DNA from: Parietichytrium sp. I65-24A
Lineage: Eukaryota > Sar > Bigyra > Thraustochytrida > Thraustochytriidae
Reading direction: 5' to 3'
Length of the DNA: 64,000 nt
Assembly (NCBI GenBank): GCA_012862575.1
Contig: BLSF01000025.1
Coordinates: 492,196 to 556,195, forward strand
Within the stretch, counting starts at the first letter, position 1; every line of letters starts with the position of its first letter. Below the pieces are notes generated by a model that saw only the letters and a program-made list of their open reading frames with translations, was not told the DNA's origin and did no database searches. A program made the position numbers and the translations under genes. Positions 1 through 64,000 of this stretch are shown here, one piece after another.

Positions 1-1348
1 CAGAGATGCCGTTGAGCGCTTTCACAATGACGTCCTGGCTTTTCGTGTCGAAGACCGTCTGCGCAAATAAAATGAGCTGCTCGAGGCAGGGCAGCCTATT
101 CTCGCAACTTCGCTTGCGCTTCTTCTTGTGCAGACAGTTTGTGCAGCTTCCGCACGCCTTGTGATTGCAAGTCTTGCAGTTGTTGCAACGTTTTCGGGTG
201 CTGATGGTAGCCCCTATGTTGACCACTCCAGAGCTGGACGCGCTTGCGACGCTGTCAGACCTTTTCAAGCCAGAAATCTCTTCATCAGATACTGAGTTGG
301 AAGCCGAAGTATTGGAAATGTGCGAGGTTGTGCTCCCAGACCTCTCGTAGCGGCCCTTGCCGCCGGTGCTACTGCTCTTGCCATTGCCGCTTGCTAGTCC
401 TTGTCTTTTTTTGAAAGGAGGGGACGCGCTTTCGCGCTGGCGAAAGTCAGTAATCTCTGCAGAGAGAGAATGTTTTTTGGACATGTGCTTGCCTCCGGAG
501 GCGGAATTGTCCGTGGAAGCCATGCGGTCACCAAGAACGCTGTTCAGGGACTCTAGCATTGCTTGCGAGTTTTGCCCTGACAGCAAGCTAGCTGCAAAGT
601 TGAGTGCGCCGTGCCCATCTTGCCCAACGCCACCCAGCGAGGAGGATTTTCCCATGCTTCCCATGAGGAGGTTCGGAAACATGCTCTGCAAGTCAGCAGA
701 GAGCGAGGAAGATGATCCCGGGCCAGAGCCGGAAGGTGGCGGGGGCAGAGGCAAGCTAAACTGTCCGTTAGTGCCAAGCGGAGACGCGGCTTTGTTTGAG
801 CCAGCGGAGGCGTTTTGTGCGTTCAAGTGCTGCTGCAAGAGCGAGCTCAACGACATCATGTTCGGGGGTTGGTCTTGTTGCTCTGTCTTAACCCGGAACT
901 CACGTGACTTGTTCCCGAAAGCGTTGCCCTCTCCAGACGATTCTCTGTTGCTGAGAGTGTTTCCGTGGACGCCCATGTTTTCGCTGCTCGAGCTTCCTCC
1001 CCAGGAAGCCGCAGTTTTGTTCGAGCCCAGCTTTTGCATGAGCTCGTGGAGTTGAGAATTGTCCACCATATTGCCGAAATTCTGAAAGGCGGGATCCATC
1101 CGGCCGGCCAGCAAAGAGCTCAGGGAGTTTCCCGTTTTGCCCCCCATACTTCCACTGCCATCAGAGTGGCTATTTGGTTCTGCGTTCTCGTTGGAGGATG
1201 CATTGTGCTGATGTTGTTGGTTTTGATTGGATAAACCAAGGAGGAGCGCAAAAGCGTTGGAGTCGCCCATCTGTTCGCCGGCTCTCTTTGAACTGTTGTT
1301 ACTCTTGTGGTTGTTATATATGGAGGGCTCAAGATGTTTGTTCGCCAT
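1..1348 (-). CDS. CXXC-type zinc-finger protein, C-terminus cut by window edge
   Basis: An open frame reads from an ATG at 1348 down to base 1 with no stop, about 449 codons, so the gene continues outside the window. The first ~370 residues are low-complexity and rich in Ser, Asn, Gly and Gln, as in many nuclear regulators. Near residues 395-430 there is a cysteine cluster with spacing C-x2-C-x2-C-x4-C-x2-C-x2-C-x9-C-x5-C, including the segment [17 protein letters not shown]. This matches the CXXC zinc-finger layout (two CGxCxxC halves, a basic stretch, then two distal cysteines), which in known families binds unmethylated CpG DNA. The basic KKKRKR run could also act as a nuclear signal. The usual KFGG motif is missing and the linker is short, so DNA-binding specificity is uncertain. 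Role inferred: chromatin or transcription regulator. The frame is convincing; the family call is good but not certain. Confidence 0.75.
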
Positions 1349-4300
1349 CAAAACGAAAGCAACAAGGCTTGAGGCTCGCTCAGTGAGAGCTCGGAGCAAG
1401 GAAACTCAAGAGAATGGCTCCCGAGTTGGCCCAAATATGTGTACACGATTCGTCGGTCAAGAAGAGTGAATAGTTTGTGTGATTTGCGAGAGAGTCCCTG
1501 GCCCGGCCCAGCCGTCTCTATTCTTTATGCGACACGGACGCGAAAGAGTCTTTATGCAACTGCTGCCTGATGTGAATTCGCTAAGCCTCTCTGTTGAGCA
1601 AGAAAACAGCGATTCGACCTCGTTCACGGACCACAGCACGTGCCGCTAGAAGAGATCTACAACAAGAGAAGTGAAATTTAGCTACCCACCAGGTCAGAAC
1701 CCGCTACAGCTCCAACTCAAGCGCCACGATCGATATCAGCCAAGGCTCCTCTAATTCCGACTATTCACCTCGGCCAACCAAAAGCCAAGACCGCCGCGAC
1801 GGAGAACTCGTTTTCCTCGGACAGGCACCAAACCAGCGACAGGCACCAGCTTGAACAGCCTACACCACGGCTTCCACAGATGCCACGACCCCGAAATAGT
1901 CAACCAGTCCCACAATTTGCATAAGCAGAATCGCTACCAACTTGAACGCCGATATCCCCGAGCGGTCCCCAACTTTAGCCACGCAAGATGTACACACACC
2001 CGCCAGGTCTTGTCCACAACCCGACGTATCTATCCTCGATGCCAGCACTCCCTTCGCTTCGCAAGTAAACAAACTATTCCACACCACGCAACCGAGTCCT
2101 CGACTGCCTCCACAGTCCCAGCGCTCCCCACGACACGCAGCGCGACCCCAAATATGCACGCGCACACGCCGCCGTATGCAGCCGTTCCTCAATGCTCAAG
2201 TACGCACGTATGTATTCCGCTGCGCTGAGTATCTGAGTATATATATATACGCGCCGCTTTCGATCGTCTCTTCAGTTTCTTCAGTCTTTTTCCGAGTTCC
2301 GTCTTTTCTGTCCTTTCCGAGTCTTCCTCGGAGTCTCCACTAAGGTATATCTATCAAAACTCGATATGCTCCATGTATATCGATATATATATATGCTAAT
2401 GTATGTATACATATGTGCATATATGCTTATAGGATGAGAAATTGTACGTGAATAATATATATGCACTTCGTGTACCGGTAGTACTAGAATACTTATATAT
2501 GAGCTTACACCGTTCAACTTTGAGCCGCAACCGAGGCAACGTGACTCCTACTGTAAACCTTAATTATCCCTACATCGCCACTTGAAAACAGCCCATGCCA
2601 TAGCAGTCACACAGTCCTTCATAGGACGGGACTCCGAACAACACCAAAACGCGCATAAGGGTAGGCTAGCAGCCACTAAGGGCTCCCGAAAGGGGCGACG
2701 GGATGTGAGGGACTTATTCTGGGGCACTCGAGAGGAGAGAGAAGGAGAGGAGTTTCCCCGAGAGGGGGACGCCTATGAGAGACAGTCCCTTCCGTTGCCT
2801 GCGAGCAGAGCCTGAGGTAGCCACCGACTCCATAAAACAATAAGAATCGTCCATAAGTTAACCTCTCTATAAGTTCTCACTCGACCGTTCCGCAATCCTA
2901 CCGGCTTAGGCACAGCTAGTTGATGCATTGATGAATAGGAAGCGTCCCCTAGAAAGCATTTCGGAACTCCCGCCACAATCCGTCGGTGCCAGCGCTAGCG
3001 ACTGTTAGAATTTCAGTTAGGATTTGGCAGGTTGAATGATGAATGGAATTTGGATGAGTCGGGCGAGTTGGGAGTTGGAACTGTGGGTTCGAGTACTGGT
3101 ACTGAGTAACAACAGAGAGCGCTTATTTTTGCAGTCAGAGTTCAGAATTAGAATTAACTGTAAATTAGTTCAGAAGTTCAGAAAAGGAATTATTTCAATT
3201 TTAAAAAAATTAAAATTCAATTTGAGTGAAGAGCAGTCACATTAGAAGTACGTGTTCATCCTCACTTTGTCGACTCTGCCGCTACGTCTGCACGAGTGCT
3301 CCGTGCCGTGGCTGGAAAGCTAGAGATTGTCTTGAGAAAAAAGATAAAATAAAATAAAAAGAAACGTTCGCTGTTTAGAAACCAATTCTAATCTCGATTA
3401 AAGAAGAGCGCAATGCAAAGAAGATGGATGTTCATCGAATTGAGAAGGAGAACACACATGTGTTTTTCAAATCAAAATAATCAATCCAAAATGCAAGACC
3501 TCTGTCACTTCCCATCCCAAACAGTCTCCCAGTCAAGGACGAAACAACCGGGGATATCGACAACGCAAGACATGTGTGTTGTCGTTGTTGTAGTTTCATT
3601 CATGAACACGCTGTTTCATCAGTCGCACACTGTCGTGTTATTTTCTTCAATGAATGACTGTGAAGGAAAGCAATCAATCAATCAATCAATCAAATGATTC
3701 ATAACAATTCAGTCTTTATCACTTCATCGGAGCGGAGAGGTTTTCAAAGTTTCGCCATCTTTGCTCGACCTCAGGTAATACTCACATAGATATCGCTAAT
3801 CTCTCTCGCCTTTTGCGGTTGGGATCGCCGGAGAACCGATCCCATGAACAAACCATAGAAGACTGATTATTTGCTACCACCTGTCTAAACACTTGGGTCC
3901 TATACGAGTACTATTAGATATCTTAGGAAAACCGGACAATGCCAGCGCTCTTGCCTCCTTCTGTTCGCACACTGTAGTGAAACCCTCTAAATGTACTCTA
4001 GTCTGTCCAGTTCCCGTTTTGACTGCTGTAGCCGCATCTGCCGCCTCACGCCCTTCTCTCTCTGTCTCTCTATCCCTCTGTCTCCACCGTCTCCTCTCCA
4101 GGACAAACTCATGCACACTCGGAATAATTGCCCATTTTGTTTCTGAATTCTGTAGTTTGTAAAAGTTCACTCCGAGCCCTTTTCTCGGAGCATCTGACTT
4201 GCACTTTTAACTGAATTCTGTACATCAATCCCTCAGAAACTAATATTCTTATAAGTAGCATTCGTCTTCGCATAAGGTTGTCTTTGATCGTCATGCAGCT

Positions 4301-5381
4301 ACTCGTTCCTTCACTTTAAAATCAAGCATGAAGGTTTCGTTTCAGAAGCCTCAATCAAAAGCTTCAGAAGGCTCCTTTTTTCAGGGCTCTATCCCTATCC
4401 ATTCTCTATATAGTATTAGGGTTCTGGGATGGTATCTTGCGTCTCTTGTATGTCGTGCTGACTGTGTGAGTCGGGGGAAACGGTCGGTAGGTAATTTGGC
4501 TAGTCCTGACTATGGGACTATTTCCCCTTGTACCGAGTTCTTGGTGGAGCGATCGGAAGATCCAATAGCAGCTTCATAGATTATACACTGGTAGTGACAA
4601 CTGACAGTGTCGGAGAGGAGCAGCGCACTTTTTCTCTTGTAGCAGGCGTCGGAACTCCGTTAGCAGCATCCTTACCGAACTGCTACGTTGGGTGCTCGTC
4701 GTTGATCGTGTCCTGATTTCAATGAAGAGAGGGGAGAAGACTATTTACTGTCAACATTAAGGTTAAGTAAGGGGGAAAGATCTTCGGCAGTTCCGAATTT
4801 TAGCCTACCGAAATCTTAGGGAACGGTAAGTTCCAGCCTTCCCTTCTTCTCTAAAGGTGGGACACTGTGCCCCTCCTGCATCGTGCAAGGCGCCGAACTG
4901 CCGCTTAGTAGGCCTTAACGTGAGAGATTTCCCGAAGTCTCCTCTCGGGGAAACAAGGGAAACAGCGAGGAACTCCCACTTTGATGGGCTTGAGTGACAC
5001 TCTTGAGTGGCTTGGAAGAAATGAAAATCAAATCGATCAAATCAAAATGTTCATGTTCTCTTCAGTGAAAAGAATGTGAAGAAAAAGATCGATGAAATTC
5101 AGAAGAGAATGAACAGGGTACTGGTAAAGTGATGTTGATAGAAATATTAACATTTCAAAATCAGTCACCCTCAATGAATTGAATCAGGCAACCAATGTTC
5201 ATTTGAGATGAAGCAAGTGTGAAAGTGTTCCATTCATCCTATTTATTCATTCATCCATCCATCCATCACAGTTTCCATCGATCGCACACAAAGGCACACA
5301 AATGCTGCCACTTTGGAATGGAGCTCGGGGCAAATTGCGCCAAAACGTTGATGCGCGCGACGGGAGAACCGCCTTTAGAGT
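1349..5381. other. 4-kb intergenic region without a supportable gene
   Basis: Open frames here are short, mostly start at non-ATG codons and overlap each other on both strands without a coding-like composition. The stretch 2230-2480 is rich in TA dinucleotides (several ATATATAT runs). A 14-bp sequence at 2752-2765 recurs inverted at 4941-4954. I see no tRNA- or rRNA-like structure. Confidence 0.5.
3671..3693. repeat. CAAT tetranucleotide microsatellite
   Basis: About six uninterrupted units of CAAT. The same tetranucleotide recurs at about 20034-20046 and 55033-55058, so it is a common simple repeat of this genome. Confidence 0.9.
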
Positions 5382-5708
5382 TCAGACTTCAGAAGAACAG
5401 CTTGAGGAGAGCTCGAACAACCGACTGACGCGTTTCTGCCTCTCCTGACAGTTCAATGGATCAAACGCGGTGCTACTTTTGGCGGCCAGCTCGCGGAATC
5501 CCGGGTTGAGAGAATCTGTGCGCTGGCTGCGCTGGCGGCCAAGCTTTTGCCTTTCGCAAAACTTTCGCAGTTGCTGCTTCTCCTCAAGAAACCCATGGAA
5601 AATGGCGTTTACCTGCCGCGCGCTCAGGCTGCTTGCTTGTCGCAGAACGCAACCTCGCACCATATCCTTCTTCCCTTGTGCCATAGATAACGAGCCATCG
5701 GAATTCAT
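5382..5708 (-). CDS. Small polar protein, unknown function
   Basis: An ATG at 5708 opens a 108-codon frame ending at 5382. The product is hydrophilic and rich in Gln, Arg, Lys, Glu and Ser, with a likely helical segment around LEEKQQLRKFCERQKLG. It has no signal peptide, membrane segment or recognisable domain. It lies on the same strand as, and about 170 bp beyond the 3' end of, the giant receptor gene. The opposite strand also has an open frame here, but its Arg/Ser/Cys-rich, hydrophobic composition is less protein-like. The call rests on composition only; it could be a chance frame or an exon of a longer spliced gene. Confidence 0.4.
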   Translation of the reverse strand: MNSDGSLSMAQGKKDMVRGCVLRQASSLSARQVNAIFHGFLEEKQQLRKFCERQKLGRQRSQRTDSLNPGFRELAAKSSTAFDPLNCQERQKRVSRLFELSSSCSSEV

Positions 5709-5875
5709 CAAGGAGTTCTCATGGATCGGCGATCAAGCAGGCAAAGCAGTTGAGAATTGAAAAAAATAATTATGATACACGGATTGTAATCAGGAATAAG
5801 TAAATAGTGGGAAAACCAAATTGGCTCAAGTCTTGGCTCGGCCCGCACAAATAACGCGCCACGTCAGCGAGAAGG

Positions 5876-8800
5876 TCAGTTCTCGGCTTCATCGTCGCCC
5901 TGGCTGCTGCGAGCCGAAGGCTTGAACTCCTTCTTTTTGTTTATATTCTTGAACGGGGATGGAACGCCAAACAGATTGAACGAGTCGTTCATCTGCTCCG
6001 ATTTCTTCTGCTTGGCGAGCTCCTTGCGAAGGGCGTCGTTCTGTGCTGCAGCGCGCTCGAGCTCGTCTTGGTTGCGCTCGAGCTCTTCGCGAAGCCTTCC
6101 ATCTCGCTTGTTGTTCTGGCCAACGTCAAACATTGGATTATTGTCGAACTGTAGGTCCGAGTCCAGATCCAAAACCTCGTGATTCTCTGGCTTGCGTCGC
6201 TGAAGGACCTGAATGCACTTGGTAGCGCTTCTGACGCTGAGCGTTGGAAAGATCTCGACGAGAATGACCAGGATCATGTACAAGAAGGTCAGCACCACGC
6301 AAATGATCACCAGGTAAGCGATAAAGTCGCGCTGCGCAGAAATGTCATCGCGACTTTCGAAGCGGCCTGAGGAAAACATGACTCCTCCCAAACAGATAAA
6401 GATTGCCGACGCGAGTAAAACTGCTTCGACGGTGTTGTAATCGAAGAAGAGTTCCTGTGCCCGCCTCTTGCGGTCGATCTTTCGAGCGTGCTTTCCGAGC
6501 GTGTCTGCGTCTTTCCACATGTCCTTCCCGCCAAACTTGGTCTTCTCCTTGCGGTCCTGCTCCTTCGCCTTCTTGGTGCAGTCCTGGATCTTCTTCTGCA
6601 GATCGGTAAATCGCTTAAACTCCTCGAGGTCCAAACCGCGCTCTGCTCTCTCGTCAAGCTGTTTCAGAACAAGAGACCTCTCTCCAGTGCTCAGGTATGG
6701 CCTGTACTGGAGATGGAGGCAGAACGACACAAACAAAACCAGAAGAATCACGGACAGTTGGAATGTCGTATTCGAGCGGAACATCAGCGCAGCTGCTGCC
6801 ACGCTGAATTTACGCGCGAGAATGGTGATAATCCAGAAAACCCGGTCCGGCTTGAAGTGCATGTACAACGCCGAGAATCTCTTGCGAATGTCGTAGGCAC
6901 GCGGGTTGGTGGCACGCGTTTCGCCAATTCCGGAAGCGCGCAAGTACTGATCCTCCTCGATCAACGAGCGGTACTTTCGGATCGCAAGGTACACTCCCAG
7001 CGGGAACCCGAGACTGTAGAGAACCAAAAACACGGCAGCGAGAGGGACAAGACGGGCTTGAATGCCCTCTCCGCACTTGCACAGGGAGCCTCCATCGCAA
7101 CTCAAGCTTGTAAAACTAGTGTAGCGGTATCCGTCGTCTTGGTTCGGGAGCGGGTTGCAGTTGAACACGTCCAGGCTCTTCCTGGTCACGTTCAGGTACA
7201 AGACGTACATGATGATCAAAAACACCGCCAAAAGCTTGGAGACGTGGCTCAAGAGTTTCGCGCGGCTCCTGAGGCGCGCAAGCTTGTACAGCGAATAACC
7301 TAGATGGATCACCACAAGCAAAGCAAACACCGCAAGTGGCATTGTCTCCATGAGATACCACTTGGTTTCGTACTCGAGAGTGGGAATCAGGCACTCTGGG
7401 CCGGCAATGTCAATGTTGAAGTTGAAGAACGACAGCAAATTAAACAGGGCCAGCAGCGAAGGTGGCCACACAATGTCGACACTGCTAAACACCGCCAGGA
7501 TCTGCATGTAATCTAGTGCCACGGAAAACAGTGCCAGGTTGATGCGCTTCTTTTGCAAATACCATCCACCAACGATCGCCAATATGATGGTGACCACAAA
7601 CAAAGCTATGATGAGGCCCGGACTGTCTGGGCACTCCTTGCACTTGTTATACAGGCGGAAATGCGTGTAGAGCGAGCAAAGCGCGCACTGCTTTGGCATG
7701 GAGCACTCGCATTGTCCACGCGCCACGCCGTCCTCGTAGATTACATTACATACGCTACATTGCTCTGGGTTGCTTGGAGAGCAGGTGCTGGTTGGATCTG
7801 GGTTGCAGTCCGATTGCACCCCGTCATAGGTTCCAGTAAAAGGGTTGAACACGATGCCGCACGAATTGTTCATGCTTGCCCGCTTTTCTGAGCACTGTGA
7901 GTAGGCGTACTGGTACTCTGATGCGCAAACGTTTCCTGCCTCACAGGCCTCGCTTGGCTCGCAGGAAACGTAGTCTGAGCAAGTGTCGCCAATCACGAGG
8001 TTTGGAAACTCCTCTACGAGAGTCTTATCATACCTCTCTGAAGCGCAGCGAAGGGCGGCGCGCTCCGTCACGCTGCCGTCGTCTTCAAACATGGGCACGT
8101 CAAGACGGTAGAACCCTGCCTCTGCTTTCGGTGGGGTAAACGGCGAGTCTGGCTCGTTGCAGATAGAGCCCTCCGGGCAAGCAACGCATAAGTCACCGAT
8201 TCCGCCCATGCGGCCCACGGCGTTGCCGTAGATGTCATAAGTGCTCTTGCAGCGCGTGTTCACTGTCGAGGCAGTGTCACGGTACAATGCGCTCACGCGG
8301 TCTTCGTCGTCGCTGGTTCGATCTGCCTCCACCAAGAGCTGCGCGTCAGTCTTCACGGCCGGGGTGAACGAAACCTGCCCAGCAACGCAAGCAAGGAGTG
8401 ACCGAGGACCGGTCACATCTCGCTGGGCGTTGCATCGCAAAAACGGCTGCCCCTCCTCGTTTTCGTCACCGCTCTTCCAAGTTGCATTGTTACAGAATCT
8501 TCCTCCCAAAAGCAGCGTCGTTGGGCTCTCTTTGCCTCCAAAGTCGTCTCCCAAAAACTCCACAGCGTCCTCTCCGTCCGAGTTCTGGAAACCATAGGAA
8601 GCGAAGAGCGAACCAGGGTTCGCAAAATCAACCTTGGGGGCGTTGTAGTGAAACAGGATGGGCTTGTTCGTCGTGGCATTGACAGCATCTGCGTACTGGT
8701 TGCCAACTTGAATGCGAATCTTCAGGTTTCGGCCGTACCCAGGTGGAATCTGAAACGTGATCTGATGGTGCTCGTGCAGGCACCCGTCGTCTTCGCTGCA

Positions 8801-11800
8801 AACCTCTGGGTGGTCACCCTTTGAGCTGGTCGTCGCAGCCTCAAACTCTACCTGCGACGTGCTGTTATCGCCTTCTGTTGACGTGCTGGTCTCGTTATTG
8901 TAGAAGAAGACACGGATCTGACGACTTGCGTTGAACAAATTCGTGCTAAAGTTGTCACCTGAGAGGGTCATCAAAGCCTTGTTGTAGCACTTGCGGTAGA
9001 TGTCGAGGGCGGATCCAGTCGCCTGGAATGCCTCGCGACGTCGCACGAGATATTCGCGGTACGACTCCCACAGAAAGCACCCAGAGGTTGGGCCCTGCGG
9101 AGAACGCAGCGCGTCCGTGACGAGCTTGACCGCAGTCGGGCCGGATGGGAGCTCCAGGGCGGTTGCGCTGCGCAGCGCACTCAGGCTTGAGGTCGGCTTG
9201 GACATGTAAAGATTTTTTCGCGCCTCGAAAAAGTACACCCCGTAAGACGCCCCTGGCTGGACCACGGAGTCAAGGCTCATCAAGCTTGGGCATCCGCTCT
9301 GTGAGAGGCAGCTGGTGATGTCGCGACCCACTGAAATTTCCCACGAGGCGTCACAGCAGATGGTTCCCGTGGACAGAAATTTAGCTCCGGCCTGGTTTTG
9401 TGGTGTCACTGTAATGGATGCAACGGTCTGCTCAAAGGTCGTTGTGCAGTCATAGTCGGCTGACTCCCCGGACTCGGACACGTCGCGGAACTCTCCGATC
9501 GTCGTCACAGAGTATAAAAGGGTGCCGTTCGTGCACACTTCATCGCTGTATACCAATGTCGTGCGTTCAAACAAATTGCTTTCGTAAATGTCGTTTGACA
9601 CGGTTCGCCATGAGAAGCCGCGATTCAAAACATGTCTTTCGCACTGAATGGTCGAAGGTGCGCCAAACTCGACAATATCATTTGCGAGCATCCGTGCGCT
9701 GGTTTGATCTTCCTCAGAGAAGAACTTGTCGTCAACCTCCTCAGTGGATCCGCCCTCCCAATTGTTGACGTTTCCGTCGGAATCCACCGTGGTGATATCC
9801 GAGACGACTGGCTTTTTGTAGGCAAACATCGAGCTGGCGACTACGCGCTGCCCAGCGACCGAAACGGAAATTTCAATGTCCTTGCCGCGAAGCCCTGGAA
9901 CGGCAAAGTAGATCACGCTGTGATTTGTGCCTGGGAGGAAGGTGTCGATGTTGAGTTCCGCAGATCGCTCCGCGACGAGGTACTCGGTGTCGGTATCTGT
10001 GATTGTGAAGGACACTGATAGCCGATCAACGCCAAAGTTGGCTCCAAAGATGCTCAGCTGCTGCGTGTTTCCATACTCGTCCAATCCGTCGGTGTTTGCC
10101 TGCGATGGGGTGAAGTAATCTATCTCGGGAGCTGCGTAGTCGAAAACGAGGCTAGATGAAGACAGCTGGTTGCGGACATTCACCACCACAGCAAGCCCGG
10201 TGCCTTCGCCTTCCGGCGTCAAGCAGCGAATTTCGGTCTGGGTGTTGCTTTGGAGCACACACACAAGGTCGCCAAAGGTTACCTGTGGCTTGACCGGGGT
10301 GCACTCCACAGAAGTTGTGCTTGGACAATTCTTCAGGTACGGTCGGCCAAAGTTGGAACCAGTGATTGTCACAAGTGAGCCACCTTGTGTCTGTGCATCG
10401 CTCAGACCGCTTAGCTCGCTTATCAGAGGAGCCACGTACGAGAATGAGTGCACACCGTTCTGAGCTGAGGTGTCTTGATTTCCCACTTGGAGGAAGAAGG
10501 AAAGATCCTTTCCTTCGCCCGGGGGCAAAACACATACAAGTTCTTCGTGATCATAGCTGCTGCAGTTAGCCTGGCCAACCAGGTTCCAGGTGACACCAAA
10601 CACTCCATTGGAAACCGGCTGAAGAATCGTCAGCTGGCCGTCAAGCCCAAAATTAGTACCAGTCACGCGAATTTGCTGGCCGCCAATTGTTGGAGCCGGA
10701 AAGGTTCCTTTCACGCTTGAGATCTCTGGCGCTAGGTAGTTCACGAGCTCGTATGGCTGGTTCGCCAGAGAATACTGGTCTGTTCCAGCGACGCGCACGA
10801 CAAGCTCATTGTTCTTGCCCTGGCCGTCTGGGACAATGATCGTCGTCTTCCAGCATTTCACGTCCAAGGTGAGCAATGATCCAAAGCTATGCGCCGGGAT
10901 GCTTGCATCGTCGCATTTCAAGCTGGTATGGTCGACCACCGTTGCGTTGTATCCTCCAACTGTTACAACAGGATTTTTGTCCCCAAAGTACAGACCCCAA
11001 ATGTAGATCTCATCTGTTCCAGACGCTCTTGTCTCATACCCGATGTCCTCCAGAGCCAGCTGCCGGGAGGTGGACGTCTGAAAGACGAATGGGTTTTCAG
11101 CGTTGAAAGTAAGCACGTCAGAAGACTTGTCGCCGCACTTGACGTAAATGAGACCCACTTGAGAAGTGCAAAGTGAAATGTATCGGTGCGAGTGGTCTTC
11201 CAGCGTGTAGGAGTCCGTTCGGCCGTTGAGGTACACCTGGCAGCAAGCTGATGACTTGCAGAAATTGCGACCTCTAAGGGTAACGCGAAAGTCGCCAGGG
11301 CACTGGTCGAGATTGCCAGAGCTGGAAGATGCATCGCCAATCGGTTCAGCGTAGACCGTTTCCAGAACAGGGTCTTGATACTTGAAAGAGAATGAGTTTG
11401 TCGTGAGCGTCTCCGAAAACAGCTTGGACTCGAGGCGAACTTTGATGGTCTGGGCCGCATCGCCAGTCATTTCGGGCACCGCAAACTCGAGGCTCTTGAG
11501 TCCAGTGGTGGAGAGTGGGCAATCAGTAAGAGGGTCAATTGGCACTACGCTTGAAAACTCCGAATCAAAGAATCCCGAGTAAGAGATCTTCTCGCTTCCA
11601 AAGAGTACCACGATACTTGCCTGAGGATCGCACACCGCGAGCCCAACTCCTGTTAGCCTGATTTTGTACCCACCATCGGTGATTCCGGACGTTGACGAAA
11701 TAGCGTCTAATTGAGGAGTCAAATAGCTTGTAGTTGCTGTGCTCAGCTCGGAGACCTGTCCCTTCACCTGAACGAGCCATTTTAGGTTCGTTCCGAGCCC

Positions 11801-14800
11801 GGCAGTAGTTGTGCAAACAATTTCCAAGTGACTTGTCACCGTGCAATCTGGCTGGTACGCGGTTGGATTGCTCTTCGGTCCATACCAAACATTCTCCAGA
11901 AATAGCTGTGATGAAGGGCCAAAGTTGATTCCAGTGATGCTCACTCGCTCCTCGCCGTCATTGCTCAGAGCGGTGGTCACTACTCCGTTTAAGCCTTGGA
12001 AGGAGTATACTTCTGGAGGGCCATAGTCCGTAACTTCGGCACGGGACTCTTGCTCGTCTACGAAGAGAGTCCACTTCAGCTCGTCACCTGCCCCTTCCTT
12101 CGTTTTGCACTGCACCTTCTCATTCGCAAGAATGACCTTGCAGTCTGCGGCTTCAAATTCGAGTGGGTTTAGCTCCGGACCGTACCTCGCAGTTATAGTA
12201 GCGCCGTTCAATGGCCCAAAGTTGCTTCCGCGGATGATGACGTCTTGGCCACCTTGGGTCACCGCATTTGCGCTGCCGGGCCCCTCGTATCCGCCGACCG
12301 TTGGAGGTTCATAAGAGGTGGTCGCTCCGAGGTACACGATGCTGTGGCCGGCAATGTTGAAGGTCCACACGTGACCCTCTCCGGTTCCTGGAGTGGTGGT
12401 GCAGTCGATTTGGTAATCAGTGGCGCTAATCGCACACTTTGGTTCGTACACGATGGGGAGATTGTTCACTACGTCCAGAGACCCGCGTGTGTACGAGACC
12501 ACCACCAAATCACAAACCACGGAATCGTCCGATACACTTGGGTTCGAGCTAACCTGACCGCAAGTAGGACCGAATCCAGACCCGCGAACAACCACGCGCT
12601 GGCCACCGACTGTGGATGCGCCGTCAACACCCTCTCCAGAAAAGCTGGTGATGGTTGGTTTTTCGTACGACACAAGAACAGAGGACGAGCGGTCGTTCTC
12701 CTGATTTCCGAATGCGAGGACTACAACCATATCCTTTCCGACGCCAGCATCGATGCCGCTGCAAGACAGTTGTGTAAACGCCGTCGAGACCGTGCAGTCT
12801 AAGAATTTGTACTCCCGCTCTGCGGCGGTCGGGACGAAAGAGAGAAACGCAAATGCGTAATCCGGCGTGCTTCCTGCTTCGCCAAAGTTGCTACCCGAAA
12901 TCACGATGTCGTCGGTGACGATGCCGGTCGATTTAAAAGTGCTTTGACTGATCCCGGACACGATCGGAGCGGCGTATCCACCAGCCGAGTAGGCGGCACT
13001 AGTAAGACCAAGAGTTTGAACGACCCAACGAAATCCTGTGCCGACCCCAGGCAACGACGTGCATTGCAACTTGTTGCTGCTCGACACGGAACATTGGGTT
13101 GGGATTTTGCAGGCTCCGAGCTCGTTGCAGTACTTGACATGAGAAGACGCAGGGTACGCTGAGAAGCCAGCTGGATAATCGGTCGTGGAGCCAATGCATG
13201 TACCCGCGATAGTAATGACTGCTCCTCCCGCGGTCGAGATATTGTCGGCCCCCGTTACTTGTGTGATCGCAGGGGACCCGTAGGCCAACGAGGTGGTGGA
13301 GAAGACTGGCGAGACATCTTGCTGGATCTCAGAGTCACTCACCGTGACACTGACAGTCCAGAGAAAGCCAGCTCCAACACCTGACCCTGCCGTGCAGCTC
13401 AGCTTGGTGTTGTTTCCGGAGCCGACTTTAGCTACGTTGCCGCAACTGTACACGGCTCCAGTCAGCGCGCTAGTGTAGCTCACCACGAAAGTTGTTGACG
13501 CAAACTTGGCGTCGTCCTTGAATCCCAGATTGCGACCCGTGATGAGCACTTTGGTGCCGCCCTGGCAGCTCAGTGTGGATGCGCTCTCAAGCTCCACCTT
13601 GGAGATGCGAACGTCATTTACGTTGGTTACCTTGATTGTGACGCTGGACTGCGCTTCGTTTGCGGCGGAATCCACCGCTTTGATTACTAGAACGTATTCG
13701 ACTTTGGTTTCGTAGTCAAGCGAGAAACCGTCCTGGCCCTTAAGAATACCATCCTCAATGATGAAGAGGTTGTCTTCGTTGCCCGAGACAATAGTGTAAA
13801 CCAATGACTCAGGCGTGTCCACCGCGTCTTCATCTTCCACGACTTCAAGCATACTCAGCAGCTCGTTTTTATCATCGAGGTCGCCTTCCTGAACCTCAAT
13901 AGCGTTTTGCGCGTATTTGAAGACCGGGGCCTCATTGACGTCCGTCACTTGAACTTGGAAATTCGACGTTGCCGAGAGCCCCTCACCATCAGTGACTTGG
14001 ATGGTCACGACCCAGGAATTGGGAAGGGTTTCAAAGTCAAAGGACCTAGCCACGGTTACAGCTCCGCTGGCCGAGTTTACTGCGAAAGGACAGTCTGATG
14101 AGTCACACCCAACGAGACTGTAGGTGACCGAGTTCCAAGTTGGATGATCCACTGTAGAGTATATATCTGGGTCCTGTGCGTAGGTGTCAAGTTGCAAGAT
14201 GTTTTCGTTGGCAGCGTTGTTCTCTGCAATAGAGATAGTCGGAATTGGGCTGATGTACGGAGCTTCATTCATGTCGGAGACTTCGATGGTGACCTCAGCT
14301 ACATCTTCAGCGCCGTACCTGTCCTTCACGCGAACGATCATCTTGTAAGTAAAGTCTGGAGCAAGACTCTCGTAGTCGATGGCCGAGCTTCCGAGCGTAA
14401 TCTGTCCGGAAGAGGAGTCCAACACAAAGTAAGGGTTTAGGGACGTGGAGAACGTGGGAAAATCGTCAACGTCTGGGTCTTCGACATCTAGACTGGAAAG
14501 CACGACGTATCCAGCCTGTGCGGTGTTTTCTTCAATTGGTCCTGCTGAACTGTCGGCAAGGATCGGGACGGTGTTTTGCATAATGACTTTGGCAACAATT
14601 GCGCACGTGCTTGAAGCCCCGACGCTATCGCGGACGGTCAAGTCAAAGCTGTCGTAGGTGTAATCTGGGTCTTCCAATGGTTGTCCCTGGCTTGGTGTGT
14701 ATTGGAGGTAGGTGTCGCTTCCTGATGTGATCAGGGAGATGAATTCTGGAGCATCGCTGGCGAGCTCGTACTCGTAGCTGTACACGAACGTTGATCCCGC

Positions 14801-17800
14801 GTTCTGAGAGTCTTCGTCGGAGGTGGACACTCTCAAGAGGGAAGTGCTGGTGAGCTGCTGGACATCGTCCCTTCGGTTGCTTGTGATGATAACTTCGATC
14901 GGGCAGTCCGCGAGGACTGGAGGATCGTTCCTGTCAGTAACAGAAACTACATAATTGAATTCTGCACTCTCGCGATGGAAAGAAGTCTCCACGCCGTTTA
15001 TCTTCTCGATCTTGGTCTCGCCGTTGTACTCGCAAAGATACAGGTTAGAGTATGAAATACTCGAGGCTTGGCGGGTCTGTGTGTCGTAGCACTTTTCCGC
15101 GCACCTGTTGCTAATACACACAGCTCCATCCCCGCATGAGCTGGAGTCTTGTACTGAACACGTCGTTCCGATTCGGGCAGAAGGTCCATCGTCTTCAGCT
15201 TTGATCACTAGCGTCCATTCTTTTGAGCTCAATTCGTAGTTTAAAACGACTGGATTGGTTGTTCCTTCGTAATACTCGCGTTGCTGCACGGTAAACGATG
15301 ACCCTGAAGAAACAAGGTAAAACAGTCCTGCACCGTTTCCACCCACTATGGAGTATTCCAGAGTATCCCCGTCTGCGTCACTAGCCGCAAGGTTTCCACT
15401 GGAGAAGACGGAATTCTCGGCAGCGTCCGTGTTCACGCGACTTTGGGCAAAAGTTGGAGCCTCGTTGACGTTGATGATGGACACCTGGACTGCCTGCGTC
15501 ACCGACTTGCGCACAGGGCCTCCATTGTCCTCCACTTTCACGGAGACTGTCACACTGTGTCCCGCAATGGACTCGTAGTCAAGAGCTTTGATGACCTTGA
15601 GTTGGCCGTTCCCGTTGGAATTAGTGACCACTGCGAAGTATGCGTTTTCGTCGCCGTTGGTGTATGACAGAGTTTGCACAGGAGCTTTCTCGCCTAGGAG
15701 AGTGTCATCCGAGTTGTCAGGGTCCACGGCAATGATCTCACCGGGGATGAGGGCTCCCACTGGCCAGGTCTCGAGGGCCTGGAAGTCTGCCACGCTCTCG
15801 ACGGTGGGAGCCTCGTTCACATCAACAACGTACACAGTGAACTGCTTGACGGCGCTCTGTGCCGTTGCGTCGGTGGGAATTCCACTGGACGTTGCAGTGA
15901 CCTCAAGCACGTACCCCCTTCCTGAACCTGTGGACAAGGCGATGGACTTGTCTTCGAAGTCTAACAGGCCGTCTGAACCGGCTTTGGTCCGAATGACACC
16001 GGTTGTGGAGTCAATTTCGAAATTAGGGTGGTCAAGGTAGTATGTCGTAATGTCGCTTGCAATGTTGTCCTCGTCCGAGGTCGTAACTGCAGCTGCAGTC
16101 GTGCACGCAGCCTCAGGGTCCGAGCAAACGAAAGCTCCTGCAGAGTTTTCTTTCACGTAAAAGGAGCTTGCGCCTGTAAAAGTTGGTGCGTCGTTCATGT
16201 TGATGACCGTGACGACAAAGGTCTGGGAGTCGAATCCGCCTTTATCGTCTTGAACTTCGATTTCAAGGTAGTACTCCTTTTTGGTGGACTCAAAATTGAT
16301 CGTTTGTGAACCGACTCGAGTGGTCATCAGCTCGTTGTCGACAATTTTGAATGCGTCTGCGTCATTCACGGCGAGCTGGAAGGTCAAAGCGTCGCCATCC
16401 TCGTCCGTCGCAGTTACCATCTTATTTGTGAGAGTATTCTCTGGTTGGTTCTCCTTGATAGTAAGCTCTCCCAAGTCGTCTTGAATGACAGGATTGTCAT
16501 TGACATCCAGGATGTGGATAACGAGGCGCGCGTAGTCTGTCATTGGAGAATATCGGCCACCATTGCCGTCATCCTCGATCTTGATGTCGAATGTGTACGA
16601 TTGTGCATCCTTGTAGCTGATGCGATTGGAATACTTGGCGGAAACGAGGCCAGTGCATGGGTCGATCTTGAAAAGACGGTTGCCAACGTCTTCATCGAGA
16701 CCATCTGATCCAGAAATGATACTGTAGCGGAGAATTGCAGCATCATCTTCATCCTCGGTGAGCATTCTCGCTTCGCCCTGAGTAGCCAAGGTCGTAAGTG
16801 GGCAACCAAAAGGCTCTCCTGCGGAGTCGCAAATCGCAACCGGCACATTGCGGTCCACCTTTTCGTAAATTTGTCTATGGTAAATGGTGGTCTCCATGGA
16901 CACCCCGTCACCTTCGTCGTAGTCGACAAATTCAGGTTTGTCGTTCAGGTCGTCCAAGACCGCTGTAGCTGAGCAAGTGATCGTGGACATGGCGAGGCCG
17001 TCACTCTTGCGGGTGGCGGTAGCCTGAAGCTTGAGGGTATACTGAATGTCAAGAATCGGCAAGCAGACCTCGTAGTTGAGGTCGCTTCTTGTGAGCTCCA
17101 GCTTGCCATCTGCGAATGCAAAGATGTCCATGTTTTTCTCCAGACTGGTGGGCCTACAATCGGTGACCGCGGTGTCATAGTAGTCAAAGGTTTTCAAGTT
17201 ATAGGAGATTTCGTAGTCCGCAGCGTCGACATTGCTGTTGAGAACCACTGGAAGGTCCCAACTTGTTCCCGACGGGCTCATCTCATCAACTTCAAACTCG
17301 AAGGTGTTCGATTTACATCCGGAGGAGTCCCAGGCCAACAGGTTGGATTTAATACCATCAACGCAAACCTGACTGTTGGAGCATTTGGATTGGGCCTTGC
17401 GGTTGTATTTGTATGCGGTGTTAGTTGGCGTTGTGTAATAGCCATCGTCCACGACTGTGGGAATTTTGGATGCTTTAGGGCAGTACACAGCTTCTGGACG
17501 ACTCACCTGAATACTTTGTTCAGATAAAAAGTCCGCGTCGTAGCAGTTGAGAGAGCGCGGACTTGTATTGATTACGCCTTCGGGGCAGAGATATCCTGCC
17601 TCGCAGTCAAGGCAAGCAGCCTCGCTACTCGCCCCAGACACGTCTACATAGGTCCCAGCGGGGCATGGGTAGCGGACACCCTGTGCGCAGTAGTACCCTG
17701 GCTCGCAGATGCTTTGTCCGGTTCGTGTTTGTGCTGAGTCGCCACCAATGCTGTAATATCCACTTGCGACATCACGAGGAGCGCTAGATCCTTGAGGACA

Positions 17801-18856
17801 GTACATGCTCGAGCCTCCGCACTCCAGCGCCAGATTCGTCGGAGTGCCCCCCGCGGCTGTGGATGATCCCGGGCAAGCAGATCCAGTCTGACAATAGTAT
17901 CCTGCCGGACACTTCTGACTGCATGACTCGTCGCTCTGTGACAGGAAGCCGCACTGCCCAGCTTTGCACTTTTGACTTGACGGTGTACCTGTTGTCTCAG
18001 CGTTCCCGGCACAATAGTATCCAGGGGCGCATTTGGAGCACTCGTCCGCAGATTTGAGACCGCTTTTGTCTCCGTACATTCCCTTTGGACAGGTTTTCCG
18101 ACCATAGTCTGTGTTGACGCCCCCATCCGACTTTGTTCCCTCGGGACAGTAGTATCCTATGGGACAGGTCACTGTGCACTGAGAGCTGGTTTCTCCCTCT
18201 ACGCCCATCCGTCCCGCTGGGCAAAGGGAGCAAGACTCAAGATCAACACCGCCTGGAGTCTCTCGATAATACCCTGACGGACAATAATTGCAGTCCGCCA
18301 AAATCCCGTTCCAAAGCTCATAGGCTTTGCTTTCATATGCACCGGCCGGGCATTTTGCGGACTGAATGCAGATGTAAGGATACACATTCGTGCAAGGCTC
18401 GTCATTCCAGTTTCCGCCGGAGTTCACTCTATCCCAGTTGTGGACACAATCCTCTCCCCCCTTTCCGACATTGTTTGGCTCGCCGGATGCCCATGAGGTA
18501 TAGCTAAATTTTGTTCCGTCAAGCCACTGAAAGTCTTCGTCTTGGCCTTGCACCTGGTACAATCCCAACCAACAGACCCCCTTTGGGTACCATGGGTGAC
18601 CGTACTCGTTGTCTTTGCAGAGCTCGTACGCTTTTGAGTTTTCGTTGGCATCATGAATGGATATAAGACGACCACCCATCGTTTGGCAGTTGGAGTCCGC
18701 GTCAGCCCATTTTAGCGCGTTGCTGCCGCTAGAAAACCAACAACGAGTGCCATATGGGAACCAATTTGTCGGGCAGACCTCCGGGGCGAATGCTGCAGCG
18801 CAGTCCAATTGCGCGAGCAGAATCCAGATCACGAATTGTGCAATAAACCTAACCAT
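5876..18856 (-). CDS. Giant C-type lectin / cadherin / IPT-TIG multi-pass membrane receptor (4326 aa)
   Basis: A single uninterrupted 13-kb frame starts at an ATG (18856) and encodes a signal peptide (about residues 1-22). A C-type lectin domain follows at ~28-165, with the sugar-site motifs EPN (126-128) and WND (150-152). Cys-rich GCC2/GCC3 or ephrin-receptor-like repeats span ~170-500. Cadherin-type repeats at ~560-1745 show Ca-binding signatures such as DVNDNP, VNEAP and DMNEAP. A long array of IPT/TIG repeats runs from ~1750 to ~3450, with recurrent ITGSNFG-like strands. A Cys-rich/EGF-like stretch at ~3540-3745 leads into eight or nine hydrophobic membrane segments at ~3750-4200 and a cytoplasmic tail with a coiled coil at ~4248-4292. 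In known families these ectodomains mediate carbohydrate binding and calcium-dependent adhesion, so a surface adhesion or sensing role is inferred. Ligand and signalling mode are unknown. Confidence 0.9.
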   Translation of the reverse strand: MVRFIAQFVIWILLAQLDCAAAFAPEVCPTNWFPYGTRCWFSSGSNALKWADADSNCQTMGGRLISIHDANENSKAYELCKDNEYGHPWYPKGVCWLGLYQVQGQDEDFQWLDGTKFSYTSWASGEPNNVGKGGEDCVHNWDRVNSGGNWNDEPCTNVYPYICIQSAKCPAGAYESKAYELWNGILADCNYCPSGYYRETPGGVDLESCSLCPAGRMGVEGETSSQCTVTCPIGYYCPEGTKSDGGVNTDYGRKTCPKGMYGDKSGLKSADECSKCAPGYYCAGNAETTGTPSSQKCKAGQCGFLSQSDESCSQKCPAGYYCQTGSACPGSSTAAGGTPTNLALECGGSSMYCPQGSSAPRDVASGYYSIGGDSAQTRTGQSICEPGYYCAQGVRYPCPAGTYVDVSGASSEAACLDCEAGYLCPEGVINTSPRSLNCYDADFLSEQSIQVSRPEAVYCPKASKIPTVVDDGYYTTPTNTAYKYNRKAQSKCSNSQVCVDGIKSNLLAWDSSGCKSNTFEFEVDEMSPSGTSWDLPVVLNSNVDAADYEISYNLKTFDYYDTAVTDCRPTSLEKNMDIFAFADGKLELTRSDLNYEVCLPILDIQYTLKLQATATRKSDGLAMSTITCSATAVLDDLNDKPEFVDYDEGDGVSMETTIYHRQIYEKVDRNVPVAICDSAGEPFGCPLTTLATQGEARMLTEDEDDAAILRYSIISGSDGLDEDVGNRLFKIDPCTGLVSAKYSNRISYKDAQSYTFDIKIEDDGNGGRYSPMTDYARLVIHILDVNDNPVIQDDLGELTIKENQPENTLTNKMVTATDEDGDALTFQLAVNDADAFKIVDNELMTTRVGSQTINFESTKKEYYLEIEVQDDKGGFDSQTFVVTVINMNDAPTFTGASSFYVKENSAGAFVCSDPEAACTTAAAVTTSDEDNIASDITTYYLDHPNFEIDSTTGVIRTKAGSDGLLDFEDKSIALSTGSGRGYVLEVTATSSGIPTDATAQSAVKQFTVYVVDVNEAPTVESVADFQALETWPVGALIPGEIIAVDPDNSDDTLLGEKAPVQTLSYTNGDENAYFAVVTNSNGNGQLKVIKALDYESIAGHSVTVSVKVEDNGGPVRKSVTQAVQVSIINVNEAPTFAQSRVNTDAAENSVFSSGNLAASDADGDTLEYSIVGGNGAGLFYLVSSGSSFTVQQREYYEGTTNPVVLNYELSSKEWTLVIKAEDDGPSARIGTTCSVQDSSSCGDGAVCISNRCAEKCYDTQTRQASSISYSNLYLCEYNGETKIEKINGVETSFHRESAEFNYVVSVTDRNDPPVLADCPIEVIITSNRRDDVQQLTSTSLLRVSTSDEDSQNAGSTFVYSYEYELASDAPEFISLITSGSDTYLQYTPSQGQPLEDPDYTYDSFDLTVRDSVGASSTCAIVAKVIMQNTVPILADSSAGPIEENTAQAGYVVLSSLDVEDPDVDDFPTFSTSLNPYFVLDSSSGQITLGSSAIDYESLAPDFTYKMIVRVKDRYGAEDVAEVTIEVSDMNEAPYISPIPTISIAENNAANENILQLDTYAQDPDIYSTVDHPTWNSVTYSLVGCDSSDCPFAVNSASGAVTVARSFDFETLPNSWVVTIQVTDGEGLSATSNFQVQVTDVNEAPVFKYAQNAIEVQEGDLDDKNELLSMLEVVEDEDAVDTPESLVYTIVSGNEDNLFIIEDGILKGQDGFSLDYETKVEYVLVIKAVDSAANEAQSSVTIKVTNVNDVRISKVELESASTLSCQGGTKVLITGRNLGFKDDAKFASTTFVVSYTSALTGAVYSCGNVAKVGSGNNTKLSCTAGSGVGAGFLWTVSVTVSDSEIQQDVSPVFSTTSLAYGSPAITQVTGADNISTAGGAVITIAGTCIGSTTDYPAGFSAYPASSHVKYCNELGACKIPTQCSVSSSNKLQCTSLPGVGTGFRWVVQTLGLTSAAYSAGGYAAPIVSGISQSTFKSTGIVTDDIVISGSNFGEAGSTPDYAFAFLSFVPTAAEREYKFLDCTVSTAFTQLSCSGIDAGVGKDMVVVLAFGNQENDRSSSVLVSYEKPTITSFSGEGVDGASTVGGQRVVVRGSGFGPTCGQVSSNPSVSDDSVVCDLVVVSYTRGSLDVVNNLPIVYEPKCAISATDYQIDCTTTPGTGEGHVWTFNIAGHSIVYLGATTSYEPPTVGGYEGPGSANAVTQGGQDVIIRGSNFGPLNGATITARYGPELNPLEFEAADCKVILANEKVQCKTKEGAGDELKWTLFVDEQESRAEVTDYGPPEVYSFQGLNGVVTTALSNDGEERVSITGINFGPSSQLFLENVWYGPKSNPTAYQPDCTVTSHLEIVCTTTAGLGTNLKWLVQVKGQVSELSTATTSYLTPQLDAISSTSGITDGGYKIRLTGVGLAVCDPQASIVVLFGSEKISYSGFFDSEFSSVVPIDPLTDCPLSTTGLKSLEFAVPEMTGDAAQTIKVRLESKLFSETLTTNSFSFKYQDPVLETVYAEPIGDASSSSGNLDQCPGDFRVTLRGRNFCKSSACCQVYLNGRTDSYTLEDHSHRYISLCTSQVGLIYVKCGDKSSDVLTFNAENPFVFQTSTSRQLALEDIGYETRASGTDEIYIWGLYFGDKNPVVTVGGYNATVVDHTSLKCDDASIPAHSFGSLLTLDVKCWKTTIIVPDGQGKNNELVVRVAGTDQYSLANQPYELVNYLAPEISSVKGTFPAPTIGGQQIRVTGTNFGLDGQLTILQPVSNGVFGVTWNLVGQANCSSYDHEELVCVLPPGEGKDLSFFLQVGNQDTSAQNGVHSFSYVAPLISELSGLSDAQTQGGSLVTITGSNFGRPYLKNCPSTTSVECTPVKPQVTFGDLVCVLQSNTQTEIRCLTPEGEGTGLAVVVNVRNQLSSSSLVFDYAAPEIDYFTPSQANTDGLDEYGNTQQLSIFGANFGVDRLSVSFTITDTDTEYLVAERSAELNIDTFLPGTNHSVIYFAVPGLRGKDIEISVSVAGQRVVASSMFAYKKPVVSDITTVDSDGNVNNWEGGSTEEVDDKFFSEEDQTSARMLANDIVEFGAPSTIQCERHVLNRGFSWRTVSNDIYESNLFERTTLVYSDEVCTNGTLLYSVTTIGEFRDVSESGESADYDCTTTFEQTVASITVTPQNQAGAKFLSTGTICCDASWEISVGRDITSCLSQSGCPSLMSLDSVVQPGASYGVYFFEARKNLYMSKPTSSLSALRSATALELPSGPTAVKLVTDALRSPQGPTSGCFLWESYREYLVRRREAFQATGSALDIYRKCYNKALMTLSGDNFSTNLFNASRQIRVFFYNNETSTSTEGDNSTSQVEFEAATTSSKGDHPEVCSEDDGCLHEHHQITFQIPPGYGRNLKIRIQVGNQYADAVNATTNKPILFHYNAPKVDFANPGSLFASYGFQNSDGEDAVEFLGDDFGGKESPTTLLLGGRFCNNATWKSGDENEEGQPFLRCNAQRDVTGPRSLLACVAGQVSFTPAVKTDAQLLVEADRTSDDEDRVSALYRDTASTVNTRCKSTYDIYGNAVGRMGGIGDLCVACPEGSICNEPDSPFTPPKAEAGFYRLDVPMFEDDGSVTERAALRCASERYDKTLVEEFPNLVIGDTCSDYVSCEPSEACEAGNVCASEYQYAYSQCSEKRASMNNSCGIVFNPFTGTYDGVQSDCNPDPTSTCSPSNPEQCSVCNVIYEDGVARGQCECSMPKQCALCSLYTHFRLYNKCKECPDSPGLIIALFVVTIILAIVGGWYLQKKRINLALFSVALDYMQILAVFSSVDIVWPPSLLALFNLLSFFNFNIDIAGPECLIPTLEYETKWYLMETMPLAVFALLVVIHLGYSLYKLARLRSRAKLLSHVSKLLAVFLIIMYVLYLNVTRKSLDVFNCNPLPNQDDGYRYTSFTSLSCDGGSLCKCGEGIQARLVPLAAVFLVLYSLGFPLGVYLAIRKYRSLIEEDQYLRASGIGETRATNPRAYDIRKRFSALYMHFKPDRVFWIITILARKFSVAAAALMFRSNTTFQLSVILLVLFVSFCLHLQYRPYLSTGERSLVLKQLDERAERGLDLEEFKRFTDLQKKIQDCTKKAKEQDRKEKTKFGGKDMWKDADTLGKHARKIDRKRRAQELFFDYNTVEAVLLASAIFICLGGVMFSSGRFESRDDISAQRDFIAYLVIICVVLTFLYMILVILVEIFPTLSVRSATKCIQVLQRRKPENHEVLDLDSDLQFDNNPMFDVGQNNKRDGRLREELERNQDELERAAAQNDALRKELAKQKKSEQMNDSFNLFGVPSPFKNINKKKEFKPSARSSQGDDEAEN

Positions 18857-21064
18857 TTTTCTTGCGGCTTCTGTAGCTTCAAAACCCCAAACCCTTCAAC
18901 TTTACGTGGCTTTCCGCGCGCTCCCGGACAAGACCGTCGTGGTGCCGCGAGTAAAAAAGATCGCCAAACACAATGTTTGGTTTCTGCCACAGCTCAGCGT
19001 CACCAAGATTTCACAGTTTGACTCGCCAAGATTAAAGTACGGTTGTGTAGTCGAAGACCTACACGAATTCTGCAACAGCTCACTTTCACCCAAATCGGCC
19101 ACTCAACTGTTGAGAAACGTACCAAAGAGATTGCGAGCCAATCAAACAGTCGGAGACCGCAGATGAGACGGCGTATTCTAGCAGAGCGGCTTTTGGCGAC
19201 AATACGTTGCTTCCAACGTTTCATCTAACTGTTAAGTCAACGGATGAAGTTCTGGCATCTCTACGATATGTTGTGGACCTTTAATCTCAATCAAGCCCTC
19301 TTTTGCATTCTCAATAGAGCCGTATCATCGAGCAGCTCGCGATCCTGGTCGCCTTTTGTGTCGCAACCTACGTCGACTCACCGAGCTCGCAGTACCTCTA
19401 GCTAGTGTACCGGTACACACGCTCGACCATTTTCCATTGAGTTGTACGGTACTGAGTGTACTGACCTTCAGTAAAAGCTCTGTGGGTCTTCATCCGCTCG
19501 AGTACTTGCTGAGAGTTATTCATTTATGCACTTCGCTTCGGATGGGTGTTGGAATGTTCGGGTCTGTAATAGTGTGAACCACGAACGACTCGACCGCACT
19601 GCATGACAATGGCAATTTTTTCGTCTGTCAACGGATCCTTTCGCGGTTGGGTCTTACCTAATTATCATAGGTAGAGATAAGATTGTTTTTGCCAGAATTC
19701 AGAATTTTAGAATTTAAAATCGAGATTGGATTCGTTGGCGTTCTCACCGTGATCGATGGACATGGCATGGCGTTCCGACGATCATGTGGTCATGTGGTCG
19801 TGGATGGCGGATAGCCGAGCGCACTGCGTAGAGATTGCAGGCGAACGGATTCGGTGCATATGGGTGTTGGCGGCCTCATGAGCCTTGAATTCTTTTTGTG
19901 TGAGTACCGGATCTCTCTCCTACTGCGGAGAGCTAATTGCACATAGTGCTTTAATCTGTTCGTGAATGTTCGTGCTCCAGAGTCATGGGTTTTACTTGCA
20001 TGTAATTCCATTCCATCTGTTTTAATCTTGATCAATCAACCAATCAAATAATAAAGGAAATCAAGAATAGAAAGTGTGGAAGGGAAATGAGTGTGTTCAC
20101 CGGAAAGAAACCAACAAGTTACTGGACGCATGCTGGTCATCCAGAGACTCGCTTTCAAAGCTTGAGATCGACGTCTTTTCCACTTTAAGATCAAGTTCCA
20201 TGAGCCAGAGACGGCGTGTTGCCTTTGGCTGGCAGAGAGAGGAAAAAGCCACGTGGAAATTGGCGGACTCGACTACGCTCCACGTGTTCCAGCTCAAGTT
20301 CAACGTCGTCACTCTGTTTGCAACTTACGATGCAAGCTCGTTGTCTGCCCAAGTTCAAAAGCACCGTAGCGGCAATAGATCGCCTCGAGTGTGGGCTTCA
20401 ACGCTCTGTAAAGAGCTGTTCTCGGTGCTGTCGAATAAGAAATTGTAAACTGTACAAAAATCATCAGAATTCAGATTCATCAAATTCAGGAAAAAAGAAA
20501 AACAGTCGAAGAGATGAAATCCTTTTCGATAAGACTTGCATAAACGATGTTAACAGCTGCGTAGCACTTCAGCAGGCTTTGAGGCGCACCTCGCGCAATT
20601 CAGCTCAGAATTTCCCCTCCTCTTTAAATTTATTACTCTAATTCAGAGTGACATTGTTACTATCTGCGGAACACGCGCAGAAGTGCTACATAGAATTTAG
20701 TTAGCAGTCCCAGGATTACTGTGACACGGCCTACTCGTAGCGTTGACATTGCATTACTACATAGTAGTAACCAATCCGTGTATGGTGCCTATTAGTCAAG
20801 CTCTACTAGCTATCTACCAGATTGAATAGGGGGAGCACTCACTTTCGGCAAAGTGTACTCGCATGTCCACGTGTACGCGGCTGCTAGAGAAGCGCATAAG
20901 CACCCGGCTAGGAAGTGCGCAAGTCTCCCGAATCAGTAGGCTAACGCGGGACCTGGCACTATAGTTTCTTTTATATGGGCGGTGAGAAAGAGCTGAGTGG
21001 CATAATTTTTGGGGCAAGTTAGCTGCGAGCCAAAGTTTGCAGTTGGAGATATTTTGTCCGCGGA
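18857..21064. other. Intergenic region between divergent receptor genes
   Basis: This stretch separates the 5' ends of the giant receptor (-) and the class C receptor (+), so it should hold both promoters. No reading frame stands out. Around 20097-20460 several frames are open on both strands, and one minus-strand reading ends near a GTAAGT donor (about 20330), so a small spliced gene cannot be excluded. Confidence 0.4.
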
Positions 21065-22111
21065 ATGGGTGCCGATGGCCAATGCTCGACGTCGCAAACG
21101 AATGGGACAACTGTATGCCTCCAAGGTGACGTCTGCGTGAAGTATGATCCTTGGGAAGGGACATCCAGCAGTTCTCCCGTCATGGACTGGTATGATGGGT
21201 ACATTACGGCATCCTTCGTCATGACAGCTTGCTCCATGGCCGTGACGCTTGGTGCCGGGGTGTTTCTGTTTGTAAATCGAGGCAGGCCGGTTCTTAAACT
21301 GTCGCAGTACCCGTATCTGATGGCATTCATTGTGGCGTGCTTCTCGGCGAATATGTCATTAATTTTCGAGCAGGCTGTTGTTGTAAATCCTGCGCACGGG
21401 CTTTGCGAGGCATTTCATTTTTTCTTCTACACCTCCATATTTGCGGTGAGCTCTGTGTTGGCGCTCAAGACGTGGAGGGCGTTTAAACTTGTTAAAGGCA
21501 CACAGCGATTGCAGCGTGTCAAATCGCTATCTCATGTCACAGTAATTGGCTTGATTGCTTTCGTAGAAGGATTTGTCGTGCTAATTTTGTTGCTGTGGTT
21601 TATATTGGAACCAAGTGACCCTAACCCTTGCGTTTCTCTTAGCTGCTCGGAGCCGCGTTCCGTGTACGAAGTACTCCTTTTCATCTTGGTCGGGGTTGCT
21701 ATTGTGATCACATGTGTGGTGGCCTTCTTGTCTCGCAATGTGCCCTCTGTTGCTGGGGAGTCATATGGTATTTTGTACTCTGTGTTTTTCTTGGTGGTGG
21801 GGTATGGTGTCGTCCTGATCATTGACTTTAACATCTCCAAGTTGACGGCGAGAATATTTGTATTTTCGATGTATATGTCACTTTTGACCATCCTGAGTGT
21901 TACGCTTTTGGTCTACCGCAAGTGGAAGTTTTTTGATCTGACTGCTGAAGAGCTCCGAGCGACCTTTCTGAAGGCCACCATGTCAAAAGCCGGCACCCAC
22001 CGGTCTAGCGATGCCCCGCACACTAGCGACCAACCCTCGAGAACAACGGACGTTGAAAGTGTATTTGGCGATGACGACGAAGACGCCACGCGTCCCCTGG
22101 TGAAGAGCTGA
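21065..22111 (+). CDS. Class C (7tm_3) GPCR-like seven-helix protein without a ligand-binding ectodomain
   Basis: A 348-aa frame starts at an ATG. A short Cys-containing N-terminus (~1-45) precedes seven hydrophobic helices at about 46-70, 82-101, 116-137, 158-181, 202-222, 234-253 and 263-284. Family signs are the Cys at the start of helix 3 (114) pairing with the loop-2 Cys (189 or 194), the intracellular ALKTWRAFKL segment resembling the class C ALLAKTWRIxRIF motif, and DFNISKLTARIFVFSMY near helix 7, resembling the mGluR/GABA-B NFNEAKFIxFxMY. The tail is Ser/Thr-rich and acidic. Class C receptors normally carry a Venus-flytrap domain of ~400 aa; here only ~45 residues precede helix 1 and no upstream frame encodes one. 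It may be a truncated core, an orphan receptor, or may use a partner protein. Confidence 0.85.
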   Translation: MGADGQCSTSQTNGTTVCLQGDVCVKYDPWEGTSSSSPVMDWYDGYITASFVMTACSMAVTLGAGVFLFVNRGRPVLKLSQYPYLMAFIVACFSANMSLIFEQAVVVNPAHGLCEAFHFFFYTSIFAVSSVLALKTWRAFKLVKGTQRLQRVKSLSHVTVIGLIAFVEGFVVLILLLWFILEPSDPNPCVSLSCSEPRSVYEVLLFILVGVAIVITCVVAFLSRNVPSVAGESYGILYSVFFLVVGYGVVLIIDFNISKLTARIFVFSMYMSLLTILSVTLLVYRKWKFFDLTAEELRATFLKATMSKAGTHRSSDAPHTSDQPSRTTDVESVFGDDDEDATRPLVKS

Positions 22112-22431
22112 AATTTCACGTCGCTTCCGCTGGGTCCCTTGGGTACTTTCTGCGTTCAGCAGAAGTCACAGTCAATCGCAGAGTCATGACTTGCCTGTAT
22201 TCCCGAAAGCCTTGGCGCAGACCGGAAATGCACCAAAACACTCGGGGTGATGCCCCGTCAGACAAAAGTACATACAATTTAAAACTCATAAACAAACACC
22301 ACTCCGCCGTCGCCGCCGACGGATCATTTAATCTTCACAAGAGATTTGAGATAGTTTTGTTGTATTCTTCTGTTGACGTCGTCGCGATGCTTGAGTTCGC
22401 TGCCGCCACTACTCGACGAAGAACCACGTCC

Positions 22432-22802
22432 TCAACTCGCGGCGACAAATTTGGTCGAAACAGAAGCTCTTGCACTCCTTGCATCAATCCGTGCGACATC
22501 CTCGATCTGCTCCTGTAGCATGGCATCGCTTTGATTCGACTTGCGGGCGCTTTGGAGCTTGGACTGTTGTGCATGATATTTGCCATATTTGCTGGACGTC
22601 TCCTCAGCATGAAGCTGGCGAAAGAACTCCATCTCTCCTTGCCACTAACGTGGCGGATCAGCCTTTCCCTTGAAGGCTACTCCTCACCTCCCCATTCAAG
22701 CGAGACTCCAGTACGATTTCTGCCTTGTCCGGCATTGCTGTGCTCCTCAAGAAGCTGCTGGATATGCTGCCGAAATGTTGCAACTTTCTCAAATTTCCGC
22801 AT
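22432..22802 (-). CDS. Two-exon small helical protein (106 aa), unknown function
   Basis: Exon 1 runs 22802-22688 from an ATG, starting MRKFEKVATFRQHIQQLLEE. The intron is 22687-22638 (50 nt) with donor GAG|GTGAGG, a CTGAT branch-like site and acceptor CAAG|GA. Exon 2 is 22637-22432. Splicing joins phase 1 to phase 1 and restores one frame of 106 codons; without it the first frame stops six bases into the intron. The product is almost all charged and polar helix (Gln, Glu, Lys, Arg, Ser) with no signal peptide or membrane segment, suggesting a coiled-coil partner protein. It is convergent with the upstream 7TM gene. I do not recognise a family. More 5' exons are possible. Confidence 0.6.
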
Positions 22803-22844
22803 TTCTTAATTCGAAATCAGGCGGATAGAATGATTGCGGGTTTT

Positions 22845-23396
22845 TCAGGCTAAAATTTGGTCTTGTTGCCATATAGCGTCATAAAACGGTTTGTCGAGAA
22901 CCCAGCTCTTTTGGTGAAAGCGTATCACCTGTATTGTGCCTTTCGCCTGCATCAAAGAAAATCCTTCGCGGATGGTTCGGAAGTGCAGTCCATCTGCTTG
23001 GCGCAGAAACAAAGGCTCCAATTCAAACCCAAGCGGGCCAAACAAGCGCTCCACACAAAGCTGTACCTTATTGAGTGGAAGTGTCCAAAATTTACCAAAC
23101 AGCCCTCTTCCCAATCTCTTCGAGAAGGCTCGCGGTGTGTACTCGTGCCGGATTATTTGCTTTCTTCGTCAACTTTGAACTCATTTAAGTCCTTCAATCT
23201 GTGACCCAAAGTGATAATCAAAATTTGAGTCGCGTTCAGAGAAGTTCAACTTTCGAACGAGCCATTGAATATCACTTCGCGCTTGGACATTTTTTCGCAA
23301 TCTGCGCGTGAAAATTGACAAAAACTCTGTTTTTTGCAAAATTTCCCCATACATTTGTATTGAGTGATCCGTTCTGACTGCGGAACGCAATGACAT
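22845..23396 (-). pseudogene. Possible decayed or intron-containing gene
   Basis: Two minus-strand frames, 23396-23181 (ATG start) and 23150-22845, lie in the same phase and are separated by only two in-frame stops close together (about 23170-23180). Both parts have protein-like composition, for example ARSDIQWLVRKLNFSERDSN in the first and ERLFGPLGFELEPLFLRQ in the second. No convincing GT-AG pair removes the stops, so a pseudogene is slightly favoured over an intron or a readthrough. No family recognised. Confidence 0.3.
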
Positions 23397-24085
23397 TTTT
23401 GGAAAAAAAACAAAACGAGACCGGAATGCTACTTCAACTTCGGAATTCGTATTAGTTTCGGGTATGTAAAATATTACGGGCTGAACTAGCGGAGGTGGAT
23501 TTGCTAGCGGTGCTCAGCCCCGTAAAAAGAGTTTACTGGGGGAAGTGACCGTTGAGTATTTTCTCCTCCGAGTCAGGCTTGGAAGTAGTTCAAGGCTTGC
23601 GACGCACAGCTGCAGTGAATCGCTTGACTTGACTTGACTTTTGAGATTGAATAAATTATATGGATTTGAATGGCATGTGAATTGACGATTTCAATTGACA
23701 GACTGTGCATGATAGCGCCTTGCCTCGGGTCCTTGTTCTTGTGATGAATGGGTGAGTGAGTGAGGATTCACATTCAGGACATTTGCAGGGTAGTAGTTTG
23801 ACTCGTCGGAGGCTACCGCAAGTCTTTTGTTCTTAGCCGATTGACTGAATCCGGTGGCCGTGTGGGAGAGTTCGCGGTTGACACGAGTCAGGTGTTCAGC
23901 GCTCGGCCCTCTTGAGCGCTACGCAGCTGCGGAGAGAAAGCGCTGTGTCTAAATTTGGTCAAGCGCGATTGCGACATAAGGCTGGAGTTGTTCACGTGGA
24001 GTGGACCACGCTGGCGAGGAGATAGAAAAGTGGTCGACGGCTTGTGGTCACGAGAGTCAGAGTAGATGAGCGACCTCAGCCAGAG
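23397..24085. other. Intergenic/5' region of the WD40 gene
   Basis: No supportable frame. A frame continuous with the WD40 protein extends slightly upstream to a GTG at 24044, but the first ATG is at 24086. Confidence 0.4.
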
Positions 24086-27000
24086 ATGAATCAGCACTTT
24101 AGTCGGCCGGACATTGACCTCGACTCGCTGCGAAAAATCCAGGAGCTGTTCGGGAATGATGGAGAGCTTGACGAGGGCGAGTTTGTGGACGCCTTTGGGT
24201 CTATCCTTGGGGATGGGCTGTCGCGACTGCAGCTCTCTCATCTCTTTATGAAGATTGATGCCAACAGTGACGGAGGCATTGACTGGGATGAGCTATTGAA
24301 TTTTATGTTTCTGGATAATCAGGAGAATGACTCTCGGGTTGGCGAGGAGGAGGAAGCGATTGCGGAGTTCTTTCCGGCCACATATGACGTGTTTGCTATT
24401 AACAATCCGATCAAAACGTACCACCGGAATCCTGTGGTGTCTTTGCTGTACCTCGAGAAGTTGAATCAGCTGATGACGGCTGGAAGAGATGGGGTCTTGA
24501 GATTTTGGCATCCAACCACCCTGGTTCATCAAGGGCATTTTTCTACGGGAGGCACCGGCAAAGACTGGGTCACCTCCGTTGTGCTGATGACTGCCTCCAA
24601 CAAGCTTGCAGTGAGCAGTATTGACAGCGGGATCTTATTTTTTGATTTTGCCGTGGAGACAAAGAAAAAGGTTGGGCAAATTCCTATGGAAGCTTTTTCG
24701 CATGCTGCTCCTCTATGCCTTGGGTACTATCATGACGTGGTGAACGAGAGGGAGATGCTACTGGTTGGGGACGACTCGGGGGGTGCGCGGATATTCTTCC
24801 AGGACGACAAGAACTGGTCATTGGGACTCGAATCCCGTCGAGGAAATCTTGCTCTCGCGGAAGAAGATGAGTTGAACGGTAAAGATCTCAGTGGCGTGAA
24901 GGTCGTCACCATACACAGGCACACCGACCATATTACTCAAATTGAGTATGTGCCAGACCTCTCCGCAGTGGTGATGTCATCTCTGGACTCAGCCATTACA
25001 GTCTATGATATTGATCGGAATAAGGTGAAGAGAACCTTTACTCAGCACGAAAAGGCCGTTTACTCGTTTGTGTGGAGCTCAAACTATAAAATCATCGCTT
25101 CTTGCGGACTGGAGCGTCACATTATTTTGTGGAGCCCCTACTCAAGACGCAGCGTGGCTACTTTGGTTGGCCACACGAGCAGCATTGTCAAGCTCGCGCT
25201 CAACGATGCAAATAGCCAACTGATTTCCTTGTCCAACGACAACATCGTAAAAGTGTGGGACATTCGCAATCACAGGTGCATTCAAACAATCAGTCTCTTG
25301 GGTCAAGATGCTGCCCTATCCCGGCACCCCGGAGCAAGGCCGCTATTGGCGACCTGCCTCATCTACGTGAAAAGAAACAAAACTCTGATCGCAGCCTCAA
25401 ATAAGCTCAAGATTTATCCGATCAAGGAAAAGCAGCTCGCGAAGACCAAAGCACATGACCGTCCTGTTGTTGAAGCCATGTACAACAAAATTTTTCATCA
25501 GGTTGTGTCAGTGGACGAGAAAGCCAATCTGAATATCTGGAATGTTGATTCTGGGGACATCATTTCCAAATTTCAACTTCGTAATAAACAAGTCGCGGTT
25601 GATCAAATCGATCAGGCGTCGTCAAAGCTCGCTGCCGCGGCTGCGGAAAGCACCACACTTAGCACGGTGGCTGCGAGCAGCTCTGATGATAATGGCCAAG
25701 CCGAGCCGCTCGACGCGTTGAAGGCAGCGAGCGACATTGCTTCTTCAGCCAACAATGCGGACGACTCAGCGCCTACCTTGCAGGATGAAGCAAGTATAAC
25801 AGCCGTTTGTTTTGATGACGGTGGGCGAAGACTAATTAGTGGCTCACACACCGCGACGGATCTCAAAATCTGGAACTTTAGTAACGGGTGTTTGCTCAAA
25901 ACGTTGGTGAAGGAGCCAGAGAATGGCAGCACGACAAACTCCCTGGAGGACATGGCGGAACTTCGCAGGCAATACGTGCAAAGGCGGCGTCAGCGGAGAC
26001 AACAGGACAAAGCCATCCAGTTGCGGCAGCAGCTATCTGGGCTGAGACAACAAGAGGAGAGTGAACCTGAGAGCGCGGAGGTGACAAAGATAGCATATGT
26101 GGTGAACACGTTGCCCAGAATCCCGGGTCACTCAACCATTAAAAACAAGTACATTGTTAGTGTTGGGTGGGACCGGAGGGTATATGTGTGGACAGACGGC
26201 GCATCTGATGCCAAGGAGCAAGGGTACTGCATTCGAATGCCTGATGCCGAGAGCGACCTGGACAGTGGTCATGTGGATGACATCATGACCATCTCCTTCA
26301 TCCCCCCTGATATTGTTGCTACGGGTGGATATGACGGACGAATCGTGTTTTGGTGTTTGAGCAGCGGGAAAATCTCTCGCAGTTTCAGAAACCTCGGTGA
26401 CTGCGGCATCGAAGCCACTGTGTTCATCTCGCGCTTTTCGACTCTCTTGGGTACGCGCAGCAATGGAACCGCATTCGCAATAAATATTGACAGCGGTAAG
26501 GTGGACGAACTAAACTGCTTCAGTTCAAGGGAGAGCATGGATCCCATCACATCGTTATGCACAGACTTGTCTGACGACGTGCTGGCTTCTGGGGATGAGC
26601 GCGGCCAGATTCGAGTGTGGGAGATCGTTGGGGCAGAGAAGCATTCGGACTTCCTCCGACCCTTCTCGTGCTGGCAAGCTCACCAAGCCTGTGTCACCTG
26701 CTTGGACTCTGTGCAGGACAACCGTCTGGCGGAAACGTTTTTGCTTTCTGGTTGTTCAGAAGGCTACGTTGGGATGTGGACCTTGAGCGGCGTCCCCATC
26801 GGCCACTTTGGGCAGCCCGAAACCTGGGACCTGAAGCAGCATCGAAACTTTTCCTTTGAAAGATACACGGAGCTTCAAAATCAGACGCGTGACGTGTTGA
26901 CGCTGAATGACTTAATTGTTGGGATGGAGGATGCCGCACTGTCGCGCCGTGACTCGAGAAAGGAGGCGGGTATTTCAGGAAGTCAAGAGCGTTCGACATA

Positions 27001-28150
27001 TAGATCTTTCCCGGTGGTTGGGGAGGTCTGGCTAAAGATAGACTCCGATCTGCTCAAAACGGCCAAGCAACAGAGCGAAGACAAAGACGAAGCGGCCTGT
27101 TTTCCAGCAAAGTGCGTCCAGGAGCTTTTGACAGTAACTCGTCAAGATGAGGTGCGGAACGAAATTAAGGGATGGGATGGCTTGTCCGAAGTCAAGCGTG
27201 AGAAGGTTGTGCCTATCATGGATTTTCTCAAATGCAATGAGAGTGGGCTGTGGGTTAAGGAGGTGGAGCTTAGTGAGCGAATCGGGCGAATCTACTATAA
27301 TCCAGGGGAAGAAAATCCTTACAAGGTGTTTTACATCCAGTGCTCGAGAGTCGAAAAGAAATGGTTTGCCGTCGATGCCAAGGGCGTTCGGCACAAGCTT
27401 TTGAAAGAAAACGAGTCTTACTTTGACGTCCGCGCTCCGCGCTCCATATCGCTATATTATCGACGGCAGGAGGTTGTAAAGTATCTTGAGACGATGCGTC
27501 AGCGAGCACCAAAGACACCTGTCAAGGAATTGGTTGACCGGAGTTTGCCGGTCGGGAACGTCTTAAAGGACGATGAGGAGCAAGTAAGACAGGCAGAGCA
27601 GACCAACGCCACGAAGAGCGGAGTCAAGGAAGCTGCTGGACGCGTAAAGCGAAATCAGGGCCGGCGAATCTCCACGCTACGTCAGCGAGACGTGGTGCAC
27701 AAGGGCAAAGACGAGGCTCCGAAGGCAGACAAGAACAACCGAGCACCTGCAGGGCAGGACACAATTCGAGAGCCAAACTCAAAGATCGAGAAATTATTGT
27801 CTCGAAATGACTCCATTGACTCTGAGGACTCGAGCGCATCTTACCTGGAAAACCGAGTCACGTTGCGCTCTCCCGCCCCGCCAAACCATCAGTCCATTAC
27901 TGCGCTGGGCCGCGAGCAGTCTCTCCGTCAGCGCGTTCCAAATCTCAGAACTCGAGCTTCGCCAGCTCCACAAGCACAATCTGAGAGCATGCTACGCCGA
28001 GAGTATCGCCAACGTGTCCATCAAGTTGCAGACATTCCGGTAGACTTTGGTCAGCTTCGAGCAGCCCTCTCGATATCAAACGCCATGGAGCGTGCACCTG
28101 CGCCTGGTTACGCGAACCAGGTTAGCCAGCCCTCGAATCCTTCCAAGTAG
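24086..28150 (+). CDS. WD40-repeat protein with EF-hand, WDR49/WDR64 (CFAP337)-like
   Basis: An intronless frame of 1354 codons starts from the ATG at 24086. A canonical EF-hand loop, DANSDGGIDWDE, lies at residues 58-69, preceded by a second helix-loop-helix that looks degenerate. WD40 blades follow from about 115 to 960, with typical ends such as VKVWDI, LKIWNF, RIVFWCL and QIRVWEI. Two insertions break the propellers: an Ala/Ser-rich one (~510-570) and a basic Arg/Gln one (~630-680). The ~270 C-terminal residues are charged and disordered. EF-hand plus two WD40 propellers is the architecture of WDR49/WDR64; the WDR49 orthologue CFAP337 is an axonemal protein, so a role on ciliary microtubules is inferred and would fit a zoospore-forming protist. 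The family call is good; orthology to one member is not established. Confidence 0.8.
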   Translation: MNQHFSRPDIDLDSLRKIQELFGNDGELDEGEFVDAFGSILGDGLSRLQLSHLFMKIDANSDGGIDWDELLNFMFLDNQENDSRVGEEEEAIAEFFPATYDVFAINNPIKTYHRNPVVSLLYLEKLNQLMTAGRDGVLRFWHPTTLVHQGHFSTGGTGKDWVTSVVLMTASNKLAVSSIDSGILFFDFAVETKKKVGQIPMEAFSHAAPLCLGYYHDVVNEREMLLVGDDSGGARIFFQDDKNWSLGLESRRGNLALAEEDELNGKDLSGVKVVTIHRHTDHITQIEYVPDLSAVVMSSLDSAITVYDIDRNKVKRTFTQHEKAVYSFVWSSNYKIIASCGLERHIILWSPYSRRSVATLVGHTSSIVKLALNDANSQLISLSNDNIVKVWDIRNHRCIQTISLLGQDAALSRHPGARPLLATCLIYVKRNKTLIAASNKLKIYPIKEKQLAKTKAHDRPVVEAMYNKIFHQVVSVDEKANLNIWNVDSGDIISKFQLRNKQVAVDQIDQASSKLAAAAAESTTLSTVAASSSDDNGQAEPLDALKAASDIASSANNADDSAPTLQDEASITAVCFDDGGRRLISGSHTATDLKIWNFSNGCLLKTLVKEPENGSTTNSLEDMAELRRQYVQRRRQRRQQDKAIQLRQQLSGLRQQEESEPESAEVTKIAYVVNTLPRIPGHSTIKNKYIVSVGWDRRVYVWTDGASDAKEQGYCIRMPDAESDLDSGHVDDIMTISFIPPDIVATGGYDGRIVFWCLSSGKISRSFRNLGDCGIEATVFISRFSTLLGTRSNGTAFAINIDSGKVDELNCFSSRESMDPITSLCTDLSDDVLASGDERGQIRVWEIVGAEKHSDFLRPFSCWQAHQACVTCLDSVQDNRLAETFLLSGCSEGYVGMWTLSGVPIGHFGQPETWDLKQHRNFSFERYTELQNQTRDVLTLNDLIVGMEDAALSRRDSRKEAGISGSQERSTYRSFPVVGEVWLKIDSDLLKTAKQQSEDKDEAACFPAKCVQELLTVTRQDEVRNEIKGWDGLSEVKREKVVPIMDFLKCNESGLWVKEVELSERIGRIYYNPGEENPYKVFYIQCSRVEKKWFAVDAKGVRHKLLKENESYFDVRAPRSISLYYRRQEVVKYLETMRQRAPKTPVKELVDRSLPVGNVLKDDEEQVRQAEQTNATKSGVKEAAGRVKRNQGRRISTLRQRDVVHKGKDEAPKADKNNRAPAGQDTIREPNSKIEKLLSRNDSIDSEDSSASYLENRVTLRSPAPPNHQSITALGREQSLRQRVPNLRTRASPAPQAQSESMLRREYRQRVHQVADIPVDFGQLRAALSISNAMERAPAPGYANQVSQPSNPSK

Positions 28151-28470
28151 CTTTGGCCGCTCGCTCCGTGTGTTAGAGACCGTGCCGTGCGTCAGCGCCT
28201 TTCGTGAAGGCCAGTCCATTTTTGTCTTTCGTTTTGACCAAAACTAGAAAACGGAAAATGCCATCAACTAGTACCGGTGCTGTCTGCGACTTTTGGAAAA
28301 CCTGCTGTAGTACTAATAGAAATTGTTTTGTGAGTCGAGTTTCGATGAACTAGTTCGCTCTGGGCGACCTTTGCAGGAATGTGAAGACGTGACTGGCTAC
28401 TAGTTCTACTAGATCACCTAATTGTTTGTAAAGCCGGAGAAAGGCAATAAAGCTGTGATGGGTCAGACGA
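28151..28470. other. Shared 3' intergenic region of convergent genes
   Basis: The WD40 gene (+) and NDH2 (-) converge here. The stretch is rich in CTAGT/ACTAGT words and has an AATAAA at 28447 usable as a polyadenylation signal for the + gene. Confidence 0.4.
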
Positions 28471-30075
28471 TCAAAATCGCGAAATGTCGCGACCAAGGAC
28501 AAAAGACTTGAACCAGTACATGGGGATGAGGAGACGGTTCGTCCAAGAGTTGAGTTTGAGGAAATAGGCCGAGCGCCACATAAAGTAGCTCAGGATACCG
28601 TGAATGTAGCCCATGTTGGTAGGCTCTTTGACGTCGCCGACTGCGGTCAGATCGATAGCTCCATTGAAGCTTCCAAAGGTGACCATGCTCCCCAAAGAAA
28701 AGTATTTGAAAGGCTTATTCATGCTATCACGCACGGTTTTGCCGGGCTTAGTCAGGCCAGCGCCGTCAGGAGCGTTGTTGAACGCCTGGGCCAGGAATCG
28801 GCCCTGCTGATTTGCAGCCTGGGCCAGCGGAGCGAGTGGCTCTTTCAGGTTTATAGCACAGTCCCCAATCGCGAAAACTCGATCATCGAAAACTTTGCTG
28901 TCCACTTGAAGGTAGTCATTCACAATCACTCGGTTTCCAGGGCCTTTCTCCAGCTCTGCTGAGTTTTGAATGAATTTTGTTTGTTGCAAGCCGGCTGACC
29001 AGACAATGAGACCGGCGGGGATGTCCGTGCCGTTGCTCAGCTTTGCAATACGGGTATCCGGGTCGTAGGAATCTACAGCGACTCCGAGATGCACTTTGAT
29101 ATCCTTCTTGTCAAACCTGTTCAACACGATCTGTGAGATACTATGATGAAAAGACGGGAGAAGCCTTGGGCCACGCTCAACGAGGTGGATGGAAATGTAC
29201 GGGATTAAATCAGGGTACCACTTCTTGACGTCGACGGTAATAAAGTCGTGTAGCTCGCCGACCAACTCGCAGTTTGTCGGCCCGCCTCCAACGACGATAA
29301 AGGTGAGTAGCCTGTCGCGCTCGTCCTTGTCAGTGAGGTGGATGGCAGCGCGTTCAAAGCATTCTAAGATACGTTGACGGATTTGCCTGGCGTGGTAGAG
29401 GTGCTTCAAGAAAAACACGTCCTCGCCTTCGCGGTTAGCAATGCCAGGCGTGTTGAAAGTATTCGTCTTGGCACCGCACGCGAGAATTAGGTAATCGTAC
29501 TCGACTTCGAATTCCTCGCGATTGAATATGTCCTCGCACACGACTCTTCGTCTGTCGGGCTCGATATTGGTGACCTTGGCTTGGTAGTACGCGTTGAGCC
29601 CTTTGACGGTGCGGATGGGCTCTTGGATTGCTCGAAACTCCAGAGTTCCGACCACACTGCTTGGTAAGAGCGGCGTGAACAGGAAATCTGAGCGAGTTGA
29701 AACGCCCCGAAGGTTAGAAAACCCATCGCCACAGAGCAAGCACCCGTTCGCTCCTCCTTAAAACTTACGATTGGAAGGGCTCACAACCTGGACGCTAAAC
29801 TTGCTCTTGTCGATATAGTTCAAAAAAGTGTACCCTCCCCATCCGCTGCCCACCACGAGCACTCGCGGCTTGGGCGACCCGAGCGTTCTGGAAGAGACGA
29901 GCCGGACAGGTCTCCTGTACGCCGCATTCCGCTCTGCGCCTTGCACCAGCGCGCCGCTGGCGTCTTCCAAAGCTCCGCCTTTCGAGCCGGACGTGCACCA
30001 TCGCCTCGCAGACCTGCTCGCAGCCGACCTGCGAGCCACGCCGACCCAACCGCTCAGTCCTGCTCGGCACCACAT
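28471..30075 (-). CDS. NDH2: Type II NADH:quinone oxidoreductase (alternative NADH dehydrogenase), one intron
   Basis: Exon 1 is 30075-29769 and exon 2 is 29687-28471. The 81-nt intron 29768-29688 has donor C|GTAAGT and acceptor CTCAG|A, and splicing restores the family-typical SPSNHFLFTPLLPS across the junction. The spliced protein has 507 aa. The ATG at 30075 begins an Arg/Ser-rich N-terminus (MWCRAGLSGWVGVARRSAAS) that looks like a mitochondrial presequence; the open frame upstream of it has no ATG. Key motifs are the FAD-binding GSGWGG (76-81), the NADH-binding loop VVGGGPTNCELVGEL, the second FAD motif FAIGDCA, and a C-terminal aromatic, basic segment ending FVLGRDISRF, used by these enzymes for membrane association. 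It oxidises NADH and reduces quinone without proton pumping, on the inner mitochondrial membrane. Which face (NDI or NDE type) cannot be told. Confidence 0.93.
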
Positions 30076-31912
30076 TCCAGCGTCATCTATCGACCGTTCG
30101 CTCCAGCTTTTCAAAGTTTCACCTTTTACCTTTGGAAACCTTTCACCCCCCAACTCTCGCTCGGCTTATCGCGGACTGCCCTCTCTCGACCTTCTCTTCC
30201 GATTGATTGTTCATGAAATTGACTGACAGTGAGTCTCGAGAAAGATACAGAGTTTCAAAGTCTTGTTAGACTTGTTAGCTTGTAGCGAGCATGATGATTC
30301 CATGATGCAACCAAAGAAACAAAGAAAAACATACGGAGCCTGTTGTTGTAATTGAGATGAATTGAGGACAAGTACCACAAATACACTTGGCCCTCGTGAT
30401 CTGCGACATCTGCGACAGTGAGCTCGGCTTTACATTTCCTTGCTTTTCTTAGACCGGTTGCCGACACCGCACAAAACTGCACAAAACTGCGGCGCTTTAT
30501 GTGTCTCGGTGCTGGTCTGTTCCGCGCTCTTTCGTTGCACATTTCCGGCGATCCCAGGACATCCCAGACGTTCAAAAGTTGAAGTTCAACTCGGCTGATG
30601 CAGATGGCTTGCCGCCTCTACAAGTGAAGAAACAGAGAGAGAGAAAGAGAAAGAGACAGCACACTGTGGCACGGCCTCAAGTCATCGTCATCGTCACTGT
30701 TAGCATCATCGTCATCGTGATCCCGACGATGATCAATAAAAAAATCAGTGAAATCATGTGAAATCCCTCGCGTGGATGATCTTGACGGCGTGGGTAAGCT
30801 GCGGCTTTAATTTAATGTACATGCAACTTAAAAGCGCAGAGCTTTGAAGCTGTCGTTGGGTACCGGTACACGCTTCATTCTCGACAGCTGTGCGTGCATG
30901 CTTTGCCGATATTTGCAATGTACTGGGTACTGAGTACTCAGTATTGAGCACCTTCTAAAGTCTAAATTCTAAATTCTGTTCTGAACACTGTCAGTACAGA
31001 GCAGCAAATGCTCAGCAAGTGTGATGATCCGTGAGTGCTCTGATGTGCTCTGGGCAGAAAAAGGGAGCATTAAAAGAAGGCGAAACCCAGGTCATCTCAA
31101 AAGACGCACGGAGGATGATCGCTACCAGTTGCTACTCGCTAGAGTAGGTTTCTCGTCGAGTCGTTCTCGGAGCGATGCCGCTATGGCGAGCTACCCCCAC
31201 TGTAAAGACTGTAAAGTCTTGGGGAGTTTTGGAAATACTGGCGCTTTTCGTTGAAATGAGCTTTCTGCTTTTCAGCGCTTCTTCCTTGGACTTAAACGTT
31301 GTTTTACAGTTTCCGTGCTCTTTAATCTAACGCAATCAGTTTTTTGACAGTGCATATCAAGGCTTCTGAAGCACTCGCAAATGAGATTTGAATATTCAAA
31401 ATCAAAAGTCAGCTTGCTTTCTATTTCCATTCCCTGACATTCTATCAAAGGATTTACCACTATTAGCTAGAGCTAGGAAAGAGTAGTTGATGTACGATTT
31501 AGCACTACTAATACTGCAACATTGTCGGTACATACCAATAAACACTAATAGTAATGACTCATTCTAGGGACTCTTGAGATTTCGTACTAAATAGCACTCA
31601 GTGACTCGGAGTATCTCGGAGTGAAAGCTGATGCAACATTCGCGACATTTCATTTTTAATCATTCTATTTTTTAAAAACAATTCGAAAGCTTCCAAGAGA
31701 ACCATACTACTTGCAGTCGGTAATCGTTTTTACACTCACAGTTGATTCTGAAATCTTGCATCGTTTTCTCGCAAGGAAAATTTGCGCGGACAAAAGAAAC
31801 TAAAAGCTCACTCAACGTCAATGACGTAAGCAGATCTTGATGTTATCAAAACTGACGCGAGATAACGTCTTTCTTGACCTCGGTGTGTTTTCGTTCACAT
31901 TGAGAGTGCATC
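30076..31912. other. 1.8-kb intergenic region
   Basis: No supportable gene. A GTCATC/CGTCAT-type trinucleotide tract lies at about 30680-30735. The rest is AT-rich, with short overlapping frames on both strands. Confidence 0.4.
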
Positions 31913-32514
31913 ATGAACTCATTCGTCGGAAGAAGAATGAATGTCTTTCGAACATCATGTCGGAAGGCTTTGGTTGGTTATTCATCAGGAAAGTGCGTCA
32001 ATGAAATTGGCCACGATCAATCGGGCACCACAGCTGGCGCAGGATTGGGAATCGGCCCTCCGTCATCAGCCCCTGTCGTCAACCATTCTCTCGGCCAAAA
32101 GCCAAAAACCAAAATTCTAAAATCAAAAGCAAAAGCAAATTGTCGTTCTGCCAAGGTAGATTGGCTGTTGGGCGCTGTTGATGCCATCCATGCACGCACA
32201 TTACGCACACTGTGACTTCTTCTAGCACAACAGGACTCAGGCCTTGGCGCTGCATTTAGCCCCGAGACATGGGCGACACAGCGAGCCTCGGATAGCCCCG
32301 TGGGCCCCCACGGTGTTTCGCATGACAATCGTAGTGAAACTGTCCAAATCATTCCAACGCCTGACACATCTGAATCCAGCAAAATCGTCGAGCACCGGTA
32401 TTGCTCAGGGTAAGTGCTCCTCTACAACAGGTTCTGACTGCGGTGCTCGCCGCCAGCACCGTGCCGATGCTACTCGCCTCAGTGTCAGACGTTGCTGAAC
32501 CGACGGGGTTTTGA
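31913..32514 (+). CDS. Possible three-exon small protein (158 aa), unknown function
   Basis: Proposed exons are 31913-32155 (ATG start), 32234-32409 and 32457-32514. Intron 1 (78 nt) uses CCAAG|GTAGAT and ends TTCTTCTAGCACAACAG; intron 2 (47 nt) uses AGG|GTAAGT and ends CGCCGCCAG. Both joins keep one frame, and exon 2 reads smoothly as SPETWATQRASDSPVGPHGV up to the GTAAGT donor, where the unspliced frame stops at once. The N-terminus is basic and Ser/Arg/Phe-containing (MNSFVGRRMNVFRTSCRKAL), possibly an organelle presequence. No known domain. Competing frames are open here, so the model is tentative. Confidence 0.38.
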
Positions 32515-33805
32515 ATCTTTGAGTCGACCGTGGTTGACAAACTCGCGACCAATGAATTCCGTAATGCTTAACGCAATGCGAGCGAGGAACTTGGCCCAGA
32601 TTTGACCCACTGAGAAACGTGTCCAACGTTCCTTCCACCAGGCCAAATGAAAAGCGGCTGGTGCATTACCCACTGCCAAGCTTCGACATTTGCACTGAAG
32701 GATGTGCGGGTAAACAGCTCCACCACGTCACCTGTCGTTCACAAAGAAGCTGAGCTGGCAACTCGGACCGCAACGTGGCGGACACTGATGGCGATTGGAT
32801 TAGCTTTAAAGTCCCACTCTTACTCTCACTGGCACTGGCACTGCCATTGAGTGCCGGTAGAGATAGAGAGTACCGGCTACTTTTCCTTTCTTCTGGAGGG
32901 TACCCGTATTTCCCCGTGTTGGTGTAATCCAACTTGACTCTGATGCGATAAATTATTTTTTGAGCAGGACTTTCCCAGTGCCAAAGCTCGCATCAAGGTT
33001 CCTTCCTGTAAATGAGTAGAAATCAGAAATCAGAAATCAGAAATTAGAGGTATCTGGCGCGGTATAGAATTGATCAGTTGGGACAGAATACTAAGTTTGA
33101 ACAGTATTCCCTTGTGGTCATGGAATACGGAGCTCCCATCAACAGCACCAACCAGTACATTTTACCGTCACAGGAAGAAAGAAAGAAAGTTGAAGAGTGG
33201 AGTTGCCGATGACCACTGATTTTTCCCAAGTTAAAACCATCAATCAAGAATTTCATTGACGTAACTTCCTGTCTGGATGGATGGATGCTGCCCTTATTGT
33301 GTGGGGATACTGGGAAGTAGTGGGCGAATGGAGGGTATGGAGGGTACCGGTACCTGGAATGCCTAGGTTTGGCAACTGGGGACATGTAAAGAGAAAAACA
33401 AGTGCGAACTGCAAGTTCGACCCACCCCTCCCTCCTCTCTCTCGGGCCCCACTTGCACTGCCTTGCAATACTCTCCCACAAGAAGTGTTATTGAAAGACC
33501 TTTACCGCAATTGAAAGACGTCTACCAGTCGAACTACTGCTTCCTTCAAGAGTTGATCTTTAGCTTTCCTCGCAAATCAATTTGAGTCTGCGGTTGCTTC
33601 CCTGCCATGTTCCAGAATCATGCAAAGCAATGTGAATATATACTTCACGTCGGACTTCTCTGGGTCTAGCTGCCTAGCTAGCTCCTGCCATTTGGCCCGA
33701 AGATGAAATCTGTTCTAACAGTAAATTCCGCATTCTAATTTCACCTGGCTGGAGGTAACCTCAACGCAGTCAGCAGGCAGACCCCAAACTGCGACGAAAG
33801 AAAAT
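32515..33805. other. 1.3-kb intergenic region
   Basis: No supportable gene. Small repeats occur, such as ATCAGAA units at about 33023-33042 and AGAAAGAAAG at about 33177. Open frames start at non-ATG codons or lack protein-like composition. Confidence 0.4.
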
Positions 33806-34678
33806 ATGCCTCACCGCAGCTCGCCAGACTCGGCGGATGAGGACTTCTTCCAAGTCGCCACGGAACTTGTGTCGAGGCCTGAGCTCATCGGCCAGGGAAC
33901 GTTTGCCAGGATATATCAAGGTTGGAACAAAGAGAACGAGAAAGTTGTATTGAAGATAGGAAAGAGAACGAGAGGGGAAAACGCTGTAACCAATGAAGCC
34001 CGTATTCTGAAGGTACTCCAAGGCTCGGCCTTTGTTATTCAGATGCGCGCGAGGATCATCGGGCTCCCAGTTATCGAGCTTGAGCATTGTGGGCAAGGCG
34101 ATCTCTTTGCGTATCTCGAGAAAAACGACTTGAGCTTTGCCAGCGCACAACTGTGCTTGGCGGAGGTTGCGGTCGCGCTTCATCATGTTCACCAAATGGG
34201 ATTCGTGCACGAAGACTTGAAGCCTGAAAACATTGGCATCACTAGCTCGGGACACATCCGATTGCTGGACTTTGGGAGCGCTGAACATGTAGAAAATTGT
34301 AGATCAAATAACGCGGGAACCGTCTATTACGCATCACCTGAAAAACTAAAACGGGTGGACCGTGGCTTTGAGGCGGACTGGTGGTCTTTCGGAGTGCTAG
34401 TTTTTGAGCTCTTCTTTGGGGAGCTGCCGTGGTATGACGACTGCAAGCTCGAAACCGCAAAACAGATTTGTACTGAGCCGATCGAGTCTAGAATCCCACA
34501 CGACATTCCATGGTCGTCACCAGAGCTGCAAGCTTCAATTCAGCTTCTGCAACAAAGTCCGTCACAGCGAGCTGGTTTCCTCGGGGGCTTCGAGGAAATT
34601 ATGAGCTTGCCTCTGTTTGCAGACCTAGACCTAGACAGCGTGCTCTTGGGAGAGTGTCCGCCGTTTCTTGGCATTTAG
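33806..34678 (+). CDS. Serine/threonine protein kinase with HED in place of HRD
   Basis: A 290-aa intronless frame is almost entirely a kinase domain. The glycine loop is IGQGTFARIY (~28-37), the ATP-site Lys is in VVLK (50) and the helix-C Glu in NEARIL (64). The catalytic loop is VHEDLKPEN (134-142), the DFG is at 155-157, the activation segment contains GTVYYASPEK (171-180), and DWWSFGVLVFEL follows. The catalytic Asp, the loop Lys and Asn, and DFG are all kept, so activity is expected, but the Arg of HRD is Glu (non-RD). In known non-RD kinases this usually removes the need for activation-loop phosphorylation. The pattern around LKPENIGI and DWWSFG is AGC/CAMK-like. There are no extra domains; substrate unknown. 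Confidence 0.88.
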   Translation: MPHRSSPDSADEDFFQVATELVSRPELIGQGTFARIYQGWNKENEKVVLKIGKRTRGENAVTNEARILKVLQGSAFVIQMRARIIGLPVIELEHCGQGDLFAYLEKNDLSFASAQLCLAEVAVALHHVHQMGFVHEDLKPENIGITSSGHIRLLDFGSAEHVENCRSNNAGTVYYASPEKLKRVDRGFEADWWSFGVLVFELFFGELPWYDDCKLETAKQICTEPIESRIPHDIPWSSPELQASIQLLQQSPSQRAGFLGGFEEIMSLPLFADLDLDSVLLGECPPFLGI

Positions 34679-34980
34679 ATAGAAAAGTTAGTTAGAACCT
34701 GGGCGAGGCCTTCAAGTGTGGCTCGTCACTGTTGTTATATTGTTAGACCAGACAGTTTTTTATTTACCCCAGTATAGTAATAATAGTAACTTCAACGTCA
34801 CGGTACGTGGTACACGAACAAACAAATTAAAGAGAAACATGCTTCTCCGAATTGGCGCATTCTCCCTCTCGAGTTTTCTTCCAGTGACCTCCTGATAAAG
34901 ACTGTGAGAAACTTTCTCCTTCGCCTTCTCCTTCGTTTACCTGCGTTGATCTGAGCACTCTGTCGATTCAAAATTGTGTT
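34679..34980. other. Convergent 3' intergenic region
   Basis: About 300 bp between the kinase (+) and the symporter (-), AT-rich, with no frame of note. Confidence 0.4.
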
Positions 34981-36636
34981 TCAAGCGCGCGACAAAGCTT
35001 CAGCGTTACCTGGCTCCTGGGCGTCGCCAGAGTCTTGTTTGTATACGCGCCTTGAAGGGTTGGCAGAATTGCCTTTACCAGCAATGGAGTGGACACCAAG
35101 GCCAACAAAGTACATGAAGAAGCATGCCAGGCTGCCGTACAGGTTATACCCGAGCAGCTTGGCGTACTTTCCAACTCCAATATGAAGAGCGGAAGTGGGA
35201 GCAATTTCCATCGCAATGCCGAAGGCCACCCCAGTCCAGAACGAAAGATGGAAGGCGATTGGAAGGCATTTTGGCATTCGCTTTGAGCGGGTCCCCACAA
35301 ACAGGCCGCCAATGACAGGAGGGCCTAAACCCATGACGACGGTACCTGAAATTGTAGTTGCTGAGAGGACACTCTGGCTTCCCAGGAGAGGCAGAATTCC
35401 AATGATTGCCATCAGAATGATTGCGAGTCGCCCTCTCCGCAGGTCTGCGGCAGTCGATCGTATGGCATCGCCCAGGCTCCGCCTTCGAAGAATTTGATTT
35501 ACCTCGAGGCCCCAAGCCTTCGAAGTGGAAGAGAACGTGGAGTCCAGAGTCGACAACGAGGACGTGATCATGATCAGTGAGATGAAAATGTAAGCCACCG
35601 GACCCAAATTTTGAGCGACAGCAACCGGCACTCCGCCAACGCCTTGGCTTGCTCCGTAGATGCCCAGGAAAGAGAAGCCAAAGATGAAAAGTGCGCCCAG
35701 GCACCCAGCGCAAATGAAGGAGCCGAGCATGACACGTCTGTTTGCCAGAAAACCTCTGTCGGTCAGCACTGGGTCAAAGAATGGGTACGACAAGAGCCCT
35801 TGCAGCAGTCCGACAATCAGGAGATCAAAGCCGCCCTCCAGGCTCCAGAAATTTCTCTCGGGCATTGGGTTGTAAGAGATGAGCCGAACGGTGGAGTTGA
35901 CCCGAACAAGGCTCACTACATACACGAGAAATACGATCGCCATCACTGCCTGCGCAACATCCGAGTAGATAGAAGCCCGCAGCCCCCCCAGAAACACATA
36001 AAAAACCGGGATTGCCACCCCAGCAACAACTGCAAGCCACCACTGAGGGCTCTTGCTCTCGCCATAGAAATCGGCAACAACTACCGCGTTTGACCAGACC
36101 TCATTGAAGAGTCTGTACGAGATAGCCAGTAAGAAAGTCAGGGAGCTGCTCATCCCGTACTTTTCATGGATGCATTCTGACAGCGACTGGAATTGCTGGC
36201 CGCGAAGCCCATAGATCACCAGTCCGGCGCTGAGGAAAGACGTATAGTAGGAGGCGTAAGCAGCGCCGCCGACCCATCCGAACGCTGCTCCAAGAGTCGA
36301 GGCATTGTACACGCTCTTTGCGAAGATCCAAGAAATGAATGCGCTGAGCGTGAGACTTCCGAACGCCCGATTCGTATCAGCAGCAGACTGCGCAGGAGCA
36401 TCCACCAGGACCGACCCTCCTTCGAAGAAATCCTTCACCGTGGTCGCGTACCTCGCCGTTCCGCCGAACATCAGCAAGTATAAGAGCATCCACTGCCATT
36501 GAAGCACAGAGTCCTGCACCGAATTCTCGTCTGCGAAGACGCCCACAACCACCACTTGGAGCACCACGAATACCCATGCTACTGCCAGCGACAGACTGGT
36601 CCTCGAGTCTGCCCATGTCTTCCCTGCGGCCTGCAT
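34981..36636 (-). CDS. Sodium:solute symporter (SSS/SLC5-type) family transporter
   Basis: 551 aa from the ATG at 36636 (the frame is open further upstream, but only from a TTG). There are about 13-14 hydrophobic helices, starting LSLAVAWVFVVLQVVVVGVF and ending GYNLYGSLACFFMYFVGLGV. Family features are WIFAKSVYNASTLGAAFG (a substrate/Na-site helix), an FYVFLGGLRASIYSDVAQ segment matching the GGLxAVxxTDxxQ signature around helix 5, and MITSSLSTLDSTFSSTSKAW matching the Na2-site Ser/Thr pair of helix 8. These point to Na- or H-coupled uptake across the plasma membrane. The overall look is closest to the urea/proline-type eukaryotic branch (DUR3-like), but the substrate cannot be assigned. Confidence 0.85.
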   Translation of the reverse strand: MQAAGKTWADSRTSLSLAVAWVFVVLQVVVVGVFADENSVQDSVLQWQWMLLYLLMFGGTARYATTVKDFFEGGSVLVDAPAQSAADTNRAFGSLTLSAFISWIFAKSVYNASTLGAAFGWVGGAAYASYYTSFLSAGLVIYGLRGQQFQSLSECIHEKYGMSSSLTFLLAISYRLFNEVWSNAVVVADFYGESKSPQWWLAVVAGVAIPVFYVFLGGLRASIYSDVAQAVMAIVFLVYVVSLVRVNSTVRLISYNPMPERNFWSLEGGFDLLIVGLLQGLLSYPFFDPVLTDRGFLANRRVMLGSFICAGCLGALFIFGFSFLGIYGASQGVGGVPVAVAQNLGPVAYIFISLIMITSSLSTLDSTFSSTSKAWGLEVNQILRRRSLGDAIRSTAADLRRGRLAIILMAIIGILPLLGSQSVLSATTISGTVVMGLGPPVIGGLFVGTRSKRMPKCLPIAFHLSFWTGVAFGIAMEIAPTSALHIGVGKYAKLLGYNLYGSLACFFMYFVGLGVHSIAGKGNSANPSRRVYKQDSGDAQEPGNAEALSRA

Positions 36637-37266
36637 CTCGCTCGCCCTTTCTCGCGTATGCCGGTTCAAAAGCTCAACTCTCTCCCGCGGGCAAACCAAC
36701 TAAACCAACGCTCGCGCTTGCTGGCCTCGCAGAAGGGTTCGGATACTAGTGTGGCTTGACTGACTGTGAGTACAGGTACCCTTGATTGATCACAGCATGT
36801 GGGCTTCTTCTTTGATCGCACAAGATACACACACTATCCCAGTCCCAGTATCCCATCTATCCCATCCCAATTCACCGGTATCGTGCTAGGGCCCCAGTTA
36901 TCTACTCTCTACACGAGGGTCACCAGTGTCAAGAGGGCTTGTTGTTCTTCTTTGATCCCTTGGAGGTCTTCGTGGTGCAACAATGGTTTGTTTTCAAGTT
37001 ACAGTTAGTTTGTTTCTTGTTCTTCTTTGATCCCTTGGAGATCTTCGGGGTGCAATGGCTTGTCTATTTTTTCTCACACTCTCGTGTTTAACCCTGCCGC
37101 CAAGCTAAGCGAAGCTTGTTTGGCTAGGCGAAGCTTGTTTGGCGTGTGTTTTGACATGTTTTGACTGCGAGTCCGTGCTACGAAAGATGTAGTGTCGGCC
37201 TGTGATGCTGCTCAATGTTGTTGGTACCGTACAGATGTTGAGACTACTCCGAAAGAAACTTAGAGA
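36637..37266. other. Divergent promoter region
   Basis: This stretch lies between the symporter start (-) and a possible small gene (+). A 30-bp sequence, beginning TTCTTCTTTGATCCCTTGGA, occurs twice with small changes (36945-36980 and 37021-37055), and an AGCTTGTTTGGC unit is repeated at about 37110-37142. No gene seen. Confidence 0.5.
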
Positions 37267-37876
37267 ATGGCGTTTGCGTCCGTATCGCAACGGAAGAGTC
37301 TTTCGTGGATTACGACCGCGCTCCTCACAAGAGCAGCCCACACAAAAGTATGTTTAATTGCGCGCAGGCAACTCCGCCTCCGAAAGTCCTGCGATCCCGG
37401 ATCCCGTCCCGCGGCGTTCATGGCTTTTCAACAAGCCTCAACGGATGTATGTGCACTGACTTGCACAGGAGCTGCAAGAAAGGAAAGTCCAGAGCGAGCT
37501 CAACTTCCTGAGCGTCCAACGACATCCAGGGAGTGTAGGCAACGGAGAATCCGCTTGCTCTTGCTCGATTCAAAGCCCATTGTCAACACGGAAAACAGAT
37601 TCGAAAAGGTCAAAAAGCCAAAAGCTTTCAAGATATTTGAAGGCACTCTCAAGACTCGAGGTTGCCGACCATTTGGTCTTCGGAATGAGATTCTCAAAAC
37701 TGGCCTCTTCTGCGAAGAGGAAGAAAGGACGAGACTTTGAGGCAGTAGCAGACCATAAGATTGGTAAGGTCGGCTATTTGAGCTCTACGACTGGCGCCAC
37801 CGGCGCGACAATGTTGCAACGGATAGATTTTACGCTCTCAGCCAGTGCAGAAGACTGGAGTTGGCATACGATTTGA
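37267..37876 (+). CDS. Possible two-exon protein (162 aa), unknown function
   Basis: Exon 1 is 37267-37347 from an ATG. The intron is 37348-37468 (121 nt; donor AAA|GTATGT, branch-like CACTGAC, acceptor TTGCACAG). Exon 2 is 37469-37876. The join is phase 0 and gives a continuous frame. Exon 1 (MAFASVSQRKSLSWITTALL and onward) resembles an organelle presequence. Exon 2 is basic, Ser/Lys-rich, with the stretch SKSQKLSRYLKALSRLEVAD. No domain recognised. The exon 2 frame is the more secure part; exon 1 may be different. Confidence 0.42.
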
Positions 37877-38813
37877 TTGTCACATGCTGTGAGCTGCATG
37901 GAGCAGGTTACTCAGCAATTACTCACAACAATCTCAGAAACGAGATTTAGACTTGCGGCAAGGAGACTGCACGCTGACGATCATGGTTGTACGCTGCTTG
38001 GGAATTCGATCAATGACCCAATCTCCACTTGAGGCTGCCTTTGTGCAAATGCATACGAACATTGCTCCTAAGTTAAGCATTCTTTCGACAACCCAGGCAT
38101 CTCTCAAGAAGTTGAATCGTGCGAGAGGTGTCGGCATACTATACGACCAATACGACCTGCCGATGGCTAAGCAATTCACAGTCTAGTATGAGGGTACAAA
38201 GCACGGAAACATTTCAGAGGTGTCAATTGAGTTGCTCTTGAAGTGAATTTGCAAATACGGGTATTGCCAACGGCTTCGAAGATCGACCTTTGCATTTTTT
38301 GCGCTCGTGCAGTGTAAGCTTTCATTGTGTAGCAACGCACACAAGGGATTCATCCTTTTCCCGTTCACCCAGGAAAGAACTTGACATGATTTCTCATTTC
38401 TCTGGGGCTTCATGCGGTTTACAGAGGGATTGAACTGCATTGGCAGATGTTCGTCCTTCTCAAGGAACAAATGGATCCCGAGCTATTGATTCTTGAATCG
38501 TACGTTCCTCATTATTTTCTGATTCTCGAAGAAAACACTTCCGGAACATACAACAGTTTTCATGTGGAAGCTGCTATCATTTCCTCTTGTCTCTGTGCTA
38601 TGGAATGCACTTAAGTGATATTGACTTGTGAGAATCTTTCCAACTTGGAGCTATTGAAACTTCACTGGCCGATTGGTGGCGGGAGATGGGAATGGCAAAG
38701 CATAACCCTTGAGAAGGCTGCAGGAGCAGTCGGATTATCAGCGCGTTTTTGATCTTCGAACAGCAAAACCCAAACCCGGAATCGGTGAGCGAAGGTTGTG
38801 AGGTAGACTTGAG
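37877..38813. other. Region with several weak open frames
   Basis: Short frames on both strands (+ 37953-38186; - 38470-38183) have some protein-like composition but lack ATG starts or supportable splice sites. It could hold remnants of a mobile element; nothing is called. Confidence 0.3.
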
Positions 38814-39833
38814 ATGGCTCTCCATGCAATATTTTCCCCGTGGAATGACATTGTCCCGTGCAATGCAGACTCGGAGTGCACTCTGGAAGGGATTCATGCA
38901 ACAACTACACTCTGCCAGAGGTTCGAGATTGGTAACCTGTCTGGTTCATTTTGCAGCTGCGCGAAACAACTGCACCTCAGCGGCCCTAATTGTTCAACTT
39001 CAGATCCAGACTATCTCTGGGACGGGTGTGTGCAGCTTTCATTTGGAGGAATAGAGATATTACTTTTCCTTTGGGCTTTAAGTGGGTGCACCCGTTCGCA
39101 CTTGTCGAAATTGGATACTGTGTTGGTCACCCACATCACGCTGTGCACGAGTATGGCGTTCATGGCAACAATGAGTCTCGGGCGCGGCCTCATTGTTATA
39201 GGGTTCATGTCCGATGCCGCGATCACAGCCAACCGGTTTGGTGCAGCGCTCTCGCTCAGCACATTCGCTACTGGTCTATTGGTCATGGTGCTCTCATGGC
39301 AAGGTGTGCTCAACGCGGGCATGAAGAAAGTGCGGAGACTTTTGAGCAAAAGAATGTATCGAGCGGTTAGTTTCCTTACGTTCATCAACGCTCTTGGCCT
39401 CGTTTTCCTCTTCTCTGTGGGAAATCCATACATGGCCCTCCAATTCGCGACGATCGAGATAGTCGTCATCATCGCATGGTACAACATCGTTGGGCGGCGC
39501 CTGGTTTTGTCTTTTACTGCAAGTGACTCCGAGCAGACTGGCAGCGGCGGAGGGAGAGTTTTGCAAGCCGTTACCAGGATCTCGAAGCTGATTGGCATTG
39601 TTACAGTACTGTCTCTGACTGGCATTCTCTCTTCAGTATTCAGCATCGTGTGCGACAAGACAGTTACCGCAAAGGAATACTCCAGTCCAGCGTTGAGCTT
39701 TCTCCCTGTGTACCTCATCCATCTATCTTATGCATCGGCAAGCACAGCGATCGTACGCTTCGTGTTCGCTGTTCGCAGATCTAAGACCCGGAGGTCCACT
39801 ACAGTTGAGCCTCCTCCAGCTGCTTCCCAGTGA
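38814..39833 (+). CDS. Seven-helix membrane protein with short Cys-rich ectodomain
   Basis: A 339-aa frame starts at an ATG. The N-terminal ~75 residues are extracellular-like, with six or more cysteines (C16, C22, C34, C47, C49, C60), including GSFCSCAKQLHLSGPNC, an EGF-like spacing. Seven hydrophobic segments follow, from LSFGGIEILLFLWAL (~75-90) to the final FLPVYLIHLSYASASTAIV. The tail is short and basic, then Pro-rich. The layout is that of a receptor, but I see no signature of a named GPCR class. It lacks a cleavable signal peptide. Function unknown; the N-terminal Cys module suggests a surface location. Confidence 0.7.
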   Translation: MALHAIFSPWNDIVPCNADSECTLEGIHATTTLCQRFEIGNLSGSFCSCAKQLHLSGPNCSTSDPDYLWDGCVQLSFGGIEILLFLWALSGCTRSHLSKLDTVLVTHITLCTSMAFMATMSLGRGLIVIGFMSDAAITANRFGAALSLSTFATGLLVMVLSWQGVLNAGMKKVRRLLSKRMYRAVSFLTFINALGLVFLFSVGNPYMALQFATIEIVVIIAWYNIVGRRLVLSFTASDSEQTGSGGGRVLQAVTRISKLIGIVTVLSLTGILSSVFSIVCDKTVTAKEYSSPALSFLPVYLIHLSYASASTAIVRFVFAVRRSKTRRSTTVEPPPAASQ

Positions 39834-40112
39834 GGATGGACAGTCAAATAGAAGGAAAGCATATTTTGAAAATCTTACCATCTTTTTGCACCATAGTTCA
39901 TGCCGCGAAGTTTCTGTGTACAAGGCTCATTGCTCTTTGCGGACATTTGCGAACGCTCGGTCCCATTCGCTGTCAATGGCTGCGCCTAACCTAATCTAAC
40001 CCAAACTGACTTCCTTGTCAGGGCGGCAGACCTAAGCCCACTCTTGCCAAAATGCCGTTCATATGTGTCCTCGACACCTGCGCCTGCGAAAGTTTGCTCG
40101 TGCGTGTGGACG
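39834..40112. other. Short intergenic region
   Basis: Contains CCTAACCTAATCTAACCC at 39985-40002, one of several CCTAACC-like words in the window. No gene. Confidence 0.4.
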
Positions 40113-40622
40113 ATGTCTGGTTATAAAACGGTTGGAGAATCACAACGTACAGGCGTGCCGTCACAGCACCGACACTCTCCATCACCAGCTAAAACTCCAG
40201 TCGTTGACACAGACTCAGACTCAGGCTCAGACTCAGACTCAGACTCAGACTCAGACTTAGACTCAGACTCAGACTCAGACTCAGACTCAGACTCAGACTC
40301 AGACTCAGACTCAGACTCAGACTCAGACTCAGACTCAGACTCAGACTCAGACTCAGACTCAGCGCTAGATTCCGTCAGTATCGCCCGCAGCAGTGTAACG
40401 CTTCAGCTTCTCCTTCTCCAGCGCTTTCCTGGAAGCCGTCCCGACCTGACAGCTGTTGCACCCACATTTTCCCTCCCACCTACTCCACTGAGAGCTCCAC
40501 ACTTTTCGCCGTCAAGTCAAGCTGACGACGACCCTCCTCTGTTAACAGAGTTCGTTAGCACACATGTTAGCACCCCCGTTTCCAGTGTACCGGTGGTTGC
40601 TCTTACGATTCACCGCACTTGA
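40113..40622 (+). CDS. Ser-Asp dipeptide-repeat protein (doubtful)
   Basis: The frame from an ATG at 40113 gives 169 aa: a short polar start ([15 protein letters not shown]), about 25 Ser-Asp dipeptides encoded by a hexanucleotide repeat, then a Ser/Pro-rich end. Because the repeat unit is 6 bp, the frame stays open through it by construction and is weak evidence for a gene. No signal peptide or known domain. It may be a real acidic linker protein or just an open frame across a microsatellite. Confidence 0.28.
40210..40362. repeat. Hexanucleotide (ACTCAG)n tandem repeat
   Basis: About 25 near-perfect units of ACTCAG, with single-base variants (GGCTCAG, CTTAGA) in the first half, indicating replication slippage. 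Confidence 0.95.
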
Positions 40623-40743
40623 TTCTAGCGTTGGCTGCACATGGCACTGTGGCGCTGCAAGAAAAAAACTAAGGACAGAGGAAAAAGAGAGAGGACAGCG
40701 ACACCTCGGAGCGGCTCAATCAAATCAATCAGACCAACGCGTC

Positions 40744-41583
40744 ATGGTGATGGCTGAAGCAGCTGCTTTGCCCGCACTTTCAGCGGCAGTGCTGGTCCTC
40801 ACCGGCGCCGTCACGTTTTATACTGACTGGAAAGTGCAAAAGCACAAAGAGGAACAACTCGCTTCAACCAGTGGCAACGGAAAGGTGAGTGTGCCAGTGC
40901 GGTACCTCTCGCTTGTACTCGCTGACCCGCGCAGCAAGGCGACACGGGCTTTTGCCCTGGGTATGCTCGTCTTTAGCGGCCTGGCGATTGCAAACGGCAT
41001 ATTTCTATCTCAGCTGTTAAGCGAGCAAGCCGAAGTTTCAGACAAGAGTGGCGAGCTTGTATCGCTCGCAGGAAAAGCTCGTCTGTTTCCGATTTGCTTT
41101 TGCTTTTTCGGAAATGTGATGGGTCTGCCTGGCGCATATGCCTATCAGAGAGGCGCTATCCTTGGTCAAGTGGTCCATCTCACCGCAGCCGGAGGATTCA
41201 TTTTTTCCTCATTCCGGTTCGCACTCCTCCTCATTGAGGTCGCAAAGCTTGTGCCCGCAGAAGGTGACGAGGCAAGCATTGGGACTGTGCGTCTAGTTTT
41301 GTTCTGCACTGCACTCGGGCTGGTGATAGGGCAGATGGTGTTTGTCGTTCCTTGTGCAATGCTCCACTTGAGCAAACTTCTCAAGCATGTGGAGCTCTGC
41401 GAAAATGAATCACTTTCTGGACCTGAAAAACAGGGCCACCAGGATTTTCTTGATGCAAGGAAAGTCTGGAGTGCTCGCATGTGGGGCGCGGCATTAGGCT
41501 GCACGCAGATTGCTTCTGGGCTGTGCCTTGCTGTAATCCTCGCAACGGGGACAGTAGAGTTTTTGAACCAAGCAATGCATTGA
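40744..41583 (+). CDS. Multi-pass membrane protein, unknown function (279 aa)
   Basis: The ATG at 40744 (MVMAEAAALPALSAAVLVLT) starts directly with a membrane helix. An in-frame ATG at 40564 would add 60 polar, low-quality residues and is less likely. Five or six hydrophobic helices are visible: ~7-25, FALGMLVFSGLAIANGIFLS, the GNVMGLPGAYAY region, LTAAGGFIFSSFRFALLLIE, LVLFCTALGLVIGQMVFVVP and a last one near MWGAALGCTQIASGLCLAVI. The arrangement, with a large loop between helices 2 and 3, loosely recalls FRAG1/DRAM/Sfk1-type proteins, but no signature confirms it. Confidence 0.6.
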   Translation: MVMAEAAALPALSAAVLVLTGAVTFYTDWKVQKHKEEQLASTSGNGKVSVPVRYLSLVLADPRSKATRAFALGMLVFSGLAIANGIFLSQLLSEQAEVSDKSGELVSLAGKARLFPICFCFFGNVMGLPGAYAYQRGAILGQVVHLTAAGGFIFSSFRFALLLIEVAKLVPAEGDEASIGTVRLVLFCTALGLVIGQMVFVVPCAMLHLSKLLKHVELCENESLSGPEKQGHQDFLDARKVWSARMWGAALGCTQIASGLCLAVILATGTVEFLNQAMH

Positions 41584-42042
41584 TTGATCGGCTCATACTC
41601 AGATGCATCGTAAATCTTTGAAAACTTGAATGCCTCCAAGCTCGAGCGTTTCTTTTGACAGCACTCGCGGTATTTTCATCGCCGAGTTGACGAAAAAGGT
41701 CAGCACCTTGGTACACTTTCTCGAACTTGGTGACTGACGGATTTACTTCTTTTTTCAATGGTATAGTGTTCGAGGCAATGGCTTTGGCGAAGAAGGAGCA
41801 TCAGCGATCGATCTCGCGCTTGGAAAGAACACTGCGCTAACTAGTAGTTCCAAAAGCAATAGCAAAGGCTGCTATTCCGGATGCCAAAAAAACGAACTCG
41901 ATCGAATGCAGAGACGGAGCCAAGAGTTCAAACAAAAAATACGTCTGGGCTGTCAACAGAGCAGCATGCCTTCCAGACTTTATAATCGGCACAACGGCAG
42001 CTTTTGAGACGGATTTTCGTTCGTATCTCGAGAAACACAAAA
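41584..42042. other. Intergenic region before the duplicated block
   Basis: No supportable gene; frames are shadows of the membrane protein or start at non-ATG codons. Confidence 0.4.
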
Positions 42043-42973
42043 ACGCAAAGCGCCCAACAAAAGCAACCTCTCCAAGAGAACCAAGAGAGCGAGAGCGAGA
42101 GCGAGAACGACACAATGATTTGGGGGACTAACTCCTTGTTCCGTGAGATTCCTTGTTCGTTGGAGTCTGGCATTTCAAGACAAGTTCTAAGCAAATGCAA
42201 CCCAAACAGCTAGCTAGTCAGCTACTCCAATATCTAACCCTTCTTATGACTTTTCTTCCGGCACTTAGGCATACTTAGGCACTTCTCACCTTGTTCTACT
42301 CTAGAGCTAGCACTTGTCCTGCTCAACCTCTCCAGCGTAGAAAAAAGGAGTAAAAGGCGAACTACACGACGAGATAGCTATCTAATAGAGAGTACTACCA
42401 GTATCTCTTCGAAATAATTAATTACTTTCACAGTTCAGCAATCATACGATTTCTAAGAAAGGATTTACACGACCACGATGCCTTAATTCATCTTTGACAA
42501 AGTCAAAGAATTGTTCAGCTTCGGGACCAAAACCTCCATGTCATGACAGTACTAAGACGACCTGGCTCTCTACCGGTTATAAGAGTAGCTACTAGCTAGC
42601 AGGGACCCCACCTCGGTTAATGCTTTTGCCGCCTTGGACGCCAGGTGCTTGCAGGAAGAGAAACCCACACACGCACCAAGGACGGGCTTGAGGCCCTGAG
42701 GCTCAGGACTGCGGAGTCAACTCGTTGAATCCTGCAAAATCGACGAAAAGATAGGAAAGTGAGAATATTGGACGAAATTGAAACCCGCCAAGCGGATGCG
42801 ACACCTCCCTACCCCTTCCTTCTTCTTCCCGCTCTCTCATCCTGGTGTCTCCTGCAGCCTCCCGCGAGCGTACTGGTACAGATCTTTCAAGTGATGGCGC
42901 GTTGACTATACGCGAAAGTTAAAGTCTATTCAGTTCCCTAGAACGCGTGTGCCGAGCACGTTTTAAAAGAGAG

Positions 42974-43176
42974 AAGCGAGGTTTGTGAAAAGAGTTTTTA
43001 AAAACAAAGTGGGTTGTGAATCCATGTGAAATCAATGCCTTTGCGCATGCGTACCTCAGGTTATTTTTGAAGAGATAAGCGAGGTTTGTGAAGAGATGGT
43101 TTAAAAACAAAGTGGGTTGTGAATCCACGTGAAATCAATGCCTCTGCGCATGCGTACCTTGGGTTATTTTTGAAGA
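42974..43176. repeat. 103-bp tandem repeat, two units (copy A)
   Basis: The unit starting AAGCGAGGTTTGTGAA begins at 42974 and again at 43077, about 90 percent identical. The period is not a multiple of three, so the similar minus-strand peptides it yields are in different frames and are unlikely to be a real repeated protein. It sits directly upstream of the TATA box. Confidence 0.88.
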
Positions 43177-43232
43177 GATCCGTGCAGTTGAACAAGGCGA
43201 GCAGACCCTGTGAGTATCTTTTTGTATACGAA

Positions 43233-43240
43233 TATAAAAG
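43233..43240 (+). promoter_or_regulatory. TATA box of the copy A small gene
   Basis: TATAAAAG, about 190 bp upstream of the 99-aa frame, is conserved with its surroundings in copy B, as expected of a core promoter. Confidence 0.5.
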
Positions 43241-43423
43241 CCATTCAAGGTCGAAGCCTGCTGTCACAGTTGCTCACATGCCCAGATAATAACGCAGCAA
43301 CATGGCAACACCTACTTTACCACCGAAAACCAACGCCTTGCGACTTTGCAAACCCCAAACTCACCATCTCTACCAAAAGAAATTCGATAAAAGTTGTTGT
43401 ACCTAAAGATACTTGAGTTCAAA

Positions 43424-43723
43424 ATGAAGATAATTCAATGGCCAAAGCCAATTCAAGTTTATGTGTACATAAAACACCCGAGTAAGATCCCCGAGAGTGA
43501 GAGGCAACAAAAAGCTCTTGATTTGGCCAGGATCGAGGCCCAGAAAATAGTCGCGTTTAAAAACGATGATCCGCTCAGCTCCAATACCTTTAAACTAGCG
43601 TCCGTGTCCTTCAAGTCTTGGGGCGGTGTTGCATGTGATAGAAGCAAGGTGTCTTGGGACAACGCGAGAGAACATCAATTTGGAGGCCTTGCGTATTGCG
43701 ATGTGTTCCTTGAGGTCCACTGA
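43424..43723 (+). CDS. 99-aa duplicated protein, copy A, unknown function
   Basis: An ATG at 43424 (context TTCAAAATGAAG) opens a 99-codon frame. The protein has a hydrophobic beta-like start (IQWPKPIQVYVYIKHPSK), a charged helix (SERQQKALDLARIEAQKIV) and a C-terminal half with Trp and Cys, ending in CDVFLEVH. There is no signal peptide or membrane segment, which suggests a small cytosolic alpha/beta fold. Its paralogue at 45337 keeps the frame intact: three of the four synonymous differences lie in the first half, while nearly all replacements fall in the second half. Conservation of the frame across the duplication supports it being a gene. No family recognised. Confidence 0.68.
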   Translation: MKIIQWPKPIQVYVYIKHPSKIPESERQQKALDLARIEAQKIVAFKNDDPLSSNTFKLASVSFKSWGGVACDRSKVSWDNAREHQFGGLAYCDVFLEVH

Positions 43724-43931
43724 CAACCTGCCATCTTGTGTATGAGACCAAAAACCAGACTCCACTAGACCTAACCGAATACACCTCAATCTTTCTTTTT
43801 TTTCTTTTAACAAGTCAAAGTGCGCCCGCCTTCGACGAGCTTGAGAGTTGCGATACACCAGCGGAAGCGAACGACAGTGAGCAGCTCTGACCCTGTCATA
43901 GTGGGAGGCGATACACAAAACTAAACGCTGA

Positions 43932-44050
43932 CTATCAGAAGTGCGTGAGCACTGATCTTCCTTTTCTTTTTTCTTCCTTTTCTTTGGTTGACCTCGACGT
44001 AAGAGCATTAGTATCGGAAGTGCGTAAGCACTGATCTTCCTTTTCTTTTA
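43932..44050. repeat. Two copies of a palindromic GTGCGTAAGCAC-type repeat with pyrimidine tract
   Basis: At 43932 and again at 44011 the sequence ATC(A/G)GAAGTGCGT(A/G)AGCACTGAT is followed by CTTCCTTTTCTTTT. The core can form a short hairpin. The pair fills the gap between the two large duplication copies. A third copy, inverted, is at 63383-63430. Confidence 0.75.
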
Positions 44051-44882
44051 AACGCAAAGCGCCCAACAAAAGCAACCTCTCCAAGAGAACCAAGAGAGCG
44101 AGAGCAAGAACGACACAATGATTTGAGGGACTAACTCCTTGTTCCGTGAGATTCCTTGTTCGTTGGAGTCTGGCATTTCAAGTTCTAAGCAAATGCAACC
44201 CAAACAGCTAGCTAGTCAGCTAATCCAATATCTAACCCTTCTTATGACTTTTCTTCCGGCACTTAGGCATACTTAGGCACTTCTCACCTTGTTCTACTCT
44301 AGAGCTAGCACTTGTCCTGCTCAACCTCTCCAGCGTAGAAAAAAGGAGTAAAGGCTAACTACACGACTAGATAGCTATCTAATAGAGAGTACTACCAGCA
44401 TCTCTTCGAAATTAATTCTTCACAGTTCAGCAATCATGACAGTACTAAGACGACCTGGCTCTCTACCGGTTTTAAGAGTAGCTACTAGCTAGCATGGACC
44501 CACCTGGCTTAATGCTTTTGCCGCCTTGGACATCCTTGGACGCCAGGTGCTTGCAGAAATACAAAAACACACACGCACCAAAGGACGGGGTTGAGGCCCT
44601 CAGGCTCAGGACTGCGGAGTCCACTCGTTGAATCCTGCAAATTCGACGAAAAGATAGGAAAATGAGAATAATATTGGACGAAATTGAAACCCGCCAAACG
44701 GATGCGACACCCCCGTACCCCTTCCTTCTTCTTCCCGCTCTCTCATCCTGGTGTGCAGCCTCCCGCGAGCGTACCAGGTACAGATCTTTCAAGTGATGGC
44801 GCGTTGACTATGTGCGAAAGTTGAAGTCTATTCAGTTCCCTCTAGGCTAGAACGCGCGAGCCGAGCACGTTTTAAAAGAGAG

Positions 44883-45085
44883 AAGCGAGGTTTGTGAAAA
44901 GAGTTTTTAAAAACAAAGTGGGTTGTGAATCCATGTGAAATCAATGCCTTTGCGCATGCGTACCTCAGGTTATTTTTGAAGAGATAAGCGAGGTTTGTGA
45001 AGAGATGGTTTAAAAACAAAGTGGGTTGTGAATCCACGTGAAATCAATGCCTCTGCGCATGCGTACCTTGGGTTATTTTTGAAGA
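44883..45085. repeat. 103-bp tandem repeat, two units (copy B)
   Basis: Same tandem pair as at 42974-43176, nearly unchanged, so the tandem repeat predates the 1.9-kb duplication. Confidence 0.85.
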
Positions 45086-45141
45086 GATCCGTGCAGTTGA
45101 ACAAGGCGAGCAGACCCTGTGAGTATCTTTTTGTATACGAA

Positions 45142-45149
45142 TATAAAAG
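45142..45149 (+). promoter_or_regulatory. TATA box of the copy B small gene
   Basis: TATAAAAG at the equivalent position of copy B, about 190 bp before the ATG. Confidence 0.5.
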
Positions 45150-45336
45150 CCATTCAAGGTCGAAGCCTGCTGTCACAGTTGCTCACATGCCCGGATAATA
45201 ACGCAGCAACATGGCAGCACCTGCTTTACCACCGAAAATCAACGCCTTGCGACTTGTGCAGCAAACCCCAAACTCGCCATCTCTACCAGAAGAAATTCGA
45301 TAAAAGTTGTTGTACCTAAAAACACTTGAGTTCAAA

Positions 45337-45636
45337 ATGAAGATAATTCAGTGGCCAAAGCCAATTCAAGTTTATGTGTACATAAAACACCCGAGTAAGA
45401 TCCCCGAGAGTGAGAGGCAACAGAAAGCTCTTGATTTGGCCAGGATCGAGGCCCAGAAAATTGTCTCGTTTAAAAATGATGATCCGCTCAGCTCCAATAC
45501 CTTTAAACTAGCGTCCGTGTCCTTCGCTTCTTGGGGCGGTGATGCATGGGATAAAAGCAAGGTGTCTTGGGACAACGCGAGAGAACATCAATTTGGAGGC
45601 ACTGCGAATTGCAATGTGTTCCTTGAGGTCCACTGA
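45337..45636 (+). CDS. 99-aa duplicated protein, copy B, unknown function
   Basis: Paralogue of the 43424 gene with the same length and start context. I count four synonymous changes and eight replaced residues: Ala/Ser, Lys/Ala, Val/Asp, Cys/Trp, Arg/Lys, Leu/Thr, Tyr/Asn and Asp/Asn. Seven of the eight lie in the C-terminal 40 percent, several involving two or three base changes in one codon. Both copies keep the Trp-containing SWGG and the SWDNAREHQFGG blocks, which look structural. This pattern suggests functional divergence of a surface rather than decay. Confidence 0.68.
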   Translation: MKIIQWPKPIQVYVYIKHPSKIPESERQQKALDLARIEAQKIVSFKNDDPLSSNTFKLASVSFASWGGDAWDKSKVSWDNAREHQFGGTANCNVFLEVH

Positions 45637-45938
45637 CAACCTGCGAAAATGAGTATGAGACCAAAAACCAGACTCCAGAAGACCCAACCGAATATACATC
45701 AATTTTTCTTTTTTTTCTTTCTGACAAGTCAAAGTGCGCTCGCCTTCGGAAGTCTTCTTCGAGCTTGAGAGTTGCGCCTGCCTCCGGCAGGCTTACTCGT
45801 TGCGTGCACAGTTCATCTTCGCGAGTTGCGCCTGCCAGACTTAGTTTTGCGATACACCAGCGGAGGCGAACGACAGTGAGCAGCTCTGACCCGTGCCATA
45901 GTGGGATGCGATACACAAAACTATAACGTCGACTATCA

Positions 45939-46834
45939 CCAGCCTAACCTAACCTAGACGGCACATGCACACATGGGCAGTGCACAGAGCAGTTCGCGCA
46001 GTGGAGGGAGGTCATAGGTGTCGTTGTTCGCGATCGAAGCGTTCTGGAGGCTGACACAACGGAGAAAGATGGGGATGTATGACGACCAGCCGAGTTTGTG
46101 GTGTGTGAGCTCGTTGGGCGAAGGACTAAACGCTCTCGACCGAGAGGTGGCCGTGTGGTGAGTGAGGTGACGTCCGCAGATCTGTGTTCTCGGGGATAAG
46201 GAAGCTAACCTAAGGCGCCCTCGGGGGGCTCTTCGGCAGCCTTGGATGGCATTAAGGCCGTCGAGGGGGATGTGGTACCGTTACTGCGGGTCCGAGAGGT
46301 GGTGAAGAACAGGATGCCCGGGGGTGAGCGGGGCGAATGTTCCGGACATAAGGTCGCTCACGTTCCCCGACTAGCTTCGCGCATTATCAAAAAGTAGCCG
46401 CAGCACGAACGGATTGCTGTGCGTTGCAGTGGTTAGGTTTCCAGGGTTTGTCGCTTCCAGAGACTGTTGGCCAGTTTGAGTTTGTCGAATCTGTCAGACT
46501 CTGGACACAAGCAGGTTAGCTCTTATTCGAACGCCGCCCAAACTGGTACTGGTACCGTTGCTTTCACGAAAGACTCAGAGTCATTGTCACTCACGTTCTT
46601 CTCGTTGTCCATTTCCTCGACCTCGACCTCGCTCGCGCCGTCGTAGGGTTAAAGTGTCAATTGAAAATTGAAAAAAAAAAACATGTTGAACAGGGAGTGG
46701 AAATATCTTGCTTGTGAACCGCTCTATTGAGAATGGCAACGCAAGGTACTTACCTTCCAATAGGGTTTGTTTGCGCTGCACCGTGGCTCCACTTGTGAAG
46801 AATTCATTGAAAATTTATCTGCAGACTATTGGGA
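45939..46834. other. GC-rich region of uncertain content
   Basis: Begins with CCTAACCTAACCTAG (45943-45957). On the minus strand, around 45950-46130, a frame reads NELTHHKLGWSSYIPIFLRC then SLQNASIANNDTYDLPPLRE, faintly leucine-rich-repeat-like, but it has no start and meets stops; a second CCTAA word at about 46206 interrupts another frame. It may be a gene remnant. Nothing is called. Confidence 0.3.
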
Positions 46835-47743
46835 TCACACCGGAACTCGAAACCCTATGGACAGAAAAAGAGCGACAACTGGAGCGATGTAAGAGGTAAG
46901 TGGAGCAATGGCTCGATGGGCAGAGCTCACTGTTGGTGGAGTGCTTGGCACAGAGCTTGGTGCAGAGCTTGGTGCAGCGGCTGGTGCAGAGCTTGGTACA
47001 GAGCTTTGCGTTGTGAGCACGTCTAGTGGTAAAACAGCGTGCGCCAAAAAAGCGGCCTTTCCTTCGGAAAACCAGTGTTCCGTCGGCTCTTCGTCAAGAA
47101 TACACCTGCCTGGACCGACATCTGGTTCTCCTTCGCAATTTGTCGAATTGTAAAAACGACTTACGACCCCTCCCCCATACTTCGTGGCTCTACCATCCCA
47201 AGGAACACATTGATCTGTGAGCACAATAGACTTTATGTTCCAATTCGCTCTCATTGACTCTGATACCTCAGTAAGGTTAATGACAGCTGAAGGATTGCAT
47301 ATGGATGGCAATTGTGCCCCGGCCGCCACTTCCTCCGGCGAGAAGACTCCAAACAAATACATCCCCATACTCTCCGAATCCACCGTTTCAACGGTAGCCG
47401 TCCTACAGTAATTATGGTACTGCCGAACGAAATGGCGCGTCTCGTAGAAAGGATTCTTGTCCCGATCCGATATATTATCGTCCCTGCACTCTTGCCCATC
47501 ATAGTACGTACCCTTGAAGGAAATAGTTTCGTTATTTTCTTCCACGACCGTAGCCTTAAAAGACATGCCGTACGCCGGGATAAAAATACAGGCGTCCAGG
47601 ACAACGTAATCTCGATAAGACAGCGGTCCGGAGCAATTCATATCGAAACTCTCTTCCCTTATTACTTGAAAGGGTGCTCCATCCGTCCAAGTGAGAGAGA
47701 GAAGGCTCGCTAGAGCGAGAAAGTTACACGCTGCTGCTCTCAT
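46835..47743 (-). CDS. Secreted Cys-rich protein, probably GPI-anchored (302 aa)
   Basis: The ATG at 47743 gives a clean signal peptide (MRAAACNFLALASLLSLTWT, then a DGAPF cleavage region). An in-frame ATG 16 codons upstream (47791) would put polar residues first and is less likely. The mature part (~25-240) has about ten cysteines and several N-glycosylation sites (NCS, NET, NLT, NST). A Ser/Pro/Ala mucin-like linker follows (VPSSAPAAAPSSAPSSVPS), then a hydrophobic C-terminal tail (SYIAPVVALFLSIGF) without a basic cytoplasmic end. That order is typical of GPI-anchored surface proteins. No named domain recognised. The gene at the right window edge has a similar stalk and tail. Confidence 0.72.
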   Translation of the reverse strand: MRAAACNFLALASLLSLTWTDGAPFQVIREESFDMNCSGPLSYRDYVVLDACIFIPAYGMSFKATVVEENNETISFKGTYYDGQECRDDNISDRDKNPFYETRHFVRQYHNYCRTATVETVDSESMGMYLFGVFSPEEVAAGAQLPSICNPSAVINLTEVSESMRANWNIKSIVLTDQCVPWDGRATKYGGGVVSRFYNSTNCEGEPDVGPGRCILDEEPTEHWFSEGKAAFLAHAVLPLDVLTTQSSVPSSAPAAAPSSAPSSVPSTPPTVSSAHRAIAPLTSYIAPVVALFLSIGFRVPV

Positions 47744-48586
47744 CTTTTTTGCCGTCTTCTCCGTTGGGGGTCTGCTCCACCACTCCGTCATCTCCTTCCG
47801 CGCGTTGCTATTCAGAGCCTACTGGACAATAGAAGTCAATGATGAAGTGATTACAGGTCTTGGTTGTTGCCACTGAGTTGCCAGCGGAAGCGAAAACGAC
47901 AGTGAGCAGAAGTACTTCCTGCCAAGACAGCTGAGTGCCACGGCTGCCGCTAGATAAACCTTATCGCAGTGCAAGACGTATGGTCCATAGCACTCCCTAT
48001 CACTCACTAGGCGTGTACCGCCATGGTTGCGGTTACGGTTGGGGGTGGCCGCGCCGTAAGGCGCGTGGATGTGTAAGTCAAGTGGCGTGTTGGCACTCAG
48101 ATACAATGCTCACTTACCTAACCAAACCTAATTCTATCCCTAACAGCGCCACCAATTATGCCCTTTCTAGTGGCACACACCCATTAGGGGTTTCCCTCCC
48201 TAGCATTCAAGGTAGAAGGCTCCTATTTATGAGATTGCGAACGTGCGCCTGCAAATGCCAGCCACCAAACAAATTGGCATGAACGCGCATGAGATCAATG
48301 CCGGGAATCATGTGCTCAGATGATCTCTAATTGGGCAATACATACCTTCGAAACAGGGTTGCCCAGCCCAAGAAAAAGAGCGGAGTTAGAATGTACAGTT
48401 GATCACGCTCATCCCTCTCATCCCCATCCAATACCATTCAATCATTGAACCGAATGCGTGGCCGTTCTGGATCGTTCCATAATGATTCCATATCGTTCCG
48501 AGACACAAGTGCTCATTGTGCTTCTCGGCAACGTGTTTGTACTTTTAGTACGTTTTTTTTGCGAAAGTCGTAAAAGTCAAAGTATC
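47744..48586. other. Intergenic region
   Basis: No gene. At 47879-47904 it carries CCAGCGGAAGCGAA with a following ACGACAGTGAGCAG, a word also present in both 1.9-kb duplication copies (43858, 45859). Confidence 0.4.
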
Positions 48587-50708
48587 TTATTTTTTCACAT
48601 CTCCAAGTAAACTTAAGCGGGCGGGCCGCCCGCAACCAGAAGTGCGGGGACAGGATCCTTGGATTTCGATGGAAGTGACATAGGTTTTGTTGATGAAAAG
48701 AAATTTGATTTGACGTGAATGTTGATGAACGAGTGAAGCGTTGGTTGTTATAGCGGGTTGAAATGGTCTTGTCAGACTGGAACCAGGTGATTTTGTCCTG
48801 GCGGCCAGTACAGATGAGCATCTCGATGTGCAAGGGATAGGCGGGACGACGTCTTCTAGATAGGGTCGTATGTCTGGAACTGTCCAAAGGCCGAAGTCGA
48901 CTTGGTCGAGGTAGATGCTCGAGTTGTGGTATGAGACGAGCCCGACTTGGCCGATAAGGATGTGCTGAGTGCAGGGAATAAAGCTTATCAGGAAGGCAAG
49001 CAGGGCTGCTTTGTGTTCGGGGTTCTCTAGGGGTACCTCGAGGTGAGTTTCGTTTTCCATAGCATCCTCCTCAAGAAAACTTTTCTCCTTAGATTCGACA
49101 GTGACGAGACTTCCATGCATTGTGGACATATATGTGCCCCGTATCTGATACGAGCCATATTTGAGCGCCCTGTCGGAGGGCTTCGAGTCGTCCTTTGCGC
49201 GCAGTTCAACTCTGAGAACTCTGTTTCTGACATTGTTGCCACTTTGAATGCATGGAGCTACTTGACGTAATGTCTTAATAAGCTGACGGAAAGATTTTGC
49301 AGGGAAATTCTGTGCTGCAGCAGCTCGCCGCTGTTCCGCCTGCCTCGCTGACGCGACAGTGATTGCTTGAAAGGGCGACAAGGTCTGGCCGGGTGCCAAT
49401 TCAACCGGGGTGCCTTGTGGGGTTGCCGATGGAGGTGCCACTGCTGCGAGAGTCGTATTTGGGTAACGAAACAGAAGGCGGCAAGGATCCTCGACGCCAG
49501 GAGATGGCGAAGAGTGTGGAGCTCTCGGTGGAGTAGGTGGTCGCCACCAACAGTAGGCTACAGGAGTCGCTTGTTTCGCTGTATCCCGCATGAGGAGCAT
49601 CTGCTTGCGCGTCAGTCATGGAGGCGTTCAATGTCTGCCTGCCGGGAACGATAATGTTGAGAGAGTTCTCGTCCAAACTCATGAAAAGAATTGGAGGGAC
49701 ACCAGACTCGTGACTTTGTGCACGAGCTTTTTGTGTGCTTAACGTCCAGCCTTGCTCCCAAAGCGGTGGTCGAGACTCTTTGTAGACGTACATGTGCTCA
49801 TACCAAGCGCGAACAACCGGTGTCCGTACGACAAGATCCTTGGAGGCTTTGACAAGGTCATGAGCTTCTTCGATAGAACTCACCTTTGACAGACAAACTA
49901 CGCGAAGAGAATTAGACAGCGCGTCAATGCCTTCCGTGATAAGAGGCTACCCACTTTCACTCACGAACAACCCCGCTGCACTCTCCCGACTAAACGCCAC
50001 AGCATTACCGGTAATGACACGATTACGGTCCGGCCTGAATCCACCGTGTTCCCCATCGTATTTGACTCGATATACCCAAGAATTTATTTTTATTGTGGCT
50101 AACAACAAACTCTCTGCGAAGATGGGTTCGAGAAGGTTTGTCGGCTTAGGACCAGGGTCAATGAACATGTAGCTCAGTGGCGGAGCCTTCCTTTTGCGCA
50201 AACTTTGTATGCAAGTTTGGCATACGTCGAGCTCCTCGTTGTGTACCCCGTCGCTGTGTACTACTAATCGCCTTTTAGTGAAGAGGTACGTTGTGCGTGT
50301 CTCAAGTGCACGAGTACGCTCTTCCCCGCTGAAAGGATGAAGAAACTTCTCTTCGTCGACTTTATACTCAAGTGGATCGAGCATCTTGTGCATGCAATAG
50401 AAACGGCGAAGAGACTTTTTGTCGTGAAGAACTCCACAAGGAGCGCACGCAAAGATGGGCATGTTCTCCTCGTTATTTACCTTGATCAAGAATTCGTTAA
50501 CGACGTCCGCAATACCATTGTTCGTAAGCGGTGTTAAATTGTCCACGGTAGTCTCGAAAACTTGGTCCATGAGGAGATCCAGGCCGCCCATGGCGTCTGT
50601 GCTGACGCGTTGAATGCATTCATTGCGTTTGCCATGCCTCGCATTGCAAAGAGTGCAGAGCCTGTTTTCGCATCGAGAGGGTTTGTTCCCGCAAGACTTG
50701 ATGAGCTC
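48587..50708 (-). CDS. DUF6570-like (Helitron-associated) gene, spliced or decayed
   Basis: Three minus-strand segments form one product. Segment 1 (50708 to about 49961) begins with a Cys knuckle, CGNKPSRCENRLCTLCNARH, then an acidic stretch, then CAPCGVLHDKKSLRRFYCMH, LDPLEYKV, LETRTTYLFTKRRL, and CQTCIQSLRKRKAPPLSY followed by a long I/L-rich helix. This order resembles DUF6570, the module beside Helitron helicase-like domains. A probable intron (49960 or 49964 to 49898; GTGAAA or GTGAGT donor, CGCGTAG acceptor) leads to segment 2 (49897 to about 49600; VVRTPVVRAWYEHMYVYKES). Segment 3 (49600-48587, 337 codons, ATG) is one base out of phase, so a second intron or a frameshift lies near 49.5 kb. 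No Rep HUH motif or helicase is attached, so it is not an intact Helitron. The start is not defined. Confidence 0.5.
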
Positions 50709-50917
50709 TTATCCATTTCAACGCACCCGCAGCCCTTCTTCGAACGACTTTTCACTTTTCGGCAATGAGAATTGACTTCTTTGGCTTCCCGGCAATAAAA
50801 GGCAAGGCTTTCGAGCGAAAAAGTTTTTACACCTGCATTTGTGGGTCTGTTAACTGCCTGTTAAAGTAATTTCGTCTCCCACCAAGGAGTGCTACTAAGA
50901 AATGTAAAAGGCGAGAC

Positions 50918-51145
50918 TTAGGATGGATTACCATCTGGAACACCGGTGTCTAAGCTCCCTAGGGTAGCATACCCAGTCTTATATATAGGTTGGTGTTTCT
51001 TCGTACTACTATCCTCTAACAGGGTCTTGCAATGAAGGAGACGAAGTTCCGATCCACCACATGAAGACCTTGCAGAGTGCCAAGTATTGCAGAGAGTGCA
51101 GAGTTTGTTCATGCAATGAATGGGAGGGCTTTTCTCGCAAGGTAT
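50918..51145 (-). pseudogene. Second copy of the Cys-knuckle 5' module
   Basis: The minus-strand reading CEKSPPIHCMNKLCTLCNTW followed by HSARSSCGG parallels CGNKPSRCENRLCTLCNARH of the gene just downstream, with the same C-x6-C-x4-C-x2-C-x3-H spacing. DNA similarity (ATTGCA-AGAGTGCAGAG word) is also clear. The DUF6570-like part is absent, so this is a partial duplicate or a relic of a related element. Confidence 0.5.
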
Positions 51146-51425
51146 GGTAATCTAGTACTAAGTTTGACGCAGCCGCAACTTGCAGTGGTCTCCAAGACAC
51201 CAAGACGCAGCATTTCGGTATCACCTGTCGGAAGCCAACATAATTTCACGCGCGCGAGACTCTTTGCTTATGCTCCCTGCTAGCAGAATGCCTAAAAAGC
51301 CAATTACCAGCGACCAGTGAGTTGTTGTGAGGGGTCGCACAGGTCGCACGATAACACCTTAGAGGTGAATGCACGTCGGTGTTTAGCGAATGCAAAATTG
51401 CCGAGCGCGCGAGACTTGACTCTGT

Positions 51426-51557
51426 CAACGTGAACGCAAGATAGAGAGAAAGAGAGAAAGAGAGACATAATCAACGTGAACGCAAGATAGAGAGAAAGAG
51501 AGAAAGAGAGACATAATCAACGTGAACGCAAGATAGAGAGAAAGAGAGAAAGAGAGA
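51426..51557. repeat. 46-bp tandem repeat, three units, ending at an N
   Basis: The unit starting CAACGTGAACGCAAGATAGA begins at 51426, 51472 and 51518 with no visible changes. The third unit ends at the N at 51558, so the true copy number is unknown. Confidence 0.95.
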
Positions 51558-51558
51558 N
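51558..51558. other. Single N, scaffold join
   Basis: An ambiguous base directly follows a perfect tandem repeat, as expected where assembly could not resolve the array. Confidence 0.8.
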
Positions 51559-52083
51559 TTTTTAAAGTATGATGATCTGAGAACGACCATTAGAACCAAA
51601 CAATAGTACTGGGTAGGATCGGGTGGTTCCATTAGGCTCGGTTCCACGGTTCCACATGATTACTAGCGTCACTATCATACTGAGTTACCTGAATGAAAGT
51701 ACGTCTCTCCATTACACACAGAGAACAAGACAAGGCAAGGCGAGAGCGGCCACGGGAGAGAGAGAGAGAGACGCTTTGCTGCCATCATCATCATCATTAA
51801 ATCGAATTCATGGAATCATTATATGAAAGGTCTAATTAGTTTATTGGTTACTTAGTATCTACTGCTGTACCATATCGGTTTGGCTCAACATCGATTGTCG
51901 TTGTTTGCAAGTGTTTGGATTGACAAGTGAAGCAGCAAAAGTTTGCTGCATAATTTGAAGGCGGTGAAACACACGAGTTGTTTGGTATCCAAATTGAGAT
52001 TGTTGTAATAATTCGTGATTGTGATGATGAATGGAGTGGACAGGCTGTGCTTAATTCCAGTGCGTAAAGGTCCTCTTCCAGTC
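51559..52083. other. Intergenic region after the join
   Basis: AT-rich, with short GAGAGA and ATCATC runs. No gene. Confidence 0.4.
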
Positions 52084-52941
52084 TCAAAAGAGCTTGTGCG
52101 AGAAAATGTTGTCAACCGCTCCGATGCCGTTACCTGTTAGTAGGCTCGTTCCGACGGCAAGATAGTCTTCTCTATGAAGTGACCTACGTTGTTGCGAAGC
52201 CGCGATAGCCGCCTGTGCTGCCGCCTGTGCTGCCGCGGCCTCCTCTTTCGCCTTTTGTAGTTTGTCGAGGGTATCTTTCACTTTCTCCTCACTGGCGATC
52301 AGAGCTTTCTTCGTTTCTGGGTCGACCTTGAAGTCTATTTTTGGAGGAACCGCAGCACGTGGGATGGTATTCGATGGAGCCAGCAGAATGAAATTCCTCA
52401 AGTCCTGTGGAAGTGGCGACAGTACGTTGTCGCGGTCAGCAAGATCTGGCATATCCGGGCGGTAAAAAACAGAGTTTGGTTTGCGATTGAGCGCCGCAAA
52501 CTGCTCCGCTTCGAACTTGACCCTCGTCTCTTGGTCTTGAAGGAGAGAGAGCATCCTCAGTGAGCATTTGTTGAGGATGATTCTGTACTGGAGCGGGTGC
52601 TTGATAGCGGCCAATAGGGAGGCAACGGGTTCCAAATCAACAGCGGAAACGCGACCAGCGCGAGGCACCAGAACAAATAACAGGTTGATTGGAATATTCG
52701 CCACCATCTTGCTTCGAACCATGTCTGCGACGAGATCGCTCAGGACCGAATCACGAACGCCAGGAAGGTCAAGGTCAATGACCTCGAATTCACCTTCACC
52801 CACGTAATGTGGCTTCATATCTGGGATCTTGCCTCCACCAAGAGAAAAGCCACTTTCTGTAACAATTCGTCCGACAAGCCCGTTCACAATAGTGGACTTG
52901 CCGCACCCAACATCTCCAACCAAAACAATTCGTCCCTTCAT
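52084..52941 (-). CDS. AIG1/GIMAP-like GTPase (285 aa)
   Basis: The ATG at 52941 starts just before the P-loop. The frame is open 47 codons further upstream (basic, Lys/Arg/Gln-rich) but only from a TTG, so an upstream exon is possible. G1 is GDVGCGKST (9-17), G3 is DLDLPG (56-61), and a G4-like ILNKCS (122-127) lacks the final Asp of NKxD. A core beta strand, INLLFVLVPRAGR, precedes G4. After the G domain comes an Ala/Glu-rich coiled coil (KEEAAAAQAAAQAAIAASQQ) and the motif RRSLHREDY near the C-terminus. GIMAP/AIG1 proteins are GTPases of membranes and immune-type responses; here the family call is by motif order only. It is head-to-head with a related gene at 54077. Confidence 0.7.
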   Translation of the reverse strand: MKGRIVLVGDVGCGKSTIVNGLVGRIVTESGFSLGGGKIPDMKPHYVGEGEFEVIDLDLPGVRDSVLSDLVADMVRSKMVANIPINLLFVLVPRAGRVSAVDLEPVASLLAAIKHPLQYRIILNKCSLRMLSLLQDQETRVKFEAEQFAALNRKPNSVFYRPDMPDLADRDNVLSPLPQDLRNFILLAPSNTIPRAAVPPKIDFKVDPETKKALIASEEKVKDTLDKLQKAKEEAAAAQAAAQAAIAASQQRRSLHREDYLAVGTSLLTGNGIGAVDNIFSHKLF

Positions 52942-53174
52942 TCTCACTTGGGGTATTTCTTCTACGTTTTGCACGCGGCTGTTTTGTCTTTGTTTCTTTC
53001 TTTTTCTTTTTGATTGGTGTTCCGGTTCTGCCGCTAGAGAAACAATCCCTTCCAAAGCGTGAAAGTTTTCCAAAGTCAACAAAAATTATACAGCGTGATT
53101 ATTTTCTATGTGTTTCCTAAACACACTTTGTAGGATTGACTAAAATTATATATTTTTATAGACTAAGACTAAAT

Positions 53175-53660
53175 ACATTCAACAGATCCCATCGTAAATG
53201 TTAAGCTTTTACATAAACAGATCCTATCGCAAATGTTAAGCTTTCATTAGTCTTATGCGGTAATATTGTCATCTCTTAAGACCGAGAAAACTACATTTTA
53301 CCGTATGTGGGTTTTACAAAGCATTCCATAAACTAATAGTCAACGATTTCTCTAAATTCAGAAATGGCATACATTATCCATAACTAATCTTAAGTACACT
53401 CTCACGGACTATACCATCACTAAAACTATCCACCCCCCGCATAGGTGTCGACATTTTTTTGCCCAACCCTACACGTGCAGATTCCACCAAAAATGTTAAG
53501 CTTTCATGAGTCTTACGTGGTTATAAATTAGACTTATGCAGACACCGCGAATAAGCGATCTCTAAGACCTGGGAACACTAAATTTTGCCATATGTGCGTT
53601 TTAAAAAGCACATCCTTAACTTCTAGTTAACGTTTTCTTTGAAATTAAATTGCCCCAGTG
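53175..53660. repeat. Degenerate ~300-bp direct repeat, two units
   Basis: AATGTTAAGCTTTCAT plus a following AGTCTTA, an ATCTCTTAAGACC-like word, ACTACATTTTACC-like, and GTTTTA(C/A)AAAGCA occur in the same order in 53220-53360 and 53490-53640 with many changes. A short extra AAATGTTAAGCTTT copy is at about 53195. Confidence 0.7.
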
Positions 53661-53683
53661 TATTTCGAGGGAAAATTACATGT

Positions 53684-53915
53684 CTTGGTCTATGATCCGA
53701 GGAGGCTTAAATTCATAAGATAGACTAAGCCAACTGCCCACAGGGCGAGTTTTAAGGGGGTCTTATTCTTGTTTGCTGTCTAACCCTCATCAGATCATTT
53801 AGTAACTGTGCTGTTGGCTTAGTCTATGATCTGAGGAGGGTTAGATGAGGGTTAAATTCATAAGATAGACTAAGCCAACTGCCCACAGGGCGAGTTCTAA
53901 GGGGTCTTACTTTTG
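53684..53915. repeat. ~90-bp direct repeat containing an inverted GTTGGCTTAGTCT
   Basis: Two copies (53684-53771 and 53818-53915) share CATAAGATAGACTAAGCCAA and the following CTGCCCACAGGGCGAGTT. The 13-mer AGACTAAGCCAAC at 53722 and 53867 is the reverse complement of GTTGGCTTAGTCT at 53813, so hairpins can form. CCCACAGGGCG also has internal symmetry. It lies just upstream of the 54077 gene. Confidence 0.8.
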
Positions 53916-54076
53916 TTGATATTCTTGAGCTGTGGAGGACCAAACATCGCTATTTTTACCCTTGAAAACCCCTCTACTGCCTATGAGATTTTCCTCATGG
54001 CTCTGATCTCTGCAGACCCTGAACAAGATTCGACAAGAGAACAGAAGAGAAAGAGAACTGACTGGAAAACAAGAAA

Positions 54077-54970
54077 ATGCAGCATCCCAATGATGTGCCA
54101 CCCATCGCCTTCGAATTGCTCGCCACTATCTTGAAGCCGATTTGGATTTTAATCGCAGTTTGCGGATCTGGAAAGACGTGCCTCATCAACTCGTACCTCG
54201 GTAAAGTGATTGGGCGGTCCGGCGTGTCCATTGGCGGAGGGATTCTAGGTGACTTCAAGTTTCACGACTGCGGTGCCTTCTTCGTGTTGGATCTCTCCGG
54301 CTTCCCGGATGCCTTCTCCAATGACCAAGTTATTGCATTGCTGATGAAGTTGCTTCGCTCGGGAAAGCAGCTCAAGATCACTACAATGGCGATGGCGAGA
54401 CACGGACGCCTAGGACAGGAGATGTTTTTACCGATGGCCGCTGTACTCAACGCCATTAAAAATCATAGAGTTGTCGTCAAATTTTCCCTCATACTCAACG
54501 GTTGCCCCCAGCCCATGATGCAGCTAGCTGAGCCTGGGTTCGAGGATGCAAGGAAGAAATTTGAGACCGCCCTTACCAAGGTCTTTGACGGCAACCAGCC
54601 CCAGGAAGTGTATTTTCTCCCACACAGAGAAGAACTCCACGGTAAGGAGAACGCTATGATGAAGCTGGACCAGAACTTTTATGCCTTTGTGAACCGCGTC
54701 CCCGTGTCTGAGATCCCACCTTCGGACGTATCCGATGTGCGCGCTGATCTCACTTTGGTCACTGAAAAGCTAACCCAAGTGAAGACGGAGCTTGACTCTG
54801 CCAACACAACCATCAGAGAAATGATTCAGAAGATTTTCGACGATCGTCCTACTGCCCCGAATGGTCGGCGAAGCATGCACCGCGCAGATTATGCACAGTT
54901 GCTCCAGATCGCCTTTACCAATCCCTTCGCGATTCCATTTTTTCTGGGCGAGTTTGACTTCAGCTTCTAA
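54077..54970 (+). CDS. Divergent GIMAP-like NTPase paralogue with degenerate G motifs (297 aa)
   Basis: ATG at 54077. Its collinear similarity to the 52084 gene covers a P-loop (AVCGSGKTCLINSYLG versus GDVGCGKSTIVNGLVG), the following SGVSIGGGI versus SGFSLGGGK, a G3-like VLDLSGFPD, a strand KFSLILNGCPQP at the G4 position, and the shared C-terminal RRSMHRADY motif. Key losses are the first Gly of the P-loop (Ala-27) and the Lys of NK at G4 (Gly), while GKT is kept. It may bind nucleotide poorly or with altered specificity. A coiled segment (TLVTEKLTQVKTELDSANTT) precedes the shared motif, and a hydrophobic end (AFTNPFAIPFFLGEF) could touch membranes. Probably a pseudo- or low-activity partner of the divergent gene. 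Confidence 0.68.
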   Translation: MQHPNDVPPIAFELLATILKPIWILIAVCGSGKTCLINSYLGKVIGRSGVSIGGGILGDFKFHDCGAFFVLDLSGFPDAFSNDQVIALLMKLLRSGKQLKITTMAMARHGRLGQEMFLPMAAVLNAIKNHRVVVKFSLILNGCPQPMMQLAEPGFEDARKKFETALTKVFDGNQPQEVYFLPHREELHGKENAMMKLDQNFYAFVNRVPVSEIPPSDVSDVRADLTLVTEKLTQVKTELDSANTTIREMIQKIFDDRPTAPNGRRSMHRADYAQLLQIAFTNPFAIPFFLGEFDFSF

Positions 54971-55903
54971 GCGAGCATCCTTTCGTTCACGGCCCCCATC
55001 CGCGAGGCTTGACTCTTTTTTCATGGCGTATATCAATCAATCAATCAATCAATCAATGGGGGTATATAAATCAATCAATATCAAATTCAGATTTAAATTC
55101 AAAATGAATGCATTTCTTTTGTTGCCAAAATCGATCCAATATTCCGAATTTGTATTTATTTTTCCACTCCCGCACAGACTTTGCTGCTCTTCACAAATGA
55201 ACATGACAACGATCCAAACTATCACGCAAGGTCCATGGTTCGACTCACTTTAGCAAACCGAATTTTTGTGTAATCCTTTTTCTTCCTCCATCCCCCTGTG
55301 ACGCTTTTAGTAAGTCTCAAGGAGTAGGAGGAGTTGGATACGGGAAACACTGAGGGGTGGCTGCACAAAGAGGGTGCTACTGGTGGTGATATAACTGGTA
55401 GTAAGACCGCTTCTATAAGAGCGTATATCTTACAACCAAACACACCGCGTAGACGTATAAGTCATTTCGTATGAATGTATGTATAGCTATTCGACTTAGT
55501 CGTTTATTCAAAAAATACTTTATACTGCTAGCCAAAAAATGTTATCTAAATCGTTATCAGTAAAACTAAAACTCGCATCACACACACATGCGTGGCACGC
55601 GCGTGCCCGTGCACAACTGAGCAAGACGACTCACTACCGCCATAACAACATCAACAATAATAACCGCAACCGCAGGAGCAGTGGCAGGAGCAGTGGCAGG
55701 AGCAGTGGCAGGAGCAGTGGCAGGAGCAGTGGCAGGAGCAGTGGCAGGAGCAGTGGCAGGAGCAGTGGCAGGAGCAGTGGCAGGAGCAAGGCCTTTGACA
55801 CACCTGTGCACACGGGCATCGTCGCGCTCTTGGAACCTGTAGAAAGTAGGCGGCAGAGAAGGACCGAGTTGCGTGATTCGGTGATCGCGGCGTGCGTGAG
55901 CCG
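54971..55903. other. Intergenic region with simple repeats
   Basis: Contains the (TCAA)n tract at 55033-55058 and the 12-bp minisatellite. An open frame through the minisatellite is explained by its unit length and is not called. Confidence 0.5.
55673..55788. repeat. 12-bp minisatellite (AGGAGCAGTGGC)n
   Basis: About 9.5 perfect units roughly 120 bp before the start of the 1832-aa gene. Confidence 0.95.
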
Positions 55904-58900
55904 ATGGAGAACTATGATGATCTGCCTCATTATGAGCCGATGGAGGACTATTCTGATGTGCCTCGTTATGAAGGGGACTACAGCGCCTGGAGACTCTCCT
56001 TTCTGGACTGGAAGGAGCGGAAGTTTGGAGGCAATGTACAATCAATGTCCTTGGCTCTTCGTACCTCTTTCAATATATATGGCCATATCGCTGAATCATT
56101 CGACAGTAGAGTGGCCAATTCTGCTGCCTGGCGTGTTCTGGAAGAATACTTCGCCAACCTTGAAATTGTCGAACTAAAGGCAATGGTACATCTTTTCAGA
56201 AGTTTAATTACTTCCCCATCGGAGTCGGACAACTGGAAATCTAATGTAACCATACGATTCGAAAGGTTGCAAAGGGTCGCCAAAAATAAATTTACTGTAA
56301 AGAGTTTTGCTAACCGCATCGCATGGAGTTTAGGTCAAGACGGTGGTTCTCTTTGCGGATTACTCTATGACATAGGATACAGGAATACTGAAGTGACATT
56401 TGACGCTTTTGTCGAAGAAGTGTGGAGTGAAATGGTTCTTGATCCAGGAAACGAAGAGCTTGATCTATTGTCACCTCTCGAAGACTTTGAGTCCCTTCGA
56501 CAACCAGAAGGTGACACACGCAACCCCGTCAGCCGGCAGAACTACACCTCTGCTTTTGTATACGCAATTGAATGTTTAAACTATCCCTCGATAGAAGTCC
56601 CGTCTCATGACAATGTTATTGACGTGGGATACCGTGAGGAGATGAGCGATACCGCCTTAAACCTTTTCACCACGCATACGTTTGTAAGTGATAATGAGAG
56701 CAATATCTGGAACAGAAACCACGTATGCGGGAATACACAACCACAACAATTATGTGTTTCTCGGCAAGATTGGAGTCGTACACCCATCATTAGAGATCCA
56801 CTCCGAATTGCCATTGGCGTTGATGGCTATGTGAGATTGTGTGAATTCATGAAAGGCAACCGCGCCAATTTGGCAAATCTCACAGGTCCCACAGGTCCCA
56901 CAGGTCTCACAGGTGTGAACCCTATAATATTGTCGGACGAGTGGGGACGCGAGCTCTTGCAGATTCGCGAGGCTTTCGGTTTACTTTCGTCTATCCGTAA
57001 CAGGTATAATGCGGAGGGTAAAAACAGTACGGAATGGAGATTGGCGGTTGAGAATGTATTAGACTGTGTCGCCAGAGTAAGGGGGCAGATGTCCTTGGAT
57101 GCAAGCAACGAGGCCCGAATTAATCGCCTAAGATGTATTATTGCTTCTTATCCTGGCAACAATGGTGTTGGTGGGAATGGCGAAGCGGGAGGTGGAGGAG
57201 GTGGTGGTGGTGGTGAGATTGGCCGTGACGGAGGTGGCAACAATGGTGGTGGATACGATGGTGATGGTGGTAATTCTGGTGGCGGCGGTATCGATGACGC
57301 CCTTCTCGTTGGAGGATTCACTCTAGATAATGATGTTTATATGGATGGTTTCAGTGATACTCCCCTCAGAGTAGATGTAGAGGAGCGCGCAGAGTTGTCG
57401 ACGCCGGTGCTGGAACGAATGGTTCAGGATACAATAAACTTCAGGAGATTTATTAGCTCTTGTGCTCACGGGCGGCTAAACCTAGCGATCCGCATTTACA
57501 ACTTGGCGCTAAATGGAGCGGCTGAAAAGTACTTTAACTGTTTGGCCTTGCGCATCGCGGTGGAATGCAATCAACTACAGGTTGTACGCTGGTTACTCGC
57601 TTTGCCATTCTCCGATCCCTACGTTGTTGATGTCGACAGCAGTGAAGTGGCTCTGGAGATTAAAGAGGTACTCGAACAAGCCAAGTCACCGCTTGGACGA
57701 GCCAAAATTGTCATCGATCAAATAAACGAGTCGGACATTTCAGCTCCTGAAATACCTTTTGACGGGTGGTCCAGTGATGGTTTTACAAGAGGGATTGAAT
57801 CACAAGTGGGTTATGCGTGGTTTTTCAGGACTACAAAAGAGGTTGATGTGTGGACTTCAAGGATTCAGCGAAAAGATCTAGTTTATGCACTGAAAGCTTG
57901 GGTAAGTGGTATCAAAATACCCAGTCACGACCTACCAGGACCGGACAGTGGGTACAAGCGGATGGTGTGTGAGCTGGCGCAACACCTTGATCGCCAGAAC
58001 TTTGAGGCGGAGTTTTGTCAACGACTTTCTTTCGATGCATATTATGGTCTAGATGAATACATGACGAACTTGAGAAGATATGGTACCAAAGTTTCGGTCG
58101 TCATTGGAAAAGAAGAGACCATCAAATACTTAACGAAGTGCATCGCGAAGTCTCCTCCTGCTGGGGTGGTTCAGACACAGGGCATTGGCAAACACGATTT
58201 CTCAGTTCATTCATTACAACTTGACCATGTAAGCGACGCATACTACACTATGAGAAGAACTCGTGAAGACTACGCTTCGCACCGCATGGTGAGCCGCGAA
58301 TTGCGAAAACCGCATAGTATGGTGAGGCGAATCGTGGTTGTAATCGGCGAGCATGCTGATTCGTCTGATTGGGATAGACAATTTCGTAGCATCGCGGGAA
58401 TATTGATAGGCGCTGATATTCCCAGAGCGCTACTACTTGCTCATCTGCGAAATTTGGTACTGATTGTCACCTATAACAACATCAGTATTGACATGAAGGC
58501 GCTACGTGCAAAAGTAGTGGGGCGTCTCACTGATTATTTGCGAATGATGTTTGGAGGAGTATCTTCAGAAGTCATTTCTGAACTAGGGTATGGTAGCGTT
58601 TTGCCTCTATTGCTCTCCCCCGGCAACCGTCCCGATGATGAGTTTTCTGATGAGTTTTCTGACCAAAGCTACGCAAGCAGTGATGCATTTAGTCAAACCG
58701 TTAGTGCACAGATCGAGCAAATCTTCGAGGTGCTTCGTACTGATACCAAACTCACTCAGCAAGCAATCGAAGAGCAGGCAGCAAGCAAAGAACAAGACAA
58801 GTTTGACGAACAAAAAGACCGACGGAAGGACGGACAATCAGAGACAATGGCGACTCAATCGAAGATGCACTCAATTTTAGGCAACACCCGTGATGGGAAA

Positions 58901-61402
58901 AGTACCTTGATCGCCTACATCGCGAAGTATTCTGGCCAGGATGCAGCTGAGGCTCTGAGGCCAGACCTTGGACAGTACTCCTCGGCTCGCTTTCTGGTAC
59001 TTGACCAAATAATGGAGGACCACTTTGCTGTCGAGAGCCAGCCGCTTCGCGTCTCGCAGACGAACGCTCAAGTCGACATGACCGAGATGTACCGCGTGTT
59101 TCAGAGTTTCGGGATTCCAGTGGGCCGCATCGTGCTTGTTGTAAGCATGAGCACGGACGTGCCCGAATTGGACTTTGAGAGCTCCAAGTGCACGGAAATC
59201 GCGGAGAGTGTAAAGAACATGCTCGCATGTATTCCATCTCATCTCAGGGACGTGAAGCAGGCTCTATTGAAAAGCTTGGTGCTGGTTGCGACTTATCGCG
59301 TTCCCAACGCGGACAGTGAGACTCTTCAAAGGGCGGACGAGGTCATCTCAGAGAAAATGATTTCCGCAGCGGACCATCTCAAGTCCTTTTTACGACCCTT
59401 CTTTCCAGACATGCAAGAGGCGTTTGCAGATGGCACTATTCTGGGCGCTGAAAGCGTGTTCCCTCTGGCACTCTTTTTTGGTAGGCAGCCTCCAGAGGGC
59501 ACAGCCGTGACGAACGACTACGATCCAACCTACGCTGGCACCGACGAAAGCCGAATTTTGTTCAACCAAACCGTTGGAAATCAAGTTGAACGCATTTCAA
59601 CCGCGCTCCGTGAGCGCCCAGCAAACGTAAATTTGCCACGCGCAGAGAGCGACCCGAGCGCCGGTGTAATGCTTCACGAGCTTCTGGGCCACCATCGCAA
59701 TGTTGGCACGGTTCCCGGTCCCCTTGGACAACACCTTGTATGCAAGCCAAAGCTGGAGGTCGCGATGCGTTCTGAGCCTGTCGCAACCGCTCCTCCATAT
59801 GGCGCTCTTCGGCGTGAAGTGCGAGCTTATGAGACCCACGAGACCTCGGAGGAGATTTTTCAGCGAGTACAGTCCAGCTCTCGCACGATCAATGGCACAG
59901 TTGGATTTCAGGGTTTTGTCTCGCTCACTGCAGAGGAGGCCTCTAGGCGTTATGCGCGCCAGGAAACCAAGGCACAGAGCGACTCGACCTCCGTTGGCTG
60001 TGTGGCCGATACCTACTACGTGACCCACCAAGTTCACGCATCTGACGTTTTGGCTGTCTTGCCTCCTATTGTCAAGCTTGTGGAAAAAGTCGTAGGGCAC
60101 GTTACAGCCAACGAGTTTGCTGAGGCACGAGTAGCGATTCGTGAACTTTATCGTGAGGCGCCATCGGTGCCATTTGGTGACGTGCTGTTTGGTGTTGGCG
60201 TTTTCTCCTCGGCATGTTTTTCGCGTGACCGCAAAAACACAAGCGAGGTAAATATCACCACTGCTCAGAACCGTGGCAGAGCACGTATAGAAGCCGCATA
60301 CGAAGTCCTGAATGCCAATGCAGCAGCGAAGTGGCATACACTCACGACCGAGAATCTAGCGATTCGCTCCAGTCGGGACGACGCCCACGCCCGGTATAGC
60401 GAACGCATTGTTGTTGCCGACGAGCGAAACGGTACTTCCATACCTGGGTTATTGTGCGTCGAGTCAGTCCTCTGGTCAGCATTGTTTGCAAATGGAGACA
60501 GAGAGCGGCTGGCCGCCATGGGTTTGGTAGCTCTCACGGACATCGCTCCGGATGTGCGAGACAGACTCCACGCCATTGCATTGGACACGGAGGGAGTGAT
60601 TGAAATTGCTGGCGGTACATCGCTGACGTTGGAAAACATCAAAATTAATCGTCCCGACTGCAACATCCGTATCGTTGCGGATAATTCGATTCTTTTAAAG
60701 GACAGCCTGCTTATCGGAGCCAACGTCACACTGCACACGAGGGATACGGACAATAATTCCGTGGTCAAGATCGAGGGCGGACGGACGGACACATTCAATT
60801 CTTGCACAGGGTCCTGGGGTCATTATCATCGAAAAACCTACTATCACTCCACAGTATGTCTTGCCGCCTCTGCAAAGCTACAAATTGTCGGAGACCAAGT
60901 CGCCTTGCACCGCTCCATCTGTCATGCCGGAGTCTTGAATGTAGATTGCTCCGCTGCTCTCTCATTGCGAGAAAGCATTTTGCTTGCCGACCGGGGTGGT
61001 CACGTGAAGGCTGAAGAGTTAGTGCTTTTTCAACCGATGATAGATGACATGCCCAGAACATATGCGTTGGCAGACAATTACGATGTGCAATGGGACCTCC
61101 CAAGTACTTCGCCATCTCTTCTCGGATCTACAGCCCTGTCATTGCAAGTGCAATTGGGTCGCCCGCCAGCCATGGGGATGGGATTGTTCACGCGTAACGT
61201 CAACCCGCCTATCTTGGGGCAAAAATTTGCAAAGCCATTTTTTAACCACGCGTGGCATCGACTCGGTCACGACGGTCCTTTTCTTGACCATAATCCTCGG
61301 ATTCGCACGATGTACAACATTCGTCTACAAGCGTTTGGCGGCGAATGCCCCGCGCAGCTCATTGACGCCATTGAAGCTGCCGTCAAGGATAGCAAACGAT
61401 AA
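55904..61402 (+). CDS. 1832-aa multidomain protein with tandem pseudo-NTPase and P-loop NTPase domains
   Basis: Intronless, from the ATG at 55904 (MENYDDLPHYEPMEDYSDVP); the frame is open to a GTG 4 codons earlier. Order: a helical N-terminus (~30-200); a small GPTGPTGLTG stretch (~327-337); a Gly-rich linker (~418-463); an ankyrin-like pair (~511-571; HGRLNLAIRIYNLA, LRIAVECNQLQVVRWLLALP); then two homologous domains. Domain 1 (~726-980) has GKEETIKYL where a P-loop should be. Domain 2 (~985-1245) has an intact Walker A, GNTRDGKST (993-1001). They align through VVVIGEHAD/VLVVSMSTD, VLIVTYN/VLVATYR, VLPLLLSPGNRP/VFPLALFFGRQP and QTVSAQIEQI/QTVGNQVERI. A region of unknown type (~1250-1555) and a beta-helix-like tail (~1560-1680; IEIAGGTSLTLENIKI) follow. 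No signal peptide. Probably a cytosolic NTPase machine; function unknown. Confidence 0.75.
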   Translation: MENYDDLPHYEPMEDYSDVPRYEGDYSAWRLSFLDWKERKFGGNVQSMSLALRTSFNIYGHIAESFDSRVANSAAWRVLEEYFANLEIVELKAMVHLFRSLITSPSESDNWKSNVTIRFERLQRVAKNKFTVKSFANRIAWSLGQDGGSLCGLLYDIGYRNTEVTFDAFVEEVWSEMVLDPGNEELDLLSPLEDFESLRQPEGDTRNPVSRQNYTSAFVYAIECLNYPSIEVPSHDNVIDVGYREEMSDTALNLFTTHTFVSDNESNIWNRNHVCGNTQPQQLCVSRQDWSRTPIIRDPLRIAIGVDGYVRLCEFMKGNRANLANLTGPTGPTGLTGVNPIILSDEWGRELLQIREAFGLLSSIRNRYNAEGKNSTEWRLAVENVLDCVARVRGQMSLDASNEARINRLRCIIASYPGNNGVGGNGEAGGGGGGGGGEIGRDGGGNNGGGYDGDGGNSGGGGIDDALLVGGFTLDNDVYMDGFSDTPLRVDVEERAELSTPVLERMVQDTINFRRFISSCAHGRLNLAIRIYNLALNGAAEKYFNCLALRIAVECNQLQVVRWLLALPFSDPYVVDVDSSEVALEIKEVLEQAKSPLGRAKIVIDQINESDISAPEIPFDGWSSDGFTRGIESQVGYAWFFRTTKEVDVWTSRIQRKDLVYALKAWVSGIKIPSHDLPGPDSGYKRMVCELAQHLDRQNFEAEFCQRLSFDAYYGLDEYMTNLRRYGTKVSVVIGKEETIKYLTKCIAKSPPAGVVQTQGIGKHDFSVHSLQLDHVSDAYYTMRRTREDYASHRMVSRELRKPHSMVRRIVVVIGEHADSSDWDRQFRSIAGILIGADIPRALLLAHLRNLVLIVTYNNISIDMKALRAKVVGRLTDYLRMMFGGVSSEVISELGYGSVLPLLLSPGNRPDDEFSDEFSDQSYASSDAFSQTVSAQIEQIFEVLRTDTKLTQQAIEEQAASKEQDKFDEQKDRRKDGQSETMATQSKMHSILGNTRDGKSTLIAYIAKYSGQDAAEALRPDLGQYSSARFLVLDQIMEDHFAVESQPLRVSQTNAQVDMTEMYRVFQSFGIPVGRIVLVVSMSTDVPELDFESSKCTEIAESVKNMLACIPSHLRDVKQALLKSLVLVATYRVPNADSETLQRADEVISEKMISAADHLKSFLRPFFPDMQEAFADGTILGAESVFPLALFFGRQPPEGTAVTNDYDPTYAGTDESRILFNQTVGNQVERISTALRERPANVNLPRAESDPSAGVMLHELLGHHRNVGTVPGPLGQHLVCKPKLEVAMRSEPVATAPPYGALRREVRAYETHETSEEIFQRVQSSSRTINGTVGFQGFVSLTAEEASRRYARQETKAQSDSTSVGCVADTYYVTHQVHASDVLAVLPPIVKLVEKVVGHVTANEFAEARVAIRELYREAPSVPFGDVLFGVGVFSSACFSRDRKNTSEVNITTAQNRGRARIEAAYEVLNANAAAKWHTLTTENLAIRSSRDDAHARYSERIVVADERNGTSIPGLLCVESVLWSALFANGDRERLAAMGLVALTDIAPDVRDRLHAIALDTEGVIEIAGGTSLTLENIKINRPDCNIRIVADNSILLKDSLLIGANVTLHTRDTDNNSVVKIEGGRTDTFNSCTGSWGHYHRKTYYHSTVCLAASAKLQIVGDQVALHRSICHAGVLNVDCSAALSLRESILLADRGGHVKAEELVLFQPMIDDMPRTYALADNYDVQWDLPSTSPSLLGSTALSLQVQLGRPPAMGMGLFTRNVNPPILGQKFAKPFFNHAWHRLGHDGPFLDHNPRIRTMYNIRLQAFGGECPAQLIDAIEAAVKDSKR

Positions 61403-61420
61403 ATAAGATATAGGTGCCGC

Positions 61421-61889
61421 TCACGTGTAGGGTTGAACCAAAAGTTTGGCAACACATGCCTAATTCTTAGAATTTGGTGCCCGAACCTAAGACAACCTTG
61501 CGTTCTTGTGAGTATCAATGTCCAAGGAAGGCCAAATGAAAACTTGCTTGCCTTGCGCCAACCCTTCTGCAATCTGCATATGAACAGCCATGTCAGAGAG
61601 AACCAAATTTCTCGAGCTTAGAAATATTGGAGGCAGATCTGGCTTGCTGAACAGTTCGACGCCGTCTGACAAGGTGCGACTATTCAGCAAATCCAACGTC
61701 TGCTCCGACAAGACGCCGCGCCGAAGGTCGAGCACAATTTTAGCCAGCTGTCTGCCGCCTGGCGTTGGGAGGAAGCGATTCGCCTCGTACAGCTGGCACA
61801 CGTCCATCTGGAGCCATTGTTGTCGCCCGAGAAGCTGGAGATTATTTTGTTGTCTCCTCTCGTCGAATCCTGCTGAGATAATGTCCGTT
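61421..61889. repeat. First copy of a 469-bp exact duplication (contig overlap)
   Basis: Identical to 61891-62359 as far as I can read and separated from it by one N. Most likely the unmerged end of the left contig. Confidence 0.9.
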
Positions 61890-61890
61890 N
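61890..61890. other. Single N, scaffold join
   Basis: Placed exactly between two identical 469-bp copies; the base at the matching position of copy 2 (62360) is G. Confidence 0.9.
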
Positions 61891-62359
61891 TCACGTGTAG
61901 GGTTGAACCAAAAGTTTGGCAACACATGCCTAATTCTTAGAATTTGGTGCCCGAACCTAAGACAACCTTGCGTTCTTGTGAGTATCAATGTCCAAGGAAG
62001 GCCAAATGAAAACTTGCTTGCCTTGCGCCAACCCTTCTGCAATCTGCATATGAACAGCCATGTCAGAGAGAACCAAATTTCTCGAGCTTAGAAATATTGG
62101 AGGCAGATCTGGCTTGCTGAACAGTTCGACGCCGTCTGACAAGGTGCGACTATTCAGCAAATCCAACGTCTGCTCCGACAAGACGCCGCGCCGAAGGTCG
62201 AGCACAATTTTAGCCAGCTGTCTGCCGCCTGGCGTTGGGAGGAAGCGATTCGCCTCGTACAGCTGGCACACGTCCATCTGGAGCCATTGTTGTCGCCCGA
62301 GAAGCTGGAGATTATTTTGTTGTCTCCTCTCGTCGAATCCTGCTGAGATAATGTCCGTT
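61891..62359. repeat. Second copy of the 469-bp exact duplication (contig overlap)
   Basis: Start of the right contig, repeating 61421-61889. Only one copy should be counted when interpreting genes here. Confidence 0.9.
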
Positions 62360-62555
62360 GTACACTCGTTTGGGTGGCTTTTCCAGAGTGGTGCTCCCAA
62401 AACGAGCTGCGAAGTGTCCCCGAAAGCAATGATGCACCTACCCCCGAAGCCTTCTGCTTGCGTGTTGGCGCAGTGTTGGCGCTCAATTTGGTGAACTGGT
62501 TGCTAATGACTGCCAAGAAATCACTAGAGATGAGGGAAGCAATTAGCGACAGAGC
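61957..62555 (-). pseudogene. PIF1-type helicase fragment with a frameshift
   Basis: The minus-strand reading begins ISSDFLAVISNQFTKLSANT, then after a +1 shift near 62440 continues GFGGRCIIAFGDTSQLVL, resembling the PIF1/RecD-like FGG..(V/I)..GD..QL motif. It then runs LYEANRFLPTPGGRQLAKIV, LDLRRGVLSEQTLDLLNSRT and a PPIFLSSRNLVLSDMAVHMQ strand, matching the RxGxL...LxxR and late N-containing motifs of PIF1 helicases. The P-loop and Walker B DE segments are missing upstream and the helicase C-terminus is cut after DIDTHKNARLS. PIF1-type helicases form the C-terminal half of Helitron proteins, so this may be a transposon relic. A truncated second reading at 61487-61889 is the assembly duplicate. 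Confidence 0.6.
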
Positions 62556-63638
62556 CTAATGACTCCCTAGGCCCTCTTGCCGTTAGAGGTGTGTTCGTGT
62601 GAGGAATGGTTGTGACAAAGGCGACTGCTTTGTTCTTGTTTCCAAGACTCCCGAGCTCTTTGGGCTCTCCGAAGTCGTAACGGATCCGCTTGACCTCGAC
62701 GCGGAGGAAGCTCCGTCTAAGCTCTTGAATGTCAACTGGCAACAACCTGAACACCGCGCCCTTGTGACTTGTTTCGGTGCATAAAAAACCTCTCCCACCT
62801 CCCCGAGCTGTTTCCTGCTCAAGGAAGTAGTAATCCGTTCCTCCCGAGCACCCCGCTTCCCATTTCCTAAGTGAAGCCACGAAGTGAGAGCGTAAACAAA
62901 CCCTATCGGAAGGTGGGGTGCCCATTTCCAGCGATTGCCTGCGCTTACGGTACCAGACGTTCGCCTTTTCCTCCCGGAGCTGCAAGCTTTCTTGCTCTCC
63001 GCAGAGGGAAATAAATCCGAGGCAGTGCAACAAACAGTACATCTACTTCAGGGTCGCTGTCGCCAACTACCTTGTTGAGCTCTGCCACGGTTCGAAAAGC
63101 AAGGCTCAAGCTCTAAAACTCGCCGCGGACAAACGCGCGCAAGTTTTCTTTGCGAGCTCCAACTGTATCGACGACTTCATGGTCCACGACAACATCGGCC
63201 ACAGACTCGCGCTTGCGCACAAAGACTTCCACTTTGCATGGCCCAACTCTTCCACTAAAAACAATCTCACGCCGAATCTGAACCAGCCATGTATGTCTAC
63301 AGACACACTGGGCTGGGTCGACCATCTAAGGAAAAGTATAGTCGGAATCCAGAGGTCCATCCGCGTCCACCCTGTCCATCCCAAAGAAAAGGAAGAAAAA
63401 AGAAAAGATTCAGTGCTTACGCACTTCTGAAAAGCTTCCGGACTTTCAAGAAGGGCGAAGGCCCAGATCTTCGTGAGCTGAGCCCGCATTTTCGCGACCG
63501 GAGTGCCCAACCCCGGCCAGTTCTTAGCCATCACTGGTTCCTTGGAGACTTTCTTCTGAACAGTAAAGTTGTGTTGTTAATTAAACTGAATAGATTTATT
63601 TTGCCTTCTTCTTTATTTCCAACTCGGTTGCGGAAACT
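62556..63638. other. 1.1-kb region with open frames on both strands, unassigned
   Basis: A + frame from 62930 to 63430 and a - frame from 63042 to 62524 both have fair composition but no ATG-based, domain-bearing model, and neither carries a P-loop that would complete the helicase. No gene is called. Confidence 0.3.
63383..63430 (-). repeat. Third, inverted copy of the GTGCGTAAGCAC-type repeat
   Basis: Read on the minus strand it gives CAGAAGTGCGTAAGCACTGA followed by a CT/T-rich tract with TTCTTCCTTTTCTTTGG, also present after the copy at 43932. The shared length is about 50 nt. Confidence 0.7.
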
Positions 63639-63989
63639 CTACGCTAGCAAGAAGGACAACACGACAGAGAGCATTGCAGACCCGGCGAAGAGGCGCCAAG
63701 CATTGCTTTTGCCGATTGCTGCTTCCGTCGTTGGCTGAGCCGTCGAAGGCGCTGTGGAATTCGAGGTGGTGGGCACTGTGGAATTCGAGGTGGTGGGCAC
63801 TGTGGAATTCGAGGTGGTTGTTGGTTGCGCTGTTGGTTCAGCCGTGAAAAAAGGCTTGGTTTCAAGAGTCAGATCGGACGCGATATACACCTCTGTCGAT
63901 GTATCGGTGCGATTTTCACACAGAAATCTCGCTCCTTCGTCCTCACAATAATAATCTCTGTGGAGGGTCATGTTTCCGTCTTCACTGAC
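63639..63989 (-). CDS. Last exon of a Thr/Ser-rich, probably GPI-anchored surface protein
   Basis: The frame ends at 63639 and extends up to an in-frame stop at the window edge. Just inside it, CCTAACCTAAG|GTCAGTG at 63990/63989 is a good 3' splice site, so this is likely the final exon of a gene continuing to the right. The product has a Cys-containing part with N-glycosylation sites (CEDEGARFLCENRTDTSTEV), a repetitive stalk with STVPTTSN units, and a hydrophobic end (AGSAMLSVVLSFLLA) with no basic tail, as for GPI attachment. The layout is the same as in the secreted protein at 46835-47743, suggesting a surface-protein family. Confidence 0.6.
   Translation of the reverse strand, partial: VSEDGNMTLHRDYYCEDEGARFLCENRTDTSTEVYIASDLTLETKPFFTAEPTAQPTTTSNSTVPTTSNSTVPTTSNSTAPSTAQPTTEAAIGKSNAWRLFAGSAMLSVVLSFLLA
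63753..63825. repeat. 24-bp tandem repeat in the stalk of the GPI-type protein
   Basis: GTGGAATTCGAGGTGGTGGG plus CACT repeats almost three times in frame, encoding STVPTTSN-type octapeptides. Such arrays change length easily. Confidence 0.9.
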
Positions 63990-64000
63990 CTTAGGTTAGG

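Follow-up and report, generated by a model that had tools for sequence, protein, structure and literature searches.

Proteins with more than one GTPase domain of the AIG1/GIMAP family have been published. GIMAP8 and the dual-AIG1 genes of Biomphalaria glabrata carry two or three G domains, and these papers also describe extra domains, genes in tandem clusters, and partial domains from which G1 or another motif is missing (PMC4201521; PMC7053062). A precedent of another kind is p190RhoGAP, where pseudoGTPase domains, which are G-domain-like and lack nucleotide binding, lie inside a large protein (PMC5593906). Tandem AIG1 domains and pseudoGTPase domains in general are already in the literature; a defined pair of one dead and one live domain would be new. 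Such a pair, with a lost nucleotide-binding site in its first half, had been proposed in an earlier note for a gene of Parietichytrium sp. I65-24A.

The window analyzed here, a stretch of 64,000 nucleotides, is the end of contig C25; the searched genome comprises 42.5 Mb in 172 contigs. The gene reads as one uninterrupted frame, just as the 1832-aa protein had been described (Table 1). Residue numbers are counted throughout from the possible GTG start, and those of the earlier note are lower by 4. Over the whole gene the codon signal is best in its own frame (0.041 vs. 0.020 on the opposite strand), and it is lower than in the kinase, transporter, and N1/N2 genes of the window (0.09-0.11). Over the N-terminal 725 aa it is no higher than on the opposite strand (-0.012 vs. 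0.016); for the second of the two units described below it reaches 0.158 in the true frame. The existence of a paralogue with shared modules is better evidence for a real gene than the codon signal. Nine exact copies of the 12-base repeat aggagcagtggc occupy window positions 55674-55781, ending about 120 bases before the ATG. Downstream, at 61421-62359, two identical copies of a 469-base stretch flank a lone N at 61890, an arrangement that suggests an assembly join and not a biological feature; a further N is found at 51558.

Table 1. Features of the locus, in window coordinates.
Feature	Position	Strand	Evidence or remark
N1, AIG1/Toc-like GTPase (GDVGCGKS, DLPG)	52084-53082	-	MMR_HSR1 E 0.00026, AIG1 E 0.00099, both below cut-off
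N2, paralogue of N1, first P-loop residue changed (AVCGSGKT)	54077-54970	+	SW 228 to N1, z 42; E 2e-20
Whole gene, single open frame	55904-61402	+	1832 aa from ATG; possible GTG start 55892, then 1836 aa
Module common to paralogue C61a, with WxxxHVC...C stretch	56591-57145	+	SW 342 vs. C61a N-terminal part, z 54.5; E 1.6e-27 in own genome
Gly-rich linker	57146-57307	+	Sequence
Ankyrin-like stretch	57401-57847	+	C61a, 38% identity over 152 aa; C61b, in part, 30% over 93 aa
Unit 1, N-terminal part, with GKEETIKYL, without Walker A	58079-58327	+	Alignment to unit 2 not clearly better than chance
Unit 1, C-terminal part, first copy of duplicated segment	58328-58738	+	Score 97, 0/5000 shuffles
Unit 2, N-terminal part, with P-loop and LVLD stretch	58859-59125	+	Two-unit profile P-loop match to own-genome AIG1 GTPases, 0/150 permutations
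Walker A GNTRDGKS, sole GxxxxGK[ST] of the protein	58880-58903	+	Residues 997-1004
Unit 2, C-terminal part, second copy of duplicated segment	59126-59611	+	Split-alignment test; better modelled than N-terminal part
C-terminal segment with decayed relict elsewhere in genome	60287-60595	+	Relict at G000:C1:500059-500355

A duplication is directly observed within the protein. The comparison with shuffled sequences that had been suggested as a check was run, and units 1 and 2 align with a score of 104, which none of 2000 shuffles reaches (mean 33, maximum 62). In the single-unit profile comparison (45.0; 0/60 permutations), the aligned columns begin near one strand, RIVVV in unit 1 and RIVLV in unit 2, and the units were split there into N- and C-terminal parts. 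The C-terminal parts, residues 813-949 and 1079-1240, share 44 identities in 136 aligned pairs at a score that no shuffle equals; strong common motifs, SVxPLxL and FxQTVxxQxExI, lie in the last part of both units. Intragenic duplication is strongly supported by these alignments. The alignment had earlier been thought to extend along the length of both domains. For the C-terminal parts this stands, and all three motif pairs quoted in its favor are present there in each unit; for the N-terminal parts it does not, as their score of 30 is reached by 510 of 5000 shuffles, the chance level, with 17 identities in 78 aligned pairs.

Such a boundary is what a partial duplication would leave. Under this explanation the copying was confined to the C-terminal segment of about 140 residues, a P-loop never existed in unit 1, and the common segment may be a binding or pairing module. 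Significant similarity indeed begins only at the RIVVV/RIVLV strand, the free N-terminal alignment is at chance, the best extensions from the anchor are not significant (141/1200 and 185/1200), and the strong motifs fall in the last part. On the other hand, GK lies at almost the same distance from the anchor strand in the two units (74 and 77 residues), and GKxxxIxYxxK occurs in both. The anchored end-to-end alignment of the N-terminal parts is borderline (242/5000 and 109/5000 by the length used), and 9 of 311 other segments taken from this protein do equally well. We regard a purely partial duplication as possible, although rather unlikely. Given the nearly equal spacing, it is plausible that GKEETIKYL occupies the place of the Walker A motif, as had been asserted; with N-terminal parts aligning at chance level, the sequence does not decide this. 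Because these parts are not aligned clearly above chance, loss of a P-loop from unit 1 is unproven, and the claim that unit 1 is a former NTPase deprived of nucleotide binding finds no support in the sequence.

The protein has one Walker A motif, and it lies in the second unit and nowhere else, as stated earlier. GNTRDGKS fits the consensus in full, and 0.04 such motifs are expected by chance at this protein's composition. In AIG1/GIMAP GTPases the G3 motif is DxxG, and G4 is [NT]KxD or THxD. A motif search of both units (residues 726-1260) found none of these, and the label "active-type" given to unit 2 is not supported. The assignment of the units to the AIG1/GIMAP family (PF04548) was approached in the same way: G1, the Walker A motif, is present in unit 2 only, G3 and G4 are missing, and neither unit reaches the profile cut-off. 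The Pfam AIG1 profile matches neither of them even at E<=5, and it does match the paralogue.

Profile comparisons connect the tandem with AIG1 proteins through the P-loop. In permutation controls made via hhalign, with options other than those of the remaining profile comparisons, so that scores differ somewhat between them, the two-unit profile scores 32.7 against seven AIG1 GTPases encoded in this genome and 34.7 against the neighbours N1/N2, in both cases with 0/150 column permutations. After removal of the P-loop from this profile, the score is reached by 52/60 (AIG1) and 41/60 (N1/N2) permutations; the profile of unit 1 alone gives 21/60 against N1/N2 and 3/60 against AIG1. As far as sequence profiles can tell, the signal linking unit 2 to AIG1 is the P-loop and what closely follows it, and a P-loop in unit 2 is likely. 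Two further matches were dropped. The C-terminal part of unit 2 against the GTPase of the paralogue (7/1000 shuffles, one of 17 tests) is not collinear, and the match of a four-row profile, A8, to midasin chains in PDB (E 0.0003-0.0085) spans only positions 7-30, the P-loop.

Two explanations make less of this motif. First, it could be a chance match, the repeated unit being an unrelated alpha/beta (Rossmann-like) domain: the expectation of 0.04 is not negligible, and dehydrogenases and TIM-barrel enzymes appear at similar E in the structure searches, among the matches listed. Against it stand the profile matches to AIG1 and to N1/N2, which no permutation reaches, and the AIG1 character of the paralogue and the neighbours, and we consider it improbable. 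Second, both units could be degenerate, so that the entire tandem would be a pseudo-NTPase scaffold with the Walker A of unit 2 as a relict. This agrees with the absence of G3 and G4 motifs from both units and with the lower conservation of the P-loop half between them (17/78 vs. 44/136), and less well with a complete consensus flanked in each model by a strand and a helix, at low confidence there; such general decay seems to us unlikely, if somewhat less so than a chance motif.

AlphaFold models of unit 2 built from two and four sequences are both weak (pLDDT 51 and 56, pTM 0.53 and 0.57). Their P-loop half is mostly below pLDDT 50, and the C-terminal part has ten-residue means of about 42-76 and 47-79, respectively. 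Both models show a strand, the P-loop, a helix, and then three more strand-helix steps, with GNTRDGKS between strand and helix at low confidence. Foldseek searches of PDB returned 740 and 1435 rows at E<=10, none of them at E<=0.001. Among the matches listed, GTPases are absent from the top rows of the first search; in the second they share similar ranks with Rossmann dehydrogenases. Within the best 50 of the 1435 rows of the second search, five of the six with the highest probability (0.80-0.91) are GTPases: EF2 three times, SelB, and LeoA. A G-domain fold of unit 2 is suggested by context.

This context comes from the same genome. Queried with the whole protein, it yields two places besides the gene itself, a paralogue and a decayed piece on contig C1; a second copy of the tandem was not detected at E<=1. 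The paralogue C61a (L004:2761-6795, 1344 aa) has the WxxxHVC module and the ankyrin-like part in common with our protein, and its alignment in Table 1 runs on through the latter. It ends in a true AIG1 GTPase (E 3.8e-14) with GKTGSGKT, DSPG, and THVD, and its C-terminus is CAIL. Two further frames of AIG1 type have the endings CTVM (L017) and CTIS (L020); we take all three to be CaaX-like. The paralogue also carries the internal peptide repeats EVGTFADPFMASNNAGSPLP and SSEEELELDAMSEQDAK. The ankyrin-like part recurs in a third gene, C61b (L004:7485-9224, minus strand; SW 77, z 7). The C1 relict (G000:C1:500059-500355; L003:1501-1797) retains 52% over 103 aa with 3 stops and, in its best piece (L005:3566-3712), 86% over 49 aa with 1 stop; a decayed piece of C61b on contig C54 (L032:1504-1764) retains 76% over 88 aa. 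These fragments point to duplication and loss.

The AIG1 profile finds 11 places in the genome, 8 of them over the cut-off; 7 of these 8, all but the one on contig C7, were read as frames. As the same profile has matches in all 14 control prokaryote genomes (8 over the cut-off), a match alone shows only a GTPase of a broad kind. Upstream of the gene are the two neighbours, N1 at 2.8 kb and N2 at 0.9 kb. No Pfam family matches N2 at E<=1, and the pair matches the AIG1 set, profile to profile, at E 1e-6. The best PDB rows of their profile are chains of GIMAP4, GIMAP7, and T7I23.11 (E 0.0045-0.015), the last presumably Toc-type. Elsewhere in the genome, a 5583-aa open frame (G000:C66:8562-22499) contains four stretches similar to the omega-3 synthase profile PfaA at about positions 176-516, which we take to be the ketosynthase; neither these nor any other match of this profile in the genome exceeds its cut-off.

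The remaining parts of the protein were partly as described before. The Gly-rich part is present. The ankyrin-like part is weak, with an Ank_5 match (E=0.032) below the cut-off, but it is common to the paralogue. The proposed beta-helix-like part finds no support in the sequence searches: the C-terminal 576 aa has no Pfam match at E<=5 and two chance PDB rows only. A GxYxxW stretch opens both this protein (window 55961-56581) and the paralogue (L004:2845-3480) and, we assume, recalls retrotransposon Gag. The Gag families of Pfam match neither stretch, and in the genome the first has no other place and that of the paralogue only the paralogue's internal repeats.

That no named family has this architecture holds within the searches made, which covered Pfam, NCBIfam, PHROGs, viral and prokaryote-genome contigs, and PDB sequences. 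With the whole protein as query, no Pfam or NCBIfam family was matched at E<=1, and two scans of viral contigs and one of prokaryote-genome contigs gave no relative at tblastn E<=1e-3. Two PHROGs rows (E 0.32 and 0.46) were judged to be chance. The 15 rows of a phmmer search against PDB (E 0.047-8.1) all fall in residues 392-489 around the Gly-rich part and include no relative, and the two-unit profile gave one PDB row only, at E 1.5. Titles and abstract openings of the open literature, under the terms searched, contain no description of this architecture. Against the viral, prokaryote, and PDB sets the protein is apparently a lineage-specific orphan.

The architecture comprises an N-terminal module common to the paralogue, an ankyrin-like pair, two tandem alpha/beta units, and a C-terminal part without assigned family. 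A divergent AIG1-like domain is favored because the paralogue ends in a true AIG1 GTPase and the two neighbours are AIG1-like; most likely, unit 2 is a strongly diverged AIG1/Toc-like P-loop domain. The simplest account is an AIG1-associated multidomain gene family with gain, loss, and decay, in which a P-loop-like unit diverged here and was partly duplicated. Our leading explanation, held with somewhat less than even confidence, is a lineage-specific multidomain protein with unit 2 as a divergent AIG1/Toc-like P-loop domain and unit 1 as its duplicate, recognizable only in the C-terminal part. Unit 1 would have arisen by intragenic duplication, keeping only that part recognizable, and the two units may pack together through it as a built-in pair. 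Unit 2 may bind a nucleotide or have done so in the past, and partners may be bound by the ankyrin-like and C-terminal parts, so that the whole protein would be a GIMAP-type scaffold or switch, not an enzyme.

GIMAP-type GTPases work in pairs. A bolder possibility, to which we give little credence, is an intramolecular pair in which a divergent AIG1-like P-loop domain has its own copy, without a nucleotide site, as a fixed partner or activator, within a rapidly turning-over, immunity-like multidomain family. If true, it would provide a one-chain model of how GIMAP-type GTPases act in pairs and add a further eukaryote lineage to those with tandem AIG1-like proteins. For now, and judged from its sequence, this is an orphan protein whose partial duplication is certain and whose NTPase origin is no more than plausible.

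Among known systems, the paralogue is similar in having the upstream module and the ankyrin-like stretch, followed by a P-loop module downstream. It differs in its single canonical C-terminal AIG1 GTPase with CAIL, while the tandem unit is not detected in it and it has no long C-terminal part. In p190RhoGAP the fold and the binding defect rest on crystal structures and binding assays, whereas the present protein is known from sequence and weak models. The multi-AIG1 proteins, GIMAP8 and those of Biomphalaria glabrata, resemble it in having several AIG1 domains per protein, partial ones among them; here, in contrast, unit 2 is linked to AIG1 by the P-loop alone, the other G motifs are absent, and the modules are orphan.
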